Of a stretch of DNA of 64,000 nucleotides, positions 1 through 64,000 are shown one piece after another. Source of the stretch: Hymenobacter busanensis (lineage in GTDB: Bacteria; Bacteroidota; Bacteroidia; Cytophagales; Hymenobacteraceae); contig NZ_VTWU01000004.1 of NCBI RefSeq assembly GCF_008727865.1, positions 372,001 through 436,000 of the forward strand, written 5' to 3'. Both the position numbers and the translations under genes were made by a program. The number at the start of each line of letters is the position of its first letter. Positions within the stretch are counted from its first letter, which is position 1. The notes under the pieces are model-generated. The model was not told the DNA's origin, made no database searches, and saw only the letters and a list, made by a program, of their open reading frames with translations.

Positions 1-206
1 CCCAGCTCGACCGCCGTGAGCAGCTGGCCCGTTCCTTGGCCCGGCGTGTGGCCGCCAGCGTGCCCGCCCGTCTGGCCGAAGTGGAGATGAACGCGCTGGT
101 CGACAAGCTGTTTGCCTGCCAGGTGCCCGGCTATACGCCCGACGGACGCCGCACGCTGGTGATGCTGGAAGCCGACCACCTGCAGGAGTTCTTCCGTAAA
201 GCCTAA
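1..206 (+). CDS. mutL: DNA mismatch repair protein MutL, C-terminal end (partial)
   Basis: This is the last 67 codons of a gene entering from the left edge; the frame starts at base 3 and stops with TAA at 204-206. The visible peptide contains a segment LVDKLFACQVPGYTPDGRRT near its end. It matches the end of Bacteroidota MutL proteins, where a LFAC..P...P.GR pattern forms part of the C-terminal dimerisation and endonuclease domain. MutL couples mismatch recognition by MutS to strand removal. The next gene, a rhomboid protease, often follows mutL in this phylum. The call rests on a short fragment and remembered family pattern, so it is good but not certain. Confidence 0.72.
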   Translation, partial: QLDRREQLARSLARRVAASVPARLAEVEMNALVDKLFACQVPGYTPDGRRTLVMLEADHLQEFFRKA

Positions 207-258
207 CCTTGTATTCGTTTCCGACCTCTTCGCTCCACTTTAGCCCCGCTGCCCCTAC

Positions 259-1047
259 ATGTTCAACCTCACCCCGATGGTGCGCAACCTGCTCTTCCTC
301 AACCTGGGGATGATGTTGCTTACCAGCGCTGTAATGCCCAGCCTGCAGGCGTGGCTGGCGTTGTATCCGGTACAATCGGAACTGTTTCAGCCCTACCAGC
401 TCATCACCTACATGTTTCTGCACAGCGGGCTGATGCACATTTTCTCCAATATGTTCGGTCTGATTTCCTTCGGGCCGATGCTGGAGCAGCGCTGGGGCGA
501 AAAGCGGTTCCTGCTGTTCTGGATGGTGTGCGGCGTAGGGGCGGGGCTGATTTACTCGGGTATTCGGTACTACGAGCTGAGCCAGATGTACGACGCCGTG
601 CAGGCCTTTCGGGCAGCGCCCTCCGGCACCGCTTTCAGCGACTTTTTCCGCGACTATGCCCCCGCCTACGCCGATGCGGCCACGGCCGTAGCCCGCGACC
701 TGCAACAGCACGCCACCGACCCCGACAAAGTAAACGGGGCGCTGTCTACGCTCAACGCCATTTACGAGCAGGCCCTCAACGGGCCAATGGTGGGCGCATC
801 TGGCGCGCTGTTCGGGGTTCTATTGGCATTTGCCTATCTTTTCCCCAACACCGAATTGATGCTGCTGTTCTTCCCCTTTCCCATCAAGGCGAAGTACTTC
901 GTGGCCCTCTACGGTATCTACGAGTTGTACGCCGGCGTGGAGCGCAACCCCGGTGACAACGTGGCACACTTCGCCCATTTGGGCGGAATGTTGTTTGGGT
1001 TCCTGCTGTTGAAATACTGGGAAAAACGCCACTCCCGCTTCTATTGA
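259..1047 (+). CDS. Rhomboid family intramembrane serine protease
   Basis: A 262-residue polytopic membrane protein, likely in the inner membrane. The catalytic serine motif GASG is at residues 179-182 (Ser181), the oxyanion-side HIFSN motif at 60-64, and the catalytic histidine in AHLGG at about residue 240. These are the hallmarks of rhomboid proteases, which cut transmembrane substrates. There is an unusual soluble insertion of about 70 residues (103-172), rich in Ala and Asp, before the catalytic helix. The gene starts 52 bp after mutL and is followed 15 bp later by a second rhomboid gene, so all three are probably co-transcribed. The substrate is unknown. Confidence 0.93.
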   Translation: MFNLTPMVRNLLFLNLGMMLLTSAVMPSLQAWLALYPVQSELFQPYQLITYMFLHSGLMHIFSNMFGLISFGPMLEQRWGEKRFLLFWMVCGVGAGLIYSGIRYYELSQMYDAVQAFRAAPSGTAFSDFFRDYAPAYADAATAVARDLQQHATDPDKVNGALSTLNAIYEQALNGPMVGASGALFGVLLAFAYLFPNTELMLLFFPFPIKAKYFVALYGIYELYAGVERNPGDNVAHFAHLGGMLFGFLLLKYWEKRHSRFY

Positions 1048-1062
1048 TTTCCCCGCCCGCTC

Positions 1063-1959
1063 ATGAGCATCATTGCCGACATCAAAACCGCCTTCAGCCG
1101 CCGCGACAACGCCCTCAATCAGCTGCTGCTGATTAACGTGCTGGTGTTTGCCGTACTGGTGGTGCTGGAAGCACTGCTGTTTCTGAGCGGCGGCAACTCG
1201 GTGTATGCGGTGCTGATGCGGCAGTTGGAATTGCCTGCCGATTTGCCCGGCCTTTTGCGTCACCCTTGGACGCTGCTGACGTACGCCTTCACGCACGTCA
1301 AGTTTTTCCACATCCTGTTCAACATGCTGAACCTGTACTGGTTCGGTATGCTGTTGCGGGAGTACCTGGGTGACCGGCGCCTCGTGAGCCTCTACATTCT
1401 GGGGGCGTTGGCCGGCGCGGTGCTGTTCCTGCTGAGCTACAATTTGCTGCCGGTACTGCGCCCCCAAATGATGGCGGGTATTTCCATGATTGGGGCGTCT
1501 GCCTCGGTCACAGCCATTATAGTGGGCGCTGCTACGCTACTCCCCGATTACACCTTCAACCTGTTCCTGTTCGGCCCCGTTCGCATCAAATACATTGCGG
1601 CGGCGGTGGTGCTCATTTCCATTGCCGGCATTAGTGGTACCAACGCCGGCGGGCAGATTGCCCACATCGGCGGCGCCATCATCGGGTTTCTGTTCGTGAA
1701 GCAGCTGCAAGCCGGCCGCGACCTGGGCCGTCCCATCCTCGCCGTGGGCGACTGGGTGAGCGGTCTGCTGCACGGCCGCCCGCGGTTGCGCGTGTCGCAC
1801 CGCAACACGCCGGCCCCCGCGGCTTCGGGCAAACGCGCGCCGCTGGTGCAGCCCGAGCAAAACGAAATCGACCTGATTCTGGACAAGATTTCGCGCTCTG
1901 GCTACGAAAGCCTCTCGAAAGACGAGAAGCAAAAGCTTTTCAAAGCCAGCCAGCAGTAG
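1063..1959 (+). CDS. Rhomboid family protease with DUF6576-type tail
   Basis: A 298-residue rhomboid with several membrane helices. The HILFN motif is at about 83-87, the serine motif reads GASA (Ser146) rather than GASG, and the histidine motif AHIGG is at 200-204 (His201). The serine and histidine are kept, so it may still be active, although the glycine after the serine is replaced. After the membrane region a basic linker leads to a short C-terminal helical domain (about residues 262-298, starting NEIDLILDKI), which resembles the small domain often attached to Bacteroidota rhomboids. It sits 15 bp downstream of the first rhomboid and is likely in the same operon. Confidence 0.9.
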   Translation: MSIIADIKTAFSRRDNALNQLLLINVLVFAVLVVLEALLFLSGGNSVYAVLMRQLELPADLPGLLRHPWTLLTYAFTHVKFFHILFNMLNLYWFGMLLREYLGDRRLVSLYILGALAGAVLFLLSYNLLPVLRPQMMAGISMIGASASVTAIIVGAATLLPDYTFNLFLFGPVRIKYIAAAVVLISIAGISGTNAGGQIAHIGGAIIGFLFVKQLQAGRDLGRPILAVGDWVSGLLHGRPRLRVSHRNTPAPAASGKRAPLVQPEQNEIDLILDKISRSGYESLSKDEKQKLFKASQQ

Positions 1960-2058
1960 CAAACGGGCACCCGGGCAACCGCTGGTAATCGGGCTTCCTG
2001 GGTCTATTACGCCTTGGCCGCTCATATTGCCGCGCCAGCATCAACGCCACGCGCCGGA

Positions 2059-2775
2059 CTATATCTTGTCTTGCTGCACCAGGGCCCGGTACACGGCGCG
2101 CAGTTTCGATTGGCTCACGCCCAAGCGGTAGAGCACGCATAGCAGCAGAAAAATACCCTGTAGCCGGAAGATACCGTTGTCGAGGTACTTGCGGGCGGAA
2201 GTAACCACCGGGGCCGGGAGCAGCCTGAAACGGCCGTAGCGGCGCAGCCGAGGTATAATTTCCTGGTCTTCCAGCAGCACCATATCGGTGCGGAATCCGC
2301 CGGCTTGCGCAAACACTTCGCGCCGAACGAACAGGCTTTGGTCGCCGAAGCGCACGAGTTCGACGGGGAAGCGGGTAAACCACGCGCTCAGGCGCAAAAA
2401 CCAGTGCGGGTGGTCGAAACGCAGCCGGAAGCAGCCGCTGCCGTAGTCGCCCGCGCCGAGTGCCGCCCGAATGGCTGCCAGGAATCCGGCGGGCGGAAAC
2501 GTGTCGGCGTGCAGGAAATACAGCAGCTGGCCCTGGGCCTGCGCGGCGCCGTGGTTCATTTGGGTGGCCCGGCCCCGCTGCGGACAACTTACCACCCTGG
2601 CCCCGGCGTCGGCAGCCACCGTGGCCGTGCCATCAGTGCTCTGCCCATCGGCCACAATGATTTCCACGTCGGATGTGTCCGCGCCGGCCTGCCGCAGGTA
2701 GTGAATTAGCGGCCCGATGCAGCCGGCTTCCTGGTAAGTGGGAATGATGATGCTGACGGAGTCGGCCGAATGCAT
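2059..2775 (-). CDS. Family 2 glycosyltransferase (TIGR04283-like)
   Basis: A 238-residue GT-A glycosyltransferase without a signal peptide. It opens with VSIIIPTYQEAG, has a DGQSTDGT nucleotide-sugar motif near residue 45, the LHADTFPP motif near 90, and an EDQE motif near 170. This pattern fits the TIGR04283 group, named after arsenosugar biosynthesis, but no arsenic genes lie nearby, so the substrate is open. The C-terminal end is hydrophobic (GIFLLLCVLYRLG) and may touch the membrane. The start ATG at 2775 is only 7 nt from a TATCGTTG promoter-like element. It is convergent with the rhomboid gene. Confidence 0.85.
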   Translation of the reverse strand: MHSADSVSIIIPTYQEAGCIGPLIHYLRQAGADTSDVEIIVADGQSTDGTATVAADAGARVVSCPQRGRATQMNHGAAQAQGQLLYFLHADTFPPAGFLAAIRAALGAGDYGSGCFRLRFDHPHWFLRLSAWFTRFPVELVRFGDQSLFVRREVFAQAGGFRTDMVLLEDQEIIPRLRRYGRFRLLPAPVVTSARKYLDNGIFRLQGIFLLLCVLYRLGVSQSKLRAVYRALVQQDKI

Positions 2776-2782
2776 AGCGCTG

Positions 2783-2790
2783 CAACGATA
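2783..2790 (-). promoter_or_regulatory. -7 promoter-like element TATCGTTG
   Basis: On the minus strand this octamer matches the Bacteroidota -7 consensus TAnnTTTG at 7 of 8 positions. It ends 7 nt before the glycosyltransferase start codon, implying a very short leader. Confidence 0.4.
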
Positions 2791-2842
2791 TCAGTAGGCT
2801 CTCTACGCAGAAACGGCGGCCGGGGCACCGCGTGGCGCAGGC

Positions 2843-3541
2843 TTATTTCTGCAGGTGAAACTGCCGCCTGGCCGCATCGAACCGCTCGATGGCGTAGCGC
2901 AGCGTGGTGCGCGGCAGCTGTCCGCGGTGGTCGGCCAGAAACTCTTCCAGCGCCTCTTCGTTGCGCTTGCCTACTTCGCGCAGCATCCAGCCCACGGCTT
3001 TATGAATGAGGTCGTGGCGGTGGGAGAGGAGCTGCTCGGCCAGGGCAAAGGTGTCGGCAAACTGGCCCTTTCGAATAAAAGCCAGCGTGGATACCATGGC
3101 CATTCGCTGGCTCCACAAATTGTCTTCGGCAACCAGCTCGTACAGGGGCGTACGGTCTTTTTTCAGCAGGTAGCCGCCTACAATGTGCGTGCAGGTAATG
3201 TCGACCAAGTCCCAGTTGTTGACGAAGCGCCGGTTCTGCAAATACCGTTCGTAGATGGCCTGCTGGCCGGCCGGGCCGGCTTTGGGGAATTGCAGCGTCC
3301 AGATGATGAGGCCGATGGAGCGGCAATCGTGCCACGGGCTCTGCACCAGTTGCTCTACCTCGGCCATGGGCAAATTGCGAAACTCTTTGGCTACCACGCG
3401 CTGCTGCGGCATCGTCAGGCCCAGGAACTGGTCGCCAGCCGCGTACTCACCGGGCCCTGTTTTGAAGAAGCGGGCCAGCAGCGGCACCCGGTCGGGGTTG
3501 GCCAGGGCGTGAATAGCGGCTTGAGCGTCGGCGGCAGTCAT
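2843..3541 (-). CDS. AlkD-like DNA alkylation repair protein
   Basis: A 232-residue all-helical protein of the HEAT-like AlkD/AlkC superfamily of DNA glycosylases, which remove alkylated purines. Recognisable signature pieces are the N-terminal GEYAAGDQFLGLTMPQQR (binding loop), the helix containing WHDCRSIGL near residue 90, NNWDLVDI near 125, and HKAVGWMLREVGKRN near 190. The paired Trp and Asp residues in the WDLVD segment correspond to the active-site region in the family. It starts 11 bp downstream of the macro-domain gene, so the two are probably one transcript. Confidence 0.9.
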   Translation of the reverse strand: MTAADAQAAIHALANPDRVPLLARFFKTGPGEYAAGDQFLGLTMPQQRVVAKEFRNLPMAEVEQLVQSPWHDCRSIGLIIWTLQFPKAGPAGQQAIYERYLQNRRFVNNWDLVDITCTHIVGGYLLKKDRTPLYELVAEDNLWSQRMAMVSTLAFIRKGQFADTFALAEQLLSHRHDLIHKAVGWMLREVGKRNEEALEEFLADHRGQLPRTTLRYAIERFDAARRQFHLQK

Positions 3542-3552
3542 GGGGGCACGGC

Positions 3553-4185
3553 TTAGTAGATGTCGTAGGTGATGTCGCGCCGGTCGTGAGTATAGAAGTA
3601 GGCGTAGTTAGAGCGCAATTGTTCCCAACCGGCTTCGGTGGCAAACTTTTCCTCCATCACGTCCTCCCAGGCAATGCGCATCTGACGGGCGCACACCAGC
3701 GGGCGAACCTGCCCCACGCCGGTGCCGAGGCCGGGAATGGCCACGTTCTGCACTTTGTCGCCAACGGCCTCCCCGGTGCTCAGCTTGCCGTAGCGCAGTA
3801 GCAACAGCAGCGCCTTCATGGCCTGGTACACATTGGGGCCGCGCGTGATGGTCATGGGCGTGCGCATGGTGGGCGCCGCAATGAGGTAAGGAAACAGCGG
3901 GCTACCAGTTTCAATGATTTCGGCCTGTCCAACGAGCAACTCGCCGTAGTATTTCTCGCGAATGACACGCTGCAGGTCTTTTTCGAGGTGCCAGCCCAAG
4001 TGCTTGGAAATGGCGAAATCAATGCCGCCGTTCATAAAGCCGAAGCTGTTGGCAGGGCTGACAATGGCATCGGCCGGGTGCTCGAAGATGGACCCATGGC
4101 AGACGCTAACCTGCGGAACGTCGGCGAATACGAGGGACCAGGCGTCGGTTATTTCGGAATTGGTGTCGATGAGGTTTAGGTGCAT
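3553..4185 (-). CDS. Macro domain-containing protein
   Basis: A 210-residue protein dominated by a macro domain, a fold that binds ADP-ribose and often removes it from proteins or nucleic acids. The segments DAIVSPANSFGFMNGGID (residues about 38-55) and NVAIPGLGTGVGQ (about 145-157) are the two ligand-binding loops of the fold. The start at 4185 is chosen because homology begins at MHLNLIDTNSEI and the upstream in-frame extension is not conserved-looking. It lies immediately upstream of the AlkD-like gene in the same direction, suggesting a shared role in DNA damage or ADP-ribose metabolism; that link is an inference. Confidence 0.87.
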   Translation of the reverse strand: MHLNLIDTNSEITDAWSLVFADVPQVSVCHGSIFEHPADAIVSPANSFGFMNGGIDFAISKHLGWHLEKDLQRVIREKYYGELLVGQAEIIETGSPLFPYLIAAPTMRTPMTITRGPNVYQAMKALLLLLRYGKLSTGEAVGDKVQNVAIPGLGTGVGQVRPLVCARQMRIAWEDVMEEKFATEAGWEQLRSNYAYFYTHDRRDITYDIY

Positions 4186-4242
4186 GGATGGGGTTTCAGC
4201 GGCGGCAAGGTACTGCCTTTCACGACCGTTGCCCAAACAAAA

Positions 4243-4274
4243 ACGGGCCGCTCTGCTGGTGCAGAACGGCCCGT
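4243..4274 (-). terminator. Intrinsic terminator of mdh
   Basis: On the minus strand ACGGGCCG pairs with CGGCCCGT through an almost perfect stem closing on a 4-nt loop, followed by TTTTTGTTT. It lies just downstream of mdh. Confidence 0.85.
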
Positions 4275-4296
4275 CGCTTACGCAATTAGGCAGCAG

Positions 4297-5247
4297 TTAC
4301 GCGTTGGCGGGAGCAGCTTTGCCCATGTTGTCGAGCGCGTCCATCACCTCTTTCACGTGGCCGCGCGAGGTTTCCAGCAGCTGCTTCTCGTCGTCGTTGA
4401 GCTGCAGCTCAATCACCTTCTCGATGCCGTTTTTGCCCAGGATAACCGGAGCACCCAGGTACACGCCGTTGATGCCGTATTCGCCCTGCAGCTCGATGCA
4501 CACGGGGAACACACGGCGCTGGTCGCGCACAATGGCTTCTACCATTTGGGCCGCGGCTGCACCGGGCGCGTACCACGCCGAGGTGCCCATCAGCTTCACC
4601 AGCTCGCCGCCGCCCACGGCGGTGCGCTGCACGATGGCGTCCAGCTCCGCTTTGCCAATCAGCTCGGTTACCGGAATGCCGCCCACGGTGGTGTAGCGGG
4701 GCAGGGGCACCATGGTGTCGCCGTGGCCGCCCATCAGCACGGCCTGAATGTCTTTGGGGCTCACGTTCAGGGCCTCGGCCAGGAAAGCGCGGTAGCGGGC
4801 CGTGTCGAGGATGCCGGCCATGCCGAACACCTTCTCGCGGGGCAGGCCCGAGGTGAGGTGCGCCTGGTAGGTCATCACGTCGAGCGGGTTGCTCACCACG
4901 ATGATGATGGCGTTGGGCGAGTATTTCACCACCTGCTCGGTTACCGATTTCACGATACCGGCGTTGACGGAAATAAGGTCGTCGCGGCTCATGCCGGGCT
5001 TGCGGGGCAGGCCCGAGGTAATTACGACCACCTCCGAGTCGGCGGTGCGGGCGTAGTCGTTGGTGACGCCCACCGTGCGCGTGTCGTAGCCGATGATGGG
5101 GGCTTTTTGCCAGATGTCAAGCGCCTTGCCCTCGGCAATGCCTTCCTTGATGTCAACCAGAATTACTTCGTTGGCAATTTCGCGGGTGGCGAGAACGTCG
5201 GCACAGGTGGCGCCTACGTTACCGGCCCCTACAACGGTTACTTTCAT
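4297..5247 (-). CDS. mdh: Malate dehydrogenase
   Basis: A 316-residue cytoplasmic NAD-dependent enzyme that interconverts malate and oxaloacetate in the citric acid cycle. The Rossmann motif GAGNVG is at residues 7-12, the NAD adenine-binding acidic residue follows in LVDIKEG, and the catalytic histidine is in GGHGDTMVPL near residue 176. The substrate arginines fall in the SGLPRKPGMSRDDL loop. Length and motifs fit the LDH-like MDH type common in Bacteroidota. A strong terminator follows at 4243-4274, and a TACCTTAG element at 5287-5294 may be its promoter, so it looks monocistronic. Confidence 0.97.
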   Translation of the reverse strand: MKVTVVGAGNVGATCADVLATREIANEVILVDIKEGIAEGKALDIWQKAPIIGYDTRTVGVTNDYARTADSEVVVITSGLPRKPGMSRDDLISVNAGIVKSVTEQVVKYSPNAIIIVVSNPLDVMTYQAHLTSGLPREKVFGMAGILDTARYRAFLAEALNVSPKDIQAVLMGGHGDTMVPLPRYTTVGGIPVTELIGKAELDAIVQRTAVGGGELVKLMGTSAWYAPGAAAAQMVEAIVRDQRRVFPVCIELQGEYGINGVYLGAPVILGKNGIEKVIELQLNDDEKQLLETSRGHVKEVMDALDNMGKAAPANA

Positions 5248-5286
5248 GGGGTGGTCAGTTGGAAATGGGAAAACGGGTTCGGGGCG

Positions 5287-5294
5287 CTAAGGTA
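5287..5294 (-). promoter_or_regulatory. Candidate -7 element for mdh (TACCTTAG)
   Basis: Seven of eight positions match TAnnTTTG, about 39 nt upstream of the mdh start codon. Confidence 0.4.
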
Positions 5295-5420
5295 ACTACC
5301 ACGGCGTAGTGCTTGGTGCTGGCGGCCGAGTTTTTCGACGCGGTCGGTTGGGCACCGGGCGGCCGGTTCGGGTAGGTGATGGTCGGTTCGGGCCCGGAAG
5401 CCCGGTTGGGCCGGTAAAGG

Positions 5421-5630
5421 CTCGGTTACCCCTGCCGAAGCCGCACGCACGGCTTCCGAAGCCAAAGTTGGGCCCGGTGACGCCGCGGTGCGGCCCGGTG
5501 AAGCTCCGGCATGGGCCGGAAATGCGCCGGTTGGGGGCGACGATGCGTAGGTTGGCCCTGCCGACGCGCCAGTTGGGCCCGACGACGCGCCGGATACACC
5601 TGCCGAAGCATCCGGCACGGCCGCCGAAGC
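5421..5630. repeat. Tandem array of ten 21-bp degenerate repeats
   Basis: Reading from 5421 in steps of 21 gives ten consecutive units with the approximate consensus GCCGGTTGGGCCCGCCGAAG followed by C. Each unit ends in GAAGC, GACGC or a close variant, and units differ at several positions. On the minus strand the array would encode a seven-residue repeat of the type GASxGPT, but no start codon or coding signal supports translation. Confidence 0.85.
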
Positions 5631-5699
5631 CCGGTTGCGGTGGGGGGAAGCGGTTTTTGCGCTCCGCAAAGCAGTTGGGGCAGGGCAGGGCAGATGCGC

Positions 5700-7031
5700 C
5701 TACCGTTTCAGCCGCACCTCCAGCACCCGCTGCGTCTCTTCGGTCACCTTAAACCGGTCGTCGGGGCGCTGGCCTACCACCCAGGTCACTTTGCCGTCGG
5801 CGGAGGTGAGCAGCAGCACGCGGTCTTTCAGGTTCAGCGGTACTTTCTGGTCGATGAGGAAGTCGCTGATTTTCTTTTTGCCCTTCAGGCCGATGGGCAT
5901 AAACCAGTCGCCCTCGCGCCAGCGGCGCAGCGTGAGCGGAAACTTGAGCTTGTCGGCGTCGAACGCGGCCACGTCTTTGGCGCGCGGCACCTGGTAGCCC
6001 TCGGCCGGGTGCTCCTGCATCGAGAGGCGCAGCTTGTCGACCACCAGCTCGGACTGCCCCGCGGGCCATTGGTATGTGCCGAAGCCGCTGAGGTTTTTGG
6101 GCGTGACAACCAGCTGGTCGCGGTCTTTCACCAGCCGGTGGGTGGGCGACTCAAACTGCCGGCCCGACACGGCATGGAACGAGGCCACAATGTCTTTCAC
6201 CGTCAGCCACGGGAAATGGAAGGGCCGCAGCAGCTCGTGGAGCACCAGCGCGGCGGCCGGCGTGGCCTGCAGCGTGGCAATAGAGAAATACACCGCGTCG
6301 GCTTCGTCGCGGCGGGCCTGGCGGGCGGTTTCATCCACAAAATGCTGCACCAGGGCTTCGGCGCCCCGCACGCGCTCGGCGGTGTGCTGCAGCGTTTGGT
6401 CGAGCGAGGGGTTCAGCTCGCGCAGCACGGGCAGCACCTCGTGGCGCAGCTTGTTGCGCTGGTAGAGGGTGCTGTCGTTGCTGGCGTCTTCGCGCCAGGC
6501 CAAGCGGTTTTCCACCAGGTGGTCGTACAAATCTTCCTTGCCCAGGCCCAGCAAGGGCCGCACCACGCGGCCCTGCCGCACCGGAATGCCGTGCAGCCCG
6601 GCCAGCCCGGTGCCGTGGGTGAGGTTGAGCAACATGGTTTCGGCCGCGTCGCGCTGGTGGTGGGCGGTGGCTATGTAGTCGAGGCCCTGGGTGCGGCGCA
6701 CCTGCTCAAACCATTGGTAGCGCAGCACCCGGGCTGCCATCTGCGTCGAGAGGCCTTCCTGCTCGGCGAAGCCTTTGGTGTCGAAGAACTCCACGAAATA
6801 AGGCGCATCGTACTTCTTGGCCAGCTTCCGCACGAAATCTTCGTCGGCGTCGGCGTCTTCGGCGCGCAGGCCGAAGTGGCAGTGGGCCACGGCCAGCGGC
6901 ACGCCCAGCTTGTGCAGCACGTCGAGCAGCACCACCGAATCCATGCCGCCGCTCACGGCCACCAACAATTGGTCGGTGGCGGGGTTAAAGAGCTGGTGTT
7001 CTTCAATGAATTGGCGGACGCGGTCGAGCAT
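5700..7031 (-). CDS. tilS: tRNA(Ile)-lysidine synthase
   Basis: A 443-residue cytoplasmic enzyme that attaches lysine to the wobble cytidine of the AUA-decoding isoleucine tRNA, an essential step for codon fidelity. The ATP-pyrophosphatase P-loop SGGMDS is at residues 27-32, followed by AHCHFGLR near 70 and the HHQRDAAET motif near 138, all characteristic of TilS. The C-terminal part, with LRRWREGDWFMPIGLKGKKK near 385-404, matches the TilS C-terminal substrate-binding domain. A perfect TACCTTTG promoter element lies 29 nt upstream at 7060-7067. Confidence 0.96.
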   Translation of the reverse strand: MLDRVRQFIEEHQLFNPATDQLLVAVSGGMDSVVLLDVLHKLGVPLAVAHCHFGLRAEDADADEDFVRKLAKKYDAPYFVEFFDTKGFAEQEGLSTQMAARVLRYQWFEQVRRTQGLDYIATAHHQRDAAETMLLNLTHGTGLAGLHGIPVRQGRVVRPLLGLGKEDLYDHLVENRLAWREDASNDSTLYQRNKLRHEVLPVLRELNPSLDQTLQHTAERVRGAEALVQHFVDETARQARRDEADAVYFSIATLQATPAAALVLHELLRPFHFPWLTVKDIVASFHAVSGRQFESPTHRLVKDRDQLVVTPKNLSGFGTYQWPAGQSELVVDKLRLSMQEHPAEGYQVPRAKDVAAFDADKLKFPLTLRRWREGDWFMPIGLKGKKKISDFLIDQKVPLNLKDRVLLLTSADGKVTWVVGQRPDDRFKVTEETQRVLEVRLKR

Positions 7032-7059
7032 GGGGCGGGGCAGTAGAAGGCAGAAGCCG

Positions 7060-7067
7060 CAAAGGTA
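7060..7067 (-). promoter_or_regulatory. -7 promoter element TACCTTTG of tilS
   Basis: A perfect match to TAnnTTTG on the minus strand, ending 28 nt before the tilS start codon. Confidence 0.65.
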
Positions 7068-7136
7068 GGGTCCGGCCCGCAGGTGCCACAGCGCGGCTGC
7101 TTCGGCCCGGCTTTATACGACTTCGGTTCTCAGCTC

Positions 7137-8078
7137 ATGCCTAACGTTAGATACTGGAGTGCCGCAGTGCTGCTGAGCGGCCTGCTCGGCTGCGCCCGCC
7201 CGGCCGTGCCCACCGCGGCCCCGGTACCCGCGCCGCAGCTGATCGGGCACGCCGGCTCGGGGTTCTTTACGCCCATTCACCCCTTCAACGCGCTGCCGCC
7301 CAGCAGCCGCGCCGGTATTGCGCGGGCCCTGGCCCACGGCGCCGCTGGCGTGGAAGTCGACGTGCAGCTCAGCCGCGACAGTCTGCTGGTGCTCTACCAC
7401 GACGTGCAGCTCGCCAACATGAGCACCGGCCACGGCTGCGTGAGCCAGTACACCGCCGCCGAGCTTACCGCCCTGCACTACCGCGGCCCCTGGCCCTACC
7501 GCTGGCTGCACGACGAGAAGGTAATAACCCTCGATGCACTGCTGTCGGAGTGGGCCGCCGGGCCGGAATTTCCGGTGCTGCACCTCGATTTGCACGAGGC
7601 CGACGCCTGCCTTCCGCCCACCGATGCCTACCGCCGCTCGCCCGCGCTGGTGCGGGCCCTGGCCCGCACGCTGCACCGCTACGCGGTGCCCGCCCGCCAC
7701 CTGCTCATCATCTCCGAGTACCAGCCCACGCTGCGCCAGCTGCGCCGCGCGCTGCCCGGCGTGCCGCTGGGACTGGAAATTACCGAGCAATTCGACGAGC
7801 GGCTGCCCGCCGCTGCGGTCCTGGGCACCGAGGCCGTGGTAGTGCCCAAGCGGCTTATTACGCCCGAACGCGCCGACCACATCCGGGCTATCGGGCAGCA
7901 GGTGGTGGTATTCGGGGGCCGCTCGCGCGCGTCCATCGAGCGGGTGGTGGGCTGCCGGCCCGATGCGGTGGAAATCGACAACCTGCGGGTGATGCAGCGG
8001 GTACTGACGGCGCAGAACGCGGCCAGGCCTGCGGCGCGCCCGTTGGAAGCCACGCTGCGCACCAAATCGGGCCACTAG
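7137..8078 (+). CDS. Glycerophosphodiester phosphodiesterase family lipoprotein
   Basis: A 313-residue protein with a lipoprotein signal peptide (lipobox LLGC, cysteine near residue 18), so it is probably anchored in the envelope. The mature part has a GDPD TIM-barrel pattern: LIGHAGSG at the start of the barrel, EVDVQLSRDSLLVLYHD carrying the metal-binding acid and the catalytic His-Asp pair, and EIDNLRVMQ near the end. Enzymes of this family split glycerophosphodiesters into glycerol-3-phosphate and an alcohol. The start at 7137 is preferred to an upstream ATG at 7083 because it gives a correct signal peptide. Confidence 0.85.
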   Translation: MPNVRYWSAAVLLSGLLGCARPAVPTAAPVPAPQLIGHAGSGFFTPIHPFNALPPSSRAGIARALAHGAAGVEVDVQLSRDSLLVLYHDVQLANMSTGHGCVSQYTAAELTALHYRGPWPYRWLHDEKVITLDALLSEWAAGPEFPVLHLDLHEADACLPPTDAYRRSPALVRALARTLHRYAVPARHLLIISEYQPTLRQLRRALPGVPLGLEITEQFDERLPAAAVLGTEAVVVPKRLITPERADHIRAIGQQVVVFGGRSRASIERVVGCRPDAVEIDNLRVMQRVLTAQNAARPAARPLEATLRTKSGH

Positions 8079-8098
8079 GCGTTAGGGCGGGGGTTCCG

Positions 8099-8106
8099 TA
8101 CTTTTG
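8099..8106 (+). promoter_or_regulatory. -7 promoter element TACTTTTG
   Basis: A perfect match to TAnnTTTG, ending only 8 nt before the ATG of the OstA-like gene. Confidence 0.65.
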
Positions 8107-8114
8107 CGCCCCTG

Positions 8115-9845
8115 ATGCGTCTTCGTCTCCTTGTTTTTGCGCTGTTACTGCTGCTGGTAGCGCCCCTGGCCAGCCAGGCGCAGCGTCGGCCTGCGCCCAA
8201 AGCCCAACCCAGCGCCCAACCCGGCGCACCCAAGCAAGGCCAGCGCATCGAGCTGCTGCCGGGCGCCGGGCAGCTCATCGGCGGCGACTTCAACGGCCGG
8301 CAGATCCGCAAGATCATCGGCAACGTGGGCTTCAAGCAAGGCGACGCCTTTCTGTACTGCGACTCGGCCTACCAGTACCTCGACAAGAATGCCATCGAGG
8401 CGTTCAGCAACGTGCGCATCATTCAGAACGACACCGTCACGATTACCGGCGACCGGGCTACTTACGACGGCGACACCCGCAAGGCCCGCATTACGGGCAA
8501 CGTGGTGCTGCGCGACCCGCGCATGACGCTCACCACCCAAACCCTCGACTACGACCTGACGCGCAAGCTGGCCTACTACAGCACCGGCGGCCACCTCACC
8601 GACCCCGAAAACACCCTCGACAGCCAGCGCGGCTACTACAATACCCAAACGCAGGTGTTCAGCTTCCGCACCAACGTCAAGCTCGTCACCAAAGACTACA
8701 CCATCACCAACGACACCCTGCAGTACAACACCCAAAGCAAGGTGGCGTACTTCTTCGGGCCCACGCGCATTGTGGGCAAGCAGGGCAACATCTACGCCGA
8801 AAAAGGCACCTACAACACCCGCACGCGGGTGTCGGACTTCCAGCGCAACGCCAAAATCGAGACGCCCAACTACCTGCTCGGCGGCGACAAGCTGGTGTAC
8901 GACGAGACGCGCCAGTACGGCGTGGCCACCGGCAACGTGTCCATGACTTCGAAGAAAGACAACGTGGTCATTCGCGGCGACGTGGGCCGCTACTGGCGCG
9001 CCCAGGGCCGGGCCAAGGTGCACGGTTCGCCCGTCATGCGCAGCATTACCGACCGCGACACCCTCTACCTGGCCGCCGACACTTTGGTGAACGTGGAAGC
9101 CCGCGAAAACGACCCCGGCATCGTGTACGCCTACCACAAGGTGCGCATCTTCCGGCCCGATTTGCGCGGCCGCTGCGACTCGCTCACCTACAACCGCCGC
9201 GACTCCACCATCTACCTGAACGTGAAGCCCGTGCTCTGGAACGAGCAAAACCAACTCACCGCCGACTCGATGGAAATCCGCATGCGGCGCCAGAAAATCG
9301 ACCAGATGCGGCTCTACGCCAACTCCTTCATCATCGGGCAAGACACCCTGCTGAACTTCAACCAGGTGAAGGGCCGCAACATGGTGGGCTATTTCCAGGA
9401 CAGCAAGCTGCGCAAAGTCGACGTGCTGGGCAACGCCGAAAGCGTGTATTTCGCCCTCGACAACGACACCGCCGTAACGGGCGTCAACAAGGCCGTGTCG
9501 GCCACCATGGTGCTGCGCTTCGCCGCCGACAGCAAGCTCAACACCATCAGCTTCATCACCAACCCCGACGCCTCTTTCATTCCGCCGCACGAGCTGAAGG
9601 AAGAAGACCAAAAGCTCAAGGGGTTTCAGTGGCTGATTGAGCAGAAGCCCACCCGCCGCAACGTGCTCGGCAAGCACTTTGCCCCGCCGGCCAAGGCCAA
9701 ACCGAAAGCCAAGCCCAAGGCGAAACCCAAAAAAGCGGCGCCGAAGCCCAAGAAGGCCGCTGCCCCAAAAACCACCCAGACCCGGCCCAAACCCGCGCCG
9801 GCCGCCGCCAAACCCGCTGCGGCCAGCACCAAAAAGCGGCCGTAA
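8115..9845 (+). CDS. OstA-like protein (LptA/LptD-type beta-jellyroll repeats)
   Basis: A 576-residue secreted protein with an N-terminal signal peptide ending near ASQAQ. Residues about 40-480 are made of repeating beta strands of the OstA type, recognisable in segments such as ITGDRATYDGDTRKARITGN and VATGNVSMTSKKDNVVIRGD, as in LptA and the periplasmic part of LptD. Such proteins carry lipopolysaccharide across the periplasm. The last 60 residues are a lysine, proline and alanine-rich tail of PKAKPKA repeats, presumably disordered. The gene has a near-leaderless TACTTTTG promoter and is followed by bamD, so this is an outer-membrane biogenesis neighbourhood. Confidence 0.85.
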   Translation: MRLRLLVFALLLLLVAPLASQAQRRPAPKAQPSAQPGAPKQGQRIELLPGAGQLIGGDFNGRQIRKIIGNVGFKQGDAFLYCDSAYQYLDKNAIEAFSNVRIIQNDTVTITGDRATYDGDTRKARITGNVVLRDPRMTLTTQTLDYDLTRKLAYYSTGGHLTDPENTLDSQRGYYNTQTQVFSFRTNVKLVTKDYTITNDTLQYNTQSKVAYFFGPTRIVGKQGNIYAEKGTYNTRTRVSDFQRNAKIETPNYLLGGDKLVYDETRQYGVATGNVSMTSKKDNVVIRGDVGRYWRAQGRAKVHGSPVMRSITDRDTLYLAADTLVNVEARENDPGIVYAYHKVRIFRPDLRGRCDSLTYNRRDSTIYLNVKPVLWNEQNQLTADSMEIRMRRQKIDQMRLYANSFIIGQDTLLNFNQVKGRNMVGYFQDSKLRKVDVLGNAESVYFALDNDTAVTGVNKAVSATMVLRFAADSKLNTISFITNPDASFIPPHELKEEDQKLKGFQWLIEQKPTRRNVLGKHFAPPAKAKPKAKPKAKPKKAAPKPKKAAAPKTTQTRPKPAPAAAKPAAASTKKRP

Positions 9846-9921
9846 CTGTTGCTCACGCAACCCCAGCGCCGTTGTGCGGCTCCTGGCACTGAGCCATTTT
9901 GCGTTCGGCCGCCAATCCTGC

Positions 9922-9929
9922 TACCTTTG
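9922..9929 (+). promoter_or_regulatory. -7 promoter element TACCTTTG of bamD
   Basis: A perfect TAnnTTTG with a TTG at 9899-9901 exactly 20 nt upstream, the usual Bacteroidota spacing. It ends 8 nt before the bamD ATG. Confidence 0.75.
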
Positions 9930-9937
9930 CCTTTCTT

Positions 9938-10777
9938 ATGCCCGCATTCCGCCTCCGTGTTTTTGCCCTGCTGCTGAGCGTTGCCTTGCTCGGCGCGTGC
10001 AGCCCCTACCAGAAGCTGCTCAAGAGCACCAACGTCAACGAGAAGTACGAGGCCGCCGTGAAGTACTACGAGAAGGGCGACTATTTCAAAGCCGCTGGGC
10101 TGCTTGAGCCGCTTATTCCGCTGCTGAAAGGCCGCCCCGAATCGGAAAAAGCCGAGTTCTACTTTGCCCAATCGAACTTCCACGAGGGTAACTACACCCT
10201 GAGCGCCTACTACTTCCAGACGTTTGCCGAGACGTATCCCTCGTCGCCTTACGCCGAGGAAGCTCTGTTTATGCACGCCAAGTCGCTTTTCCGCGACTCG
10301 CCCGAGTACGAACTGGACCAGACCAACACTGTCACGGCCATCGAATCGATTCAGCAGTTTCTGAACCGCTTCCCCGAAAGCAAGTTCCGGCCGGAAACCG
10401 AGAACATGTCGAACGAGCTGCAGAAAAAGCTGGAGCGCAAGGCCTTCGAATCGGCCCGGCTGTACTACCTGGTGCGCTACAACCAGTCGGCCGTGGTGGC
10501 CTTCAACACGTTTCAGCAGCAGTACCCCGCTTCGCTCTACGGCGAGCAGGCCGCGTTTCTGAAGCTGGAGTCGCAGCGCAACCTGGCCGCCGAAAGCGTG
10601 GAAGAAAAGCAGCGCGAGCGGTACCTGGAAACCATTGCCTTCTACCAGAACTTTGTGGATACCTATCCGCAGAGCAAAAACCTGAAAACGGCTGAGAAGT
10701 ACTACGACGAGGCCCGGCAGTTTCTGAAGGACCACCCCGACGAAGTCGCCAAAAACCCCCAAGCCCAGAACAATTGA
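9938..10777 (+). CDS. bamD: Outer membrane protein assembly factor BamD
   Basis: A 279-residue lipoprotein (lipobox LLGACS) that should sit on the inner face of the outer membrane in the BAM complex, which inserts beta-barrel proteins. The start of the mature protein, SPYQKLLKSTN, and the TPR-like helices containing YYEKGDYFKAA and AEFYFAQSNFHEGNYTLS are typical of Bacteroidota BamD. The start at 9938 is chosen because it gives the signal peptide and lies just after a strong promoter element. It is followed by rpoZ, coaC and coaB in the same direction, a conserved arrangement in the phylum. Confidence 0.94.
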   Translation: MPAFRLRVFALLLSVALLGACSPYQKLLKSTNVNEKYEAAVKYYEKGDYFKAAGLLEPLIPLLKGRPESEKAEFYFAQSNFHEGNYTLSAYYFQTFAETYPSSPYAEEALFMHAKSLFRDSPEYELDQTNTVTAIESIQQFLNRFPESKFRPETENMSNELQKKLERKAFESARLYYLVRYNQSAVVAFNTFQQQYPASLYGEQAAFLKLESQRNLAAESVEEKQRERYLETIAFYQNFVDTYPQSKNLKTAEKYYDEARQFLKDHPDEVAKNPQAQNN

Positions 10778-10886
10778 TGCGTAAATGGCTGAATGGCCCG
10801 CTGGCTGCTGGCTCCGACTACCGAAGCCCTCCAGCCCAACCCATTCACCCGTTTAGCCATTTGACCCTTTAACCCCACACGACATC

Positions 10887-11234
10887 ATGAAAGTACCGAG
10901 CAACGTTCCCGCTTCCATTATCACGCGCAACCTGTCGGATTTCACCGCCGAAACCGGCAACGTGTACGAATCCATTGCCATCATCTCGAAGCGCGCCAAC
11001 CAGATTTCCGTGAAGATCAAGGAAGAGCTGAACGGCAAGCTGGCCGAGTTTGCTACCACCGTCGACAACCTGGAAGAGGTGTTCGAAAACCGCGAGCAAA
11101 TCGAAATCAGCAAGCACTACGAGCGGATGCCCAAGTCCACGAACCTCGCCATCGAGGAGTTCATGGAAGGCAAAGTAACCTTCCACCGCCCGACCGAAGA
11201 AGAGTTGCCGACTGCCGACAAGGCCGCCGAATAA
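10887..11234 (+). CDS. rpoZ: DNA-directed RNA polymerase omega subunit (RpoZ family)
   Basis: A 115-residue protein of the Bacteroidota omega-like family. The segment NVYESIAIISKRANQIS (residues about 24-40) corresponds to the conserved helix of RpoZ that clamps the C-terminal tail of the beta-prime subunit and helps polymerase assembly. The remainder is helical and acidic. It lies between bamD and coaC, its usual position in this phylum. The 109 bp before it contain no clear TAnnTTTG element, so it is probably transcribed with bamD or from a weak promoter. Confidence 0.88.
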   Translation: MKVPSNVPASIITRNLSDFTAETGNVYESIAIISKRANQISVKIKEELNGKLAEFATTVDNLEEVFENREQIEISKHYERMPKSTNLAIEEFMEGKVTFHRPTEEELPTADKAAE

Positions 11235-11255
11235 CATTCCGCTCCGTCGTCTGCT

Positions 11256-11798
11256 ATGCTGGCCGCGCGCCGCATTCTGTTGGGCGTGAGCGGCAGCATT
11301 GCCGCCTACAAAGCCGCCGCCCTGGTGCGGCTGCTGGTGAAAGCCGAAGCCGAGGTGCAGGTTGTCCTGACGCCCTCGGCTTCGGCTTTTGTCACGCCCC
11401 TTACCCTGGCTACGCTCTCCAAGCGCCCCGTGCTGCAGGGTTTTCTGCAGGACGAGAAGAGCGGCGTGTGGCACAACCACGTCGACCTCGGCCTCTGGGC
11501 CGATGCCCTGCTGATTGCCCCGGCCAGTGCCAACACCCTCGCAACCCTGGCCACCGGCCTGTGCCCCAATTTGCTGGCGGCGGTGTACCTCTCGGCGCGC
11601 TGCCCCACTTGGGTGGCCCCAGCCATGGACCTCGACATGTACCAGCACCCGGCCACCCAGCGCAACCTCGCCCTGCTGCGGCAAGACGGCGTGCATGTGC
11701 TCGACTCGCCGGCCGGCGAGCTGGCCAGCGGCCTCGTGGGCCCCGGCCGCATGCTGGAGCCCGAGCAAATTGTTGAACTACTGAACGCTGCCTTATGA
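11256..11798 (+). CDS. coaC: Phosphopantothenoylcysteine decarboxylase (CoaC half)
   Basis: A 180-residue flavoprotein that decarboxylates phosphopantothenoylcysteine in coenzyme A synthesis. The flavin loop GVSGSIAAYK is at residues 10-19, the active-site His75 is in NHVDLGLWAD, and the substrate motif reads PAMDLDM (122-128) where the classical form is PAMNxxM. The position of the redox cysteine of the enterobacterial enzyme is a serine here (ELASGLVGPGRM). CoaC is normally fused to CoaB; here it ends with a stop codon that overlaps the start of a separate coaB by ATGA, so translational coupling is likely. Confidence 0.9.
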   Translation: MLAARRILLGVSGSIAAYKAAALVRLLVKAEAEVQVVLTPSASAFVTPLTLATLSKRPVLQGFLQDEKSGVWHNHVDLGLWADALLIAPASANTLATLATGLCPNLLAAVYLSARCPTWVAPAMDLDMYQHPATQRNLALLRQDGVHVLDSPAGELASGLVGPGRMLEPEQIVELLNAAL

Positions 11799-12514
11799 GT
11801 TCTGAACTGGTCGGCTACGCTTCTCCCGCAACACAGAACCCCGTGAAGCGCGTGCTGCTCACGGCGGGCCCCACCTACGAGCCCATCGACCCGGTGCGCT
11901 TCATTGGCAACCACTCGACCGGCAAAATGGGCTACGCGCTGGCCGAAGCCTTTGCCGAAGCCGGTTTTCAAGTGACACTCGTAAGCGGCCCTTCGGCCTT
12001 GACAGTGACGCACCCCGCCATTGAACTCGTGCGGGTGCAAACGGCGGCCGAGATGTACGCGGCCTCTGCGGCCGCCGCGCCCGCGGCCGATGTATGGGTA
12101 TTTGCCGCCGCCGTGGCCGACTACCGCCCGCGCACCGTGGCGGCAGAAAAAATCAAGAAGCGCGAAGACGACACCGACGAGACGCTGGCCATTGAGCTGG
12201 TGAAAAACGTGGACATTGCCGCCACGCTCGGGCAAACCAAGCGGGCTGAACAATTTTCCGTGGGTTTTGCGTTGGAGACGAATGAGGAACTGGCCCATGC
12301 CCAGGGCAAGCTCCGCCGCAAAAACTTCGACCTGGTGGTGTTAAATTCGTTGCGTGACGCCGGGGCCGGGTTTCGCCACGATACCAACAAAGTCACCTTG
12401 GTGGAACCCGACCGCGTGACGCCATTCGAGTTGAAAGCCAAAGCCGATGTGGCCCGCGACATCGTTTCCGTTATTCTCACCCGCCTCCATGCCCGTTCTG
12501 CTGCCCATGCGTAA
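11795..12514 (+). CDS. coaB: Phosphopantothenate-cysteine ligase (CoaB half)
   Basis: A 239-residue Rossmann-like enzyme that joins cysteine to 4'-phosphopantothenate using a nucleotide triphosphate. The start of the domain is VLLTAGPTYEPIDPVRFIGN followed by HSTGKMG, the standard CoaB signature; VFAAAVADYRP and the KNFDLVVLN segment near residue 180 are the other conserved stretches. The first 20 residues look like the linker of a fused CoaBC. Its ATG overlaps the stop of coaC, and its own end overlaps the start of the DUF4835 gene by 8 nt, so the three form one tight operon. Confidence 0.92.
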   Translation: MSSELVGYASPATQNPVKRVLLTAGPTYEPIDPVRFIGNHSTGKMGYALAEAFAEAGFQVTLVSGPSALTVTHPAIELVRVQTAAEMYAASAAAAPAADVWVFAAAVADYRPRTVAAEKIKKREDDTDETLAIELVKNVDIAATLGQTKRAEQFSVGFALETNEELAHAQGKLRRKNFDLVVLNSLRDAGAGFRHDTNKVTLVEPDRVTPFELKAKADVARDIVSVILTRLHARSAAHA

Positions 12515-13439
12515 TCGTTTTCGGTTTTGTGTTGCCCTGCTGGCCGGCCTGCTCGGTTTGGCTGCCACCCGCACCCAGGCGCAGGAGTTGCAGGCCCAGG
12601 TGCGCGTCACGGCCGATAACGTGGCCATTACCGACAAGCAACTGATTGCGCAGATGGAGCGCGACTTCACGCAGTTTCTGAACGTGCGGAAGTGGACCAA
12701 CGACGTGTACAAGCCCGAGGAGCGCATCCGCTGCAAGGTTTTCGTCAGCATTCAGGAAATTCCGCAAAACGGCACCTACGGGGCCACCGTGCGCATTTTG
12801 AGCAGCCGCCCGGTGTACGGCACCAGCTATGAGACCAACCTGCTGAGCTACGCCGAAAACTGGCGCTTCACCTACCTGCCCGGCCAGCCGCTCGATTTTT
12901 CCGAGAACAGCTACGTCAACAACATTTCCTCTATCCTGAGCTTCTACGCCTTCGTCATCATCGGCATGGACCAGGATTCGTTTGCCCCGCTTGGCGGCTC
13001 GCGTACCTACGACCGGGCCCGCAACATTTTGCAGGTGGCCGCCAGTCAGAACGCCGACGGCGACGACGGGTGGAAGGACAGCGGCAAAGCCAACCAGCGC
13101 GGCCGCTACGCCCTGCTCACCGGCTTGCAGGACCCGCAGTTGGAGCCCCTGCGCACGGCCGTCTACAACTACTACCGCCAAGGCCTGGACCTGTTCATCC
13201 AAAAGCCCGACGACGCCCGCGCCACCATTCTTACGGCTCTGGAAGGCGTGCAAGGTGCCAACCAGCGCCGCCCCGGCTCCACGCTCATCCGCTCGTTCTT
13301 CGAAACCAAGGCCGACGAAATAGCTAACATCTACCGCAGCAGCCCCAAAGCCGACCAAAAACAGGCGGCCGTAGCCTTGCTGCAGGAAGTCGACCCCACC
13401 AACTCGGCCAAATACCAGACGATTCTGCAGCAACGTTAA
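12507..13439 (+). CDS. DUF4835 family secreted protein (called PorD in some annotations)
   Basis: A 310-residue protein with an N-terminal signal peptide ending near TRTQAQ. Conserved-looking stretches are ITDKQLIAQMERDFTQFLN near the start and NYVNNISSILSFYAFVIIG-like sequence in the middle (YVNNISSILSFYAFVIIGMD). This matches DUF4835, a periplasmic family restricted to Bacteroidota and usually found between coaBC and recN, as here. Some pipelines name the family PorD and link it to type IX secretion; I could not verify a role. An alternative start exists at 12489. A good terminator follows at 13471-13496. Confidence 0.82.
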   Translation: MRNRFRFCVALLAGLLGLAATRTQAQELQAQVRVTADNVAITDKQLIAQMERDFTQFLNVRKWTNDVYKPEERIRCKVFVSIQEIPQNGTYGATVRILSSRPVYGTSYETNLLSYAENWRFTYLPGQPLDFSENSYVNNISSILSFYAFVIIGMDQDSFAPLGGSRTYDRARNILQVAASQNADGDDGWKDSGKANQRGRYALLTGLQDPQLEPLRTAVYNYYRQGLDLFIQKPDDARATILTALEGVQGANQRRPGSTLIRSFFETKADEIANIYRSSPKADQKQAAVALLQEVDPTNSAKYQTILQQR

Positions 13440-13470
13440 CAAGAGCAAAACGGCTTGTAGCCGATTCGGA

Positions 13471-13496
13471 AGCCCGCGCCACCGCGCGGGCTTTTT
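13471..13496 (+). terminator. Intrinsic terminator after the DUF4835 gene
   Basis: AGCCCGCG pairs with CGCGGGCT around a 6-nt loop and is followed by TTTTTC. It closes the bamD-to-DUF4835 block. Confidence 0.85.
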
Positions 13497-13616
13497 CGTT
13501 GGCAAGGGTCGCCTGAGAAATTTATTATTGCGGCGGAAGCCTGCTGCAAAGCCGTTTTGTTAGCAACCTGCTAAGTTGATTGGGCGCTGCGCTTGCGCTT
13601 GTGCTAAATCATTTAG

Positions 13617-13624
13617 TAGGTTTG
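13617..13624 (+). promoter_or_regulatory. -7 promoter element TAGGTTTG of recN
   Basis: A perfect TAnnTTTG with a TTG at 13593-13595, 21 nt upstream. The recN start is 73 nt downstream. Confidence 0.65.
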
Positions 13625-13697
13625 TAAACGGCTGACGCGCGGCTGCTTGATGCGGCGGTGGTTGGCAACTCTCTTGTCTCACGCAACCATTGCACCC

Positions 13698-15377
13698 ATG
13701 CTGGTTGACCTCCGCATTCAGAACTACGCCCTCATCGAGGCGCTGGAGCTACGCCCGTCGGCGCTGCTCAACATCATAACCGGCGAAACCGGGGCTGGCA
13801 AGTCCATCATGCTCGGCGCCATTGGCCTGCTTTTGGGTAACCGCGCCGACAGCAAGCTGCTCTTCAACACCGACAAGAAGTGCGTGATTGAAGGCCAGTT
13901 CGACATTTCAGGCTATCAGCTGCAGGACATCTTCGAGGCCGAAGACATCGACTACGACGCGCAGTGCATTCTGCGCCGCGAAATTGCGCCCTCGGGCAAG
14001 TCCCGAGCGTTTGTGAACGACACGCCCGTGACGGTGGAAACGCTCCGCAAAATCGGGGCGAACCTGATGGACATCCACTCCCAGCACGACACGCTGTTGC
14101 TCGGTGACCCGGTGTTCCAGCTCAACCTCATCGACCTCTACGCCGGCCTGGTGCCGACTCGCACGCAGTACGGCAACGCCTTCCGCCAGTACCGTAAGCT
14201 GGCCGCCGACCTCAAGTCGCTCGAAGACCAGGTGGCGCAGGCTAACAAGGAGCTGGATTACCACAGCTTTCTGCTCAGCGAGCTGGAGGACGCCAAGCTC
14301 GACGGCGAGGACCAAGAGGCACTGGAAACCGAAATCCAAGAGCTGGAGCACGCCGAGGAAATCAAGCTGAAGCTGGGCGGTGCGCTGCAAGGCCTTTCCG
14401 AAGGCGAGTACTGCGCCACCGGCAGCCTGAAAGAAGCGTCGGTGCTGCTGGGGCAGATTGCCGCGTACTCCGAAGCCGCCCGCCAACTCAAGGAGCGTGT
14501 CGATTCGTGCCTGATTGAACTGCGCGACGTGGCCGCCGAAGCCGAGCAGGCCGAGCAGCGCACCGAAGCCGACCCCGTGCGCCTCGACGAGCTGCAGCAG
14601 CGCCAAAACGTCATTTTCAACCTGCAACGCAAGCACCAGGTGCGCGACATGGCCGAGCTGATTGCCGTGCGCGACGAGTTGCAGCAAAAAGTGGGCTCGG
14701 TGCTCAACCTCGACAAGGAAATCAGCCGGCTGCGCAAAGATACCGAGGGCGCCCTGGCCACCGTGCAGAAGCGCGGCACGCTTCTTTCGGAGCAGCGCCG
14801 GGCGGCTTTCCCGTTGTTTGAAAAAGAGTTGGCCGATTTGCTCTGCGACCTGGGCATGCCCAACGCCCGCCTCGTGGTGCAGCACCACACCGGCCAGCCC
14901 GCCACCTCGGGCCTCGATGTGATTAGCCTGCTTTTCACGGCCAACAAAGGCGCGCAGCCGCAAACGCTGAGCAAAGCCGCTTCGGGCGGGGAATTCTCGC
15001 GCCTGATGCTGTGCGTGAAATACCTGCTGGCCGACAAAACCGCGCTGCCCACCATCGTATTCGACGAAATCGACACCGGCATTTCGGGCGAAATAGCCGT
15101 GAAAGTGGGCCGCATGATGCAGCAAATGGCCAAGAAGCATCAGCTGATTGCCATTTCGCACCTGCCGCAAATGGCCGCCGCCGGCCACGCGCACTTCTTC
15201 GTGTACAAGGAAGACCGCGCCGACCGCACCGTGAGCCGCATCCGCAAGCTGACGGAGGAAGAGCGCATCCGCGAAATTGCCCAGATGATTTCCGGCGCCC
15301 GCCCCAGCGAAAACGCTTTCCAGAGTGCCCGCGAGCTGCTGGCTATGCGCGGCGAAAGCGACTTGGTGGCGGCGTAA
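13698..15377 (+). CDS. recN: DNA repair protein RecN
   Basis: A 559-residue SMC-like ATPase that acts early in double-strand break repair. The N-terminal signature NYALIEALEL and Walker A GETGAGKS are within the first 45 residues; a long coiled coil occupies roughly residues 150-370; the ABC signature (KAASGGEFSRLMLC) and Walker B (PTIVFDEIDTGISG) are near 430-470, and the ISHLPQMAA switch near 495. The start at 13698 matches the usual RecN N-terminus, while an upstream in-frame ATG at 13647 adds an unrelated sequence. It has its own promoter at 13617. Confidence 0.96.
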   Translation: MLVDLRIQNYALIEALELRPSALLNIITGETGAGKSIMLGAIGLLLGNRADSKLLFNTDKKCVIEGQFDISGYQLQDIFEAEDIDYDAQCILRREIAPSGKSRAFVNDTPVTVETLRKIGANLMDIHSQHDTLLLGDPVFQLNLIDLYAGLVPTRTQYGNAFRQYRKLAADLKSLEDQVAQANKELDYHSFLLSELEDAKLDGEDQEALETEIQELEHAEEIKLKLGGALQGLSEGEYCATGSLKEASVLLGQIAAYSEAARQLKERVDSCLIELRDVAAEAEQAEQRTEADPVRLDELQQRQNVIFNLQRKHQVRDMAELIAVRDELQQKVGSVLNLDKEISRLRKDTEGALATVQKRGTLLSEQRRAAFPLFEKELADLLCDLGMPNARLVVQHHTGQPATSGLDVISLLFTANKGAQPQTLSKAASGGEFSRLMLCVKYLLADKTALPTIVFDEIDTGISGEIAVKVGRMMQQMAKKHQLIAISHLPQMAAAGHAHFFVYKEDRADRTVSRIRKLTEEERIREIAQMISGARPSENAFQSARELLAMRGESDLVAA

Positions 15378-15394
15378 AGAGCTAAAATACACTA

Positions 15395-15515
15395 GAACGT
15401 CATTCCGAGCGCAGCCGAGGAATCTCGCGTACTGACGCCAGGTAGTAAACTCGATGAGTAGGTTACTATCGGGTTAAACACGCGAGATTCCTCGGCTGCG
15501 CTTGGAATGACGTTC
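15395..15515. repeat. Inverted repeat element with 35-bp arms
   Basis: The arms 15395-15429 and 15481-15515 are reverse complements with one mismatch and enclose a 51-nt loop. The arm contains GTCATTCCGAGCGCAGCCGA, a variant of the GTCATCCTGAGC family found elsewhere in the window. It lies between recN and fabI and could fold as a long hairpin in RNA. Confidence 0.85.
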
Positions 15516-15547
15516 TTGGGTTTTACCGCACGTTCGGCACGAAACCC

Positions 15548-15555
15548 TATTTTTG
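15548..15555 (+). promoter_or_regulatory. -7 promoter element TATTTTTG of fabI
   Basis: A perfect TAnnTTTG ending 35 nt before the fabI ATG. Confidence 0.6.
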
Positions 15556-15590
15556 CCCGTTCTTCCTCTGACTCCGACTTAACCTTCTAC

Positions 15591-16424
15591 ATGGCCAACA
15601 ACCTACTCGCCGGCAAGCGCGGCATCATCTTCGGCGCCCTCAACGAACAGTCTATTGCCTGGAAAGTGGCGCAGCGCTGCCACGCCGAAGGCGCCACGTT
15701 TGTGCTCAGCAACGCGCCGCTGGCGATGCGCATGGGCGAAATCAACAAGCTGAGCGAGGAATGCAACGCCCCGGTTATTGCGGCCGATGCCACCTCAGTT
15801 GAGGACCTGGAAAAAGTGTTCAGCGGCGCCGTAGAGCAGCTCGGTGGCAAGATTGACTTCGTGCTGCACTCGATTGGCATGAGCCCGAACATCCGCAAGG
15901 GCAAAGGCTACGGCGAGCTGAACTACGAGTGGTTTCTGAAGACGCTCGACATTTCGGCGCTGTCGTTTCACAAGATGCTGCACGTGGCCGAAAAGCAGGA
16001 CGCACTCAACGAATGGGGCTCGGTAGTGGCCTTGTCGTACATCGCCGCCCAGCGCGCCTTCCTCGACTACACCGACATGTCGCAGGCAAAGGCCGTGCTC
16101 GAAAGCATTGCCCGCAGCTACGGCCAGCGCCTGGGGCACCTGAAAAAAGTGCGCGTGAACACCGTTTCCCAGTCGCCGACGAAAACCACGGCCGGCGCCG
16201 GCATCAGCGGCTTCAACGCGTTCTACGAGTACGCCGAGCGCATGTCGCCGCTGGGCAACGCCCCGGCCGAAGCCTGTGCCGACTACTGCGTGTCGCTGTT
16301 CTCGGACCTGACGCGCTTCGTAACGATGCAAAACCTGATGCACGACGGCGGTTTCAGCACTACCGGCATTTCGGAAGGCATTGTGGAGGCCATTACCGCC
16401 GCCAGTGCTGGCAGCGAGGCGTAA
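15591..16424 (+). CDS. fabI: Enoyl-[acyl-carrier-protein] reductase FabI
   Basis: A 277-residue short-chain dehydrogenase that reduces enoyl-ACP with NADH in the last step of each fatty-acid elongation cycle. The nucleotide-binding start GKRGIIFGALNEQSIAW replaces the usual GxxxGxG with the FabI-type pattern, LHSIGMSP follows near residue 90, and the catalytic YxxxxxxK is represented by TDMSQAKAVLES with the preceding tyrosine in DYTDMSQAK. The end TTGISEGIVEA is also typical. The start at 15591 is chosen from the usual N-terminus MANNLLAGKRG. It has a promoter at 15548 and a terminator at 16444. Confidence 0.95.
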   Translation: MANNLLAGKRGIIFGALNEQSIAWKVAQRCHAEGATFVLSNAPLAMRMGEINKLSEECNAPVIAADATSVEDLEKVFSGAVEQLGGKIDFVLHSIGMSPNIRKGKGYGELNYEWFLKTLDISALSFHKMLHVAEKQDALNEWGSVVALSYIAAQRAFLDYTDMSQAKAVLESIARSYGQRLGHLKKVRVNTVSQSPTKTTAGAGISGFNAFYEYAERMSPLGNAPAEACADYCVSLFSDLTRFVTMQNLMHDGGFSTTGISEGIVEAITAASAGSEA

Positions 16425-16443
16425 GTTTTCGACGTAATACCCG

Positions 16444-16474
16444 AAAAGCCCGGCCGTGAGGCCGGGCTTTTTTT
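16444..16474 (+). terminator. Intrinsic terminator of fabI
   Basis: A perfect stem AAAAGCCCGGCC / GGCCGGGCTTTT with loop GTGA, running into a T tract. Confidence 0.9.
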
Positions 16475-16497
16475 GTTGGGTTGCTATTCAATCTGCC

Positions 16498-16600
16498 GTC
16501 ATCCTGAGCAACGTGGAGGACCTTCTCACCGCTGAACAAGTCGCTGTTGCGACCTTCGTTCTGGCGGGAAAAGGTCTTTCGCGGCGCTCAGCAGGACAGA
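16498..16600. repeat. Degenerate copy of the GTCATCCTGAGC inverted repeat family
   Basis: It starts GTCATCCTGAGCAACG and ends with GCTCAGCAGGACAG. The internal segment ACCGCTGAACAAGTCG closely matches the loop of the copy at 47045-47143, so both derive from one element of about 100 bp. It lies between convergent genes. Confidence 0.75.
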
Positions 16601-16627
16601 TAAAAAGGCTGGAACTAGCTTACTGAA

Positions 16628-17563
16628 TCAGTAGCCCCGCTCCATGTTCACCACATCGGGCAGCGGCTCGCCGTGACGGAAGCGGTGCAGGTTGCGCAAA
16701 AACACATCGACTTTGCCTTCGTCTTCGTGGGGCTGGCCGCCGCCGGTGTGTTGGGTGAGCAGCACGTTGGGCAGTGTCCAGAGCGGGTTGTCGGCGGGCA
16801 GGGGCTCCTGGCGGGTCACGTCGAGCACGGCGCCGCCGAGGTGACCGGTGCGCAAGGCTGCCACGAGGGCGTGCTCGTCGGTGGTATTGCCGCGGCCTAC
16901 GCTGGCGTACACGCTGCCGGGTGGCATAGCGCCAATCAGCTCGGCGGAGAAAAAATTGTCGGCCGAGCCAGGCAGGCAGTTGATTACCAGGTCGGTTTGC
17001 GGCAAGGCGGCCAGCAGCTCTTCGCGTGAATGCAGCTGCGCCTCGGGGCTGGTGCGGGCCAGCAGTTGCACCGCGCAGCCGAAGCCGCTGAGCTGCCGAC
17101 GCACCGCCAAGCCGATGGCTCCGGCTCCGAGTATAACCACGCGCTGGTCGCGCAGCAGCCGGAGCGTGGGCCGCAGCGGTCCACCTACCCATTCCCGGCG
17201 GCTTTGCAGCAGGGCCAACTCGGGCAGGCGCCGGTAAAGTGCCAGCACCCCGGCTACCATGGTTTCGGCGCAGGGCCAGGCGAAGTAGTCGCCCACGTTG
17301 ACGACCGGAAAGCCAGGGCGCAAGCCCGTGTACCGCTCGAAGCCCGCCGAATCGATTTGCCAGAACTGCAGCTGCGGCGGAAAGCCAGCGGAAAACCACG
17401 CGGCGGGCGGGTTGCCCAGCAGCAGGTGGGCGGATTGCAGCGCCGCTTGCTGCTGCTCAGGGGGTAGATCGAGGCGAAAAGTAGCCACCGTACCGGCCGG
17501 CAACTGGGCGAGGAGGTGGGCGCGGGCCGTTTCGGTGAGCGAGGAGTAAACGTACAGGTGCAT
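16628..17563 (-). CDS. D-isomer-specific 2-hydroxyacid dehydrogenase family protein
   Basis: A 311-residue NAD(P)-dependent oxidoreductase. The dinucleotide-binding motif GAGAIG lies near residue 146 in VVILGAGAIGLAVRR. The catalytic arginine is in SVGRGNTTDE, the glutamate in TRQEPLPADNPLW, and the histidine in LTQHTGGG, in the order typical of the family. It resembles the glyoxylate/hydroxypyruvate reductase-like branch, but the substrate cannot be read from sequence. The start at 17563 is preferred because homology begins at MHLYVYSSL; a TCACTTTG promoter-like element sits only 7 nt upstream. Confidence 0.88.
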   Translation of the reverse strand: MHLYVYSSLTETARAHLLAQLPAGTVATFRLDLPPEQQQAALQSAHLLLGNPPAAWFSAGFPPQLQFWQIDSAGFERYTGLRPGFPVVNVGDYFAWPCAETMVAGVLALYRRLPELALLQSRREWVGGPLRPTLRLLRDQRVVILGAGAIGLAVRRQLSGFGCAVQLLARTSPEAQLHSREELLAALPQTDLVINCLPGSADNFFSAELIGAMPPGSVYASVGRGNTTDEHALVAALRTGHLGGAVLDVTRQEPLPADNPLWTLPNVLLTQHTGGGQPHEDEGKVDVFLRNLHRFRHGEPLPDVVNMERGY

Positions 17564-17570
17564 GGAGCAG

Positions 17571-17578
17571 CAAAGTGA
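17571..17578 (-). promoter_or_regulatory. -7 promoter-like element TCACTTTG
   Basis: Seven of eight positions match TAnnTTTG on the minus strand, 7 nt before the dehydrogenase start codon. Confidence 0.4.
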
Positions 17579-17805
17579 AAGCGGCGGAGGCATACGTATA
17601 CGCAGCCAAGCACGGCGGCGCATGAATTGCCGAAGTGACACGCAGAAATTGGTGGCTGCGCCAACGCGGCCAATTGGCAACGTTCCCGGTAACGATGACG
17701 CAGAAAAATGCGCTGGGGAGGTGGGGAAGCCGCGGATTTTGCGCTAACATTCCTTGCCCAAGTTCTCTGGTGCGCGGTTGGGGGCGTGCCGTTTTTCCTT
17801 CGTTC

Positions 17806-18588
17806 ATGTCTGCTCGCCTTTTTGCCTGCTGCACGGCCGTGTTGCTGACGTTGCTGGCCTGGTTTCCTGCCGCGCCGGGCAAGATTACCGTGTACCTCAT
17901 CGGCGACTCCACCATGTCCATCAAACAGGTGAAGGCCTATCCCGAAACCGGTTGGGGCATGCCTTTTACCGCGTTTTTTGATGAGACGGTAACCGTAGAC
18001 AACCGTGCCCAGAACGGCCGCAGCACCCGCACGTTCATCGCCGAAAACCGCTGGCAGCCGGTGGCCGAGGCCCTAAAAGCCGGCGACTACGTATTCATCC
18101 AGTTCGGCCACAACGACGAGGTGCCCACCAAAGCCAGCTACACCACCGAAGCCGATTTCCGCACCAACCTCGTGCGTTTTATCACCGAAACGCGGGCCAA
18201 AAAAGCCACGCCGGTGCTGCTCACGCCGGTGGCCCGCCGCAAATTCGACGCGGCCGGCAAAATCGAAGAAACCCATGCGGTGTACGCCAACATCGTGCGG
18301 GCCGTAGCCCAGGAACAGAGCGTCCCGCTCATCGACCTCGACCAAACCAGCCAGGCCTTGCTGCAGCAGTTCGGCGTCGAAAACTCCAAGCTGCTCTTCA
18401 ACCAGCTGGCGCCCGGCGAGCATCCCAACTACCCCGACGGCCGCGACGACAACACGCACTTTTCGGAGCTGGGGGCCCGCAAAATGGCCCAGCTGGTGCT
18501 GGCCGACATCCGCCGCCTGAAGCTGGAGCTGGCCGACCGCTTGGTGAAGCAGCAAGTCAAGAAAACCGTGGACCCGCAGGCGCGGTAG
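17806..18588 (+). CDS. Rhamnogalacturonan acetylesterase-like SGNH hydrolase (CE12 type)
   Basis: A 260-residue secreted SGNH/GDSL esterase with an N-terminal signal peptide. Block I is IGDSTMS with the nucleophile Ser35, block II NRAQNGRSTRTF, block III FGHNDE, and block V DDNTHFSELGA with the catalytic Asp and His. This pattern fits family CE12 rhamnogalacturonan acetylesterases, which remove acetyl groups from pectin. It is the first of two closely similar genes, followed by two pectinesterases in the same direction. The short upstream in-frame extension to 17635 gives no signal peptide, so 17806 is the better start. Confidence 0.88.
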   Translation: MSARLFACCTAVLLTLLAWFPAAPGKITVYLIGDSTMSIKQVKAYPETGWGMPFTAFFDETVTVDNRAQNGRSTRTFIAENRWQPVAEALKAGDYVFIQFGHNDEVPTKASYTTEADFRTNLVRFITETRAKKATPVLLTPVARRKFDAAGKIEETHAVYANIVRAVAQEQSVPLIDLDQTSQALLQQFGVENSKLLFNQLAPGEHPNYPDGRDDNTHFSELGARKMAQLVLADIRRLKLELADRLVKQQVKKTVDPQAR

Positions 18589-18713
18589 GGTGCGCTGCAC
18601 GCACGCGCTGTGCATCGAGCGCGTGCTCATCAACGATTCTCTGCCGCCGAGGTGAGTTGCTAACCATACCAATTACCACAAACGGGGCGTGCGATGTGCC
18701 CTGATCAGCTGCT

Positions 18714-19538
18714 ATGAAACACAACGACCCGGCGCGTACCGTGCGCCCCTATATCTTGCTCCTGCTGGTGCTCATGGCCTTCACGGCCCCGGCGCCGCCC
18801 AAGAAAATCAAGCTCTACTTGATTGGCGACTCCACCATTGCCCAGAAAATCAAGCAGACCTTTCCCGAAACCGGCTGGGGCATGCCGCTGGGCACGTTTT
18901 TCGACTCGACGGTGGTGGTAGACAACCGCGCCCAGAATGGCCGCAGCACGCGCACTTTTCTGGCCGAAAACCGCTGGCAGCCGATTGTGGACGCCCTGCA
19001 GCCCGACGATTACGTGCTGATTCAGTTCGGCCACAACGACGAGGCCAAGGACAAGCCGGACCGCTACACCTCGCCGGAAGACTACCGCCGGAACCTGCTG
19101 AAATTCGTGGCCGAAACGCGCGCCAAGAAGGCCAACCCGGTGCTCATCACGCCCGTCACGCGCCGCAAGTTCGACAAGGAAGGCCGCATCATGGAAACCC
19201 ACGTGGAATACTCGGCCGCTACGGCGGAGGTAGCTACGGCCCAGAAAGTACCGCTCATCGACCTCGACCGGATGAGCCGCAACCTACTGCAGCAATACGG
19301 CGCCGACGGCTCCAAAGTCCTGTTCCTGCAGCTCGGCCCCGACGAGCACCCCAACTACCCGCAGGGCCGCAACGACAACACACACTTCTCGGAGCTGGGG
19401 GCCCGCAAAATGGCGCAATTGGTGGTGTATGAGATGCGGGCGCAGAAGCTGCCGCTGGCCGAACGCATAGCCAAGCCGCTGCCCAAAAACGCCACGCTCA
19501 CGGCCTCGCCCGCCAACAGTCAACCCACGACTCCGTGA
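18714..19538 (+). CDS. Rhamnogalacturonan acetylesterase-like SGNH hydrolase, second copy
   Basis: A 274-residue paralogue of the preceding protein. The same blocks occur in the same order: IGDSTIA with nucleophile Ser40, NRAQNGRSTRTF, FGHNDEAKDKPD and DNTHFSELGARKMAQLV. A hydrophobic N-terminal segment suggests export. The two proteins share long stretches across their whole length, so they arose by tandem duplication. It differs in the region after the GHND block and has a longer, Thr- and Pro-rich C-terminus, so the substrate may have diverged. Its stop codon overlaps the GTG start of the next gene, suggesting translational coupling in an operon of three genes. Confidence 0.88.
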   Translation: MKHNDPARTVRPYILLLLVLMAFTAPAPPKKIKLYLIGDSTIAQKIKQTFPETGWGMPLGTFFDSTVVVDNRAQNGRSTRTFLAENRWQPIVDALQPDDYVLIQFGHNDEAKDKPDRYTSPEDYRRNLLKFVAETRAKKANPVLITPVTRRKFDKEGRIMETHVEYSAATAEVATAQKVPLIDLDRMSRNLLQQYGADGSKVLFLQLGPDEHPNYPQGRNDNTHFSELGARKMAQLVVYEMRAQKLPLAERIAKPLPKNATLTASPANSQPTTP

Positions 19539-20503
19539 AGCCGCTGCTGTTATTTCTGGTTCTGAGCGGGCTCCTGCTCGAACGAGCTTTCGGCCAAACC
19601 ACGGCCGCCAAATACGATTTTGTGGTGGCGCAGGACGGCAGCGGGCAGTTTCGCACGGTGCAGGAAGCCTTCAACGCCGTGCCCGATTTCCGAAAGAAAG
19701 TCACCACCATTCTGGTGAAAAAAGGCACCTACAAGGAAAAGCTCATTCTGGCCGGCTCGAAGCAGCTGGTGCGGCTGGTGGGGGAGGACCGCGACCGGAC
19801 CATCCTCACCTACGACGACTACAACCAGAAGAAAAACATCTTCGGCGAAGACAAGGGCACCTCGGGCTCGGCCAGCTGCTACCTCTACGGCACCGATTTT
19901 ACGGCCGAAAACCTCACGTTCCAGAACTCCTCGGGGCCCGTGGGGCAGGCCGTGGCGCTGTGGGTGGCCGGCGACAAAATGCGTTTCCGCAACTGCCGCT
20001 TCCTGGGCTTTCAGGATACGCTCTACACCTACGGCCACGGCAGCCGGCAATTCTACCAGGACTGCTACATCGAAGGCACCGTGGATTTCATTTTCGGCTC
20101 CAGCACGGCGTGGTTTGAGAACTGCACCATCTTCTGCAAGCAAAGCGGCTACGTAACGGCCGCTTCCACGCCCGACACCACGCGCTACGGCTACGTGTTC
20201 AACCGCTGCCGTATTGTCGGCGACGCGCCCGCGGGCAGTTTCCGGCTGGGCCGACCGTGGCGGCCCTACGCCAAAACCGTGTACCTGCAGTGCGAGCTGG
20301 GCCGCCCGATTGCGCCCGAAGGCTGGGACCATTGGGGCAAGGAAACCAACAAGCAAACCGCCTACTACGCCGAGTTTCAGAGCCGCGGCCCCGGTGCGGC
20401 GTCCAAGCAGCGCGTGCCCTGGTCGCACCAGCTGACGGAGGATGAAGCCAAGCTCTACACGCTGCCGAACGTGCTACACGGCTGGGACCCCACCAAAGAC
20501 TAA
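19535..20503 (+). CDS. Pectinesterase (carbohydrate esterase family 8)
   Basis: A 322-residue secreted right-handed beta-helix enzyme with a signal peptide ending near ERAFGQ. It hydrolyses methyl esters of polygalacturonate. The four CE8 signatures are visible: GPVGQAVAL (oxyanion glutamine) near residue 143, FQDTLY (first catalytic Asp) near 166, IEGTVDFIFG (second catalytic Asp) near 187, and LGRPWRPY (substrate arginine) near 244. Translation starts at a GTG that overlaps the stop of the preceding acetylesterase; no better start is available. The next pectinesterase begins 2 nt after its stop. Confidence 0.94.
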   Translation: MKPLLLFLVLSGLLLERAFGQTTAAKYDFVVAQDGSGQFRTVQEAFNAVPDFRKKVTTILVKKGTYKEKLILAGSKQLVRLVGEDRDRTILTYDDYNQKKNIFGEDKGTSGSASCYLYGTDFTAENLTFQNSSGPVGQAVALWVAGDKMRFRNCRFLGFQDTLYTYGHGSRQFYQDCYIEGTVDFIFGSSTAWFENCTIFCKQSGYVTAASTPDTTRYGYVFNRCRIVGDAPAGSFRLGRPWRPYAKTVYLQCELGRPIAPEGWDHWGKETNKQTAYYAEFQSRGPGAASKQRVPWSHQLTEDEAKLYTLPNVLHGWDPTKD

Positions 20504-20504
20504 C

Positions 20505-21506
20505 ATGGCCCCCGGAAATCTATTGCTGGCCGCCGCGCTGCTGACTTCGTTTTCTGCCCTGGCCCAAGCAACGCCGCCTGCTACGGCAACCACCCAGGCG
20601 CCCGCGCCGCAAATCACGCGCCTGACCGTGGCCGCCGACGGCACCGGCGACTACCGCACCGTGCAGGAAGCCGTGAATGCCGTGCGCGACCTGTCGCAGG
20701 TGACGGTAACCATCTTCATTCGCAACGGGGTATACCGCGAAAAACTGGTGGTGCCGGCCCACAAAATCAACGTGCGGCTGGTGGGCGAAAGCCGCGAGGG
20801 CACCGTCATCAGCTACGCCGACTACTCCGGCGACGCGGCCAAGCACACCACCTACACGTCCTACACGGTGCTGGTGCAAGGCAACGACTTCACGGCCGAA
20901 AACCTCACCATTGCCAACACGGCCGGCCCCGTGGGGCAGGCCGTGGCCCTGCACGTAACCGGCGACCGGGCGCAGTTCCGCCGCTGCCGCTTGCTCGGCC
21001 ACCAGGACACTTTGTTTGCCGCCGTCGACAACAGCCGGCAGTACTACCAGGACTGCTACATTGAAGGCACGACGGATTTTATCTTCGGCCCGGCCACGGC
21101 GGTGTTTGAGGGCTGCACGCTGCACAGCAAGAAGAACTCCTACCTCACGGCCGCCGCTACCCCGCCCAGCCAGCCCTACGGCTTTGTGTTTCTGGGCTGC
21201 ACGCTCACCGCCGACTCCATTGCCCAGAAAGTATACCTGGGACGGCCTTGGCGGCCCCACGCAAAAACGGTGTTTCTGAACACCACTATGGGGCCCCACA
21301 TTACGCCCGCCGGTTGGGAAAACTGGCGCAACCCCGCCAACGAAAAAACGGCCTTCTATGCCGAATACCGCTCTGCCGGGCCTGGCGCCACCGCCGCTGG
21401 CCGCGTGCCGTGGGCGCACCAGCTCACGGCCAAACAGGCCCGGCAGTACACCCTGAAAGCTATTTTCGGTGGCGCTACGCCGTGGCTGCCCGCTGAAAAG
21501 CAGTAA
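20505..21506 (+). CDS. Pectinesterase (carbohydrate esterase family 8), second copy
   Basis: A 333-residue paralogue of the preceding enzyme with a signal peptide ending near ALAQ and a Thr/Ala/Pro-rich linker before the catalytic domain. The motifs GPVGQAVALHV, GHQDTLFA, IEGTTDFIFG and LGRPWRPH are all intact, so it should be active. The start at 20505 gives a good signal peptide, whereas an upstream in-frame ATG at 20442 lies inside the previous gene. This gene ends the four-gene pectin esterase cassette. No pectate lyase, polygalacturonase or SusC/SusD pair is visible in the window. Confidence 0.93.
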   Translation: MAPGNLLLAAALLTSFSALAQATPPATATTQAPAPQITRLTVAADGTGDYRTVQEAVNAVRDLSQVTVTIFIRNGVYREKLVVPAHKINVRLVGESREGTVISYADYSGDAAKHTTYTSYTVLVQGNDFTAENLTIANTAGPVGQAVALHVTGDRAQFRRCRLLGHQDTLFAAVDNSRQYYQDCYIEGTTDFIFGPATAVFEGCTLHSKKNSYLTAAATPPSQPYGFVFLGCTLTADSIAQKVYLGRPWRPHAKTVFLNTTMGPHITPAGWENWRNPANEKTAFYAEYRSAGPGATAAGRVPWAHQLTAKQARQYTLKAIFGGATPWLPAEKQ

Positions 21507-21518
21507 AAACGGCGGGCC

Positions 21519-21866
21519 TTACAGTGCCAGCGTTTTGCGCACTTTGGCCGGCAGCTTTTCGGCCACCAACCGGTACGACTCCCGAATGTGCTGCTCCCAT
21601 TGGGCGCGGCCCAGCCGGGCAATGTTGTCGAGGTGCACCCAGTGGTTGCGCGCCATGTAGGGCGCCGGCTTGAAGCCCGGCTGCGCACTGAGCGCGTCAA
21701 ATTCTTCGACGGGCACCTTGAAGGAGGCCGTGCAGGGCACCTCGTCGGGCGCGGTTACCAAAAACATTTTGCCGCCTACGTTGAAGCACAAATGCACATC
21801 CCACTTCACGTCTTCGGTCACGCCCGGCAGCTGCCGGCAGATGGTTTGCAAGTCTTCGATGGTCAT
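21519..21866 (-). CDS. MmcQ/YjbR family protein
   Basis: A 115-residue cytoplasmic protein of the YjbR fold. Recognisable parts are the start MTIEDLQTICRQLPGVTED, the KWDVHLCFNVGGKMFLV strand region, and HWVHLDNIARLG near residue 75. The family is often described as DNA-binding on structural grounds; its biological role is not established. The start at 21866 is chosen from the family N-terminus, and a perfect TAGCTTTG promoter element lies 32 nt upstream at 21899-21906. It converges with the pectinesterase gene, leaving only 12 bp between them. Confidence 0.88.
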   Translation of the reverse strand: MTIEDLQTICRQLPGVTEDVKWDVHLCFNVGGKMFLVTAPDEVPCTASFKVPVEEFDALSAQPGFKPAPYMARNHWVHLDNIARLGRAQWEQHIRESYRLVAEKLPAKVRKTLAL

Positions 21867-21898
21867 GTGGTGGAGAAAGAAGCAAGGCAACGTTCTTT

Positions 21899-21906
21899 CA
21901 AAGCTA
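21899..21906 (-). promoter_or_regulatory. -7 promoter element TAGCTTTG
   Basis: A perfect TAnnTTTG on the minus strand upstream of the YjbR-family gene. Confidence 0.6.
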
Positions 21907-22471
21907 CTGCTCTTGCCGTCATGTGAGCTGCCTGCCCGTATTACGCAGCCAGTTGCCGGTGCTATATAGCCGAAAAGCGCCATTAGCGCGTGCTAAGCCT
22001 GTTTTCGTACATGCAACACCTTGGACTGAACAAACGGTAGTAAAGAATATTAAAAAAACTTAATTGAAATTTTATTGATTATATATATAAATTATTGCAC
22101 TATATTTACTGACGTAGGTCGGCTGACGACAGCCAATAAGATGTGTCCGGAGCTCCGCCTAGGAGGGTGCCCGGACCGCCGGCGCCGCGCTGTGCGGTTG
22201 GCCTACGCACTGCTCTTTGTTGCTGGCTCGGAAAGACCTTGTTGAACGCAGTTGCTAGCGCCCACTCCTTCCTCACACCTTTACACCACTGCTGAAACGT
22301 AGCCGCTATTTCAGCCCAACCCCAGCCCCGAACAGCGTTTCTCTGGAACTGACAACGCTGTGACGCGCTGAAACCGGAAAATCCAGCAACCAGTCACTGC
22401 CCAGACTGCTCTTCTACAACCTCGCGCACGCAGTAGGTTTAGGCCACTGTGCGCCCTTCACACCTTCGGAG
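21907..22471. other. 565-bp intergenic region with AT-rich island
   Basis: No gene was found. Bases about 22030-22115 are strikingly AT-rich and contain TTATATATATAA, in contrast to the GC-rich surroundings. Further right are short palindromes (CGGAGCTCCG near 22149; GGCTG-ACGA-CAGCC near 22120) and a TAGGTTTA element at 22434-22441. The region probably holds the promoter and a structured leader of the glycan gene that follows. Confidence 0.5.
22434..22441 (+). promoter_or_regulatory. Candidate -7 element TAGGTTTA
   Basis: Seven of eight positions match TAnnTTTG, 30 nt before the start of the hydrolase-glycosyltransferase gene. Confidence 0.35.
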
Positions 22472-25075
22472 ATGACGCAAGAATCTACCCGAGAGATTCG
22501 CACGGCTGAGCCGTGCGAAATCGAAACCCAAGAACGAATCCACGTCAAAGGAAAGTTTTTGATGTGGGGTAACGAAAAGTTTTACCTCAAAGGCGTCACC
22601 TACGGCACGTTTTGCCCCGATGCCGACGGCAACCAGTATCCGCCCGCCGAAGTCGTGGACATTGATTTTGCCGCCATGGCCGACAACGGCATCAACTCCG
22701 TGCGCACCTATACGCCCCCGCCGGTGTATTTGCTCGACAAAGCGCTGGAGTACGGCCTGAAAGTGATGGTGGGCCTGCCGTGGGAGCAGCACCTCACGTT
22801 TCTCGACAAACCGGAGCAGGCCCGGCGCATCGTGGCCGACATGCGCGCCCAGGTGCGCGCCCTGCAGCAGCACCCGGCCATTCTGTGCTACGCCATCGGC
22901 AACGAAATACCGGCCACCATTGTGCGCTGGTACGGCGAAACCAAAATCACGCAGTTTCTGCACCGCCTCTACAACGCGGTGAAGGCCGAAGACCCCGCCG
23001 GGTTGGTGACGTACGTGAACTTCCCGACCACGGAATACCTCACGCTGCCCTTCCTCGACTTCTTCTGCTTCAACGTGTACCTGGAGACGCCGGAGAAGAT
23101 GAACGGCTACATTGCCAAGCTCCACAACCTCATCGGCGACAAACCGCTGCTGCTGGCCGAAGTGGGGCTCGACAGCCAGCGCAACGGCGTGGAGAAGCAA
23201 GCCGAAAGCCTGGCCTGGCAGCTCAAACTCATCTTCGCCAAAGGCTGTGTGGGCACCTTCGTGTTTGCCTGGACCGACGAATGGTGGCGCGGCGGCTTCG
23301 ACATCGAAGACTGGGACTTCGGCCTCGTCGACCGCAACCGGCAGCCCAAGCCCGCGCTGCACGCCGTAAGCCAGGTGTACGCCGACGCGCCGTTTCCCAA
23401 CGACGATTTGCCGTTCATTTCGGTGGCCGTGTGCTCCTACAACGGCTCGGCCACCATCCGCGACACCCTGGAGGGGCTGATGGCGCTGGACTACCCCAAT
23501 TTTGAGGTAATTGTGGTGAACGACGGCTCCACCGACAACTTGCTGGACATCGTCAGCGAGTACGACGTGCAACTCATCAGCACCGAAAACCAGGGCCTGA
23601 GCAACGCCCGCAACACGGCCCTCTACGCGGCTCAGGGCGAAATCGTGGCCTACATCGACGACGACGCCTACCCCGACCCGCAGTGGCTGCGCTACCTGGC
23701 CTACGCGTTCCTGAGCTCCGACCACGCCGGCATTGGCGGCCCCAACCTGCCGCCCGCCGACGACGGCCTGATTGCGCATTGCGTGGCCAACGCCCCCGGC
23801 GGCCCCGTGCACGTGCTCACCACCGACGAGCTGGCCGAGCATATTCCGGGCTGCAACATGGCGTTTCGGCGCGAGGTGCTGCTGGAAGTCGGCGGCTTCG
23901 ACCCCATTTACCGCGCCGCCGGCGACGACGTGGACCTGTGCTGGCGCGTGCTGCACACCGGGCGCACCATTGGGTTTCATGCCGCCGCCTTTGTCTGGCA
24001 CCACCGCCGCAACTCGGTGAAAATGTACTGGCGCCAACAAAAAGGCTACGGCAAGGCCGAGGCGCTGCTGGAAGGCAAGTGGCCGCAGAAATACAACAGC
24101 TTCGGGCACCTTTCCTGGACCGGCCGCATCTACGGCAACGGCCTCACGCTGCCCATTCAGATGGGCAAACGCAAGATTTTCCACGGCACCTGGGGCTCGG
24201 CTCTGTTTCAGTCGGTCTACGAGCAGGCGCCCAACTCCGTGGCCTACCTGCCGCTTATGCCCGAGTGGTTTCTGCTGATGGGGCTGCTGGCCGTGCTGTC
24301 GGTGCTGTCGGTGCTGTGGCAGCCGCTGCTGTGGGCTCTGCCGCTGCTCGTTGTCACCTGCCTGGTGGTACTGACGCAGGCCGCCCTCAGCGCCGCCCGC
24401 GCCGACATGCGCCACGTGCACGGGCGGTTTACCAAAGCGCGGCTGTTTGCCCTCACCACGCTGCTGCACCTCATGCAGCCCGTGGCACGCCTCTACGGCC
24501 GCATCCAGCACGGCCTCACGCCGTGGCGCAAGCGCAGCAGCGGCGAGCAGTCGTTCAGCGGCCTGCTCCAGCTCACCAAGTGCCAGGAATCCTGGTCGGA
24601 GGAGTGGCACCCCGCCGAAGAACTGCTGGCGCGGGTGGAGCACGACCTGCTGAGCCGCAAAGTGCGCGCCCGGCGCGGCGGCACCTTCGATAGATGGGAC
24701 CTGCAGGCGAGTTGCAGCTTCTTCTCCGGAGCGCGGGCCATCATGGCCATCGAAGAGCACGGGGGCGGCCGCATGATGATCAAGTTCAAGTCGTGGTCGG
24801 TGCTGAGCCAGTCGGCCTACGTCATCATCGGGCTGCTGCTCGGCCTCTCGGTCCTTGCGGTAGCCGGCCAGGCCTACGTGCTGATGGACGTGTTGCTGAT
24901 GCTGACAGTTCTCTTCGTCGGCCACTGCCTGCTGGATATGTCCCGCTCGATGAGCGACCTGGCGCAAGCCTTCAATAGCCTGTCGGCCCCGCAGGCGGCG
25001 CCTGCCCGCAACGTTGTGCTGCACGCTCCGGTCCTGAGCGAACAGCTCGACTACGGCAACTACAAGCTGGCCTAA
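22472..25075 (+). CDS. Glycoside hydrolase-like/family 2 glycosyltransferase fusion, membrane-anchored
   Basis: An 867-residue two-enzyme fusion. Residues about 25-305 form a clan-A-like TIM barrel resembling the GH2 catalytic domain: FYLKGVTYG, GINSVRTYTPPP, AIGNEIP (acid/base Glu145) and LLLAEVGLDS (nucleophile Glu230). Residues about 313-560 are a GT2 domain with VAVCSYNGS, NDGSTD (350-355), YIDDDAYPD (DxD, 396-398) and GDDVDLCWR (484-492). Two hydrophobic helices follow at about 597-640 and two more at about 785-835. There is no signal peptide, so both catalytic domains are predicted cytoplasmic. The ABC exporter and GNAT genes downstream suggest it makes an oligosaccharide or glycolipid that is then exported. 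The polymer is unknown. Confidence 0.85.
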   Translation: MTQESTREIRTAEPCEIETQERIHVKGKFLMWGNEKFYLKGVTYGTFCPDADGNQYPPAEVVDIDFAAMADNGINSVRTYTPPPVYLLDKALEYGLKVMVGLPWEQHLTFLDKPEQARRIVADMRAQVRALQQHPAILCYAIGNEIPATIVRWYGETKITQFLHRLYNAVKAEDPAGLVTYVNFPTTEYLTLPFLDFFCFNVYLETPEKMNGYIAKLHNLIGDKPLLLAEVGLDSQRNGVEKQAESLAWQLKLIFAKGCVGTFVFAWTDEWWRGGFDIEDWDFGLVDRNRQPKPALHAVSQVYADAPFPNDDLPFISVAVCSYNGSATIRDTLEGLMALDYPNFEVIVVNDGSTDNLLDIVSEYDVQLISTENQGLSNARNTALYAAQGEIVAYIDDDAYPDPQWLRYLAYAFLSSDHAGIGGPNLPPADDGLIAHCVANAPGGPVHVLTTDELAEHIPGCNMAFRREVLLEVGGFDPIYRAAGDDVDLCWRVLHTGRTIGFHAAAFVWHHRRNSVKMYWRQQKGYGKAEALLEGKWPQKYNSFGHLSWTGRIYGNGLTLPIQMGKRKIFHGTWGSALFQSVYEQAPNSVAYLPLMPEWFLLMGLLAVLSVLSVLWQPLLWALPLLVVTCLVVLTQAALSAARADMRHVHGRFTKARLFALTTLLHLMQPVARLYGRIQHGLTPWRKRSSGEQSFSGLLQLTKCQESWSEEWHPAEELLARVEHDLLSRKVRARRGGTFDRWDLQASCSFFSGARAIMAIEEHGGGRMMIKFKSWSVLSQSAYVIIGLLLGLSVLAVAGQAYVLMDVLLMLTVLFVGHCLLDMSRSMSDLAQAFNSLSAPQAAPARNVVLHAPVLSEQLDYGNYKLA

Positions 25076-25082
25076 CCGCCCC

Positions 25083-25125
25083 GCCCACCCGACAGCCTCG
25101 CTCCTGAGCCGGCTGCCGGGTGGGC
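25083..25125 (+). promoter_or_regulatory. Strong hairpin between the fusion gene and the ABC exporter
   Basis: The 15-nt arms at 25083-25097 and 25111-25125 pair with one mismatch around a 13-nt loop. There is no T tract, so it is more likely an mRNA-stability, processing or attenuation element than a terminator. Confidence 0.55.
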
Positions 25126-25162
25126 AAGCCGTTCCGATTTGCGCCACCTGCTCCTCTGCCTC

Positions 25163-26956
25163 ATGAATACCGTTCAACTGCTTGCCCGCTTGTCGAGGTA
25201 CGTATTTCGCTACGCCGGCCAGCTCGTTTTTCTGATTATCATCGGCCTCCTCGGGGTCGTGTTTGAGGTGCTCAAGCCGCTGCCCATCAAGCTCGTCATC
25301 GACAACGTGCTGGGCAGCCAGCCGGTGCCGGCCCTGCTCACCCGCCTGACGGGGCCCGCGGCTTTCGTGCACGACAAAAGCCAGCTGCTGCTGGCGTTGG
25401 TTGTCTTCACGGGCGTCGTTACCATTGGCGGGGCGGTATTCTCGGCGGCCGTGGTGCGCCTGACGGTGGCGCTGGGCCGCAAGCTGGTGTACGACCTGTC
25501 GCTGGAGCTGTACCGCAAGCTGCAGCAAATGTCCCTCACGTTCTACGCCCAAAACAAGCTCGGTGACCTGCTCACGCGCATCACCGGCGACGTGTTTGTG
25601 GTGTACTTCGTGGTGGCCCAGATCATCGTACCGGCCATCATTTCGGTGGTGTGCATGGGCGCCATGCTCTACGTGATGGTACAGCTGGATCTGGTGCTGG
25701 CCCTCATTGCCATATCGGTGGTGCCGCTGCTGATTCTGGCCCTGGCGCTGTTTTTTAAGCCCATGGACCAAACCACGGCCGCGCAGTTTGCCCGGCAGGG
25801 CGAACTGTCGGCCTTCGTGCAGCAAAGCCTGACGGGCATCAAAACCATCCAGAGTTTTGCCCGCGAGCAGCTCATGTTTCAGAAGCTGGAGCAGCAGGCC
25901 GCCGATTTCGGCAACGCCTTCCAGAAAGCCACCGTGGTGGGCACCACCTACAACCAGCTGACAGCCCTGATAACCGGGCTGGCGGCGGCGGCGCTGCTGG
26001 GTGTGGGGGCCTACCGCGGCTTGCAGGGCCACCTCACCGCCGGCGACCTGTTCATCTTCATCGGCTACGTGAGTGCGCTCTACGCGCCCGTCAACGCCCT
26101 GTCGACGGCGGTGGGCGCGGCCATTGCGGTGGTGTCGCGCAGCCGGCGGGTATTCGAGATTCTCGACTCCGAGGACGTGGTGCCGGAAGTGCCCGGCGCC
26201 GTGGCCCTCGACGCCAGCGGCCTCATCACCTTTCACGACGTGAGCTTCGGCTACGCCACCAGCAGCGGCCCGCCGCGCGAGGTGCTGCAGGGCATCAGCT
26301 TTCAGGTGCTGCCGGGGCAGGTTATTGCCATTGTAGGGCCCACGGGCGCCGGCAAAACCTCCATTATTTCGCTGCTGCTGCGGTTTTACGACCCCTGGCG
26401 CGGCCACATTTCCCTCGACGGCCTCGACCTGCGCGAGCTGCAGCTGCAGTCGTTGCGCGAAAACATGTCGCTGGTGCTGCAGGAGCCGCTGCTGTTCCCC
26501 ATTTCCATCCTCGACAACATCCGTTTCGGCAACCCCGAGGCCACGATGGAGGAAGTGGTGGAAGCGGCCCAGGCCGCGCAGGCCCACGACTTCATCCGGA
26601 AGCTGCCCGACGGCTACGATACCGTGGTGGGCGAGCTGAGCGCCACGCTGTCGGGCGGCGAAAAGCAGCGCATTGCCATTGCGCGGGCCTTCCTCAAAAA
26701 AGCGCCCATCCTGATTCTGGACGAGCCCACTTCGGCCCTCGACAGCCTCACCGAAGCCCGCATTTTCAAGGCCCTCGACCGGTTTGCCCAGCGCAAAACC
26801 GTGTTCATCATCTCGCACAAGTTCTCGACCATCCGCCACGCCGACCAGATTGTCATCATCAAAGACGGGCAGGTGGCCGAGCACGGCACCCACCAGGACT
26901 TGCTGGCCCGCGGCGAAGTGTACGCCGACCTGTACAAGCACCAGCACATTTCCTGA
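25163..26956 (+). CDS. ABC transporter, fused permease and ATPase (exporter type)
   Basis: A 597-residue half-transporter of the MsbA/exporter class: six membrane helices in about residues 15-310 and an ATPase domain after 340. The ATPase has Walker A GPTGAGKT, the signature LSGGEKQRIAIARAF, Walker B ILILDEPTSALD and the switch histidine in FIISHKFST. It probably works as a homodimer in the inner membrane. It follows the hydrolase-glycosyltransferase fusion by 87 bp and precedes an acetyltransferase, so its cargo is likely the glycan made by that fusion, comparable in layout to glucan exporters; that is inference. The start at 25163 is the first ATG. Confidence 0.9.
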   Translation: MNTVQLLARLSRYVFRYAGQLVFLIIIGLLGVVFEVLKPLPIKLVIDNVLGSQPVPALLTRLTGPAAFVHDKSQLLLALVVFTGVVTIGGAVFSAAVVRLTVALGRKLVYDLSLELYRKLQQMSLTFYAQNKLGDLLTRITGDVFVVYFVVAQIIVPAIISVVCMGAMLYVMVQLDLVLALIAISVVPLLILALALFFKPMDQTTAAQFARQGELSAFVQQSLTGIKTIQSFAREQLMFQKLEQQAADFGNAFQKATVVGTTYNQLTALITGLAAAALLGVGAYRGLQGHLTAGDLFIFIGYVSALYAPVNALSTAVGAAIAVVSRSRRVFEILDSEDVVPEVPGAVALDASGLITFHDVSFGYATSSGPPREVLQGISFQVLPGQVIAIVGPTGAGKTSIISLLLRFYDPWRGHISLDGLDLRELQLQSLRENMSLVLQEPLLFPISILDNIRFGNPEATMEEVVEAAQAAQAHDFIRKLPDGYDTVVGELSATLSGGEKQRIAIARAFLKKAPILILDEPTSALDSLTEARIFKALDRFAQRKTVFIISHKFSTIRHADQIVIIKDGQVAEHGTHQDLLARGEVYADLYKHQHIS

Positions 26957-27015
26957 CGGCCCTCGGCCCGGCAACGGTGCCGGCATTTTCGTTTCATCCC
27001 CTTTTTCGCGCTGCT

Positions 27016-28002
27016 ATGGCTATTACCTACCGAATGAACACCGATGCCGACGAAGCTGCGCTGGTGGATTTGTGGACCCGCCACTCCGATTGGGGCAGCC
27101 TCACCGTCGACGAATGGGAGCATAAGTTTCTGCGCACGCCCGGCGGCCCGGCCACTTTTGTGCTGGCCGTGGAAGACGACACCCAGGAAATTGTGGCCCA
27201 GACCGCCTACGTGCCGTACCCCATCGTCGCCAACGGCCACGAAATAACCGCATTCCGGCCCTTTGGCATTATCGTCAACGAGAGCTTCCGCAGCAAATCG
27301 GGCTTTTTGCGCATGCAGCAGATGGTCATCAAGATGTACACGATGGCCGCCGACCAATTCGCCAGCCAGGGCGTGGATTTGCTGTTTATGATGCCCGACC
27401 CGCGCTGGTCGCGCATTGTGAAAATGATGCCCTTTTTCCAGACGACCACGTTTCCGCTCTGGAGCCACCCGCTGCCGCTGAGCCAGCCGGAGCCGCTGCC
27501 CAGCGGCTACGCGGTGGCACCCATCGAGCCCGGCGACGCCCGCATCGACGAGTTGTGGCAGCAGGCAGCCGGGCTGTACCGGTGCATGGTGACCCGCGAC
27601 ACGCGCACGCTGCCCTGGAAAATCAGCCACGGGGCCTACCAACTGTTCGGCGTGAGCCACCAGGGCCAGCTAGTCGGGTTTTTTGCCTCCATTGCGAAGC
27701 GAAAAGACAACCAGTGGCTGCTAACCGATATGGTAACGGCCGACAACCACGCCGCCCTGCAGGCCACGCTGCGCGCCGCGTGCCTGGTTGTCCAGGAGCA
27801 GTACGAGCGGTTGCCGGAAGAAGACCGAGTGGCCTACCGCAAGATTGCCGTGCTCAGCACGCCGCCCATGGAGCCGGTGTTGCAGCAGCTGGGTTTCCAG
27901 CGCGACAAATACGATTTCCTGCTGGTGGTGCACGCCCTCAACAAGAAGCTCACGAAGGAGCAAGTGTCGCCGGCGCAGTGGTACGTTAGCGCCAACGACT
28001 AA
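27016..28002 (+). CDS. GNAT family N-acetyltransferase
   Basis: A 328-residue protein with an N-terminal GNAT-like domain beginning ITYRMNTDADEAALVDLW and continuing through the strand AFRPFGIIVNESFRSKSG, which corresponds to the acetyl-CoA-binding region, and QFASQGVDLLFMMPDPR. The C-terminal half may be a second, degenerate GNAT-like module. It lies 59 bp after the exporter in the same direction and ends at a strong terminator, so it is the last gene of the glycan unit. It might acylate the exported sugar or a lipid, but no substrate can be read. The start at 27016 follows the family N-terminus. Confidence 0.75.
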   Translation: MAITYRMNTDADEAALVDLWTRHSDWGSLTVDEWEHKFLRTPGGPATFVLAVEDDTQEIVAQTAYVPYPIVANGHEITAFRPFGIIVNESFRSKSGFLRMQQMVIKMYTMAADQFASQGVDLLFMMPDPRWSRIVKMMPFFQTTTFPLWSHPLPLSQPEPLPSGYAVAPIEPGDARIDELWQQAAGLYRCMVTRDTRTLPWKISHGAYQLFGVSHQGQLVGFFASIAKRKDNQWLLTDMVTADNHAALQATLRAACLVVQEQYERLPEEDRVAYRKIAVLSTPPMEPVLQQLGFQRDKYDFLLVVHALNKKLTKEQVSPAQWYVSAND

Positions 28003-28092
28003 GCAGACGACGGTTTTGCGGTTGGCTTTTAGGTTCAGAGTAGGGTAGGCAGGCTCCTGGTACAACCCTGCCCCAGGGCAGAGCGTTGAACG

Positions 28093-28126
28093 AAAGAGCC
28101 CCGGGCTGCGTCCGGGGCTCTTTCTT
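28093..28126 (+). terminator. Intrinsic terminator of the glycan operon
   Basis: A perfect 12-bp stem AAAGAGCCCCGG / CCGGGGCTCTTT with a 7-nt loop, ending in a T-rich tail. Confidence 0.88.
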
Positions 28127-28152
28127 CTGTTGATTCCTTCCCGCTTCCGCGT

Positions 28153-28566
28153 ATGCAAGCCCAACACTCCCTCGAAACGGTGCTCGACACCCTGCAGAAA
28201 AAGCTGTCCTTCTTCCAAAACCTGGTGCTGGTAGCCGCCGCCGACCGCCGCCTCGACAAGCAGGAAGGCGACTTTCTGCTGGAAATCGGCAACCGCCTCG
28301 GCCTCACCTCCGCCCAGGTGCGCCCCATAGCCGACAACCTGAGCGTGCTCAGCTTTGTGGTGGCGTCGGATGGGCTGCAGCGCACCCTGGAGCTGCAAAC
28401 CCTGGTGCAAATGATGCTGCAGGACGGCCAGATTGACCCGCGCGAGTACGGCCTGTGCCTGGAATACGCCAACCGCATCGGCTACAGCAAAGACATTCTC
28501 GACGACATGGTGTCGCAGCTTTCGGGCGGGCAGCCCCTGAAAGGCATGCCGCCGACGGTGAGCTAA
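28153..28566 (+). CDS. TerB-like helical protein, function unknown
   Basis: A 137-residue soluble, all-helical protein. Two acidic helix-loop segments, AAADRRLDKQEGDFLLEIG and LQDGQIDPREYGLCLEYA, resemble the two metal-binding-like halves of TerB (tellurite resistance B) domains, in which a D-G-x-(I/L)-xxxE pattern recurs. The match is only by pattern, so the family assignment is tentative. It begins 27 bp after the terminator of the glycan operon and is followed convergently by a phosphatase gene. No signal peptide or membrane helix is seen. Confidence 0.55.
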   Translation: MQAQHSLETVLDTLQKKLSFFQNLVLVAAADRRLDKQEGDFLLEIGNRLGLTSAQVRPIADNLSVLSFVVASDGLQRTLELQTLVQMMLQDGQIDPREYGLCLEYANRIGYSKDILDDMVSQLSGGQPLKGMPPTVS

Positions 28567-28589
28567 CCACCGCCCTACGCCACCGAAAA

Positions 28590-29267
28590 TTAGCGGCCCT
28601 TCACGCCGGGGTAGAGCCCGGGCACCGGGTCGCTCTGCACAAACGCTTTGGTGCGCACGTTCAGCAGGGTCAGGCGGCCGCCGTAGCCGGCGCCTTGGTC
28701 GAGGTTCCACACGTTGTGGCGCTGGCAGGGCACCGGGCTGGCGGGCCAGGTGGGCGTGTGGCCGATGAAGCATTCGGCGTAAGCCGTGGCCGTCTGGTGG
28801 CCGCGCCACAGCTCCCGCGTCCAAATCAGGTTGTAGGGGTCTTGCGCGGCAATGGGCTGGGAGGGCTCGTAGCCGGCGTGCACGTAGAGGCGGCCGTCGT
28901 CCTCGAAATAAGGTCGCTGCTGACCGAAAAAGTCGCGTAGATGCCACCGGCGCTGCTCGGGCGGCACTTGCTGGTAGGCCGCGAACGTGGCCCGGCCGCC
29001 TTGCTGGTACCAGTTGGGGTTCACGTCCTCCAGCGGTAGTTCAGTAGCCAGCCATTCGGCGGCCCACCAGTCGTGGTTGCCTTGCAGCCAGATGCTGTTC
29101 GGAATGCCCAGCAGCCGCTCCACGCAGGCCGGCGTGTCGGGCCAGCCGTCGGCTACATCGCCGAGGTGAATGAGGCGGTCGGTGCCGGGGCGGAAGGGGC
29201 TGCGCGCCAGCACCTGCTCCAGGGCGCGGGCGGCCCCGTGAATGTCGCCGAGGACGTAGGTTTCCAT
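28590..29267 (-). CDS. Metallophosphoesterase (Ser/Thr phosphatase-like)
   Basis: A 225-residue cytoplasmic calcineurin-like phosphoesterase. The metal-binding blocks occur in order: GDIHG near residue 7, GDVADGWPD near 36, GNHDWW near 62, HAGYEPS near 135 and GHTP near 174. This layout resembles the small bacterial PPP-type phosphatases related to PrpA/PrpB and ApaH, which act on phosphoproteins or dinucleotide polyphosphates. The start at 29267 is chosen because the family begins with a short strand directly before GDIHG. The substrate is not known. Confidence 0.9.
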   Translation of the reverse strand: METYVLGDIHGAARALEQVLARSPFRPGTDRLIHLGDVADGWPDTPACVERLLGIPNSIWLQGNHDWWAAEWLATELPLEDVNPNWYQQGGRATFAAYQQVPPEQRRWHLRDFFGQQRPYFEDDGRLYVHAGYEPSQPIAAQDPYNLIWTRELWRGHQTATAYAECFIGHTPTWPASPVPCQRHNVWNLDQGAGYGGRLTLLNVRTKAFVQSDPVPGLYPGVKGR

Positions 29268-29352
29268 AGGTATTATACGGCCGCCTTGTTTTGCGTCCCG
29301 GTTTCGGAGCAAGGCAGCCACTTAGCCGGGCGGTTGCGGATCTGGCCGCCAG

Positions 29353-29853
29353 TTACGTCCGCAGCCACCGCGTCATGCGCGGAAAGCTGTCCGCGGTGGT
29401 CAGGCCCATCCACGCCAGTAGGGGCAAGCCGAGGTAGTGGCCGCGCTCGTAGTTTTCGATGAGCCACGCGCTTTGGCCCTTGTAGCCATCGGGGTGAAAC
29501 ACCACCTCGGGCGGCAGTTGCAGGGCTTGGCTAGCGGCAAAGCTCCAAGCCAGCACCGCCAGCTCCTCGCCTTCTTTTTCCGGATGGCCGGCCGTGATGT
29601 TGCCGCCCAGCCGCGGGCGGTCGGCGGCGGGTGTCACGGCTATGTGGCCGGCTTCGTGCAGGATGTCGCCGGGGTGCAGCAAGCGGCTGCGGTCGATTAC
29701 CAGCTGGCCCGCGTCGATGAGCAGACCCGGCAGAAAAGTGGCGGTGCCGGCAAGCGACGCCTCGCGCACTTCCACCCCGATGGCGCGCACAAACGTCAGC
29801 AGCGTATTAATTGGCGCAGCGGGTATAGCAGCTTCGGCGGCAGGAGAAAACAT
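29353..29853 (-). CDS. HEAGH-motif protein (putative zinc metalloprotein)
   Basis: A 166-residue protein with the zincin-type motif HEAGH in DILHEAGHIAV near residue 67, embedded in a segment LLHPGDILHEAGHIAVTP. Motifs of the HExxH kind usually bind zinc in peptidases, including the ImmA/IrrE type; a third ligand could be the Glu/His-rich segment GHPEKEGEE downstream. There is no signal peptide. The rest shows no recognised domain, and the C-terminus is Trp- and Tyr-rich. The function is unknown. It lies 85 bp upstream of the phosphatase gene in the same direction. Confidence 0.6.
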   Translation of the reverse strand: MFSPAAEAAIPAAPINTLLTFVRAIGVEVREASLAGTATFLPGLLIDAGQLVIDRSRLLHPGDILHEAGHIAVTPAADRPRLGGNITAGHPEKEGEELAVLAWSFAASQALQLPPEVVFHPDGYKGQSAWLIENYERGHYLGLPLLAWMGLTTADSFPRMTRWLRT

Positions 29854-29943
29854 AGCAAACGGCACAAAAGGAAAATAGGGCAGAGTCTTTACGAGGGCAG
29901 AACCGGCCCGCAAACGTAACGGACGGCCACCATTGGCCTTCGG

Positions 29944-30612
29944 CTACCCTGCCTTCGCCAGCGCCACGATGTCGGGCACTTCCAGCACGCGCTTGGGATA
30001 GCCGCGCCGCACCACGTTAATCATGGCCAGGGCCTGTTCGCGCAGTGTGGACACGTAGCGCGGCAGCACGCGGCGCAGCGCCGGGTAGAGCCAGGTAATG
30101 GCCGGGTACCAGCGCGGCACGTTGTGCAGGCCCGGTGTGGGGTGCATGTAGCCCGGCCGGAACATGTAGGCCCCGCCGCCGAAAGGCAGGCGCAACAGCT
30201 CGTTTTCGGTGCGGCCTTTCACGCGGGCCCACATCGAGCGGCCCTGCGCGGTACTGTCAGTGCCGACGCCCGATACGTAGCAGAACGTGAGGTCGGGGTT
30301 CTGGCGCAGCAGCGTCTCGGCCACGTGCAGCGTCAGGTCGTGGGTCACGCGGGTGTAGTCTGCCTCGCTCATGCCCACCGACGAGGTGCCGAGGCAGAAA
30401 AAGCAGGCGTTGTAGCCCGTCAGCTGGCTTTCGATGGGAGAGAGGTTGTAGAAATCGGCGTGCAGTAGCTCGCGCAGCTTGGGGTGCCGCACGCCAGTGG
30501 GCTTGCGCGTGAGTACCAGTACCTGCTCCACGTCGGGGTGAGCGAGGCATTCGTGCAGCACGCCTTCGCCCACCATGCCGGTGGCGCCCGTGATGATGGC
30601 TCTGATTTTCAT
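29944..30612 (-). CDS. NAD(P)-binding oxidoreductase of the HTATIP2-like SDR group
   Basis: A 222-residue protein with an N-terminal Rossmann motif ITGATGMVGEGV (residues about 7-18), followed by VLVLTRKPTGVRHPKL and the CFFCLGTSSVGMSEADY segment characteristic of atypical short-chain dehydrogenases related to HTATIP2. YVSGVGTD and RTENELL (Tyr and Lys/Glu region) are in place near residues 120-150. Members bind NADPH; a physiological substrate is generally not known. The start at 30612 is the first ATG before the Rossmann motif. It is divergent from the methyltransferase gene. Confidence 0.82.
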   Translation of the reverse strand: MKIRAIITGATGMVGEGVLHECLAHPDVEQVLVLTRKPTGVRHPKLRELLHADFYNLSPIESQLTGYNACFFCLGTSSVGMSEADYTRVTHDLTLHVAETLLRQNPDLTFCYVSGVGTDSTAQGRSMWARVKGRTENELLRLPFGGGAYMFRPGYMHPTPGLHNVPRWYPAITWLYPALRRVLPRYVSTLREQALAMINVVRRGYPKRVLEVPDIVALAKAG

Positions 30613-30711
30613 AGGGGGATGCAGTGAGGTTTCCGCGGCAGACGCGCTGCCGGCCAACTTACCTTAATTTGCCTCCGCCGGGCCGCTGAGCCAGGCCCGG
30701 CCCAATACCCC

Positions 30712-31350
30712 ATGAACATCCAGCAAGCCTACAACGCGTGGTCGGAGAGCTACGACGCCGTCGTCAACAAAACGCGCGACCTGGAAGCCCGTGCCATCCG
30801 GGCCCTGGTGCCGGCTGGCCCCTACGCCGAGGTGATTGAGCTGGGCTGCGGCACCGGCAAAAACACCGTGTGGCTGGCTGCGCAGGCCGGGCACCTGACG
30901 GCCGTGGATTTTTCGGCCGACATGATGGCGCAGGCCCGGCAAAAACTGCCGCTGCCGCACATCACCTTTCAGCAGGCCGATGTGACGCAGCCCTGGGCCT
31001 TTGCCGACCCCGGCGCTGTCGACCTGGTCACGTGCAGCCTCATCCTGGAGCACATTCCCGACCTCGACGTGGTATTTGCCCAGGCCAGCCGCGCCCTTCG
31101 GCCCGGCGGCTTGTTCTACATCGGCGAGCTGCACCCCTTCAAGCAGTACCAAGGCAGCAAAGCCCGCTTCGATACCGCCGCGGGCCACACGTTTGAGTTG
31201 CAGTGCTACGTGCACCACCTCTCCGACTACACGGAAAGCGCTCGGCAGCACGGCTTCGGAGTCGCCCGCCTGCAGGAGTGGTTCGACGAAGACGACCGCA
31301 CCGGCCCGCCGCGCATTGTGGCGCTGCTGTTGGAAAAACAAACGGCGTAA
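30712..31350 (+). CDS. Class I SAM-dependent methyltransferase
   Basis: A 212-residue cytoplasmic methyltransferase. Motif I is VIELGCGTGKNT near residue 42, followed by the acidic motif II in LTAVDFSADMM near 62, and motif IV in VDLVTCSLILEHIPDL near 104. The post-motif segment LRPGGLFYIGELHPF is also standard. Such proteins may methylate small molecules or quinones; the acceptor is not apparent. It is transcribed away from the SDR gene and converges with a lipoprotein gene after 15 bp. Confidence 0.9.
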   Translation: MNIQQAYNAWSESYDAVVNKTRDLEARAIRALVPAGPYAEVIELGCGTGKNTVWLAAQAGHLTAVDFSADMMAQARQKLPLPHITFQQADVTQPWAFADPGAVDLVTCSLILEHIPDLDVVFAQASRALRPGGLFYIGELHPFKQYQGSKARFDTAAGHTFELQCYVHHLSDYTESARQHGFGVARLQEWFDEDDRTGPPRIVALLLEKQTA

Positions 31351-31365
31351 GCCGGCGCCGCTCGG

Positions 31366-32121
31366 TTATTTCTGTTTGGTGAGCGGCAACTGGTTGTGCT
31401 GCACCACCAGGGTGTCGCCCACGTTCAGGCGGCTCAGTGTGGTTTCGTTCACGATGTTGAAGGCGTTGCGGTACCCGATGCTGCAGCTCTGCCCGTTGGT
31501 GCCCGACACGAAAATGTAGGAAAGCAGGGCCATGCGGGCTTGCGCCCCGTTCAGCTCCAACACGTACAGCGGGTGGTATTCCAGCCGTTCGGCGTAGCCG
31601 GTGGAGCCGGGCAGCGGCGACCAGGAATACGTAGGCGTCAAGCCCAGAACTTCTTTGGTAAACAGGCGGCAGCGGTCGGCAAACAGCGGCATGAAATCCG
31701 ACTGCGCTACGTTGTCGGCCAGTACCAGGTGCTCGGCCGATTGGGCGGCCGCGTACACGCCCGAGTAGGTAGTGTTGGCAGCGGTGGTGAGCTTCAGCGA
31801 CCCTTGAATGGGCGTGTTGGCCGGCCGGGGGGTGGTAAACGTCAGGTCGACGGCCGCAAAGGGGGCTACCGGCCCCGGCGAGCCGTACAGCAGGCCGCCG
31901 TACCAGCGTTGGCTGAAGCGCTGAATCAGCTGCACGTCTTTCACCTCGCCCTGACGGGTGTACATGCGCACAGGGCCGGCCACGAAGTCGGCGGCCGTAG
32001 CCGAGTACGTGCCCGAAGCATCAAAAGAGGGTTTCTGTTCTTCTTCCTTGGGGTCGTTGGTGCAGGCGGCCAGGGTGCCAAGGGCTAGGAAAGCGGCTGT
32101 AGCGGTGCGAATAAGAAACAT
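31366..32121 (-). CDS. Putative lipoprotein, function unknown
   Basis: A 251-residue protein with a lipoprotein signal (ALGTLAACTND, cysteine near residue 19), then an Asp/Glu/Lys-rich spacer and a mostly beta-sheet C-terminal region. No known family is recognised. The start at 32121 is supported by the signal peptide and by a perfect TATCTTTG element at 32151-32158. A longer upstream open frame in the same phase lacks signal features and overlaps the next gene, so it was not used. Confidence 0.65.
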   Translation of the reverse strand: MFLIRTATAAFLALGTLAACTNDPKEEEQKPSFDASGTYSATAADFVAGPVRMYTRQGEVKDVQLIQRFSQRWYGGLLYGSPGPVAPFAAVDLTFTTPRPANTPIQGSLKLTTAANTTYSGVYAAAQSAEHLVLADNVAQSDFMPLFADRCRLFTKEVLGLTPTYSWSPLPGSTGYAERLEYHPLYVLELNGAQARMALLSYIFVSGTNGQSCSIGYRNAFNIVNETTLSRLNVGDTLVVQHNQLPLTKQK

Positions 32122-32150
32122 GTAGGGGTGGGGTGAGTGAATAGTGTTTT

Positions 32151-32158
32151 CAAAGATA
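32151..32158 (-). promoter_or_regulatory. -7 promoter element TATCTTTG
   Basis: A perfect TAnnTTTG on the minus strand, 29 nt upstream of the lipoprotein start. Confidence 0.65.
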
Positions 32159-32198
32159 CTGCGCGGGTATACTGCTCCGCAAATGGTGGCCGGGCCGG

Positions 32199-33056
32199 CT
32201 ACAACAGCCGCAACCGGCAATAGGTAGCGGGGTGGTCCGACACGTTTTCGCTGCGCGGAATAATGCCGACTTCGCGGGTGCTGAACCGCCCGGCGGAAAG
32301 GTAAATGCGGTCGATGGCGCCCCGATTGATGGGCGTGGGAGCCAGTACGTCGGTGTAGTCGGCGGGCGGCAGCTCGGGCACGGCGGTTTGGTTGAAGTCG
32401 CCCAGGATGAGCTGGGTGTCGCCGGCCCGCTCGCGGAAATAGGCTGCGGCCGTGCGCGCGGCCGGCTCCGAGGGCTGGAAGTGCAGCGAATACACCCGCA
32501 CCCGGCGCGGGCCCACCCGCAGCTCGGCCGACAAGATGCTGCGCCGCTGCCACACGCTCACGTACTCGTTTTCGCGGTTGTCGATGCCCTCGATGGGAAA
32601 GCGCGTGAGAATGGCGTTGCCCCACTCGCCGCGGGCGGGCTTCACGCCGGGCGGCTCGTTGTGGCCGTGCGCGCCAAAAGCGTAGTTCATGCGCAGACGG
32701 GCGGCCAGCTGTTCCAGCAGGTCTTTGGTATCCACGTTGGAGCGGTTGCGCGGCACTTCCTGCAAGCAAATGATGTCGGGGTGCACGCGGCTTAGCACCC
32801 GGGCCAGGCTGTCGAGGTGAGCGGCCGAGCCGCCGCGCTGCGCGGCATCCCAGGGGTCCTGCCCGTTGCGAAACCCCAGCTGAATGTTGTAGGTCACGCA
32901 GGTGAGCAGGCTGTCGGGCTGGGCGCCGGGTACAGCGTTCAGGTAGTAGGCGGTGCGGGTTTTGTAATCGGGAAACAGCTTTTTGCAGCCGCCCAGCGTC
33001 AGAATCGAGGCCAGCGCCAGCGTCAGCAGCAACAGAACAGACGGGCGGTACGGCAT
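32199..33056 (-). CDS. Endonuclease/exonuclease/phosphatase (EEP) family lipoprotein
   Basis: A 285-residue exported protein with a lipobox (LTLGGCKK). The mature part has the EEP fold pattern: TYNIQLG near residue 48, ICLQEVPRNR near 90 (metal-binding Glu), GNAILTRFPI near 142, the HFQPS histidine near 185, LILGDFNQT near 210, AIDRIYLS near 240 and SDHPATY near the end. Members include DNase I-like nucleases and inositol or sphingolipid phosphatases; exported lipoprotein forms are common in Bacteroidota. The precise substrate is not inferable. Confidence 0.87.
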   Translation of the reverse strand: MPYRPSVLLLLTLALASILTLGGCKKLFPDYKTRTAYYLNAVPGAQPDSLLTCVTYNIQLGFRNGQDPWDAAQRGGSAAHLDSLARVLSRVHPDIICLQEVPRNRSNVDTKDLLEQLAARLRMNYAFGAHGHNEPPGVKPARGEWGNAILTRFPIEGIDNRENEYVSVWQRRSILSAELRVGPRRVRVYSLHFQPSEPAARTAAAYFRERAGDTQLILGDFNQTAVPELPPADYTDVLAPTPINRGAIDRIYLSAGRFSTREVGIIPRSENVSDHPATYCRLRLL

Positions 33057-33108
33057 GGAATAGGCCAAGAGAAGAGGGCTAACGTCGGGGCACTTCAGGC
33101 AGCGGCAT

Positions 33109-33402
33109 TTAGCCCACCACGTTGAAGGCAATGAGCATGGCCGTGAGAAAGATGAAGACCAGGCCGATGAGAAACACGCCGTCGGCCACGCGCTCATAGG
33201 CCGCGCTGCGGGGCGTGGAGTCGCGCATGGAGAGGAACGAAAGGATGCTGCTGCTGATGAAAAACAGCGCCGCCACGGCCGTCAGCTCGTCGATGAAGGT
33301 GGCCGTGGAGCGGTTGGTCACGCGCAACGAGGTGAGGACGATAAAGCACAGCCCCAGCAGGTTCGACGAGGTATTGAGAATGTGCGGGGCTTTGTTTTTC
33401 AC
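33109..33402 (-). CDS. Small integral membrane protein, function unknown
   Basis: A 97-residue protein with three predicted membrane helices: about residues 12-28 (LLGLCFIVLTSLRV), 40-60 (AVAALFFISSSILSFLS) and 73-96 (GVFLIGLVFIFLTAMLIAF). It starts at GTG (33402) in this reading; the upstream frame overlaps the cation transporter. It is 25 bp downstream of the cation diffusion facilitator gene in the same direction, so the two are probably co-transcribed. No family was recognised. Confidence 0.6.
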   Translation of the reverse strand: MKNKAPHILNTSSNLLGLCFIVLTSLRVTNRSTATFIDELTAVAALFFISSSILSFLSMRDSTPRSAAYERVADGVFLIGLVFIFLTAMLIAFNVVG

Positions 33403-33427
33403 GGCGGCAAGGGGCGCTGGTGGCCCG

Positions 33428-34303
33428 CTAGTGGTAGTCGTTGGGCTCGATGTGCACCAGCACCTGCCCCAGCTCGGGCAGCTGCGCGTGCAAGGTGTCG
33501 GCCAGCCGGTGGGCAATGGCGTGGCCTTCGGTTACCGAAATATCCCCGTCGACCATAGCGTGCAGGTCGATGTGGTACTTCATGCCGGCTTTACGCACGT
33601 AGCACTTCTCGGTGCCCCGCACCCCCGGCACCTGCGCGGCCACTTGCCGAATGGCGTCTACGAGGTCGTCGTAGAGGTGTTCGTCGAGGATTTCGCCCAG
33701 CGCGGGCCGGAAAATCAGGTAGCTGTTGTAGAGAATGAAGCCCGCGGCCAGCAGGGCAGCCCAGTCGTCGGCCGCCTCGTAGCCCTTGCCCATCAGCAGG
33801 GCAATGGAAATGCCGATGAAGGCCGCTACCGACGTAATGGCGTCGCTGCGGTGGTGCCAGGCATCGGCTTTCAGGGCCGAGCTGTTGGTTTCGCGGCTCT
33901 TGCGCATCATCACCCGAAACGAGTACTCCTTCCAGCCGATGATGGCCCCCAGCACCAGCAGCGTGTAGGGCTTGGGCAGCGCGTGCGGGGTGCGAATGTT
34001 CTGCACGCTCTCGTAGGCAATGACCAGCGACGAGATGATGAGGAAGCCCACGACCAGAAACGTGACCAGCGGCTCGATGCGCCCGTGGCCGTAGGGGTGG
34101 TTTTTGTCGGCGGGGCGGGCGGCGTATTGCAGGCCGAAGAGCACCAGAAACGAGGAAAACACGTCGGCCGTCGACTCGATGGCGTCGGCAATGAGGGCGT
34201 AGGAGTTGCCGAAGTAGCCGGCCAGCCACTTCACCAGCGCCAGCACCACGTTGCCCAGAATGCTGAAGTACGTGGCCTTGATGGCGGTTTTCTCGTGACT
34301 CAT
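33428..34303 (-). CDS. Cation diffusion facilitator family transporter
   Basis: A 291-residue inner-membrane antiporter for divalent metals such as zinc, iron or manganese. Six helices are predicted in residues about 10-205, with the helix-2 metal-site region ALIADAIESTAD (in the place of the usual HxxxD) and DAWHHRSDA in helix 5, which carries the HxxxD. The cytoplasmic C-terminal domain, about 210-285, includes KCYVRKAGMKYHIDLH, typical of CDF dimerisation domains. The change from histidine to alanine or leucine in helix 2 is a common feature of iron- or manganese-type members, so zinc specificity should not be assumed. Confidence 0.92.
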   Translation of the reverse strand: MSHEKTAIKATYFSILGNVVLALVKWLAGYFGNSYALIADAIESTADVFSSFLVLFGLQYAARPADKNHPYGHGRIEPLVTFLVVGFLIISSLVIAYESVQNIRTPHALPKPYTLLVLGAIIGWKEYSFRVMMRKSRETNSSALKADAWHHRSDAITSVAAFIGISIALLMGKGYEAADDWAALLAAGFILYNSYLIFRPALGEILDEHLYDDLVDAIRQVAAQVPGVRGTEKCYVRKAGMKYHIDLHAMVDGDISVTEGHAIAHRLADTLHAQLPELGQVLVHIEPNDYH

Positions 34304-34473
34304 AGGGAAGCTATACGGCCGGCCGCGCACCGGCAGCGGCCAACCGGGCCCGAAGGTCGGCATTCTTGCCGCGCGGCCCAACTTAGCGGGCCGCTATTGC
34401 TCGGGGCAGCGGCACCACCGGCCGCCGCCCGAAATACCCGGAAGTAGGTATAGGTGGCGGACAACCTCCTGAG

Positions 34474-34481
34474 TAGCTTTG
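34474..34481 (+). promoter_or_regulatory. -7 promoter element TAGCTTTG
   Basis: A perfect TAnnTTTG, 72 nt before the start of the large lipoprotein gene. Confidence 0.6.
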
Positions 34482-34553
34482 TTCTTCCGAAGTTGCGGCC
34501 GGTGGCCGTCGGGTCGGCAAACACATTGCTCCACCTTTATTGCCCGCCACTTT

Positions 34554-36299
34554 ATGGCCTACTCCTACAGACTGATTCTGTTGCTGATTACCGCGCTGCT
34601 CTTCTCCGTGAGCAGCTGCAAAAAGGAAACCGGCGAACTGCACGAGCCGGAAGACACGGCCACCGTCACGCTCGACAAAACCACCGCCGTGCCCGGCGAC
34701 GTGGTGCTGCTGACCTTCTCCAAAACCCTGGAAAACAAACCCGGTTGGGAAGTCACGCTGGGCGGCCGCAAGGTGGTGGTGGGCCGCGTGAGCGACACCG
34801 AAGCGGGTTTCATCGTGCCCGAAATGCCCAGCGGCGCCACCAGCCTCGACCTCTCGGCCCTCGGCTTCAAGAAGGCCCAAAGCCTGACCATCGGGCAGTA
34901 TACCGCCATTCAGGATCCGGCCGCGGTGTTTGCCGACTTCCAGACGCGCCTGACTACGGCCGTTGCCTACACCGAGGGGCTGACCCGCACCAGCACCTTC
35001 CCGCTGCCGGCCCAGAACCTGGCCGTGCTCAAGAACCTGCAACAAAGCCTACCGGCCATGTACGCCGCCGCCACGCCCGCCCAAAAGCTGGAAGCGGCCT
35101 ACCTCGTGCGCCAGCTGGCCTTCGAGCAGACGGATTTTACCACTTATGGCGAGAAGACAGCCAACGACAACCCGGCCGATAAGCTCTCTAAAATGGTAAC
35201 GCCTTACGCCCAGGCACGCATCAAGCTGGCCGTTACCATCGGCGTGATGGTCGCGGGCACTGCGGTAGCCAGTCCCCTGATTGTGGGTATTGGGTCGGTT
35301 GCCATGCTCTATCAGCTCAACAAGACCCTCAAGATGCAGGATGAAATCCTGAATACGGCGGCCATTGCCGCCAGCATCACCGACTACTCCAACCGCACCA
35401 CCGACGCTACCGCCGGTCTTTTGACGCTTCCCAACAACATTGCTAAAATTACCCGCATCGAGGCCACCTACCGCACTGTGCAGGTGGGGGATGCTTCGGG
35501 CCCCGCGTTTCTGCAGCAACTGCTGAAAGGGGTCGACGAAGTGAAATCCGTGCATGCCCGGCTGCAAGCGGCCATCGACCAGATCAAACAGTGGTTGCTG
35601 GGTAGTGCCACCAACCTTGCTCCATTTGTGGGAGCCAAAACCCAGGCCGCTACGGCTACCCTCTATATTCCGGCTCGTTTGCTGAGGGTGGGGTCCGTAT
35701 CCAACCAAGCTATTGACCTCTCGGCTACGGCACCGGCTACCGGCGACCTGCTCACGCTCAAAGCCTACAGCAACCTCACCGTGACAACGCCTTTTACCTT
35801 CGAGGTGAGCTACGAGAATGCCACGTTGGGGGTGAACGTCAAGAAACTTGTTACCGCCGAATTTGTACCCGCCAGTTTCTGCCCGGTTATCTCGCAGGCA
35901 ACGATGCTGCTGCTCACCGGAACCGGCAGCAAAACGTGGCGCTTGGTGCGGGAAGTCCATACCTCAACTAGTGGTAGTGGTACCTGGCAACCAGCTGCAG
36001 GAGCAACCATACGGTATGTATTCGATACCCAAGGACGTATTACTTACGATGCAGCCAGCATCGGCTCTACTACTGTCTCGGGCGCGCACTATACCTATTC
36101 CCTGTACCCAAAAGGAGTTACCGTGGTACGTCCGTTCTGCAATGACACGCAATACTTGCTGGCTAACCAATTGTGGGTGCCAGACTCTTATTACGGTACT
36201 TCGAGTGTTTACACCATCGACAGCATTACGGCTACTTCCTTACGCATTTCGTTCTCGACTGGCCCAGGCAGCCTCTCGTTTATGGAGCTTGTCAACTGA
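34554..36299 (+). CDS. Large lipoprotein, function unknown
   Basis: A 581-residue protein with a lipoprotein signal peptide (LLFSVSSCKK, cysteine near residue 22). Residues about 30-115 are beta-rich with KTTAVPGDVVLLTFSK and look like an IPT/TIG-type immunoglobulin-like domain. A helical region follows (about 120-390), including a very hydrophobic stretch AVTIGVMVAGTAVASPLIV around residue 225, then a beta-rich C-terminal part from about 400. The 3' third of the gene is less GC-rich than the start. No family was recognised. A good hairpin follows at 36337-36368. Confidence 0.65.
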   Translation: MAYSYRLILLLITALLFSVSSCKKETGELHEPEDTATVTLDKTTAVPGDVVLLTFSKTLENKPGWEVTLGGRKVVVGRVSDTEAGFIVPEMPSGATSLDLSALGFKKAQSLTIGQYTAIQDPAAVFADFQTRLTTAVAYTEGLTRTSTFPLPAQNLAVLKNLQQSLPAMYAAATPAQKLEAAYLVRQLAFEQTDFTTYGEKTANDNPADKLSKMVTPYAQARIKLAVTIGVMVAGTAVASPLIVGIGSVAMLYQLNKTLKMQDEILNTAAIAASITDYSNRTTDATAGLLTLPNNIAKITRIEATYRTVQVGDASGPAFLQQLLKGVDEVKSVHARLQAAIDQIKQWLLGSATNLAPFVGAKTQAATATLYIPARLLRVGSVSNQAIDLSATAPATGDLLTLKAYSNLTVTTPFTFEVSYENATLGVNVKKLVTAEFVPASFCPVISQATMLLLTGTGSKTWRLVREVHTSTSGSGTWQPAAGATIRYVFDTQGRITYDAASIGSTTVSGAHYTYSLYPKGVTVVRPFCNDTQYLLANQLWVPDSYYGTSSVYTIDSITATSLRISFSTGPGSLSFMELVN

Positions 36300-36336
36300 G
36301 TTTGTCAAACGCTTTTAGCAGCAACCCCCATCCCAC

Positions 36337-36368
36337 AACCGCCCCGCCTGCACCCAGGCGGGGCGGTT
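36337..36368 (+). terminator. Terminator-like hairpin after the large lipoprotein gene
   Basis: AACCGCCCCGCCTG pairs perfectly with CAGGCGGGGCGGTT around a CACC loop. There is no T tract, so termination may be weak or rho-dependent. Confidence 0.55.
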
Positions 36369-36399
36369 GCGTAATAGACGAAGCAACCCGCACAGCCGC

Positions 36400-36650
36400 T
36401 TTTCCGGTGCCGGCTAGTCGGCGGGGCCTTTCATACTTCCAAAACCCCGCGCCGTCTAGACGGCAGGCACTTTCCGATGCCACTGAACCCGGTGCCGTCT
36501 AGACGACGGGCACTTTCGCACTCTGCGAAACCCGGTGCCGTCTAGACGGCACCGGGTTTCGCAGTGCCCGAACCCCGCCCCGTCTAGGCAGCGGGCAATT
36601 TTGAGACTGTGTAAGCCCGTGCCGTCTAGACGGGGCGGTATGCCGCAAAA
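36400..36650. repeat. 42/43-bp tandem repeat array centred on CCGTCTAGACGG
   Basis: CTAG occurs at 36414, 36456, 36499, 36542, 36584 and 36626, that is at spacings of 42, 43, 43, 42 and 42. Four of the six sit in a TCTAGA. The arms between them share ACCCGGTGCCG- and GGGCACTTTC-like words. One unit is inverted, producing a perfect 42-bp palindrome at 36523-36564. Confidence 0.9.
36523..36564. repeat. Perfect 42-bp palindrome within the repeat array
   Basis: The left half 36523-36543 and right half 36544-36564 are exact reverse complements (left half begins CTGCGAAACCCGG). A fully symmetric sequence of this length can extrude as a cruciform or form a hairpin in RNA. Confidence 0.9.
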
Positions 36651-36731
36651 CCAAACAGCCGCCTCCGCCAAGGCGGAAACGGCTGTTGCGGGGTCGGTAG
36701 GTAACCCTAGGTGTACCGGCTGGGTCCAGGC

Positions 36732-37433
36732 TTAGGCGCCGGGGGCCACGCTGGGTTGCTTGGCGGCCCTACGGGCAGATGAGCCCTTTTGCACCTTCCC
36801 GAAATCGAAAAACCGATACACCTGTTCCGCGTCGTCGAAGCGCAGCTCCAGCTGGGCCTTGAGGCGGCGCAGGGCGCGGGCCAGGGCCAGCCAGTCGGCC
36901 GAAAGGGCCACGCGGGCCTGGTCGATGGCCGCGTCGGCGGTGGTGCGGGCTTCGGTGGTGGCGGCCAGCTGCCGGTAGGCGGCCTGGGCCTCGGCGGGCA
37001 GGGTGGCGTGGCCCAGGGCGGCGGCGTGCTGCTCGTAGAGGGCCAGTAGCTTCTTGGCTTCGAGCAGCAATTCTGCCTGAGTCAGGCCGGCGAGCTTGCT
37101 TTTCTGGTACTGCTTGAAGTCGGCGTACACGGGGAGCTTGCGCAGCTTGGGCGTCACGTGGTCCTTCATGGTATCGTCGACGAAGGCGAGCCACTGCTTG
37201 CGGGCGGCGCGGTAGGCCGCGGTGCCGCCGCTGGTCGATTCGCCGGCGTCGGTCAGGTTCTCGTCGAAGCCGGCCAGTGCGGCTTGCAGGGCGGTTTCGT
37301 GGGCGGTAAAGTCGGCCCCAAGCTGGGCCTGGCGCAGGCTGGCCAGGGTGGCGGTGCCCAGGGCCTTGAAATTGACGCGCGAGATGGGCAGCGTCGCAAA
37401 AAAGTGGTCGAAATAACTCTGGTAAGCTGGCAT
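36732..37433 (-). CDS. Conserved-looking helical protein, function unknown
   Basis: A 233-residue, Ala-, Lys- and Gln-rich protein without signal peptide or membrane helices. Predicted structure is nearly all helix, with a mid-protein segment AEAQAAYRQLAATTEARTTA that looks coiled-coil-like and a basic, disordered C-terminus. Codon use matches the neighbours, which supports a real gene. No known family was recognised. A TACCTTAC-like element lies roughly 55 nt upstream, matching the promoter consensus at only six positions. The 42/43-bp repeat array lies directly downstream. Confidence 0.6.
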   Translation of the reverse strand: MPAYQSYFDHFFATLPISRVNFKALGTATLASLRQAQLGADFTAHETALQAALAGFDENLTDAGESTSGGTAAYRAARKQWLAFVDDTMKDHVTPKLRKLPVYADFKQYQKSKLAGLTQAELLLEAKKLLALYEQHAAALGHATLPAEAQAAYRQLAATTEARTTADAAIDQARVALSADWLALARALRRLKAQLELRFDDAEQVYRFFDFGKVQKGSSARRAAKQPSVAPGA

Positions 37434-37614
37434 GGTAGAATGGGTAATTGGTGGAAATGACTAGCCCGACCCGGCTAGGCCGGACCAAGCGTAAGGTATT
37501 GAATGGCTGCGCTGGGGCAAGCGCCCCCAGCGGGAATATTTTGGCGCGCGCCGCAACGCCGCCAGTCGTGTTTCTTTGCACCCACGGCCCTTCCGCTTCC
37601 CCGCCGCTTCCGTT

Positions 37615-38100
37615 ATGACTACCGCCGACATCATCCGCCACCTGCACCTGACGCCGCACCCCGAGGGCGGCCACTACCGCGAAACCTACCGCTCCGGCCA
37701 CACCCTCGGCCCCGCCGGGCCCGACGCCCGCCACGTGAGCACGGCCATCTACTACCTGCTGGCCGGCCAGGACAAGTCGCACTTCCACCGCATCAAGTCC
37801 GACGAGCTGTGGTTTTTCCACCAGGGCCAGCCCCTGGACATCATTCTGCTCCTCCAGGGCCAGCCGCCCACCACCGTCACGCTCGGCACCGACCTGGCCG
37901 CGGGCCAGGTGCCCCAGGCCATTATTCCGGCCAACACGTGGTTTGCTGCCCGCCTCCCGCACGGCACCGGCCACGCCCTGGTCAGCTGCACCGTGGCCCC
38001 CGGCTTCGATTTCGCCGATTTCGAGCTGGCCACCCGGGAAGAACTAACGGCGGAGTTTCCGCACCTAACCGAGCTGATTGGGGAGCTGACGTTGGGGTAA
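37615..38100 (+). CDS. Cupin domain protein (DUF985 type)
   Basis: A 161-residue single-domain cupin. The first half has HPEGGHYRETYRS near residue 15 and the metal-binding region SHFHRIKSDELWFFHQG (residues about 57-73) with two histidines and a glutamate. VAPGFDFADFELATREEL near 130 is the C-terminal DUF985 signature. Members resemble the yeast YML079w protein and may bind a ligand or act as an isomerase, but the reaction is unknown. A TTTCTTTG element at 37571-37578 may be its promoter. The start at 37615 follows the family N-terminus. Confidence 0.85.
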   Translation: MTTADIIRHLHLTPHPEGGHYRETYRSGHTLGPAGPDARHVSTAIYYLLAGQDKSHFHRIKSDELWFFHQGQPLDIILLLQGQPPTTVTLGTDLAAGQVPQAIIPANTWFAARLPHGTGHALVSCTVAPGFDFADFELATREELTAEFPHLTELIGELTLG

Positions 38101-38142
38101 AGCTTATGCCGCAGTACCTGCAGTAAGCTCTTGGCTGATAAC

Positions 38143-39375
38143 TCAACTGCCCAGCCGGGCAGCTAGCCAGTCACGGGTTTCCCGGCCGGTTTTTTGTTCT
38201 ACCAGTGCCAGGAACGCCTGGGTGGTGTTTACGTGCGCGGCGGCCGTGGCTTGCAGGAGGCGGAAGAAGGCCTCGTCGCCGAGGCGGGTGTGCAGATCGG
38301 CGAGTACCACGGTGCCTTTGGAGTAGATAACCGCCCGGTACTGGGCCATGTCCTTGCGCGCATCAAACTGCAGAATGGGCGGGGCCGGCGCGGCCGCGGC
38401 GCGGTGCTTCAGCAACTGCTGGCGAAAGGTGGCTGTGTCGGCGGTAGCCCGCAGGTAGAGTAACCCCGAGTACGTGGCAAAGCCCTCGTTGAGCCAGTTG
38501 TCGTAGGTATTCCAGGTGCCCCAGCCCCACCACTTGTGGCTGATTTCGTGGGCCAGAATCAGCAAATCGGCTGGTTTGCGGGTGTCGAAATCGGAATAGG
38601 TAATGACCGCCGCGTTGTCAAGCAGCCCAAAGGCGTTCCGGTTGCTGCCGGGCAGCAGAATCCGAAAACGGCGAATGGGGGCGCGCCGACCAATGATGCG
38701 GTTCTGGTACGCGATGATGGCCAGCGCGTGCGTGCGCAAGAGCGAGTCGCGCACGTTGAAGGGGCGGTTGGCTTTGTAGAGTTCTACCCCGGCGTGCCGT
38801 CCGCCGAGCGTGGTAAACCGGCGGGCCGCCACGGCCGTCAGCTCGATGTTCGGGGCCTGACCGGTAAACACGTAGGTACCATTGGCGGCGCGGCGGGCGG
38901 GCCCGGTGCTGATTACCTGGTACGCAGCCGGAATATGCACGGCCAGCCGGTACCGTACCAGCGCGTATTCCTGGTCGGGAATGGTAGGCAGCCAGTTCGC
39001 GTGGGCCGTAAACTCCAGCACGCTGTCGGTCTGGAAAGGCGTAGTGCCGTTGTAGCGTACCGTAACGGTTTGTTGGCGGCTGGGCTGGGCAAAGCGCAGC
39101 GTCAGGCGGCGCAGGGTGTCTTGCTGAAACGCGTCGTAGAAAAGCGAATCGGTGTAGCCAAGTAGATGCGGACCCTGCACCTCCGTCACCCGAAATTTTC
39201 GGTTCACGTTGAATGCCAGGCTGCGCTGCGCCGTGGGGAACGATGCGGTCAGCTGGTAGCGGCAGGCAAACGTGCGGGTTTCCGGCTGGATGGAAAGGTC
39301 TACGTTGACCCGGTTTGGCATAGACCAAGCCAAGAAAGGCAGCAGCAAACAGGCAATAGAAATAGCGCAACGCAT
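38143..39375 (-). CDS. Compact M1-like metallopeptidase
   Basis: A 410-residue secreted protein with a signal peptide ending near LAWSMP. The N-terminal half is beta-rich, as in M1 aminopeptidases, and the catalytic part has the zinc motif HEISH with a downstream WLNEGFATYSG carrying the third ligand. The spacing between the second histidine and that glutamate is 16 residues, against the classical 18, and no GAMEN exopeptidase motif is visible (the equivalent position reads GLLDNAAVITYSD). The C-terminal domain of large M1 enzymes is missing. It may be a specialised endopeptidase or a divergent aminopeptidase. Confidence 0.8.
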   Translation of the reverse strand: MRCAISIACLLLPFLAWSMPNRVNVDLSIQPETRTFACRYQLTASFPTAQRSLAFNVNRKFRVTEVQGPHLLGYTDSLFYDAFQQDTLRRLTLRFAQPSRQQTVTVRYNGTTPFQTDSVLEFTAHANWLPTIPDQEYALVRYRLAVHIPAAYQVISTGPARRAANGTYVFTGQAPNIELTAVAARRFTTLGGRHAGVELYKANRPFNVRDSLLRTHALAIIAYQNRIIGRRAPIRRFRILLPGSNRNAFGLLDNAAVITYSDFDTRKPADLLILAHEISHKWWGWGTWNTYDNWLNEGFATYSGLLYLRATADTATFRQQLLKHRAAAAPAPPILQFDARKDMAQYRAVIYSKGTVVLADLHTRLGDEAFFRLLQATAAAHVNTTQAFLALVEQKTGRETRDWLAARLGS

Positions 39376-39396
39376 AGCAGAAAGCACAACAGCCGT

Positions 39397-39404
39397 CGAA
39401 GGTA
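39397..39404 (-). promoter_or_regulatory. Candidate -7 element TACCTTCG
   Basis: Seven of eight positions match TAnnTTTG, 21 nt upstream of the M1-like peptidase start. Confidence 0.4.
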
Positions 39405-39431
39405 GCGGATTGCGCCTTCGCCTGTCCGCTC

Positions 39432-39477
39432 TTACGCCGCCGTGTCGCCCACCTCACCCCCATCGTCAAGGATGGGA
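39432..39477 (-). repeat. Remnant of the 3' end of an ABC exporter gene
   Basis: This 46-bp stretch matches the last codons and stop of the ABC exporter gene at 40846-40891 with only four differences, all transitions. On the minus strand it would read DDGGEVGDTAA then a stop, against DDEDEVGDTAA in the intact gene. No further similarity is seen upstream, so it looks like a leftover of a deleted paralogue. Confidence 0.75.
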
Positions 39478-39556
39478 GATGCTGCCCTTCGTGAGCCGGG
39501 CAACTGGCTTGCGGTGCAGCAACCTCGCACAGGCTGCGAGTAGCTAATGCAGGCGA

Positions 39557-39574
39557 ATATTAATAAATTAATAT
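39557..39574. promoter_or_regulatory. AT-rich palindrome upstream of the 39669 gene
   Basis: ATATTAAT-AA-ATTAATAT forms two exact 8-nt arms. It lies in an AT-rich patch about 95 bp before a gene start and could be an operator. Confidence 0.4.
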
Positions 39575-39668
39575 GCTTGTTAACCGGAGCGGGTAGTTCC
39601 CGCACGGGGGAGGGGCCCCAAACCTAAACGCCGGGTGCCCACGATGCCTAATCACGCACTGGAATTGT

Positions 39669-40157
39669 ATGAAAAAGCTCGGTTTTCAGGTGCTACTGTG
39701 GCTGTCAACCTTGGGCGCCAGTGCCCAGGACCCAGCCTTTGCCAGAACCAAATTCGTAATCGGGCTATCGGCCCCCGAGTTGCTGCACGTCGGCGTTGGC
39801 ATTGATGCAACCAAGTACAACCAATTAGGACTTGGGGCCGGCGTCGGGCCTTCCTGGGGGACGCTGTGGCCTTCCCTAAGTGCCGAGCACCGCCTCTATT
39901 TCGGCAAAACCCAGGAGCTGACGAACCGCAAACAATGGTTTTTCCGGCAAGGCGCCACCTACTTTCCGGCGGGTGATGAAGGCGCCGGCACTCTATCCAT
40001 CGGCATCGATTTCAAGTCGAAGCGCAGCAACAGCGGGTGGACTATCGACGCGGGCATGTTTTGGTTCTACCCACAGGATCAGGACCGGTATTACAATTCC
40101 TTTCCGGCCCTACGCTTTCAGCACTACAGCTATTTCAGAAAGGGCGCCGGCGGGTGA
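39669..40157 (+). CDS. Secreted protein, outer-membrane-like, function unknown
   Basis: A 162-residue protein with a clear signal peptide (cleavage near ASAQD). The mature chain alternates hydrophobic and polar residues with many Gly, Tyr and Trp and ends in an aromatic residue-rich stretch (RFQHYSYFRKGAGG), features of a small beta-barrel or a secreted beta-rich protein. The segment LSIGIDFKSKRSNSGWTIDAG fits a transmembrane beta-hairpin. No family was recognised. It is preceded by an AT-rich palindrome that may be regulatory. Confidence 0.6.
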   Translation: MKKLGFQVLLWLSTLGASAQDPAFARTKFVIGLSAPELLHVGVGIDATKYNQLGLGAGVGPSWGTLWPSLSAEHRLYFGKTQELTNRKQWFFRQGATYFPAGDEGAGTLSIGIDFKSKRSNSGWTIDAGMFWFYPQDQDRYYNSFPALRFQHYSYFRKGAGG

Positions 40158-40215
40158 GCCGCTAGCGTTTTAGGAAACACCAATACCTAGAGCGTTTTGG
40201 GGATTCTAGGTTTTG

Positions 40216-40255
40216 GTCATGCTGAGCTTGTCGAAGCATGACGTCTTCACGTCAT
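40216..40255. repeat. Short GTCATGCTGAGC repeat with two hairpins
   Basis: GTCATGCT pairs with AGCATGAC around an 11-nt loop (40216-40242), and ATGACGT pairs with ACGTCAT at about 40238-40255. It resembles the ends of the dispersed repeat family but lacks the long body. It lies between two convergent genes and may help to end their transcripts. Confidence 0.6.
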
Positions 40256-40283
40256 TTTTAGCAGAATCCAAACACGCTCTTAC

Positions 40284-40790
40284 TTACAGACAATTGGGAG
40301 TGCCGCTAAAAAACGATGCCACACGTTCCCACTTAGCATCTTCATCAATCTCATACTCCCAGGCTCTGGGCTGCTGCTCTTTGGTTAAGCGCGTGAGGAT
40401 TGTATTTGCTTTTTCAGGATCGGGTACGAAATAATACAGTTCGCGGTAGCCTTTTACCGTTACCCGTCCCACATATTGTACCGCGCCGGCTTTCCGCAAC
40501 GCCTCCGTAATGATGTCTTCCGTCGCATCCAGCACAGGAGCTTCTGCACGTGTGGGATAACCGCCTGGGTTTTTGTTGACGGTGGTAATGTTTACGGCTA
40601 TACACCAAGGGAAATCTGCTTTGTGGGCATAGTCCTTATAGCCTAGATTGGCGGTAATAAAGACGTCGTTACGGTCTTGATCGGTAGCCTTCTGGATGCA
40701 CCAATTTTCTGGGGGAGTTTCGTCGGATTGTGCCGTGCAAGCCGAATGAAGTGAAAGGAGAGATAGTAAAAACAAAGAATAAACTTTCAT
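40284..40790 (-). CDS. DUF695 family protein with signal peptide
   Basis: A 168-residue protein with a signal peptide and a possible lipobox (LSLHSACTAQ). The mature part runs from PPENWCIQKATDQD to a C-terminal WEYEIDEDAKWERVASFF, with REAYYFV-like REALYYFV replaced by YRELYYFVPD in the middle; these pieces fit the DUF695 pattern of an enzyme-like or immunity-like fold found in many bacteria. The biological role is unknown. A TATCTTCG element (40836-40843) lies about 46 nt upstream of the start. Confidence 0.75.
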   Translation of the reverse strand: MKVYSLFLLSLLSLHSACTAQSDETPPENWCIQKATDQDRNDVFITANLGYKDYAHKADFPWCIAVNITTVNKNPGGYPTRAEAPVLDATEDIITEALRKAGAVQYVGRVTVKGYRELYYFVPDPEKANTILTRLTKEQQPRAWEYEIDEDAKWERVASFFSGTPNCL

Positions 40791-40835
40791 CGGGGACTAT
40801 CTAAAAAGCTGCAGTGAAGGTGCATAATGTTGGCT

Positions 40836-40843
40836 CGAAGATA
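40836..40843 (-). promoter_or_regulatory. Candidate -7 element TATCTTCG
   Basis: Seven of eight positions match TAnnTTTG upstream of the DUF695 gene. Confidence 0.4.
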
Positions 40844-40845
40844 CT

Positions 40846-42657
40846 TTACGCCGCCGTGTCGCCCACTTCGTCCTCATCGTCCACCATCACCCGGGCCAGC
40901 TTCTCGATGTTAAGACTGCGCGCCGAGGCGTCGAAAATCTCGCGGTAGGTGCCGCGCAGGTCGTAGAGTTGCTCGTGGGTGCCGCTTTCCACCATGCGGC
41001 CCTGCTTCATCACGTAAATGCAGTCGGCATCCACAATCTGGGCCAGGGAATGGGAGATGATGACCACCGTGCGGCCCTGCTTGATGGCTTCGAGGGAGTT
41101 CTTGATTTGCTCGGTGGCAATGGCGTCGAGCGAGGCGGTGGGCTCGTCGAGGAAGATGATGGGCGGGTTTTTCAGGAACAGCCGGGCAATGGCAATGCGC
41201 TGCTGCTGCCCGCCCGAGAGCTGCTGGGCGTCGCTCTCGTAGCCCTTAGGCAGGTCCATGATCTGCTCGTGCAAATACGCCTGCCGGGCCGCGTGCTGCA
41301 CCTGCTCGAAGCTGGCGTCCATTACACCGTAGCGGATGTTTTCCTCGATGGTGCCCTTGAAAATGTGGTTTTTCTGGAGCACCAGTCCAATGCGCTGGCG
41401 CAGGGCGTGGGTGTCATAGTCGGCCAGCGGCTTGCCGTCGAGCAGCATTTTGCCGCTATCCGGCTCGTAGAACTTGCAGAGCAGGTTGATGACGGTGCTT
41501 TTGCCCGCGCCGGAGAGGCCCACCAGCGCGGTGGTTTTGCCTTCCTCAATGGTCAGGCACACGTCGTGCAGGGCTTGGGTGCCGCTGGGGTAGGTGAAGT
41601 CGACGTTGCAAATCTCGAAGGTGCCGCGCACGTTGTCGGCGGGCAGCTGGCCGGGTTTTTCGCGGGCGTCGGCGGCGTCGATGATGTCGAAGAAGCCCTC
41701 GGAGTAGGTGAGGGCGTCGTTCATTTCGTCGTAGATGCGGTGCAGCTGCCGGATGGGCGCCGACACGTTGTTGAACAGCAGAATGTGGAACATGATGGCC
41801 CCGATGCTGATCTGGCCGTCGAGCACGAGGTAGGCGGTGAGGATGATGATGAGCACCACGCCCACTTGCTCGGTAAAGGTTTTGAGGCCGTCGTAAAGGA
41901 AGTTGAGCTTGCGCGTCTGGAGCTGGGCGGCCTGCAACTGTGCCTGCAAGCCGGCCTGCTTCTGCTCCTCGTAGTCTTCGCGCACGAAGCTTTTGATGAC
42001 CACCGCCGAGTCGATGAGGTTGACTAGGCCCTGGCTTTTCTGCTCGCGCAGGCTGCGCAGGCCGCGGCGGGTGCCGTTGAGGCGGTCGGCTTGCCGGTAG
42101 CTCAGCCAGAAGTACACCGGCATCACGGCCACCGCCACCAGCCCCACATACACGTTGGCCGTGAACATGACCACCAGGGCCACAATGGCGTTGGCAAACA
42201 GCGGCAGGATGTCGATGAAGAAGTTCTGCACCAGCTTCATCAGGCTCTCCACGCCCCGGTCGATGCGCGTCTGGAGCTTGCCGGTCTGGTTGCCGCTGTC
42301 GGAGTAGAAGCCGAGCTGGTAGGAGAGAATCTTGCGCACGGCCTCCTGCGACAGGTCGCTGGAGACGTTGATGCGGATTTTCTCGCCGTAGAACTTCTGC
42401 CCGAACTGAATGAAGGTGTTAACGATTTCCTTGCCCAGCAGCAGCCCGCTCACCAGCAGCAGCAGGTCGGCACCCTGTGCCAGCCCCAGGCCGCGGTTGA
42501 GCAGCCCCTGCACCGTATCCACGGTGTAGCGCAGCACAAACGGATTCACCTGCGCCGCCAACGAGCCCACCAGCGTCAGCAGCAGCGTGCCAATGACCAG
42601 CGGGCGGTAAGGGCGAACGTACGGGTAAAGGCGTTTGATAATTTCCCAGAGGCTCAT
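40846..42657 (-). CDS. ABC transporter, fused permease and ATPase
   Basis: A 603-residue exporter-type half-transporter. Six membrane helices lie in about residues 15-300. The ATPase domain has Walker A GLSGAGKST near residue 380, the signature LSGGQQQRIAIARLF near 480, Walker B PPIIFLDEPTASLD near 500 and the switch histidine in VVIISHSLAQ near 535. The C-terminal tail is acidic (DDEDEVGDTAA). It likely exports a lipid or drug-like substrate as a homodimer. A 46-bp copy of its 3' end lies at 39432-39477, showing past duplication. It is not obviously operonic. Confidence 0.9.
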   Translation of the reverse strand: MSLWEIIKRLYPYVRPYRPLVIGTLLLTLVGSLAAQVNPFVLRYTVDTVQGLLNRGLGLAQGADLLLLVSGLLLGKEIVNTFIQFGQKFYGEKIRINVSSDLSQEAVRKILSYQLGFYSDSGNQTGKLQTRIDRGVESLMKLVQNFFIDILPLFANAIVALVVMFTANVYVGLVAVAVMPVYFWLSYRQADRLNGTRRGLRSLREQKSQGLVNLIDSAVVIKSFVREDYEEQKQAGLQAQLQAAQLQTRKLNFLYDGLKTFTEQVGVVLIIILTAYLVLDGQISIGAIMFHILLFNNVSAPIRQLHRIYDEMNDALTYSEGFFDIIDAADAREKPGQLPADNVRGTFEICNVDFTYPSGTQALHDVCLTIEEGKTTALVGLSGAGKSTVINLLCKFYEPDSGKMLLDGKPLADYDTHALRQRIGLVLQKNHIFKGTIEENIRYGVMDASFEQVQHAARQAYLHEQIMDLPKGYESDAQQLSGGQQQRIAIARLFLKNPPIIFLDEPTASLDAIATEQIKNSLEAIKQGRTVVIISHSLAQIVDADCIYVMKQGRMVESGTHEQLYDLRGTYREIFDASARSLNIEKLARVMVDDEDEVGDTAA

Positions 42658-42724
42658 GCGGCAAGTTGGCTAGGGTAGGTGGAGTAGCCGGTTAGACGTT
42701 GGGCGTGGGGGCGGGGTTATTGCG

Positions 42725-43378
42725 CTATTCTTTGAAAGCGTTGCCGGTGGCGTATAAGTCAAATTCGATGTCTAAGTCAAGTGCAGCCATACGCTTGATA
42801 TTACGGGCATCGATGAATGGGCCGCCCAACATGCCGTTGCCGTTGTGCATATCTATAGCAACGGTGATTCCGCAATCGGCTTGCTCCACCAAACGTTGGA
42901 CGCCGTTGGCATCCTGCTCCAGAAACTCCAGGAGCTTGCTGAGCTTGTGTTCAAATGTATCGGGCTCAGGATTGGGCAGAAAGCTAATAGAGCTGAACGA
43001 ATAAACACCTTGGCCCTTCCGGCGAGCATCACCTTTGCTCCACTGATCGGATGGCTGTAAGGTGGTGAAGGCTGCTAATTCCGACGCGCTCAGGGTTGAC
43101 GATGTAGCGCGCAGATATACCCGGTTCCAAGCTTCAGTGCTCAGGCCATTGAGGCCGCCGGTGTTTGCGTCGAGGTAAAAAACCAAGTAGAACTTTTCGC
43201 CTTGCACCGGCAGGTAAGCTTTGATGATGCCTTCCGAATCAGGTGGCGTAATTCGTTCGATAACAGGAATACCTTTTTTGTAAAGGACTTGATGCACATC
43301 TAGATATTGCTTGGTAACAGCTAGCCTTTGAGCTACGAGTTCATTAGCCACCAACTGGTTTATTGTTTGTTCAGTCAT
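42725..43378 (-). CDS. DUF4279-type protein
   Basis: A 217-residue cytoplasmic protein. The C-terminal 140 residues follow the DUF4279 pattern: VYLRATSSTLSASELAAF with a following QPSDQWSKGD, then HKLSKLLEFLEQDANGV and a final LDLDIEFDLY strand. Members are often near toxin or immunity genes, but none is apparent here. The N-terminal 60 residues, with QLVANELVAQRLAVTKQYL, are helical and not recognised. The start at 43378 is the ATG that opens the helical part. Confidence in the family is moderate. Confidence 0.65.
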   Translation of the reverse strand: MTEQTINQLVANELVAQRLAVTKQYLDVHQVLYKKGIPVIERITPPDSEGIIKAYLPVQGEKFYLVFYLDANTGGLNGLSTEAWNRVYLRATSSTLSASELAAFTTLQPSDQWSKGDARRKGQGVYSFSSISFLPNPEPDTFEHKLSKLLEFLEQDANGVQRLVEQADCGITVAIDMHNGNGMLGGPFIDARNIKRMAALDLDIEFDLYATGNAFKE

Positions 43379-43432
43379 TGGGTAGTGAAACTCAGCGCCA
43401 GTTTTACCCTGCAATAGATTGATACGCCTTCA

Positions 43433-43741
43433 TTAGGCTGACATGGCAGCACGGCGTTTCCAGCGAAACGCAACCGCAAACAGGAAGCCCAATACCACAT
43501 GTGCTGTGACGGTGCAGAACAAGCCGAACAAACGGCCCAGCCCGTACTCGTCGTGCCCAAACGAGATGAGTGTGGGATGAAACAGAACATAGAGGTAGAC
43601 AATTAGCAGGGCGGTATTGGCTGCGAAAAAGGCTGGAAAATGGCTCCAACGCCTAAGTAGGTAAAGGCTGATCAGCCATAGCATAGGTGAAGCTAGCAGG
43701 CATGAGAGGAAGACCTTGAAGGCATAGTCGTTGTCCATCAT
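43433..43741 (-). CDS. Small polytopic membrane protein, function unknown
   Basis: A 102-residue protein with three to four predicted membrane helices: near residues 8-26 (AFKVFLSCLLASPMLWLISL), 34-52 (PAFFAANTALLIVYLYVLF) and 72-92 (LFCTVTAHVVLGFLFAVAF). The C-terminus is basic (RWKRRAAMSA), probably cytoplasmic. An alternative ATG lies at 43738. It sits between the DUF4279 gene and the dienelactone hydrolase gene in the same direction. No family was recognised. Confidence 0.6.
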   Translation of the reverse strand: MMDNDYAFKVFLSCLLASPMLWLISLYLLRRWSHFPAFFAANTALLIVYLYVLFHPTLISFGHDEYGLGRLFGLFCTVTAHVVLGFLFAVAFRWKRRAAMSA

Positions 43742-43766
43742 GGCATGGAAATAAGGCTTTGGCAGT

Positions 43767-44624
43767 TTACCCCAACTGCTCCTTAAACAGCCGCAACGTC
43801 CGTTCCCAGGCTTGCTTGGCCGCCGCCTCGTTGTAGCGCGCCGGCGACGAGTCGTTGTTAAAAGCATGGTTGACGCCCTCGTACACAAACTGCTCGTACT
43901 TCACGCCCGCGGCTTTCAGGGCGGCTTCCCAGGCGGCCATGCCGGCATTCACGCGCTCATCGAGGCCGGCGTAGTGCATCATCAGATGGGCCTTGACCTG
44001 GGCGGCGTCCTCGGCTTTGGGTTGGGTGCCGTAATACGCCACCGCCGCGTTCAGCTTGGGGTCGTGCACTGCTAGCTGGTTGGCCAGCGCGCCGCCCCAG
44101 CAGAAGCCCACGCAGCCGGTTTTGCCGTTCGCGTCGGGGCGGGCGCGTAGGTAGTCGAGGGCGCGCAGGTAATTGGTCAGGTTTTGCTGAGCGTTAAGCT
44201 GCCCGATGAGCTTGCGGCCGTCGTCTTCGCTCTGCGGTGTGCCCCCAAACGGCGACAGGGCATCGACGCCCAGCGCGAGGTAGCCGGCTTTGGCCACGCG
44301 GCGCGTCACGTCTTTGATGTGGGGCGTGAGGCCGCGGTTCTCGTGGATAACCACCACTGCGCCGCGTTTCTTTTTACCTTTCGGGTGCACCAGGTAACCT
44401 TTCATGGTAGCCCCGTCGCCGGGCCAGGTTACGTCTTCCACCACCAGGTCCTTGTCGTCTTCGGGCACCGTGGCGGCCTCGGCGTAGCCGGGGTCGAGCA
44501 CGGAAAGAGCCGACATGGCCAGGGCCGTGCCGCCAGCCAGCTTCACCAGCCGGGTCATAAATTCCTTGCGGGAAAGCGGCTTGTGGGTGTACTCGTCGAA
44601 AAGGTTGATGATGCGCTGGTCCAT
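43767..44624 (-). CDS. Dienelactone hydrolase family protein with Tat-like signal
   Basis: A 285-residue alpha/beta hydrolase. The nucleophile elbow is GFCWGG with the cysteine typical of dienelactone hydrolases, the histidine lies in GVNHAF near residue 256, and VVVIHENRGL near 100 forms the oxyanion region. An N-terminal segment with SRKEFM before a hydrophobic stretch looks like a Tat-type export signal. Enzymes of this family cleave lactones or small esters. The start at 44624 is supported by a perfect TACATTTG element and a TTG box spaced 20 nt apart just upstream. Confidence 0.9.
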   Translation of the reverse strand: MDQRIINLFDEYTHKPLSRKEFMTRLVKLAGGTALAMSALSVLDPGYAEAATVPEDDKDLVVEDVTWPGDGATMKGYLVHPKGKKKRGAVVVIHENRGLTPHIKDVTRRVAKAGYLALGVDALSPFGGTPQSEDDGRKLIGQLNAQQNLTNYLRALDYLRARPDANGKTGCVGFCWGGALANQLAVHDPKLNAAVAYYGTQPKAEDAAQVKAHLMMHYAGLDERVNAGMAAWEAALKAAGVKYEQFVYEGVNHAFNNDSSPARYNEAAAKQAWERTLRLFKEQLG

Positions 44625-44655
44625 AAGTGCAGAAGAAAAGAGAAGCCCCGACGAC

Positions 44656-44663
44656 CAAATGTA
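44656..44663 (-). promoter_or_regulatory. Promoter of the dienelactone hydrolase gene (TTG-N20-TACATTTG)
   Basis: On the minus strand a perfect TAnnTTTG is preceded by TTG at 44684-44686 with a 20-nt gap, the canonical Bacteroidota arrangement. Confidence 0.78.
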
Positions 44664-44702
44664 GCCAGAACCGGTAGTGCCATCAAGCCGCAACGGTAGA
44701 GC

Positions 44703-44736
44703 AAAAAGCCCGGCCGCGGTGCTACGGTCGGGCTTT
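44703..44736 (-). terminator. Intrinsic terminator after the cupin gene
   Basis: A 12-bp stem with one G-U pair (AAAGCCCGACCG / CGGCCGGGCTTT on the minus strand) running into TTTTTGC. Confidence 0.8.
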
Positions 44737-44782
44737 AACGCATGCAGACGGCTGCTGGCCGTTGCCCCGGCCGGAAAGCAGG

Positions 44783-45154
44783 TTACTCCGCCTCACGGTT
44801 CACGGTATCGGGGCTAAACGCCGGCACGCAAATCGACCAGTACTCGCACTCCTCGTCGAAGGGGTTGGAGTAGCGCACCCGCGCGCCGCTCTTAATGAGC
44901 AGGGCCTGGCCCGCGCCCAGCTCCACGGTTTCGCCGTCGATTTCGAAGCGTTTGCGGCCGCGCACCACAATCGTCATTTCATCGAACTGCGGCGACTGAT
45001 GCGGCTCGCTCCAGTGCGGCGGTGCCACCATGTGGGCGAGGCTGTAGTGGCCTGTGCCGGTGCTGGCGTGGCCCACGTGCTCCTCAATGAGCTTGCCGTC
45101 GGTAGTGGGCACCACAAAGGGCGCAGGGTTCAGAACGTAGCGTTTTTCTGCCAT
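44783..45154 (-). CDS. Cupin domain-containing protein
   Basis: A 123-residue single-domain cupin. The first metal motif is represented by HWSEPHQSPQFDEMTIVVRG, with histidines and a glutamate in the expected spacing, and the second by a shorter LIKSGARVRYSNPFDEECEYW stretch. Small cupins like this usually bind a metal and a small ligand or act as regulators. It is 12 bp downstream of the Kazal-type lipoprotein gene in the same direction, so they are probably one operon that ends at the terminator 44703-44736. The ligand is unknown. Confidence 0.82.
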   Translation of the reverse strand: MAEKRYVLNPAPFVVPTTDGKLIEEHVGHASTGTGHYSLAHMVAPPHWSEPHQSPQFDEMTIVVRGRKRFEIDGETVELGAGQALLIKSGARVRYSNPFDEECEYWSICVPAFSPDTVNREAE

Positions 45155-45166
45155 GAAAGTGGGAAA

Positions 45167-45412
45167 CTAGTTGGTAGTGGCGCAGGCGCCTTTGGTGTAG
45201 CTCGTCACGCCGGCATTGGTGGCGGCGCAGGGGTTGCTGTAGGTTTTGCCGTCGCAGCCGCACACGGGGTTGTATTCCATCGTGCACATGCCGTTGGGGT
45301 TGATTTTGCTTGGGTCGATGCAGGCGGACGCCGGCGGGCTGGAGCGGGCACAGGCGGCGGCAAGCAACAAACTCCCGAAAGCGAGGGGCTGGAAAAACGA
45401 GCGGATCGGCAT
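45167..45412 (-). CDS. Kazal-type serine protease inhibitor-like lipoprotein
   Basis: An 81-residue protein with a lipoprotein signal (LLLAAACARS). The short mature part has the Kazal spacing of cysteines: an N-terminal CID, then MCTMEYNPVCGCDGKTYSNP with a CGCDG.TY.N core, and a final GACATTN. Kazal domains inhibit serine proteases by presenting a loop to the active site. They are common in animals but occur as small lipoproteins in some bacteria. The target protease is unknown. The start at 45412 is supported by the signal peptide. It is upstream of and close to a cupin gene. Confidence 0.8.
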   Translation of the reverse strand: MPIRSFFQPLAFGSLLLAAACARSSPPASACIDPSKINPNGMCTMEYNPVCGCDGKTYSNPCAATNAGVTSYTKGACATTN

Positions 45413-45646
45413 GGGTAGAGGGCGGCAGGTGAAGCACCGAAAAGTACGGCGAAACCGCTGGTACGGCCAACTCCACCCAACCTGCTTCTGCCATTTGGTG
45501 CTATATGCCGAAAGCCCTATCTTTTTGACGCGGACGAAACAACCCCGTCCGTGGCCTTTCGTATAGGCAGGACAAACCAGCTCGACGGTACCCGCGGGCC
45601 GGTTTCTCACCTCGCATCTTTTCCTTCACCTACACTCTCCTTCATC

Positions 45647-46081
45647 ATGTCTTATAACGAAGACAACAACTCGGGCAAAATCCTGCTGGCCGTTCTGGCT
45701 GGCGCCAGCGCTGGCATTGTGGCCGGCCTGCTCATGGCTCCTGATAAAGGCAGCGCTACCCGCGGCAACCTGAAAAACTACGCCGGCAAATACGGCGACC
45801 AACTCGGCGAACAGTTCGGCAAACTCAGCCAGCAGTTCGATACCTCGTTCAAAGGCATCGTTGAGAAGCTCGAGGACCTGGGCGTAACCGGCGCCGGCAG
45901 CAGCCTCAACCTGAAAGGCGACTGGAACGAAGCCAAGGGCAAGCTGAAGCAGCAGTACGGCCAGCTCACCGACGAAGACCTGACCTACACCGAAGGCCAG
46001 GGCGACGAGCTAGTGGGCCGCCTGCAGGAAAAGCTCGGCAAGGGCAAGCGCGAAATCGTGAAACTGCTCAACGACCTGTAG
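45647..46081 (+). CDS. YtxH-CsbD fusion stress protein
   Basis: A 144-residue protein. The N-terminus (residues about 10-35) has the glycine-zipper membrane helix of Ytx[21 protein letters not shown]. The C-terminal part (about 82-140) begins [19 protein letters not shown] and continues [21 protein letters not shown], a CsbD domain. Both families are general-stress proteins, and one protein joining them is unusual. A second YtxH gene follows after 151 bp. The start at 45647 follows the YtxH start. A good terminator is at 46105. Confidence 0.88.
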
Positions 46082-46104
46082 GCCCGGCCTACCGTCAACA
46101 ACGT

Positions 46105-46141
46105 AAAAAGCCCGCTGCCAGCCTTGGCAGCGGGCTTTTTT
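46105..46141 (+). terminator. Intrinsic terminator after the YtxH-CsbD gene
   Basis: A perfect 16-bp stem AAAAAGCCCGCTGCCA / TGGCAGCGGGCTTTTT around GCCT, ending in T residues. Confidence 0.92.
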
Positions 46142-46232
46142 GCACAACCTTCCCCGTGCTTTCGCGTTAGGAACCTACCGGCCCGCGGGCCGCCATCGTG
46201 TTTCTTCCCCAACCTCAACATCCTGCTTCCTT

Positions 46233-46754
46233 ATGAAAGACAACAGCGGCAAAGTAATTCTCGCCCTGCTGGCTGGCGCTAGTGCCGGCATCGTAGCTGG
46301 TTTGCTCATGGCCCCCGATGCGGGCTCGGCAACCCGTGAAGGACTCGGCAAGTCACTCGGTAAGTTTGGCGACGACCTCAACAAACTGTTGCAAGACGGC
46401 TTGGCCAAGTTCGACGCCATGAAAGGCGGCAGTGGCCAAGGCGAAGGCGGCAATGCCGACCGCGCCGGCGCTGAAGATGCCCTCAGCGGCATGAGCGGCT
46501 CGGGGCGTTCGGGAGCAGGCAGCGGTAGCCGGTCGGGCGGGTCCTCGTCTGCGGGCGGTGGTACCAACGGCGGCTCGGCCACTTCGGGCAGCAACGCCGG
46601 GCGTAGCAGCTCGGGCAGCGGCGCCGGTGGTGGCGGGTCGTCAACGAGCGGCAGTGCTTCCACAGCTAGCAGCTCGCGCACCACGGGCGGCGGCGGCACT
46701 GCCAACGCTGGCGGCGCTGGCGGAACCGAAGGCGGCAGCGGCGTTGGCAGCTAA
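46233..46754 (+). CDS. YtxH-domain protein with Gly/Ser-rich tail
   Basis: A 173-residue paralogue of the preceding protein's N-terminal half. Residues 6-30 repeat the YtxH helix ([20 protein letters not shown], nearly identical), followed by a short helix around GKFGDDLNKLLQDGLAKFD. From about residue 65 to the end it is a low-complexity Gly/Ser/Ala stretch that is probably disordered. The CsbD part is missing. The tail may be tolerant to length change because it is repetitive at codon level. It was probably made by tandem duplication of the YtxH region. Confidence 0.8.
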   Translation: MKDNSGKVILALLAGASAGIVAGLLMAPDAGSATREGLGKSLGKFGDDLNKLLQDGLAKFDAMKGGSGQGEGGNADRAGAEDALSGMSGSGRSGAGSGSRSGGSSSAGGGTNGGSATSGSNAGRSSSGSGAGGGGSSTSGSASTASSSRTTGGGGTANAGGAGGTEGGSGVGS

Positions 46755-46980
46755 GCTTTTCAAAAAAATCAACGGATGCGTAACCTTTGAAAAAACGCGC
46801 CCGTAAAAGCCAGTATAAAGTCAGTTTGAATAGAAAGCTGGATAAGCTTCCTGAAGTAAAATTGCCGACAGTAGAGCTTCTGACAGGAATGGTTTAAATG
46901 CCTGACAGTAAAATCGTACTTGTCCATCGCACATTTCTTTAGGTTGAACTAGCTGGAATGGTAAGCTGATTTTATAAAAG

Positions 46981-47026
46981 AAGGCCTCCCGCACACATCA
47001 TTAGTGCGAGAGGCCTTCGATTTTTT
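46981..47026 (+). terminator. Intrinsic terminator-like hairpin
   Basis: AAGGCCTC...CGCAC pairs with GTGCG...GAGGCCTT around a 9-nt loop, followed by CGATTTTTT. It lies 226 bp after the last gene on this strand. Confidence 0.75.
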
Positions 47027-47044
47027 AGGTCGCATAAGAAGTCC

Positions 47045-47143
47045 GTCATCCTGAGCAACGCGAAGGCCCTTTTCACCGCTGAACGAGCCGTTGTTACAGC
47101 TACCGTTCTGCCGTAAAAGGTCCTTCGCGTTGCTCAGGATGAC
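47045..47143. repeat. Dispersed inverted repeat with 29-bp arms
   Basis: The left arm begins GTCATCCTGAGCAACGCGAA; its reverse complement recurs at the right end with one mismatch. The internal segment resembles that of the copy at 16498-16600, including ACCGCTGAAC. It lies between the YtxH region and lysS, which are convergent. Confidence 0.9.
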
Positions 47144-47161
47144 AGATAAAAAAGGGAGCCT

Positions 47162-48724
47162 CTATTTGGCTTCTTCTTTTTCCTCCGATTTCGTGGTTTC
47201 CTGCTTCTCCGGCTTCATCTGCGGGAAAAACAGCACGTCCTGAATCGAGTTTGAGTTGGTCATGATCATCGACAGGCGGTCGATGCCGATGCCTAGGCCT
47301 GCCGTGGGCGGCATGCCGTACTCCAGAGCGCGCAGAAAGTCTTCGTCGAGCACCATGGCCTCGGTATCGCCGCGCTTGCCCAGCTCCAGCTGGTCTTCGA
47401 AGCGCTGGCGCTGGTCGATGGGGTCGTTCAACTCGGAGAAGGCGTTGCAGATTTCCTTGCCGTTGCAGATGGCTTCGAAACGCTCCACCAAGCCTGGCTT
47501 CGAGCGGTGCTTTTTGGCCAGCGGCGACATTTCCACCGGGTAGTCGGTGATGAACGTGGGCTGAATCAGCTTCGGCTCCACGTGTTCCCCAAAGATTTCG
47601 TCGATGATTTTGGCCTTGCCCATGCTCGGGTCGAGGGCCACTTTTAGGTCTTTGGCGGCAGCGCGCAACTCGTCTTCGCTCTTGCCATCGATGTTGAGGC
47701 CCGTGTAATGCTCAATGGCCTCGGCCATGGTGAAGCGCTTCCACGGGCGCTGGAAATTGATGAGGTTCGGGCCGACCTGAACTTCGGTCTTGTCGTGCAG
47801 GGCCAGGGCCACGCGCTCCACCATTTCTTCCACCAGGTCCATCATCCAGTAGTAGTCTTTGTAGGCTACGTACAGCTCCATCTGGGTGAATTCCGGGTTG
47901 TGGAACCGCGACATGCCCTCGTTGCGGAAGTCCTTCGAGAATTCGTACACGCCGTCGAAACCACCCACAATAAGGCGCTTCAGGTACAGCTCGTTGGCAA
48001 TGCGCAGGTAGAGCGTCATGTCCAGCGTGTTGTGGTGCGTTTTGAACGGGCGCGCCGCCGCACCCCCATACAAGGGCTGCAGGATGGGCGTTTCCACCTC
48101 CAGGTAGCCTTTGTCGTTGAGGTAGTTGCGCATGGCCTGCACCAGTTGGGTACGCTTTACGAAGGCGTCGCGCACGTGCGGGTTCACCACCAGGTCTACG
48201 TAGCGCTGGCGGTAGCGCATTTCCGGGTCGGTAAGGCCGTCGTACACCACTTTTTCGCCTGTGGCTTCGTCCACGCGCTCTTTCACCACCGGCAAGGGCC
48301 GCAGGCTTTTGCTCAGCAGCGTGAAGCCCGTGACGTGCACCGAGGTTTCGCCCACCTGGGTTTTGAACACGTGGCCTTTCACGCCCACGAAGTCGCCCAA
48401 ATCCACCAGTTTCTTGAACACGACGTTGTAAAGCGTCTTGTCTTCGCCGGGGCAGATTTCGTCGCGGTTGATATAAAGCTGAATGCGGCCCGAAGCGTCC
48501 ATCAACTCGGCAAACGAGGCCTTGCCCATCACCCGCACCGACATGATGCGGCCCGCCAGGCTCACTTCCTGGAAGTTGTTGAGCTCAGGGTGGTAGTTGT
48601 CTTGGATTTCCTGGGCGTAGAAATTTACGTCGAACAGTTCCGACGGGTAGGGCTCGATGCCGAGCTTGTGCAGCTCGTCGAGCTTGTTGCGGCGAATGAT
48701 TTCCTGTTCGCTGAGGTGATGCAT
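47162..48724 (-). CDS. lysS: Lysyl-tRNA synthetase, class II
   Basis: A 520-residue cytoplasmic enzyme that charges tRNA(Lys) with lysine. The N-terminal anticodon-binding OB domain spans about 45-150. The class II motifs are in place: motif 1 around [19 protein letters not shown] (residues about 195-213), motif 2 [17 protein letters not shown] (about 265-281) and motif 3 [12 protein letters not shown] near 490. The C-terminal tail is acidic and lysine-rich (EEKEEAK), a phylum habit. The promoter TATCTTTG lies 51 nt upstream at 48775-48782. Confidence 0.97.
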
Positions 48725-48774
48725 GGCGCGAAGCGTAAAAAGAAAGCCCTTGCAGGGCCGGAAAAGTCAAGCTG

Positions 48775-48782
48775 CAAAGATA
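48775..48782 (-). promoter_or_regulatory. -7 promoter element TATCTTTG of lysS
   Basis: A perfect TAnnTTTG on the minus strand upstream of lysS. Confidence 0.65.
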
Positions 48783-48890
48783 AACCACGGATTCGACGGA
48801 TTTTTCGGATGCCACGGATTTCGTGGTCGGCCAGCGCTGCGGCTTGCGGCAAACGAAGAAAGCGGGAACTGCTACGTGGGAGACAAACAA

Positions 48891-48917
48891 AAAACGCTGG
48901 CCCAGTGGACCAGCGTT
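48891..48917 (-). terminator. Intrinsic terminator of the 48957 gene
   Basis: On the minus strand AAACGCTGG pairs with CCAGCGTTT and runs into TTTTTGTTTG. It lies just after the stop of the 374-residue gene. Confidence 0.82.
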
Positions 48918-48956
48918 TACGTGTATATGCAGTAGTAAGAATAGGCGCGGGAAGCG

Positions 48957-50003
48957 TTAGGCAGCCATGCCCAGTTGCGGCGTTTCCGTCAGCACCGGCT
49001 CGATACGGCTGCGCAGGCGCTCGGCCACGAAGCTGTTTTGCAGGTGCTGCGGCAGGTTGGCCACCAGCTCGCGGTAGCGCTCCAAGCCCAGGGCCTTGGC
49101 CACGTACGTCTCGTGGATGCCGTTCAGGTAGCTCACAATGTCGAGCAGCGAGTGATGGAACAGGTTGAAGTCGATGTCGGCTTCCACGTACCGCTCAATC
49201 TCGCGGCTGGTCTGCGAAATGCGCAGGCGGCCCAGCAAGTCGAAGATGGTGGTGTAGCCGAGGCGCCACGTAATCTGCTGCCAGTGCTGCGCCGTCCACT
49301 TATCGAGCAGTTTGCCCGTTTTCTGGCTGCGCAGAGCCGTATTGGGGTTAGCCTGCACCTGCTGGCGCACGGCCGCAGCTTTCTGCTTGCGGGTGGTGCG
49401 CAGAAACTGGCCGATCTGCGCCTGGGCGTCGATGGCCTTGCCGGCAATCTGCAGCCCGGCCTTGTAGCCGGCCAGCGGCAAGCGGTGGATGCTGAAGTCG
49501 CCGTAGGAACCAGCGGCGTAAAACGACACCGGACGCGGGTAGGCATTGCGCACCACCAAGCGGCCCACTTCGCGGCGAATCAGCGAAGGGTTGTTGGTAC
49601 GCACACCGGCTGTGTACAAAAACGCCTGCAAACCGGCCGTTACGGCGTGGTAAGCCTGCGGAAACGTCCAATGAAGGGCGTGGCGCAGGTAGTCCTCGTT
49701 GCCCAGCTCGGCGGTGGCACGCAGGGCGTACTCCGTGCTCCAGCAGTTAAGCAGCATCTTCTCCACCGCAGCCTGGTCGGCTTCGGTCAGCTCGGCCTGG
49801 TGGGCGCGGAAGAAGGGCAGGTGCTGCAAGCCCCCAGCCGCATCATCCGCCTCGCGGATGTGGTAGCTCAAGGCAAAAAAGTAGTTGAGAAACACCTGAG
49901 CCGGAATCGACTTGCGCCACGCCTCATCGTGCAGGGGCTGGTTCTCGTCAGCGGCTTGCAGGTGCAGAATGTTATCGTTCAGTTGCTCGTTCGTCGTCAT
50001 CAT
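48957..50003 (-). CDS. Hypothetical protein of about 350 residues
   Basis: A soluble, helix-rich protein without signal peptide or clear membrane helices. The N-terminal part (DEAWRKSIPAQVFLNYFFALS), a middle stretch PVSFYAAGSYGDFSIHRLPL and a C-terminal FDLLGRLRISQTSREIERY are the most distinctive pieces. No known family was recognised. The start is uncertain: ATG at 50003 begins a plausible MMTTNEQLNDN N-terminus, but ATGs at 50039 and 50081 extend it by 12 and 26 residues, and the upstream DNA is AT-rich with promoter-like sequence. Codon use is like its neighbours. A terminator follows. Confidence 0.65.
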   Translation of the reverse strand: MMTTNEQLNDNILHLQAADENQPLHDEAWRKSIPAQVFLNYFFALSYHIREADDAAGGLQHLPFFRAHQAELTEADQAAVEKMLLNCWSTEYALRATAELGNEDYLRHALHWTFPQAYHAVTAGLQAFLYTAGVRTNNPSLIRREVGRLVVRNAYPRPVSFYAAGSYGDFSIHRLPLAGYKAGLQIAGKAIDAQAQIGQFLRTTRKQKAAAVRQQVQANPNTALRSQKTGKLLDKWTAQHWQQITWRLGYTTIFDLLGRLRISQTSREIERYVEADIDFNLFHHSLLDIVSYLNGIHETYVAKALGLERYRELVANLPQHLQNSFVAERLRSRIEPVLTETPQLGMAA

Positions 50004-50138
50004 ACAAGCACAACGCAGATACGCCTCTTGAAGTGCCATTTTGCTAAAAAAATTGGTGTCAAAAGCTACAAATTTTATCATTGATAATCAGTGTCTTGTG
50101 GTCTTAGTAATGATTTTTATTAGGAAGAATAATCGATA

Positions 50139-50157
50139 CTGAAGCAAGCTGCTTCAG
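50139..50157. promoter_or_regulatory. Palindrome CTGAAGCA-AGC-TGCTTCAG
   Basis: Two exact 8-nt arms around a 3-nt loop lie in the region between two minus-strand genes, about 135 nt upstream of the 48957 gene's proposed start. It may be an operator or a small RNA hairpin. Confidence 0.4.
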
Positions 50158-50196
50158 CAGTGGCTTTTCGATACCTTTTCAGCCAGCACGGAATGC

Positions 50197-50230
50197 AAAA
50201 AGCCCCCGCGCCGGGTGGCACAGGGGCTTT
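50197..50230 (-). terminator. Intrinsic terminator of the Prc-like protease gene
   Basis: On the minus strand AAAGCCCC pairs with GGGGCTTT (with an internal TGCC/GGCG segment) and is followed by TTTTTGC. Confidence 0.7.
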
Positions 50231-50254
50231 GCTTTCTTGGGCGAAACGAGGACC

Positions 50255-52387
50255 TTACCGCTTGGTTACGGCGGCACTCAGCTGGTCGTTTATCACGGCC
50301 ACGGCTTCGCGCAGGTTGATGTCCTTCACCAGGTTTTTGGACAGGCGACGCACGCGGTTCTGCTTTACCGTATCCGATTGCACCGCGCGCAAATCAACAG
50401 GTAGCGGCGCGATGTTCAGCGCTACTGCCGCTTTCTGCGACTCTTCGTAGCGCTTTGACTCGGCCTTGGCTTTTTCCTGTTCGGCCAGGAACGAAGCCAG
50501 CTTCAGCGACACCACCGTGTCGTCTTTACGCTTGCGCATACGGGCCACAATGTCCTGCACCGTCTTGAAGCTGGGGCTGGCGGCCACACGGGCGGCGCTG
50601 GCAGCACGCAGCTTGTCGATGGCCGGGGGCTGGTTCCAGGCACGGTAGCGGGCCGGGCTGATTTCGTCCCACTTCAGCGGGTAATCAGCGTCTTTCTCGC
50701 CCTGGTCGAGGTAGCTGTCGGCGCCGGGCAGCAGAATGTCGGGCGTTACGCCTTTGAACTGCGTTGAGCCACCGTTGATGCGGTAGAATTTCTGGGTCGT
50801 GAGCTTGAGCGAACCAAACGGCTTGATGGCGTTGAACTCGGCTGGCAGGGCATCATCGAGGTTGATAATGCGCTGCACGGTGCCTTTGCCGTAGGTGCTG
50901 GTCGAGCCCATAATCACGCCGCGCTTGTAGTCTTGGATAGCAGCGGCCAGAATTTCGGAGGCCGAGGCGCTGTTCTTGTTCACTAGCACCACCAGCGGCC
51001 CGCCGTACTGCACGCGCGAATCACGGTCGTTCAGCACCTGGGCAGCACCCTGGGGCGAGCGAACCTGCACCACGGGACCGTTCTCGATGAACAAGCCCGA
51101 CATTTCCACGGCGTCGGTCAAGGAGCCGCCGCCGTTATTGCGCAGGTCGAGAATCACGCCCTGTACATTTTCATGGCTCAGCTTCTCCAATTCTCTCTTC
51201 ACGTCTTCGGCCGAGCTACGCCCGCCGTTGTCATTGAAATCGGCATAGAACGTGGGCAAGTGGATGTAGCCTACTTTCTTGCCGGCGTTGTCGATGGTGG
51301 CCGATTGGGCAAACCGGTCTTCCAGTATCACCACGTCGCGGGTGATGGGAATGATCTGGATGCTGCCGTCGGCTTTTTTCACCGTCAGGCGCACTTCGGT
51401 GCCTTTCGGACCGCGGATGTAGCTGATGGCCTTGTCGAGGCGCATGCCTTCGATGGAAATCGGTTCGGCGGCACCCTGCGCCACGCGCTGAATAACGTCG
51501 CCAACTTTTAGCTGCCCCTGCCGATACGACGCAGAACCGGGCACGATGTCGGCTACTTTGATCTGGCCGTCTTTCTGTTGCAGGGTAGCACCAATGCCTT
51601 CGAAGCGGCCCGTCAACTCAATATCAAACGCCTCTTTGTCGCGCGGGGCGTAGTATTCGGTGTGCGGGTCATAGGTGTTGGCAATGGTGTTGGCCCACAG
51701 CGCAAGCCGGTCGTTGTCGTCGGTTTGCATCAGGTCGTTGAACTGCTCGTCGAAGTTCTTGAGCACACGCTTGCGGGCTTCGGCCTCCATTTCGGTGGCC
51801 GATAAAGCCGGCGTAGACGCTTTCTTGGGGTCACGCTTGGCTTGCTCTTCCTGAATTTCAGCCAGACGAATCAGCGTCTGGTACTTCAGGTACTTGCGCC
51901 ACTCTTCCCGCTGGGCAGCGGCATCAGCCGGAAACTGCGCTTTGTCGGGGTCCGACTGATACGACTCGTCCACCGTGAAATCCATGGGCTTGCTCAGCAG
52001 GTCGCGGTACAGGGCCTGCACGTCTTTGGTGCGCTGCTTGAGCAGCTGCGTCGAGAGGTCCACAAACTCGTGCGAACCGCGGCGCACCTGGTCGTCCAAG
52101 TCGGTTTGGTACTTACGCAGCTGGGCAATGTCCGATTGCAATAAGAACTTCTTCGAGTAGTCGATGCGCTTGAGGGAAAGGTCGTATACCCGGCGCGAGA
52201 AATTGTCATCAATTTGCTCCGGCTGGTAGTGCACGGCGCTCAGCCCTTGCAGCATCGCCTTGATGAGCACTTCATCTTTTTGGGGCGTGCGGGCGTCGTT
52301 GCCGCGGTACAGCTTGTAGGAGGCCAGTACGAATATGGCCGCAACTACGGCAGCGTACAGGCCTATGCGAAGGCGAAGGAAGGGCAT
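50255..52387 (-). CDS. C-terminal processing (tail-specific) protease, S41 family
   Basis: A 710-residue envelope protease of the Prc/CTP type, with an N-terminal signal or anchor helix (residues about 5-22). A PDZ-like domain lies at about 235-320 (GIGATLQQKDGQIKVADIVPG). The S41 catalytic domain follows: the serine is in NKNSASASEILAAA and the lysine in STYGKGTVQ, forming the Ser-Lys dyad. The C-terminal 150 residues resemble the DUF3340 extension of Prc. Such proteases trim or degrade periplasmic proteins. A perfect promoter element TATGTTTG is at 52413-52420; the ATG at 52387 is preferred over an upstream TTG. Confidence 0.93.
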   Translation of the reverse strand: MPFLRLRIGLYAAVVAAIFVLASYKLYRGNDARTPQKDEVLIKAMLQGLSAVHYQPEQIDDNFSRRVYDLSLKRIDYSKKFLLQSDIAQLRKYQTDLDDQVRRGSHEFVDLSTQLLKQRTKDVQALYRDLLSKPMDFTVDESYQSDPDKAQFPADAAAQREEWRKYLKYQTLIRLAEIQEEQAKRDPKKASTPALSATEMEAEARKRVLKNFDEQFNDLMQTDDNDRLALWANTIANTYDPHTEYYAPRDKEAFDIELTGRFEGIGATLQQKDGQIKVADIVPGSASYRQGQLKVGDVIQRVAQGAAEPISIEGMRLDKAISYIRGPKGTEVRLTVKKADGSIQIIPITRDVVILEDRFAQSATIDNAGKKVGYIHLPTFYADFNDNGGRSSAEDVKRELEKLSHENVQGVILDLRNNGGGSLTDAVEMSGLFIENGPVVQVRSPQGAAQVLNDRDSRVQYGGPLVVLVNKNSASASEILAAAIQDYKRGVIMGSTSTYGKGTVQRIINLDDALPAEFNAIKPFGSLKLTTQKFYRINGGSTQFKGVTPDILLPGADSYLDQGEKDADYPLKWDEISPARYRAWNQPPAIDKLRAASAARVAASPSFKTVQDIVARMRKRKDDTVVSLKLASFLAEQEKAKAESKRYEESQKAAVALNIAPLPVDLRAVQSDTVKQNRVRRLSKNLVKDINLREAVAVINDQLSAAVTKR

Positions 52388-52412
52388 GAGAAGCAACTAA
52401 AAAGTGTCTAAG

Positions 52413-52420
52413 CAAACATA
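52413..52420 (-). promoter_or_regulatory. -7 promoter element TATGTTTG of the Prc-like gene
   Basis: A perfect TAnnTTTG on the minus strand, 25 nt upstream of the start codon. Confidence 0.65.
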
Positions 52421-52533
52421 CGCAAAAGCCGTTCCTGCGGGTGAACAGGCCAGGGCCAGAAGCGTCGCTTTTTAAGTAAACGACGTGCTGTGGGCAATAA
52501 GTGCCCTAATGCTGAGCGTACTCCAATAGATAC

Positions 52534-52566
52534 AAAAAAAGCCTCCCCGGTTGCGGGGAGGCTTTT
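52534..52566 (-). terminator. Intrinsic terminator of the glycine-zipper protein gene
   Basis: On the minus strand GCCTCCCCG pairs with CGGGGAGGC and is followed by seven T residues. Confidence 0.92.
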
Positions 52567-52585
52567 CAATGAAGCTAAAAGTAGC

Positions 52586-53479
52586 TTAGTAGTAGATACG
52601 GTCGCCGTTGTTGCGGCGGAACTCGTCCTGGAAGTGACGGGCGTCGTCGTCGTTGCGGGGGCGTACGCCCATCACAATGCCGCCGTTCTTAATGTCCTGC
52701 TCGTACTCAGCAGCGCGGTCTTCGGGAATGCCCGAGCCTACCAGCGCGCCTACCAGGCCGCCCGTGAGGCCACCGGCGCCAGCGCCAGCCAGTGCAGCAG
52801 CCAGCGGACCGGCCACAATCAGACCCAAGCCGGGCAGAGCTACCGAAGTACCGATGGCGGCAATGGCGCCAATTACGGCACCAGCCGTGCCACCGATGGC
52901 CGAGCCTACACCAGCGCCTTCCATGGCTTTGTTGCCGAGGTCGGTATCAGGGGTGTGGTCACCAAAGTGGGTTTTGCGGGTGTCGTCCGACATCAGCAGG
53001 TTCACGTCGTCGGTGGTGTAGCCGCGCGACGACAGCGACTGGTATGCTTTTTCAGCACTTTGACGGTCGCGGAAAGTCGAGGTGAGGTAACCCCCGCCTT
53101 TGTTGCTCGAACCGTAGGTTTCGTTGCTGCCGGTTACGGCACGGGCGGCGTCGCCAGCCGTGTTTTGCACGGCATCAATGCCGCGGCCTACCACGGCACC
53201 CGGGGTGCCGGCCATTGCGCCGCCTTTCTGGGTGGCGCTGTAGTCGTGATGCTGCTCGTCCGAATCAGCGCGGTTTTGCGGGGCGCTGTAGCCCGAGCCC
53301 ACGTTGCTGGCCGACGACGTATTGCTGCTCGAATTCAGTCCCGAGCTACCCATCGAACCGCTGCCCGAATGCTGCTCGCTGCCGTAGCCGGCGCCAGCAC
53401 CAGTGCCTTGCGTATTGGGGTTCATGCTCGAGCCAGTGCCGGGCGTATTGCCCAAGTTGGAGGTGTTGTCGGTATTCAT
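52586..53479 (-). CDS. General stress protein-like, glycine-zipper protein
   Basis: A 297-residue protein. The first 100 residues are low-complexity Asn/Ser/Gly/Thr (for example GTGSSMNPNTQGTGAGAGYG) and likely disordered. A central region TSTFRDRQSAEKAYQSLSSR followed by GYTTDDVNLLMSD resembles the YflT/general stress 17M domain. The next 100 residues form a glycine-zipper membrane segment (GTAGAVIGAIAAIGTSV and GAGAGGLTGGLVGALVGSG). A short acidic C-terminus ends DDDARHFQDEF. It is probably a membrane-associated stress protein. The start at 53479 is set by the family-like N-terminus. Confidence 0.75.
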   Translation of the reverse strand: MNTDNTSNLGNTPGTGSSMNPNTQGTGAGAGYGSEQHSGSGSMGSSGLNSSSNTSSASNVGSGYSAPQNRADSDEQHHDYSATQKGGAMAGTPGAVVGRGIDAVQNTAGDAARAVTGSNETYGSSNKGGGYLTSTFRDRQSAEKAYQSLSSRGYTTDDVNLLMSDDTRKTHFGDHTPDTDLGNKAMEGAGVGSAIGGTAGAVIGAIAAIGTSVALPGLGLIVAGPLAAALAGAGAGGLTGGLVGALVGSGIPEDRAAEYEQDIKNGGIVMGVRPRNDDDARHFQDEFRRNNGDRIYY

Positions 53480-53655
53480 GGGTGAGGTTGTGGTATGTGA
53501 AAGGGAAGGGAAAACATTGACGGAAAACCTACCAGCAACAGAGCAGTTGCTATCGGTACCGTTGGCTCCCTTAACGGCAGCACTCCGGTCGGGGTTACAA
53601 ACGACCGGGCCTAAATCCAACTTTCACAGGCCAGCGCCTCGCACCGGCAACGGCT

Positions 53656-54024
53656 TTAGGAGAACTGCTGGAAGTTCTCGTCGTTGCGCCAGAAGGCGCG
53701 GCATTCGTTGCGCAAGCCGGGCAAAAACTCCGGGTTTTGCTTCAGTTCCCGCCACGGGCCCAGGCCCATCCGCTCGCAGAGCTTGAAGAACGAGTCGCCC
53801 TGGCCTTTAGAGCCTTCTACTTTCACGAGGCTACTCAAAATGGGCCGGCCCGCCGTGTACTCGGTGTCCGATATTTCGGCCAGAATTTCGTTGAGGCGCG
53901 ATTTTTCATGCGACACATCCAGGTTCAAGCCAAGCTCGGCTTCCTGCACCAACGTGAGGTAGCTGACGGTGCCGGTTTGGTTGCGGGAAATGTTGATCAG
54001 GTAGCGGCGAATTCGCGCGTTCAT
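53656..54024 (-). CDS. Small conserved protein, function unknown
   Basis: A 122-residue soluble protein. RRYLINISRNQTGTVSYLTL opens it, RLNEILAEISDTEYTAGRPILSSLV lies in the middle and DSFFKLCERMGLGPW near the end; the spacing of these segments matches a small family seen in Bacteroidota that I cannot name. It may bind nucleic acid or another protein, but nothing visible shows this. It is a separate gene, 122 bp after the proline dehydrogenase terminator region. Confidence 0.65.
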   Translation of the reverse strand: MNARIRRYLINISRNQTGTVSYLTLVQEAELGLNLDVSHEKSRLNEILAEISDTEYTAGRPILSSLVKVEGSKGQGDSFFKLCERMGLGPWRELKQNPEFLPGLRNECRAFWRNDENFQQFS

Positions 54025-54071
54025 TGGACGGTAAGCGAGAGGGGAGAAGCAGTAACGGGCTCGGAAAATAC

Positions 54072-54112
54072 AAAAAAAGACCCGCCGCGCCGGAAAATAT
54101 CCAGCGCGGCGG
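54072..54112 (-). terminator. Intrinsic terminator of the proline dehydrogenase gene
   Basis: On the minus strand CCGCCGCGC pairs with GCGCGGCGG and runs into TTTTTTTG. Confidence 0.88.
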
Positions 54113-54146
54113 AGCGTTGCACCAAAATTGTGCCGATACGAATGGG

Positions 54147-55337
54147 CTACGCCTTGCGCCGCTCTATCTCGCGCTTGATGAGCAAGAACTCGCGGCTGCT
54201 CTGCCCGGCAATGGCGGTGTTCTCGTCGGCGCGGCGCAGCAAGTAGGGCATAACGGCCTCTACGGGGCCGTAGGGCACGTATTTGGCCGTATTGTAGCCG
54301 GCGTGGGCGAGGTTGTAGCTCAGGTTGTCGCTCATGCCGTAGAGCTGCGCAAACCAGATTCGCTCGTCGTTGGGGGCCAGCTCGTGCTCGGCCATCAATT
54401 CGGTGAGCAAGCGCGAAGAATCTTCGTTGTGGGTACCGGCGCAGATGGCGAGGCGGTCGAGGTGCGCCACGGAAAAACGCAGGGCTTCGTTATACAGCTG
54501 GTCGGTAGCGGCTTTGGTAGGGTTGATAGGATTCTGATAGCCGCGCTGCGAGGCAGTACGGGCTTCTTTTTCCATGTAAGCGCCGCGCACCAGCTTGGCG
54601 CCCACATAATAGCCCTCGGCCACGCCCAGTTCGTAGTCGGCTTTGAGGCCGTCGAGGCGGTCGTGGCGGTAGAGCTGGTAGGTGTTCCACACGATGGCCC
54701 GCTCACGGTTGTAGCGGCGCATCATGTCGCGGGCTAAATCGTCGATGGTGGTCTGGAACCAGCTTTCCTCGGCATCGACAAACACGCGCACTTTTTTCTC
54801 GAAAGCGCGGCGGCAGATGGCGTCTACGCGCTCCAGGCCGCGGTCGTAGCGGGTTTGCTCGGCGGCGCTCAGCGGCTTGCCGGCCTGCACTTTTTCGAGC
54901 AGCGCGCTGTCGGCCACGCCCGTTACTTTGAAGACCGAAAACGGAATGTGCGGGTTGCCAGCGGCCAAATCGATGGTGCGCAGCAGCTCGTCGCGGGTGG
55001 CATCAAAGCTTTGTTCGCTGCCTTCGCCTTCCACCGAGTAGTCGAGGATGGTGCCGATGTGGTAGCGGCCCAACTCGGCAATGACGGGCTTGCATTCGTC
55101 GATGGTTTCGCCGCCGCAGAACTGCTGGAAGATGGTGTATTTCACGGCCGTTTTGGCGCCCGGAATACCCCAGCCCAAGGCCCGCTTCATCATGCCGCCG
55201 CCGAAACTCACCAACGTTTTGTTGTTCATGGCCGCAAAGAGGGCGTACATGCGCCGCAATTCGGCGCTGGACTTGGCGGCAAAGGCAATAGCGGTGTTGT
55301 CGAAGGAAACGACGGGCTTGGTTTGGGGAACGGGCAT
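54147..55337 (-). CDS. Proline dehydrogenase family protein
   Basis: A 396-residue flavoenzyme that oxidises proline to pyrroline-5-carboxylate, passing electrons to the respiratory chain. The TIM-barrel core includes FVDAEESWFQTTIDDLA (residues about 195-211), AKLVRGAYMEKEA near 258 and AGTHNEDSSRL near 305, the FAD and substrate segments of PRODH. The end, with YVPYGPVEAVMPYLLRRADEN, carries the active-site arginines. It is the stand-alone, monofunctional form; no pyrroline carboxylate dehydrogenase gene is nearby. A TATCTTCG element lies 24 nt upstream. Confidence 0.93.
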   Translation of the reverse strand: MPVPQTKPVVSFDNTAIAFAAKSSAELRRMYALFAAMNNKTLVSFGGGMMKRALGWGIPGAKTAVKYTIFQQFCGGETIDECKPVIAELGRYHIGTILDYSVEGEGSEQSFDATRDELLRTIDLAAGNPHIPFSVFKVTGVADSALLEKVQAGKPLSAAEQTRYDRGLERVDAICRRAFEKKVRVFVDAEESWFQTTIDDLARDMMRRYNRERAIVWNTYQLYRHDRLDGLKADYELGVAEGYYVGAKLVRGAYMEKEARTASQRGYQNPINPTKAATDQLYNEALRFSVAHLDRLAICAGTHNEDSSRLLTELMAEHELAPNDERIWFAQLYGMSDNLSYNLAHAGYNTAKYVPYGPVEAVMPYLLRRADENTAIAGQSSREFLLIKREIERRKA

Positions 55338-55360
55338 GCGGCGCGGTAAGTTTGGGGCAG

Positions 55361-55368
55361 CGAAGATA
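55361..55368 (-). promoter_or_regulatory. Candidate -7 element TATCTTCG
   Basis: Seven of eight positions match TAnnTTTG upstream of the proline dehydrogenase start. Confidence 0.45.
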
Positions 55369-55491
55369 GCCACGAAACAACGTTTCGGGACGCGTAGTTA
55401 CACTACCGGCCGCTTATCTGGGCTCGTTCGCATTCATTCTTCCGCGGTTGCCATTTTGGGTTGAAATGGCCCCATTACCGCGTCTCGCGCC

Positions 55492-56574
55492 ATGGAACTC
55501 GACACGTATTTCACCCGCATGCTGGCCCGCAAAGGGCAGCCGCTCTTGTTTGCCGGGCCGTGCTCGGCCGAAACCGAAGAGCAAACCCTCGCCACCGCCT
55601 GCGGCCTGCAGGGCGTTGAGGTCGACTTGTTTCGGGCTGGCATCTGGAAGCCGCGCACCCGGCCCGGCTCGTTTGAGGGCATTGGCACCGAAGGGCTAAA
55701 GTGGCTGCAGCGCGTGAAAGCCGAAACCGGCCTGCTCGTGACGGTGGAAGTGGCCACGCCGCGCCACGTGGAAGAATGCCTCGCCCACGGCATCGACGTG
55801 CTCTGGATTGGGGCGCGCACCACTGTCAACCCGTTTGCGGTGCAGGAACTGGCCGAAGCTTTGGGCGGAACGGGCGTGCCGGTGATGGTGAAAAATCCCG
55901 TCAATCCCGACCTTGCGCTGTGGGCCGGGGCGCTGGAGCGCCTCGACCGCGCCGGCGTACGGGATTTGGCCGCCATCCACCGCGGCTTCAGCACCGGCGC
56001 GCCCTCGCGCTACCGCAACGCACCCACCTGGGGCATTCCCATTGAGCTGAAAACGCGCTTCCCCGAAATTCCGCTTATCTGCGACCCCAGCCACATTACC
56101 GGCCGCCGCGACCTGCTGCTGCCCGTGGCCCAAAAAGCCCTCGACCTCGACTACGACGGGCTGATGCTGGAAACGCACCCCGACCCCGACAACGCTTGGA
56201 GCGACGCCGCGCAGCAAGTCACGCCGCAACGCCTCGCCGAGATGATGCAGGAGCTGAAGTACCGCTACCGCACCACCGACAATGCCGACTACCTCAACAA
56301 AGCCGAGGAATTGCGCCAGAAAATGGACGTGGCCGACCAGGATATTATTGAGGCCCTGGCCCGGCGCATGTCGCTGGTAGAAGAGCTGGCCGAGTACAAA
56401 AAGCAGAACAACGTGAAGATTTTGCAGCTGGACCGCTGGACGGAAATCTTCAAAAGCCGCCCGGAATGGGCGGCACGGCTGAACGTGAACGACAAATTCG
56501 TGGCCGAGCTCTACAAGCTCATTCACATCGAAAGCATCCGCAAGCAGACGGAAATTATGCAGCGGCCGGAGTAG
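55492..56574 (+). CDS. Bifunctional DAHP synthase/chorismate mutase (type II)
   Basis: A 360-residue fusion of the first shikimate enzyme with chorismate mutase. Residues about 15-255 are a KDO8P-like DAHP synthase barrel: LFAGPCSAET near residue 18, FRAGIWKPRTRPGSFEG near 47, and PLICDPSHITGRRD near 193. Residues about 270-355 form an AroQ-type chorismate mutase helix domain, LRQKMDVADQDIIEALARRM with LVEELAEYKKQN. The order synthase then mutase is typical of Bacteroidota. The fusion lets prephenate feedback regulate the pathway entry, known for relatives. aroB and aroA lie about 1 kb downstream. Confidence 0.95.
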   Translation: MELDTYFTRMLARKGQPLLFAGPCSAETEEQTLATACGLQGVEVDLFRAGIWKPRTRPGSFEGIGTEGLKWLQRVKAETGLLVTVEVATPRHVEECLAHGIDVLWIGARTTVNPFAVQELAEALGGTGVPVMVKNPVNPDLALWAGALERLDRAGVRDLAAIHRGFSTGAPSRYRNAPTWGIPIELKTRFPEIPLICDPSHITGRRDLLLPVAQKALDLDYDGLMLETHPDPDNAWSDAAQQVTPQRLAEMMQELKYRYRTTDNADYLNKAEELRQKMDVADQDIIEALARRMSLVEELAEYKKQNNVKILQLDRWTEIFKSRPEWAARLNVNDKFVAELYKLIHIESIRKQTEIMQRPE

Positions 56575-56584
56575 TCCGCGTGGC

Positions 56585-57004
56585 TTACTTGCTCTGACGG
56601 GTCACCACGCGGCCGTAGGTTTTGCGCGGCGCATCGAAGCACAACCCTTGGTCAATCACCAGCACGTCGTTGACGATACTGTAGCTGGCGGCCGGCGTCT
56701 GCGTAGCCCAACTGAAGGTCACCAAGTCGGCATTGGTGGCGCAGCTGGTGGAGCCGGTGCTGAGCTGGTATGTGCCCGTGCGCTCCACCTGGCCGTTGTG
56801 GTATTCGGTTACGTTGCCAGCGGCGTCAAACGTGATGCTTTCTACTGGAGTGGGCGTACCGGACGGGCAGTAGCACTCCAGCTTGTTGAGCGACCAAGTG
56901 CCCACCAGGCCCGTGGGTTTGGTTTGGGTTTCGTCGTCGGAATTGCAGCTGCCGAGGGCCAGGCCGCCTAGCAGCAGAAGAGAAAAGAGGGCAGGGATTT
57001 TCAT
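56585..57004 (-). CDS. Lipocalin-like lipoprotein
   Basis: A 139-residue lipoprotein (lipobox LALGSCNSD). The mature part has LVGTWSLNKLECYC, then a beta strand VESITFDAAGNVTEYHNGQ and a GTYQLST turn, and later strands with SYSIVNDVLVID. This looks like the small lipocalin-like (DUF4488/DUF5004-type) beta-barrel family of Bacteroidota. Four cysteines may form disulfides. It is followed on the same strand by a related lipoprotein. Role unknown. Confidence 0.7.
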   Translation of the reverse strand: MKIPALFSLLLLGGLALGSCNSDDETQTKPTGLVGTWSLNKLECYCPSGTPTPVESITFDAAGNVTEYHNGQVERTGTYQLSTGSTSCATNADLVTFSWATQTPAASYSIVNDVLVIDQGLCFDAPRKTYGRVVTRQSK

Positions 57005-57035
57005 GGCGGTAGGAAGATAAGAATGAAAGCGCCGG

Positions 57036-57446
57036 TTAGCGGTTGTACTCGTGCTGCTGGCCGTCGGCCACTTCGTCGCGCAGCGTGAGGTGGCTGCCGC
57101 CGACCAAGGCCGACTGGGCAAGGCCGCTGCCGTAGCGAATGATGAAAGCAGTTTGCCCGTCGATAACCGACGTGCCCCGGCGTACGGTGTAGCTGTCGGT
57201 ACCCAGCAAGCGGCCGTTGCGGTAGCGGCGCACTTGGCCGTCGGGGCCAAACTCCAGTTGCTGCTGGTCGCCGGTGCCGGCAGGCGTGAGCACCTGGCCC
57301 GTGAAACCGCCCGAGGACTGCTGCCACGTCCAGCTGTCCTGCAGAATTTCGGTGGCAGGACGAACATCATCGGTCGAATCTTGCTGGCACGAAACCAGCG
57401 AAACCGACGACAAAAGCAGAAACAAGGCAAACAAACGGGTGCGCAT
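57036..57446 (-). CDS. Lipocalin-like lipoprotein, second copy
   Basis: A 136-residue lipoprotein (lipobox SLVSCQQD). It shares the layout of the neighbouring 56585-57004 gene: a WTWQQS strand near the start, LEFGPDGQVRRYRNGRLLG with the same (I/L)xFxxxGxVxxYxNG pattern, and a TDSYTVRRG turn. The two are likely tandem paralogues that have diverged strongly. It lies 31 bp upstream of the other gene, so one operon is likely, set between the DAHP synthase and aroB genes in the opposite direction. Function unknown. Confidence 0.7.
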   Translation of the reverse strand: MRTRLFALFLLLSSVSLVSCQQDSTDDVRPATEILQDSWTWQQSSGGFTGQVLTPAGTGDQQQLEFGPDGQVRRYRNGRLLGTDSYTVRRGTSVIDGQTAFIIRYGSGLAQSALVGGSHLTLRDEVADGQQHEYNR

Positions 57447-57546
57447 GTGGTATTCGGGACTGACTATACAACAGATACCGGAACGCGGCTGCGCGGTTGC
57501 ATCGTATGCCGGAAAAGCGCCGCCCCGCAAGTTTCGACCGAACTGT

Positions 57547-57554
57547 GAACTTTG
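57547..57554 (+). promoter_or_regulatory. -7 promoter-like element GAACTTTG
   Basis: Seven of eight positions match TAnnTTTG. It ends only 4 nt before the proposed GTG start of aroB, so the transcript would be leaderless. Confidence 0.4.
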
Positions 57555-57558
57555 CCCC

Positions 57559-58602
57559 GTGAACAACTCCTCTCTCTACATCGGCCCAACGGCGTTGCCG
57601 GCTCTGGCTGCGCTGCTGGCGCGCCCCGGCACCACCCGCGTGGCGGTACTGGCCGACACCAATACCGTGCGCCTCTGTTACCCCAAGTTACAGCCGCATT
57701 TGCCTGCCGACCACCTGCTCATCGAAATGTCGGCTGGCGAAGAGCACAAAACCCTGGCCACCTGCGAACGGGTGTGGGCCGAGCTGACCGAACACCAGTT
57801 CGACCGTCACAGCGTGCTGGTATGCCTCGGCGGCGGCGTGGTTACCGATTTGGGTGGTTTCTGCGCGGCCCTCTACAAGCGCGGACTGCGGTGCGTAGTG
57901 GTGCCCACCACGCTTCTGGCGCAGGTAGATGCTGGTATCGGCGGCAAAACCGGCGTCGATTTCCAGGGCTACAAAAACCACCTGGGCGTGTTTCAGCTGC
58001 CTGAAGCCGTATGCATTGAGCCCGAGTTTCTGGCTACGCTCGACCCACGCGAACTGCGGGCCGGCTACGCCGAAGTGGTAAAACACTGGCTCATTGCCGA
58101 TTCTGATGCGTTTGTGCAGGGCCGGCAGCAAGGCATGTTCGTGGAAGATTGGGCGCTGGTGGTGCAGGCCTCGGTGGCCATTAAGCAGGCCATTGTAGCG
58201 CAAGATCCCTTGGAGCGCGGCCCGCGCAAGCTGCTCAACTTCGGCCACACCGTGGGCCACGCGCTGGAAAGCTACCTGCTGGGCCAGGCCGGCCGGGCCG
58301 TATTGCACGGCGAGGCCGTAGCGGCCGGCATGGTGTGCGAAGCGTGGCTATCGGTGCAGAAGGGCTTGCTGACGGAGCGCGAGCTGGACCAAATTGAGAC
58401 TTTCCTGTTCTCGGTGTTCGAAAAAGTGCAGTTCGTGACCCTCGAAACCGACGCTATTGCCGAGCTGGCCCGCCAGGACAAGAAAAACCAGGGCGCTACC
58501 ATCAACTGCACGCTGCTCGAAGGCATTGGCCGCGGCGTGTACGACCAACCCGTGACCGTGGCCGAGCTGGCCGAGTCGCTGCGCTACTACCACCGCCTGT
58601 GA
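57559..58602 (+). CDS. aroB: 3-dehydroquinate synthase
   Basis: A 347-residue NAD- and metal-dependent enzyme that closes the ring in the second step of the shikimate pathway. Landmarks are the GGGVVTDLGGF nucleotide-binding motif near residue 92, PTTLLAQVDAGIGGKTGVD near 115-133, and the metal-ligand region LNFGHTVGHALE near 230. The start is a GTG at 57559, which gives a short N-terminus typical of the family; no ATG is suitably placed. Its stop overlaps the GTG start of aroA, so the two are translationally coupled. Confidence 0.95.
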   Translation: MNNSSLYIGPTALPALAALLARPGTTRVAVLADTNTVRLCYPKLQPHLPADHLLIEMSAGEEHKTLATCERVWAELTEHQFDRHSVLVCLGGGVVTDLGGFCAALYKRGLRCVVVPTTLLAQVDAGIGGKTGVDFQGYKNHLGVFQLPEAVCIEPEFLATLDPRELRAGYAEVVKHWLIADSDAFVQGRQQGMFVEDWALVVQASVAIKQAIVAQDPLERGPRKLLNFGHTVGHALESYLLGQAGRAVLHGEAVAAGMVCEAWLSVQKGLLTERELDQIETFLFSVFEKVQFVTLETDAIAELARQDKKNQGATINCTLLEGIGRGVYDQPVTVAELAESLRYYHRL

Positions 58603-59837
58603 ACTACCCCGATTCGTTTACGCTGCGCTGGACCGGTGGCCCTTTGCGCGGTACGGCCACGCTGCCGGCTTCCAAAAGCGAAAGCAACCGCGTGCTGATT
58701 CTGCAAGCCCTAGCCGGCGGCGGAACCCTGGAGAATTTGTCCGACGCCAACGACACCCAGCTCATGCGCCGCCTGCTGGCGCACCCCGAAGCCTCCGTGG
58801 TCGATGCCGAGGACGCGGGCACCGTCATGCGCTTTCTCACGGCCTACCTGGCCGTAACGGGCCGGCAAGTCACGCTCACGGGCACGGCCCGCATGTGCGA
58901 GCGGCCCATCGGCGTGCTGGTAGATGCCCTGCGCCAACTTGGCGCCGTCATTGACTACGTGGACCGGCAAGGCTACCCGCCGCTGCGCCTGCGCGGGTGG
59001 GAACCCACCGAATCGGCACCATTGCAAGTGCGTGGCGACATCAGCAGCCAATTTATTTCGGCCCTCATGATGATTGGGCCGCTGGTGCCCGGCGGCCTGC
59101 AGCTGCAGCTCACGGGCCACGTCGGCTCCCGGCCCTACATCCAGATGACGGCCGAGCTGATGCGGCATTTCGGCGCCGACGTGGAGGCCGGCGAGCGAAC
59201 CGTACGCGTGGGCACCCGGCCCTATCAACCAGCCGACTACCACGTGGAGTCCGATTGGTCGGCGGCCAGCTACTGGTACAGCATGGTGGCGCTGGCGCCC
59301 AGCGGGTCGCAAGTGCGGCTGCCGGGCCTGCGCCGCCAGTCCCTGCAAGGCGACCAGGTAGTACGCCATCTGATGGAATCGTTGGGCGTGCGCACCGAGT
59401 TTGTGGCCGACGGCGTGGAGCTGCACCAACTGGCCCCCGAAGAACGCTCCAGCCGCGTGGCTATGAACTTCACCGACTGCCCCGACCTGGCCCAAACCAT
59501 TGCCGTGGCCGCCGCCGCAACCGGCGTGGTGGTCGACATGACCGGGCTGGAGAGCCTGCGCATCAAGGAAACCGACCGCATAGCCGCTCTGCAAACCGAA
59601 CTGGCCAAAGTAGGAGCCACGCTCACCGATATCGGTGACGCGGTGTTCCAAGTGAAAGCGGCTGATTTTCGGGTGGCCGACGCCCGCATTGCCACCTACC
59701 ACGACCACCGCATGGCCATGGCCTTTGCGCCCTTGGCGTTGCGCGGCCCGCTCACCATCGACCGGCCAGCCGTGGTGCGCAAGTCCTACCCGTTTTTCTG
59801 GGAAGAGCTGCGGCAGGCCGGCTTCACGCTGGAATAG
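58599..59837 (+). CDS. aroA: 3-phosphoshikimate 1-carboxyvinyltransferase (EPSP synthase)
   Basis: A 412-residue enzyme that joins enolpyruvyl to shikimate-3-phosphate. The substrate-binding start LPASKSESNRVLI is near residue 24, the AGTVMRFLTAYLAV loop near 72, and the SLRIKETDRI motif near 325. The length is a little below the usual 430, but the domains are complete. It begins at GTG overlapping the stop of aroB. It is convergent with, and overlaps by 14 nt, the next gene on the minus strand. Confidence 0.96.
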   Translation: MNYPDSFTLRWTGGPLRGTATLPASKSESNRVLILQALAGGGTLENLSDANDTQLMRRLLAHPEASVVDAEDAGTVMRFLTAYLAVTGRQVTLTGTARMCERPIGVLVDALRQLGAVIDYVDRQGYPPLRLRGWEPTESAPLQVRGDISSQFISALMMIGPLVPGGLQLQLTGHVGSRPYIQMTAELMRHFGADVEAGERTVRVGTRPYQPADYHVESDWSAASYWYSMVALAPSGSQVRLPGLRRQSLQGDQVVRHLMESLGVRTEFVADGVELHQLAPEERSSRVAMNFTDCPDLAQTIAVAAAATGVVVDMTGLESLRIKETDRIAALQTELAKVGATLTDIGDAVFQVKAADFRVADARIATYHDHRMAMAFAPLALRGPLTIDRPAVVRKSYPFFWEELRQAGFTLE

Positions 59838-60645
59838 CCACTTGCTGCCGCAATGCCGCCACATACGCCGCCGAATGGCGCAGGCGGCTGCCGTACCAGC
59901 TGAACAGCTCTCCGTCGACTACGCACACCACCGCTTGCGGGCAGATGGCCTGGAATTCGGCCACGTGTTTGGCCCCGAACGGATACGGTTCGGATGACAG
60001 CAGCACCACCTGCGGGGCCGCCGCGGCCAGCTCGTCGGCGCCGATTTCGGGGTAGCGGCTGCGGCCGGCAAAGGCATTGCGGAAGCCGGCGCGCTGCATT
60101 ACGTCGTCGATGAAGGTGCCGGTAGCGGCCACCATGTAGGGCTGCCGCCAGATGAAATACGCGGCCGACAGCGGCTCAGCCGGCGGCGCCAATTGCCCGA
60201 ACGATGCTGCTATTTCGGCAGCTAAGGCCTCGGCGTTGGCCTTGGTGCCGGTGATGAGGCCCACACGGCGCATCATGTCCAGGGCGTCGTCGAGGGTAAA
60301 AATGTCGCTCATCCACACCGGGTACTGTGCTGCTAGTTGCTCAATGCCGTCCTGGTAATTCTCTTCCTTGTTGCCGATGATGAGGTCGGGCTTGAGGGCG
60401 GCAATCTTGTCGAAGTGGAAATTTTTCGTGCCTCCGACCACGGCAGCTTTTTCTCTGGCCTCGGCCGGGTGAATGCAGAATTTCGTCACGCCCACCACCC
60501 GCTCGCCCAGCCCCAAATCAAACAGCAGCTCGGTTTGCGAAGGCACGAGCGACACAATGCGCTGCGGCGGAAACGGCACCGCCACGCGCCGGCCGATTTG
60601 GTCGGTGACGTTTAGCGGGAGCGACGGGAGTGGCGGAGTAAGCAT
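59824..60645 (-). CDS. BtuF-like helical-backbone metal receptor protein
   Basis: A 273-residue protein with the BtuF/cobalamin-type fold: RIVSLVPSQTELLFDLGLGERVVGVTKFC at the N-terminal half (as separated motifs SLVPSQTE and GVTKFC), ALKPDLIIGNKEEN near 85, and EIGADELAAAAPQVVLLSSEP near 205. In periplasmic relatives this fold binds vitamin B12 or iron chelates for an ABC importer. Here no signal peptide precedes the domain, and no importer genes are adjacent, so it may be cytoplasmic with a different task. The start at 60645 is the first ATG of the domain. Confidence 0.82.
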   Translation of the reverse strand: MLTPPLPSLPLNVTDQIGRRVAVPFPPQRIVSLVPSQTELLFDLGLGERVVGVTKFCIHPAEAREKAAVVGGTKNFHFDKIAALKPDLIIGNKEENYQDGIEQLAAQYPVWMSDIFTLDDALDMMRRVGLITGTKANAEALAAEIAASFGQLAPPAEPLSAAYFIWRQPYMVAATGTFIDDVMQRAGFRNAFAGRSRYPEIGADELAAAAPQVVLLSSEPYPFGAKHVAEFQAICPQAVVCVVDGELFSWYGSRLRHSAAYVAALRQQVAIPA

Positions 60646-60657
60646 CAGGTGCAAAAC

Positions 60658-60697
60658 AACGAAAAACGCCGACCTGGGCAGGTCGGCGTTTTTCGTT
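60658..60697. terminator. Bidirectional intrinsic terminator
   Basis: A 19-bp perfect stem AACGAAAAACGCCGACCTG / CAGGTCGGCGTTTTTCGTT with a 2-nt centre lies just after the M42 peptidase gene. T tracts on both sides of the stem would serve either strand. Confidence 0.9.
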
Positions 60698-60710
60698 TTG
60701 AATCGGGAGT

Positions 60711-61781
60711 TTATTTGAAATAGCGGAAATCGTGGCCGTCCTCGATGCGCAGCAGCGACTCGTAAATCAGGTCGATGACGTGCTGCACGTCGGCTTCGTG
60801 CACGGTTTCCACGGTGGTGTGCATGTACTTAAGCGGCAGTGAAATCAGGGCCGAAGCCACGCCCGCGTTGGAGTAGGCGAAGGCGTCGGTGTCGGTACCG
60901 GTGGCGCGGGTAGCGGCGGCGCGCTGGAACGGAATGTCCGCTTCCTGCGCCGCCCCGATAATCAAGTCGCGCAGGTTGTTTTGCACGGCCGGGCCGTAGG
61001 TAATAACCGGCCCTTTGCCGCAGTGAATGTCGCCCGAGGTCTTCTTTTCGTACATCGGCGACTGGGTGTCGTGGGTCACGTCGGTGATGATGGCCACGTC
61101 GGGCTGAATCTTGTGGGCAATCATTTCGGCCCCGCGCAGCCCGATTTCCTCCTGCACCGCATTCACGATGTAGAGGCCGAAGGGCAGCGTTTTGCCTTCC
61201 TCCTTGAGCTTGCGGGCCACCTCGGCAACCATGAAGCCGCCCACGCGGTTGTCGAGGGCGCGGCCCACGAGGTACTTCTCGTTGAGCGTCATCAGCTCGT
61301 CCTCAAACGTGACGACCGAGCCCACGTGAATGCCCATTTCCTCGACTTCCTTGGCCGACGAGGCGCCACAGTCGAGGAAAATCGTCTCGACGGTCGGAGC
61401 CTTGTCCTGCTCCACTTTGCGCACGTGAATGGCCGGCCAGCCAAATACCGCCCGCACCGGACCCTTGGCCGTGTGAATAATCACGCGTTTGGAGGGCGCA
61501 ATCAGGGCGTCGGAGCCGCCGTTGCGGCGCAGGTAGAGGTAGCCTTCCTTCGTGATGTAGTTCACGAACCAGCTAATCTCGTCGGCGTGGGCTTCGATGA
61601 CGACTTTGTACGGCGCCTCGGGATTCACCACGCCCACCACCGTGCCGTAGGTATCCACAAAATACTCGTCGATGTATGGCCGGATGTAGTCGAGCCACAC
61701 TTTCTGGCCGTCTTTTTCGAAGCCGGTAGGGGAGTGGGTATTCAGGTATTTCTCGAGGAAGTCGAAGCTTTCTTTGCGCAT
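60711..61781 (-). CDS. M42 family metallopeptidase
   Basis: A 356-residue cytoplasmic zinc aminopeptidase or cellulase-M-like protein. Metal-binding motifs are in place: HADEISWFV near residue 66 (first His), LDNRVGG near 175 (Asp bridging both metals), VQEEIGLRGAE near 210 with the catalytic Glu pair, and DVTHDTQS near 237. The final ligand histidine lies in PLKYMHTTVE near 321. Members form dodecameric aminopeptidases that trim peptides. It ends at a strong terminator. A dispersed repeat lies between it and the next gene. Confidence 0.92.
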   Translation of the reverse strand: MRKESFDFLEKYLNTHSPTGFEKDGQKVWLDYIRPYIDEYFVDTYGTVVGVVNPEAPYKVVIEAHADEISWFVNYITKEGYLYLRRNGGSDALIAPSKRVIIHTAKGPVRAVFGWPAIHVRKVEQDKAPTVETIFLDCGASSAKEVEEMGIHVGSVVTFEDELMTLNEKYLVGRALDNRVGGFMVAEVARKLKEEGKTLPFGLYIVNAVQEEIGLRGAEMIAHKIQPDVAIITDVTHDTQSPMYEKKTSGDIHCGKGPVITYGPAVQNNLRDLIIGAAQEADIPFQRAAATRATGTDTDAFAYSNAGVASALISLPLKYMHTTVETVHEADVQHVIDLIYESLLRIEDGHDFRYFK

Positions 61782-61804
61782 GAGTGACGAAGTTAAAAAC
61801 GTCT

Positions 61805-61904
61805 GTCATCCTGAGCGCAGTGAAGGACCTTCTCACGCTGGAACGGCAGGCGTTTGGGAATTGCTACGTGCTGAGGCAAGGTCCTTCGCTGCGCTCAGGA
61901 TGAC
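61805..61904. repeat. Dispersed inverted repeat with 27-bp arms
   Basis: GTCATCCTGAGCGCAGTGAA begins the left arm and its reverse complement, with one mismatch, ends the right arm (TTCGCTGCGCTCAGGATGAC). It belongs to the same family as the copies at 47045 and 16498. Confidence 0.9.
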
Positions 61905-61921
61905 AGAGAAAATACAGCAGC

Positions 61922-63490
61922 CTATAGCGGAATATTCCCGTGCTTTTTACGCGGCAACTGGTCTACTTTGTTTTCGAGCATCTTGAAAGCGCGGATCAGC
62001 TTTTGACGCGTCTGCGAGGGCAGAATCACCTCGTCCACGAAGCCGCGGTGGGCGGCGCGGTAGGGCGTGGCGAACTTGCGCTGGTACTCGTCCACTTTTT
62101 CCTGCAGCTTGGCTTCGGGGTCGTCGGCGGCGGCTATTTCGCGCTTGAAGATGATTTCGGCCGCGCCCTTGGCGCCCATCACCGCAATTTCGGCCGTGGG
62201 CCAGGCGTAGTTCATGTCGGCCCCGATGTGCTTGCTGTTCATCACGTCGTAGGCCCCGCCGTAGGCTTTGCGGGTAATGACGGTGATGCGCGGCACGGTG
62301 GCTTCGCAGAAGGCATAGAGCAGCTTGGCCCCGTTGGTGATGATGCCGCGCCACTCCTGGTCGGTGCCGGGCAAAAAGCCGGGCACGTCCTCCAGCACCA
62401 GCAGCGGAATGTTGAACGAGTCGCAGAAGCGCACGAAGCGGGCCGCCTTGGTCGAGGCGTTGATGTCCAAGACGCCGGCCAGCACTGCCGGCTGGTTGCC
62501 CACGATGCCAATGCTGCGCCCGCCCAGCCGCGCGAAGCCCACCACGATGTTCTCGGCGAAGTTCTGGTGCACCTCCATAAAGGAGTCCTGGTCGATGATG
62601 CCGTGGATGACCTCGCGGATGTCGTAGGGCTGGTTGGGGTTGTCGGGGATGATGCGGTCCAGCTCGGGGCGCAGCTCGTCGCCCTGGGCGTCGTAATGGT
62701 ACACCGGGGCGGTGTCCTCGCAGTTCTGCGGCATGTAGCTCAGCAGCTGCTTGAGCTGCTGAATGATGGCCACCTCGTTGGGGGCCGTGAAGTGCGTCAC
62801 GCCGCTCTTGGTACTGTGGGTGCTGGCGCCGCCCAGCTCCTCGCTGGTTACGGTTTCGTGGGTTACCGTCTTCACCACGTTCGGGCCGGTCACGAACATG
62901 TAGCTCGTGTCCTCCACCATCAGGATGAAGTCGGTAATGGCCGGCGAGTACACCGCGCCGCCCGCGCACGGCCCCATAATGGCCGACAGCTGCGGCACCA
63001 CGCCCGAGGCCAGGGTATTCTTGTAGAAGATGTCGGCGTAGCCGCCCAGGCTCACCACGCCCTCCTGAATGCGGGCCCCGCCCGAGTCGTTCAGGCCGAT
63101 AACCGGAGCTCCGTTTTTCATGGCCAGGTCCATGATCTTCACGATTTTCTCGGCGTGCGTTTCGCTCAAGGAGCCGCCCAGCACCGTGAAATCCTGCGAA
63201 AACACGTAGGTCAGCCGGCCGTTAATCGTGCCGTAGCCCGTCACCACGCCGTCGCCGAGGTAGTATTCCTTATCGAGGCCGAAGTCCTTGGAGCGGTGCA
63301 TCACAAACTTGCCGATTTCCTCGAAGGAGCCGGGGTCCATCAAGAGGTCCAGCCGTTCGCGGGCCGTTAGCTTGCCTTTTTTGTGTTGGGCGTCGATGCG
63401 GTCTTGGCCACCGCCCAGCAGCGCCTCGGCATTCTTTTTATCCAGGATTTCGAGGGCACTCAGCGTCGGGTCGGCGTGCGGATCGGACAT
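61922..63490 (-). CDS. Acyl-CoA carboxylase, beta subunit (carboxyltransferase)
   Basis: A 522-residue carboxyltransferase of the propionyl/acetyl-CoA carboxylase type, with two crotonase-like halves. The N-terminal part has [20 protein letters not shown] near 40-60, [12 protein letters not shown] and [10 protein letters not shown] near 150; the oxyanion glycines are in [12 protein letters not shown]. The C-terminal half has [13 protein letters not shown] and [14 protein letters not shown]. It transfers a carboxyl from biotin to an acyl-CoA. The biotin carboxylase and carrier genes are not in the window. A perfect promoter element is at 63529-63536. Confidence 0.94.
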
Positions 63491-63528
63491 AGCAGGGCGG
63501 AAAGGGGAGAAGTCAGGGAAATGGGAGC

Positions 63529-63536
63529 CAAAGGTA
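63529..63536 (-). promoter_or_regulatory. -7 promoter element TACCTTTG of the carboxylase gene
   Basis: A perfect TAnnTTTG on the minus strand, 38 nt upstream of the start codon. Confidence 0.65.
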
Positions 63537-63772
63537 ACCCGCGGGCACAAAAAAGCCGAACCGGATTTTGCAGGATAAGCGAGAGGGAAGTCAAGCTGCT
63601 CCAGGCCGTACTACCCGCGCAGGCCGAGGCATTTTGCTGGTTAACGGCATTTCCCATTACATTTTGCGGTGCCGTTTTAACGGCCTTTTAATGCTTTGAG
63701 TACAAGCTGCCAGATGCTTTATATGTAATATTGCAAGCTGCGCAGCCTTGCTGACCGACCGACTTTGGACGA

Positions 63773-64000
63773 ATGATCAACGTTACGAAAACCTTCCTGC
63801 CTCCACTCGACGACTATGTCGCCTACTTGCAGGGAGTGTGGGAACGGGGCATCGTGACAAACGACGGGCCGCTGCTGCGGGAACTGGAGCAACAGCTCAA
63901 GGCCCACCTCCAAGTCAAGCATTTGCTGCTGGTCAGCAACGGCACCGTTGCGCTGAGCTTGGCCATTAAGGCATTGGTGCCGGCCGGGAGCGAAATCATT
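63773..64000 (+). CDS. DegT/DnrJ/EryC1 family aminotransferase, N-terminal part
   Basis: The first 76 residues of a gene that runs off the right edge. INVTKTFLPPLDDYVAYLQG, GIVTNDGPLLRELEQQLK and HLLLVSNGTVALSLAIKAL are typical of sugar aminotransferases that use pyridoxal phosphate to aminate nucleotide-linked keto-sugars for surface glycans. The SNGT segment belongs to the cofactor phosphate-binding site of the family. The start at 63773 gives the standard N-terminus. It suggests a surface-polysaccharide cluster beginning just beyond this window. Confidence 0.88.
   Translation, partial: MINVTKTFLPPLDDYVAYLQGVWERGIVTNDGPLLRELEQQLKAHLQVKHLLLVSNGTVALSLAIKALVPAGSEII

Follow-up and report, generated by a model that had tools for sequence, protein, structure and literature searches.

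Layout of the locus

Within the window, by which we mean the whole 64,000-nucleotide stretch of Hymenobacter busanensis DNA analysed here, three forward-strand genes follow one another, beginning with an 867-residue fusion of a glycosidase and a family 2 glycosyltransferase (GT2) (P0001; 22472..25075) defined by its open reading frame, Pfam matches and an AF2 model. A 12-residue linker without a membrane helix joins its clan GH-A barrel (residues 24-303; 22541..23380) to the GT2 domain (residues 316-540; 23417..24091; Pfam and AF2). Further along the chain come a first membrane hairpin (residues ~599-642; 24266..24397), a small alpha-beta domain seen in the model (residues ~700-778; 24569..24805) and a second membrane hairpin (residues ~780-835; 24809..24976), both hairpins being indicated by model and hydropathy. 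The model, built from an alignment (A2) of 71 of the 83 aligned sequences, reached a pLDDT of 87.4 and a pTM of 0.86; it yields no distance between the glycosidase and GT2 active sites. Since no 19-residue stretch before residue 590 had a mean hydropathy above 1.6, and no membrane-type hairpin was modelled before approximately residue 599, the prediction that P0001 lacks a signal peptide and holds its barrel in the cytoplasm is well supported, in agreement with the initial annotation of this DNA, which had likewise read no signal peptide.

The same annotation had placed an ABC exporter and a GNAT acetyltransferase downstream in the same direction, closed off by a strong terminator, and all three features were recovered. 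The exporter (P0002, 597 residues; 25163..26956) carries ABC_membrane and ABC_tran in a single chain by Pfam, which makes it a fused exporter, and its NCBIfam matches agree. The third gene (P0003, 328 residues; 27016..28002) scored 15.5 bits for Acetyltransf_9, below the Pfam cut-off of 25; its AF2 model (pLDDT 91.4) and the Foldseek matches listed, which were GNATs including Eis-type enzymes and N-myristoyltransferases, assign it a predicted GNAT fold. Alternative start codons are open for both, a TTG at 25139 ahead of the ATG at 25163 for the exporter and a GTG at 26977 upstream of P0003. A forward-strand hairpin without a U-run separates the fusion and exporter genes (25083..25125; RNA fold z -4.4), and an intrinsic terminator with a 15-bp stem lies beyond P0003 (28092..28124, forward strand; z -7.7). 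GC content per kb across 22-28 kb ranged from 0.555 to 0.655 (flanks 0.58-0.66), so base composition gives no hint of recently acquired foreign sequence; the lowest value belongs to the first kb, half of which is intergenic.

Active sites and kinship of the fused domains

Pfam assigned the barrel to Glyco_hydro_2_C (residues 24-303; 49.1 bits, cut-off 21). Retaining enzymes of clan GH-A are recognized by two catalytic glutamates, the first of them preceded by asparagine, and the modelled TIM barrel carries this signature in Glu145 (codon 22904..22906, forward strand), the predicted acid/base, which follows the invariant Asn144, and Glu230 (codon 23159..23161, forward strand), the predicted nucleophile. 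Both glutamates, together with R78, N144 and Y203, were each present in 83 of 83 aligned sequences (window included) from 18 named phyla, so that their retention across the family, on which the initial annotation had staked its reading, was borne out; the scan patterns used to find relatives lie at fusion residues 265-283 and hence did not select directly for E145 and E230. Glycosidase domains that have lost activity are known to serve as binding modules, and a barrel that is no longer an enzyme and merely holds the chain could be imagined here too, although the invariance of all five residues across these phyla makes such a role very improbable.

The barrel's closest relative with a solved structure was the endo-beta-1,3-glucanase LaGH157 (9fz9, 9g4n and 9g5g; identity taken from the PDB titles), which was the top match by sequence (phmmer 1.3e-10; family profile 1.1e-14) and by fold (Foldseek 7e-16). 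Glu230 aligns with its residue 224, the position mutated as E224A in the laminaritriose complex 9g4n according to the entry title. The resemblance covers the barrel and no GT part; within the fold match, identity is approximately 18% and the TM-score 0.31 when taken by query and 0.49 by target. In the profile ranking, GH2-type galacturonidases, galactosidases and glucuronidases fell between LaGH157 and GH158. Because identity is this low and GH2-type enzymes score so close, specificity is left wide: linear beta-1,3-glucan, described as the substrate of a GH157 enzyme (PMC10229575), may serve as a lead only. The initial description of a GH2-like barrel with both catalytic glutamates held for the intact barrel and its glutamates, but its closest solved relatives are GH157-like. 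The domain set of a GH2 enzyme of the beta-galactosidase or glucuronidase kind was not seen, Glyco_hydro_2_C standing alone; the GH2 beta-sandwich domains (Glyco_hydro_2, Glyco_hydro_2_N) were absent from the seven Pfam families matched by P0001 at E 0.1.

The GT2 assignment rests on Glycos_transf_2 (residues 317-472; 104.1 bits, cut-off 23.3) and a DxD motif, Asp396-Asp397-Asp398 (23657..23665, forward strand; conserved in 83, 81 and 83 of 83 sequences, respectively), and with the two membrane hairpins it bears out the complete GT2 domain and membrane helices originally described. The Q(Q/R)xRW motif, which in processive synthases follows the catalytic base, occurred in the GT2 domain of none of the 83 aligned fusions, which argues against a cellulose- or curdlan-like polymerase, and a processive GT2 of the BcsA type was rejected for this reason; a loose QxxRW was seen in 11 of the 83, always at position 149 or 768 and so outside the GT2 domain. 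Among NCBIfam models, the GT2 part matched best to the mycofactocin glycosyltransferase MftF (residues 304-660; 137 bits, cut-off 280), an alignment that leaves the barrel outside. Sequence and model together thus show one chain with two intact sites, one of GT2 and the other of a retaining-type clan-A glycosidase, both predicted to face the cytoplasm. To our knowledge, it is unusual for glycosidase and glycosyltransferase active sites to share one cytoplasmic protein.

Distribution and gene neighbourhood of the fusion

A scan of species genomes, resting on a loose tblastn test, returned 308 candidate relatives of the fusion, of which the best 80 were fetched and all covered both domains. Together with three others these spanned 18 NCBI-named phyla (names from submitters' titles and NCBI), so that a unit confined to Bacteroidota was rejected. 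L018 was removed before counting as a duplicate of L062, this Chlorobium record being counted under the window's own phylum in the phylum-level genome sample, and L103 lies outside the 83. Mean pairwise identity in this set was 62% for the barrel and 68% for GT2 against 24-43% for the membrane and C-terminal parts, which suggests that both catalytic domains are under selection. No fusion relative was found on plasmids at E 1e-60 or among the 33 pattern matches in viral contigs, so that these two collections gave no hint that mobile elements carry it. The literature covered, which included few subscription journals and no bioRxiv preprints, contained no description of this fusion among the titles and abstract starts listed.

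A same-strand ABC exporter ending no more than 3.2 kb downstream of the fusion was present in 64 of the 72 assessable loci (10 of 82 being too short to judge) and in 15 named phyla, in line with the recurrent synthesis and export unit that had been proposed. Four of the 72 had no same-strand exporter downstream, among them L066, which has one on the opposite strand, and in at least 3 of the 64 (L016, L019, L028) a GT-B-like gene sits between fusion and exporter. Relatives' exporters scored from approximately 750 down to 320 bits against P0002, a spread that may reflect replacement of the exporter at some loci. In contrast, P0003 matched a GNAT in only 5 of 82 fusion loci, with none found in 77 (some cut short at their ends) or in four other sampled fusion-carrying genomes (G033, G010, G366, G399), so the conserved fusion-exporter-GNAT trio foreseen by the initial annotation was rejected and the GNAT is not core. 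Fusions lacking these neighbours, which that annotation had named as evidence against the unit, were accordingly frequent for the GNAT and scarce for the exporter.

The rarity of the GNAT is also what would favour regarding fusion, exporter and GNAT as unrelated neighbours thrown together by chance, as would its distance of approximately 6 kb from the fusion in L023. We give this account almost no credence in view of the exporter counts above, and because P0003 matched only the window's own genome in samples of 204 genomes from the family and 395 from the phylum yet appears in five fusion loci. The window's genome holds eight ABC_membrane matches, from which arithmetic, for this genome alone, gives a random gene an approximately 0.3% chance of such an exporter neighbour.

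Partner genes were counted wherever a match fell in the fetched locus, on either strand, at E 1e-5. A GT-B-like protein, hardly seen by Pfam and NCBIfam, occurred in 56 of 82 loci and was commoner than the GNAT, followed by APH-type kinases (26/82), GalE-like epimerases (25/82) and hexapeptide acyltransferases (24/82), the kinases and epimerases being common families. Recurrent neighbours comprised sugar-nucleotide, glycosyl-, acyl- and pyruvyl-transferase genes in family scans that covered 307 of 308 mechanically picked ORFs of at least 150 residues, some of them not genes (one 898-residue ORF was left out, as were L051, L056, L060, L077 and L095, where the picker missed the fusion). A search of the window's genome with the GT-B-like partner and the hexapeptide protein of L021 gave, respectively, no match (uncontrolled) and two partial matches (31-34% identity).

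This neighbourhood bears on what the fusion might make. One rather unlikely reading is a lipid-linked glycan or glycolipid, in which the GT2 domain and partner glycosyltransferases would build on a lipid, the barrel would take off or exchange a sugar (editing or release) and the exporter would act as a PglK- or MsbA-like flippase. Clusters for surface glycoconjugates usually include extra glycosyltransferases, epimerases and pyruvyl transferases, all of which recur here, the GT2 domain lacks the processive motif, and the top NCBIfam scores of P0002 were for MsbA-type models, with PglK also matched. Nevertheless, P0002 fell below the cut-off of every one of the 25 NCBIfam models listed, and no lipid-priming sugar-phosphate transferase or O-antigen flippase or polymerase stood among the best 25 of 64, 52 and 73 families for the 307 neighbour proteins, though LpxB appeared twice. 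Still more doubtful is a decorated glycoside of small size that would act as a diffusible metabolite and not belong to the surface glycans; an MftF-like GT2 would make it on a small acceptor and the barrel would trim it. MftF as the top match, the kinases and the hexapeptide acyltransferases would suit such a product; against it, the match falls well below the MftF cut-off and no acceptor-scaffold enzyme family recurred among the neighbour families listed.

A candidate pathway and its known counterparts

Recurrence of the fusion-exporter arrangement across numerous bacteria of distant kinship points towards a pathway for sugar export. We put at about an even chance the reading that the fusion is a cytoplasmic, membrane-bound glycan synthase with a built-in glycosidase or transglycosidase, whose product is exported by the ABC protein. 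The GT2 domain would attach sugars to an acceptor or to a chain being built. The GH157-like barrel would next cleave that chain, or pass a portion of it on to the hydroxyl of a sugar (as in branching, cyclising or joining), or free it from its acceptor; and the nearby exporter would move the finished oligosaccharide or glycoconjugate over the inner membrane. Decoration may come from further glycosyltransferases and from acyltransferases, represented by the GNAT in this locus and by pairs of hexapeptide proteins in relatives. The barrel may act by hydrolysis or by transglycosylation, and its kinship with GH157 would put a beta-1,3-glucan-type backbone first among the candidate products. More tentatively, and somewhat short of even, we propose an undescribed, probably horizontally exchanged pan-phylum pathway, extending over Bacteroidota, Nitrospirota, Cyanobacteriota and Actinomycetota, in which a GH157-like/GT2 synthase builds and reshapes its chain in the cytoplasm and works with an ABC exporter, and often the GT-B-like family, to make a class of short glucans, some of them perhaps cyclic or branched, or of glycoconjugates. 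What the initial annotation observed is confirmed, and what it made of the observation is partly supported.

Labour would be divided much as between cyclic beta-1,2-glucan synthase (Cgs; ChvB/NdvB) and its ABC exporter, a functional likeness already drawn in the initial annotation with the reservation that domain content differs. ChvA and NdvA are the ABC exporters paired with ChvB and NdvB, and P0002 stayed below the cut-off of both corresponding models (TIGR01192, 291.6 versus 585.4; NF010178, 365.9 versus 733). Cgs is described as likewise uniting a glycosyltransferase with glycan-processing domains in a single membrane protein whose soluble domains all lie in the cytoplasm (PMC10901819), its product leaving via the ABC exporter Cgt (PMC11842490). 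Its processing domains, however, are given as a GH94 phosphorylase and a GH144/GH162-related transglycosylase (GH189) rather than a clan-A barrel (PMC10901819, PMC11842490), and neither the phosphorylase nor the cyclase domain occurred among P0001's Pfam families at E 0.1. Cgs is moreover a far larger GT84 enzyme, whereas the fusion is GT2 and has different partner genes.

Closer in domain order is the pseudomonad 'Orphan'/NdvB cyclic beta-1,3-glucan synthase (GH17 plus GT2), described as a TIM-barrel glycosidase N-terminal to GT2 for which beta-1,3-glucan processing was proposed (PMC10237404). There, the GH17 domain is predicted to be periplasmic, membrane helices separate it from GT2 and Q(Q/R)xRW is present, unlike the cytoplasmic GH157-like barrel and missing motif of the fusion, and the main text of that source contains neither 'ABC transporter' nor 'NdvA' (PMC10237404). 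P0001 had no GH17 match and a GH72 score of only 15.2 bits, below the cut-off, with no helix between barrel and GT2.

For Cgs, the known exporter-partnered case, the cyclic glucans made are described as having important roles in contact with the host and in adapting to osmotic conditions (PMC10901819). The fusion is a second architecture, unrelated to Cgs, and the mean identities of 62-68% in the catalytic domains of the best 80 relatives plus three others, from 18 named phyla, suggest that its product is useful and exchangeable. With it come an enzyme and an exporter that are both well defined, active-site residues that lend themselves to mutation, and notice of the GT-B-like partner family.

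Domain architecture and gene order

The fusion ORF (22472-25075, + strand) encodes 867 residues, within which Pfam placed Glyco_hydro_2_C (residues 24-303) and Glycos_transf_2 (residues 317-472), both scoring over the cut-off. A confident AF2 model (pLDDT 87.4, pTM 0.86) predicted the order barrel, short linker, GT2 fold and then a membrane and alpha-beta part, in which a small alpha-beta domain (~700-778) would lie between a long-helix hairpin (~599-642) and a second hairpin (~780-835). Hydropathy analysis agreed with the model, detecting no membrane-like stretch before residue 590. Because GT2 enzymes use cytoplasmic sugar nucleotides as donors and no helix lies between barrel and GT2, the barrel should be cytoplasmic, as the initial annotation had suggested.

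The genes said to accompany the fusion were all present downstream on its strand, comprising an ABC exporter whose domains are fused in one chain (25163-26956) and a protein of GNAT fold (27016-28002), with a 15-bp terminator (28092-28124) closing the set. Between the fusion and ABC genes lies a strong hairpin without a U-run (25083-25125; RNA z -4.4), perhaps involved in mRNA processing or attenuation. Upstream on the strand of the fusion (17635-21506) lie a pair of GDSL esterases and a tandem pair of pectinesterases, a set for pectin-type degradation that seems unrelated to the fusion unit.

Conservation and affinities of the catalytic domains

Glu145, Glu230 and Asn144 were each invariant across the 83 aligned fusion sequences, bearing out the assignment of both catalytic glutamates, whilst the GT2 aspartates 396 and 398 were kept in 83/83 and 397 in 81/83. 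As the patterns used to scan for relatives were taken from residues 265-283, these catalytic residues were not directly selected for by the scan. Mean pairwise identity was higher in the barrel (0.62) and GT2 domain (0.68) than in the first hairpin (0.42), alpha-beta domain (0.43) and second hairpin (0.24). Selection thus appears to maintain both catalytic domains, a reading that calls for caution because 80 of the sequences are the closest of 308 candidate relatives.

Compared alone with solved structures, the barrel best matched the GH157 endo-beta-1,3-glucanase LaGH157 (E 1.3e-10), followed by GH158 (5e-5) and beta-galactosidase (5e-4). The barrel family profile also ranked LaGH157 first (1.1e-14), ahead of beta-galacturonidase (2.4e-10), beta-galactosidase (1.1e-9), beta-glucuronidases (from 7e-9) and GH158 (6.7e-8), as did Foldseek (7e-16, with beta-glucuronidase at 1.8e-12 and GH158 at 7.5e-12). 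Glu230 aligns with LaGH157 residue 224; structure 9fz9 has Glu there, whilst 9g4n, whose title gives E224A in complex with laminaritriose, has Ala. Since LaGH157 tops these matches, Glu230 aligns, and a Bacteroides GH157 enzyme is active on linear beta-1,3-glucan (PMC10229575), beta-1,3-glucan is the leading candidate substrate, with the 18% identity to LaGH157 leaving specificity unfixed.

For the GT2 part, the best curated NCBIfam family was MftF, at 137 bits against a cut-off of 280. The Q(Q/R)xRW motif was missing from all 83 fusion sequences, and a loose QxxRW occurred elsewhere, at positions 149 or 768, in 11 of the 83. The missing motif speaks against a cellulose-type processive GT2 and points towards stepwise or oligosaccharide synthesis.

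Distribution and exporter pairing

The fusion is single-copy in its genome, where one further barrel match was weak and partial (E 0.008). Besides its own genome, full-length homologues occurred in 3 of the 395 genomes of the phylum sample, a fifth match covering GT2 only, and 2/204 genomes of its family, own genome counted, carried the fusion. When 84,980 species genomes were scanned with two patterns, 388 matches came up, and a loose tblastn test retained 308 of these as encoding a relative. Each of the best 80 covers both barrel and GT2, with 49-63% identity in its best segment. With few carriers per family or phylum sample yet 308 candidates overall, the distribution is sparse yet wide. 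The tree of 83 sequences, in which the position of the window's fusion marks its genome as Bacteroidota, spans 18 NCBI-named phyla, well beyond the Bacteroidota alone. Phyla were largely clustered with some mixing, as phylum labels changed 28 times, against a minimum of 17 and a shuffled average of 58; two Acidobacteriota bins, for example, sit beside Bacteroidota. Transfer between phyla is likely, albeit short of proof because many records are metagenome bins.

Loci of 82 relatives were taken, of which 10 were too short for exporter judgement. Among the 72 assessable, 64 (15 named phyla) carried a same-strand ABC exporter ending ≤3.2 kb downstream of the fusion, confirming that the pairing recurs; it lay farther downstream in four, and four (L066, L084, L086, L088) had no same-strand downstream exporter, that of L066 being on the opposite strand. 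A GT-B-like gene separates fusion and exporter in L016, L019, L028 and L103, the last of which comes from the one other fusion-bearing genome in the family of the window. As the 4.9 Mb genome of the window has 8 ABC_membrane matches, a random gene there would have such an exporter with a chance of ~0.3% (arithmetic for this genome only, dividing 8 x 3.2 kb by the length of both strands). Relatives' exporters score from about 750 down to 320 bits against the window's exporter, a spread suggesting that it is the kind of partner that is conserved, and that the exporters do not all share the same descent. Two ABC exporter genes follow the fusion in all four fetched cyanobacterial loci (L037, L039, L045, L057) and in L026, L030, L050 and L071, as if a heterodimeric exporter stood in place of a single one. 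The window holds a second ABC exporter gene at 40846-42657 (- strand).

Partner genes and proposed working

The GNAT gene, third member of the trio whose conservation was in question, was not a constant partner, occurring in 5/82 relatives' loci (two copies in three of them), and the window's GNAT-fold protein had no match outside its own genome in the samples of 204 and 395 genomes, which include four other fusion carriers (G033, G010, G366, G399). In L020, L021 and L038 the two GNAT copies are unlike and in tandem, the one nearer to the window's GNAT-fold protein at 43, 34 and 41% and the other at 24, 19 and 24%. Profiles built from the relatives, counting matches anywhere in a fetched locus, detected GT-B-like proteins (56/82 loci), APH-type kinases (26/82), GalE-like epimerases (25/82) and hexapeptide acyltransferases (24/82, 23 with two); none of these four profiles matched in the window. 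The GT-B-like family (A6; L021:14412-15614 and relatives) is conserved, at about 390 aa; in Pfam and PDB it matched glycosyltransferases only weakly, and the one member run against NCBIfam had no match there. Further neighbours included pyruvyl transferases, YdjC-like proteins, methyltransferases, UDP-glucose dehydrogenase, ATP-grasp and an aminotransferase.

The fusion and exporter form a real, recurrent synthesis-processing-export unit, as first proposed, and probably an active one, albeit wider and differently composed than first thought. The GT2 site of the membrane-bound fusion would make a sugar chain in the cytoplasm, where the barrel would cut, transfer or release it, before the ABC exporter carried the product out, with acyl and other transferases decorating it. 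Anatomy and conservation were observed; reaction order, product and transport we infer. No account of the fusion or cluster appeared among the papers listed by the literature searches; this is weak evidence of novelty, because most subscription journals and all bioRxiv preprints lay outside their scope.

The fusion is similar in plan to cyclic beta-1,2-glucan synthase. All soluble domains of that enzyme, among them GT84, cyclase and GH94, are cytoplasmic (PMC10901819; PMC11842490), with synthesis and processing domains likewise in one protein. Unlike that enzyme, the fusion has no GH94 or cyclase domain by Pfam and so does not belong to that group. Pseudomonad GH17-GT2 synthases differ in that their glycosidase is predicted to be periplasmic (PMC10237404), unlike the putatively cytoplasmic barrel of the fusion.
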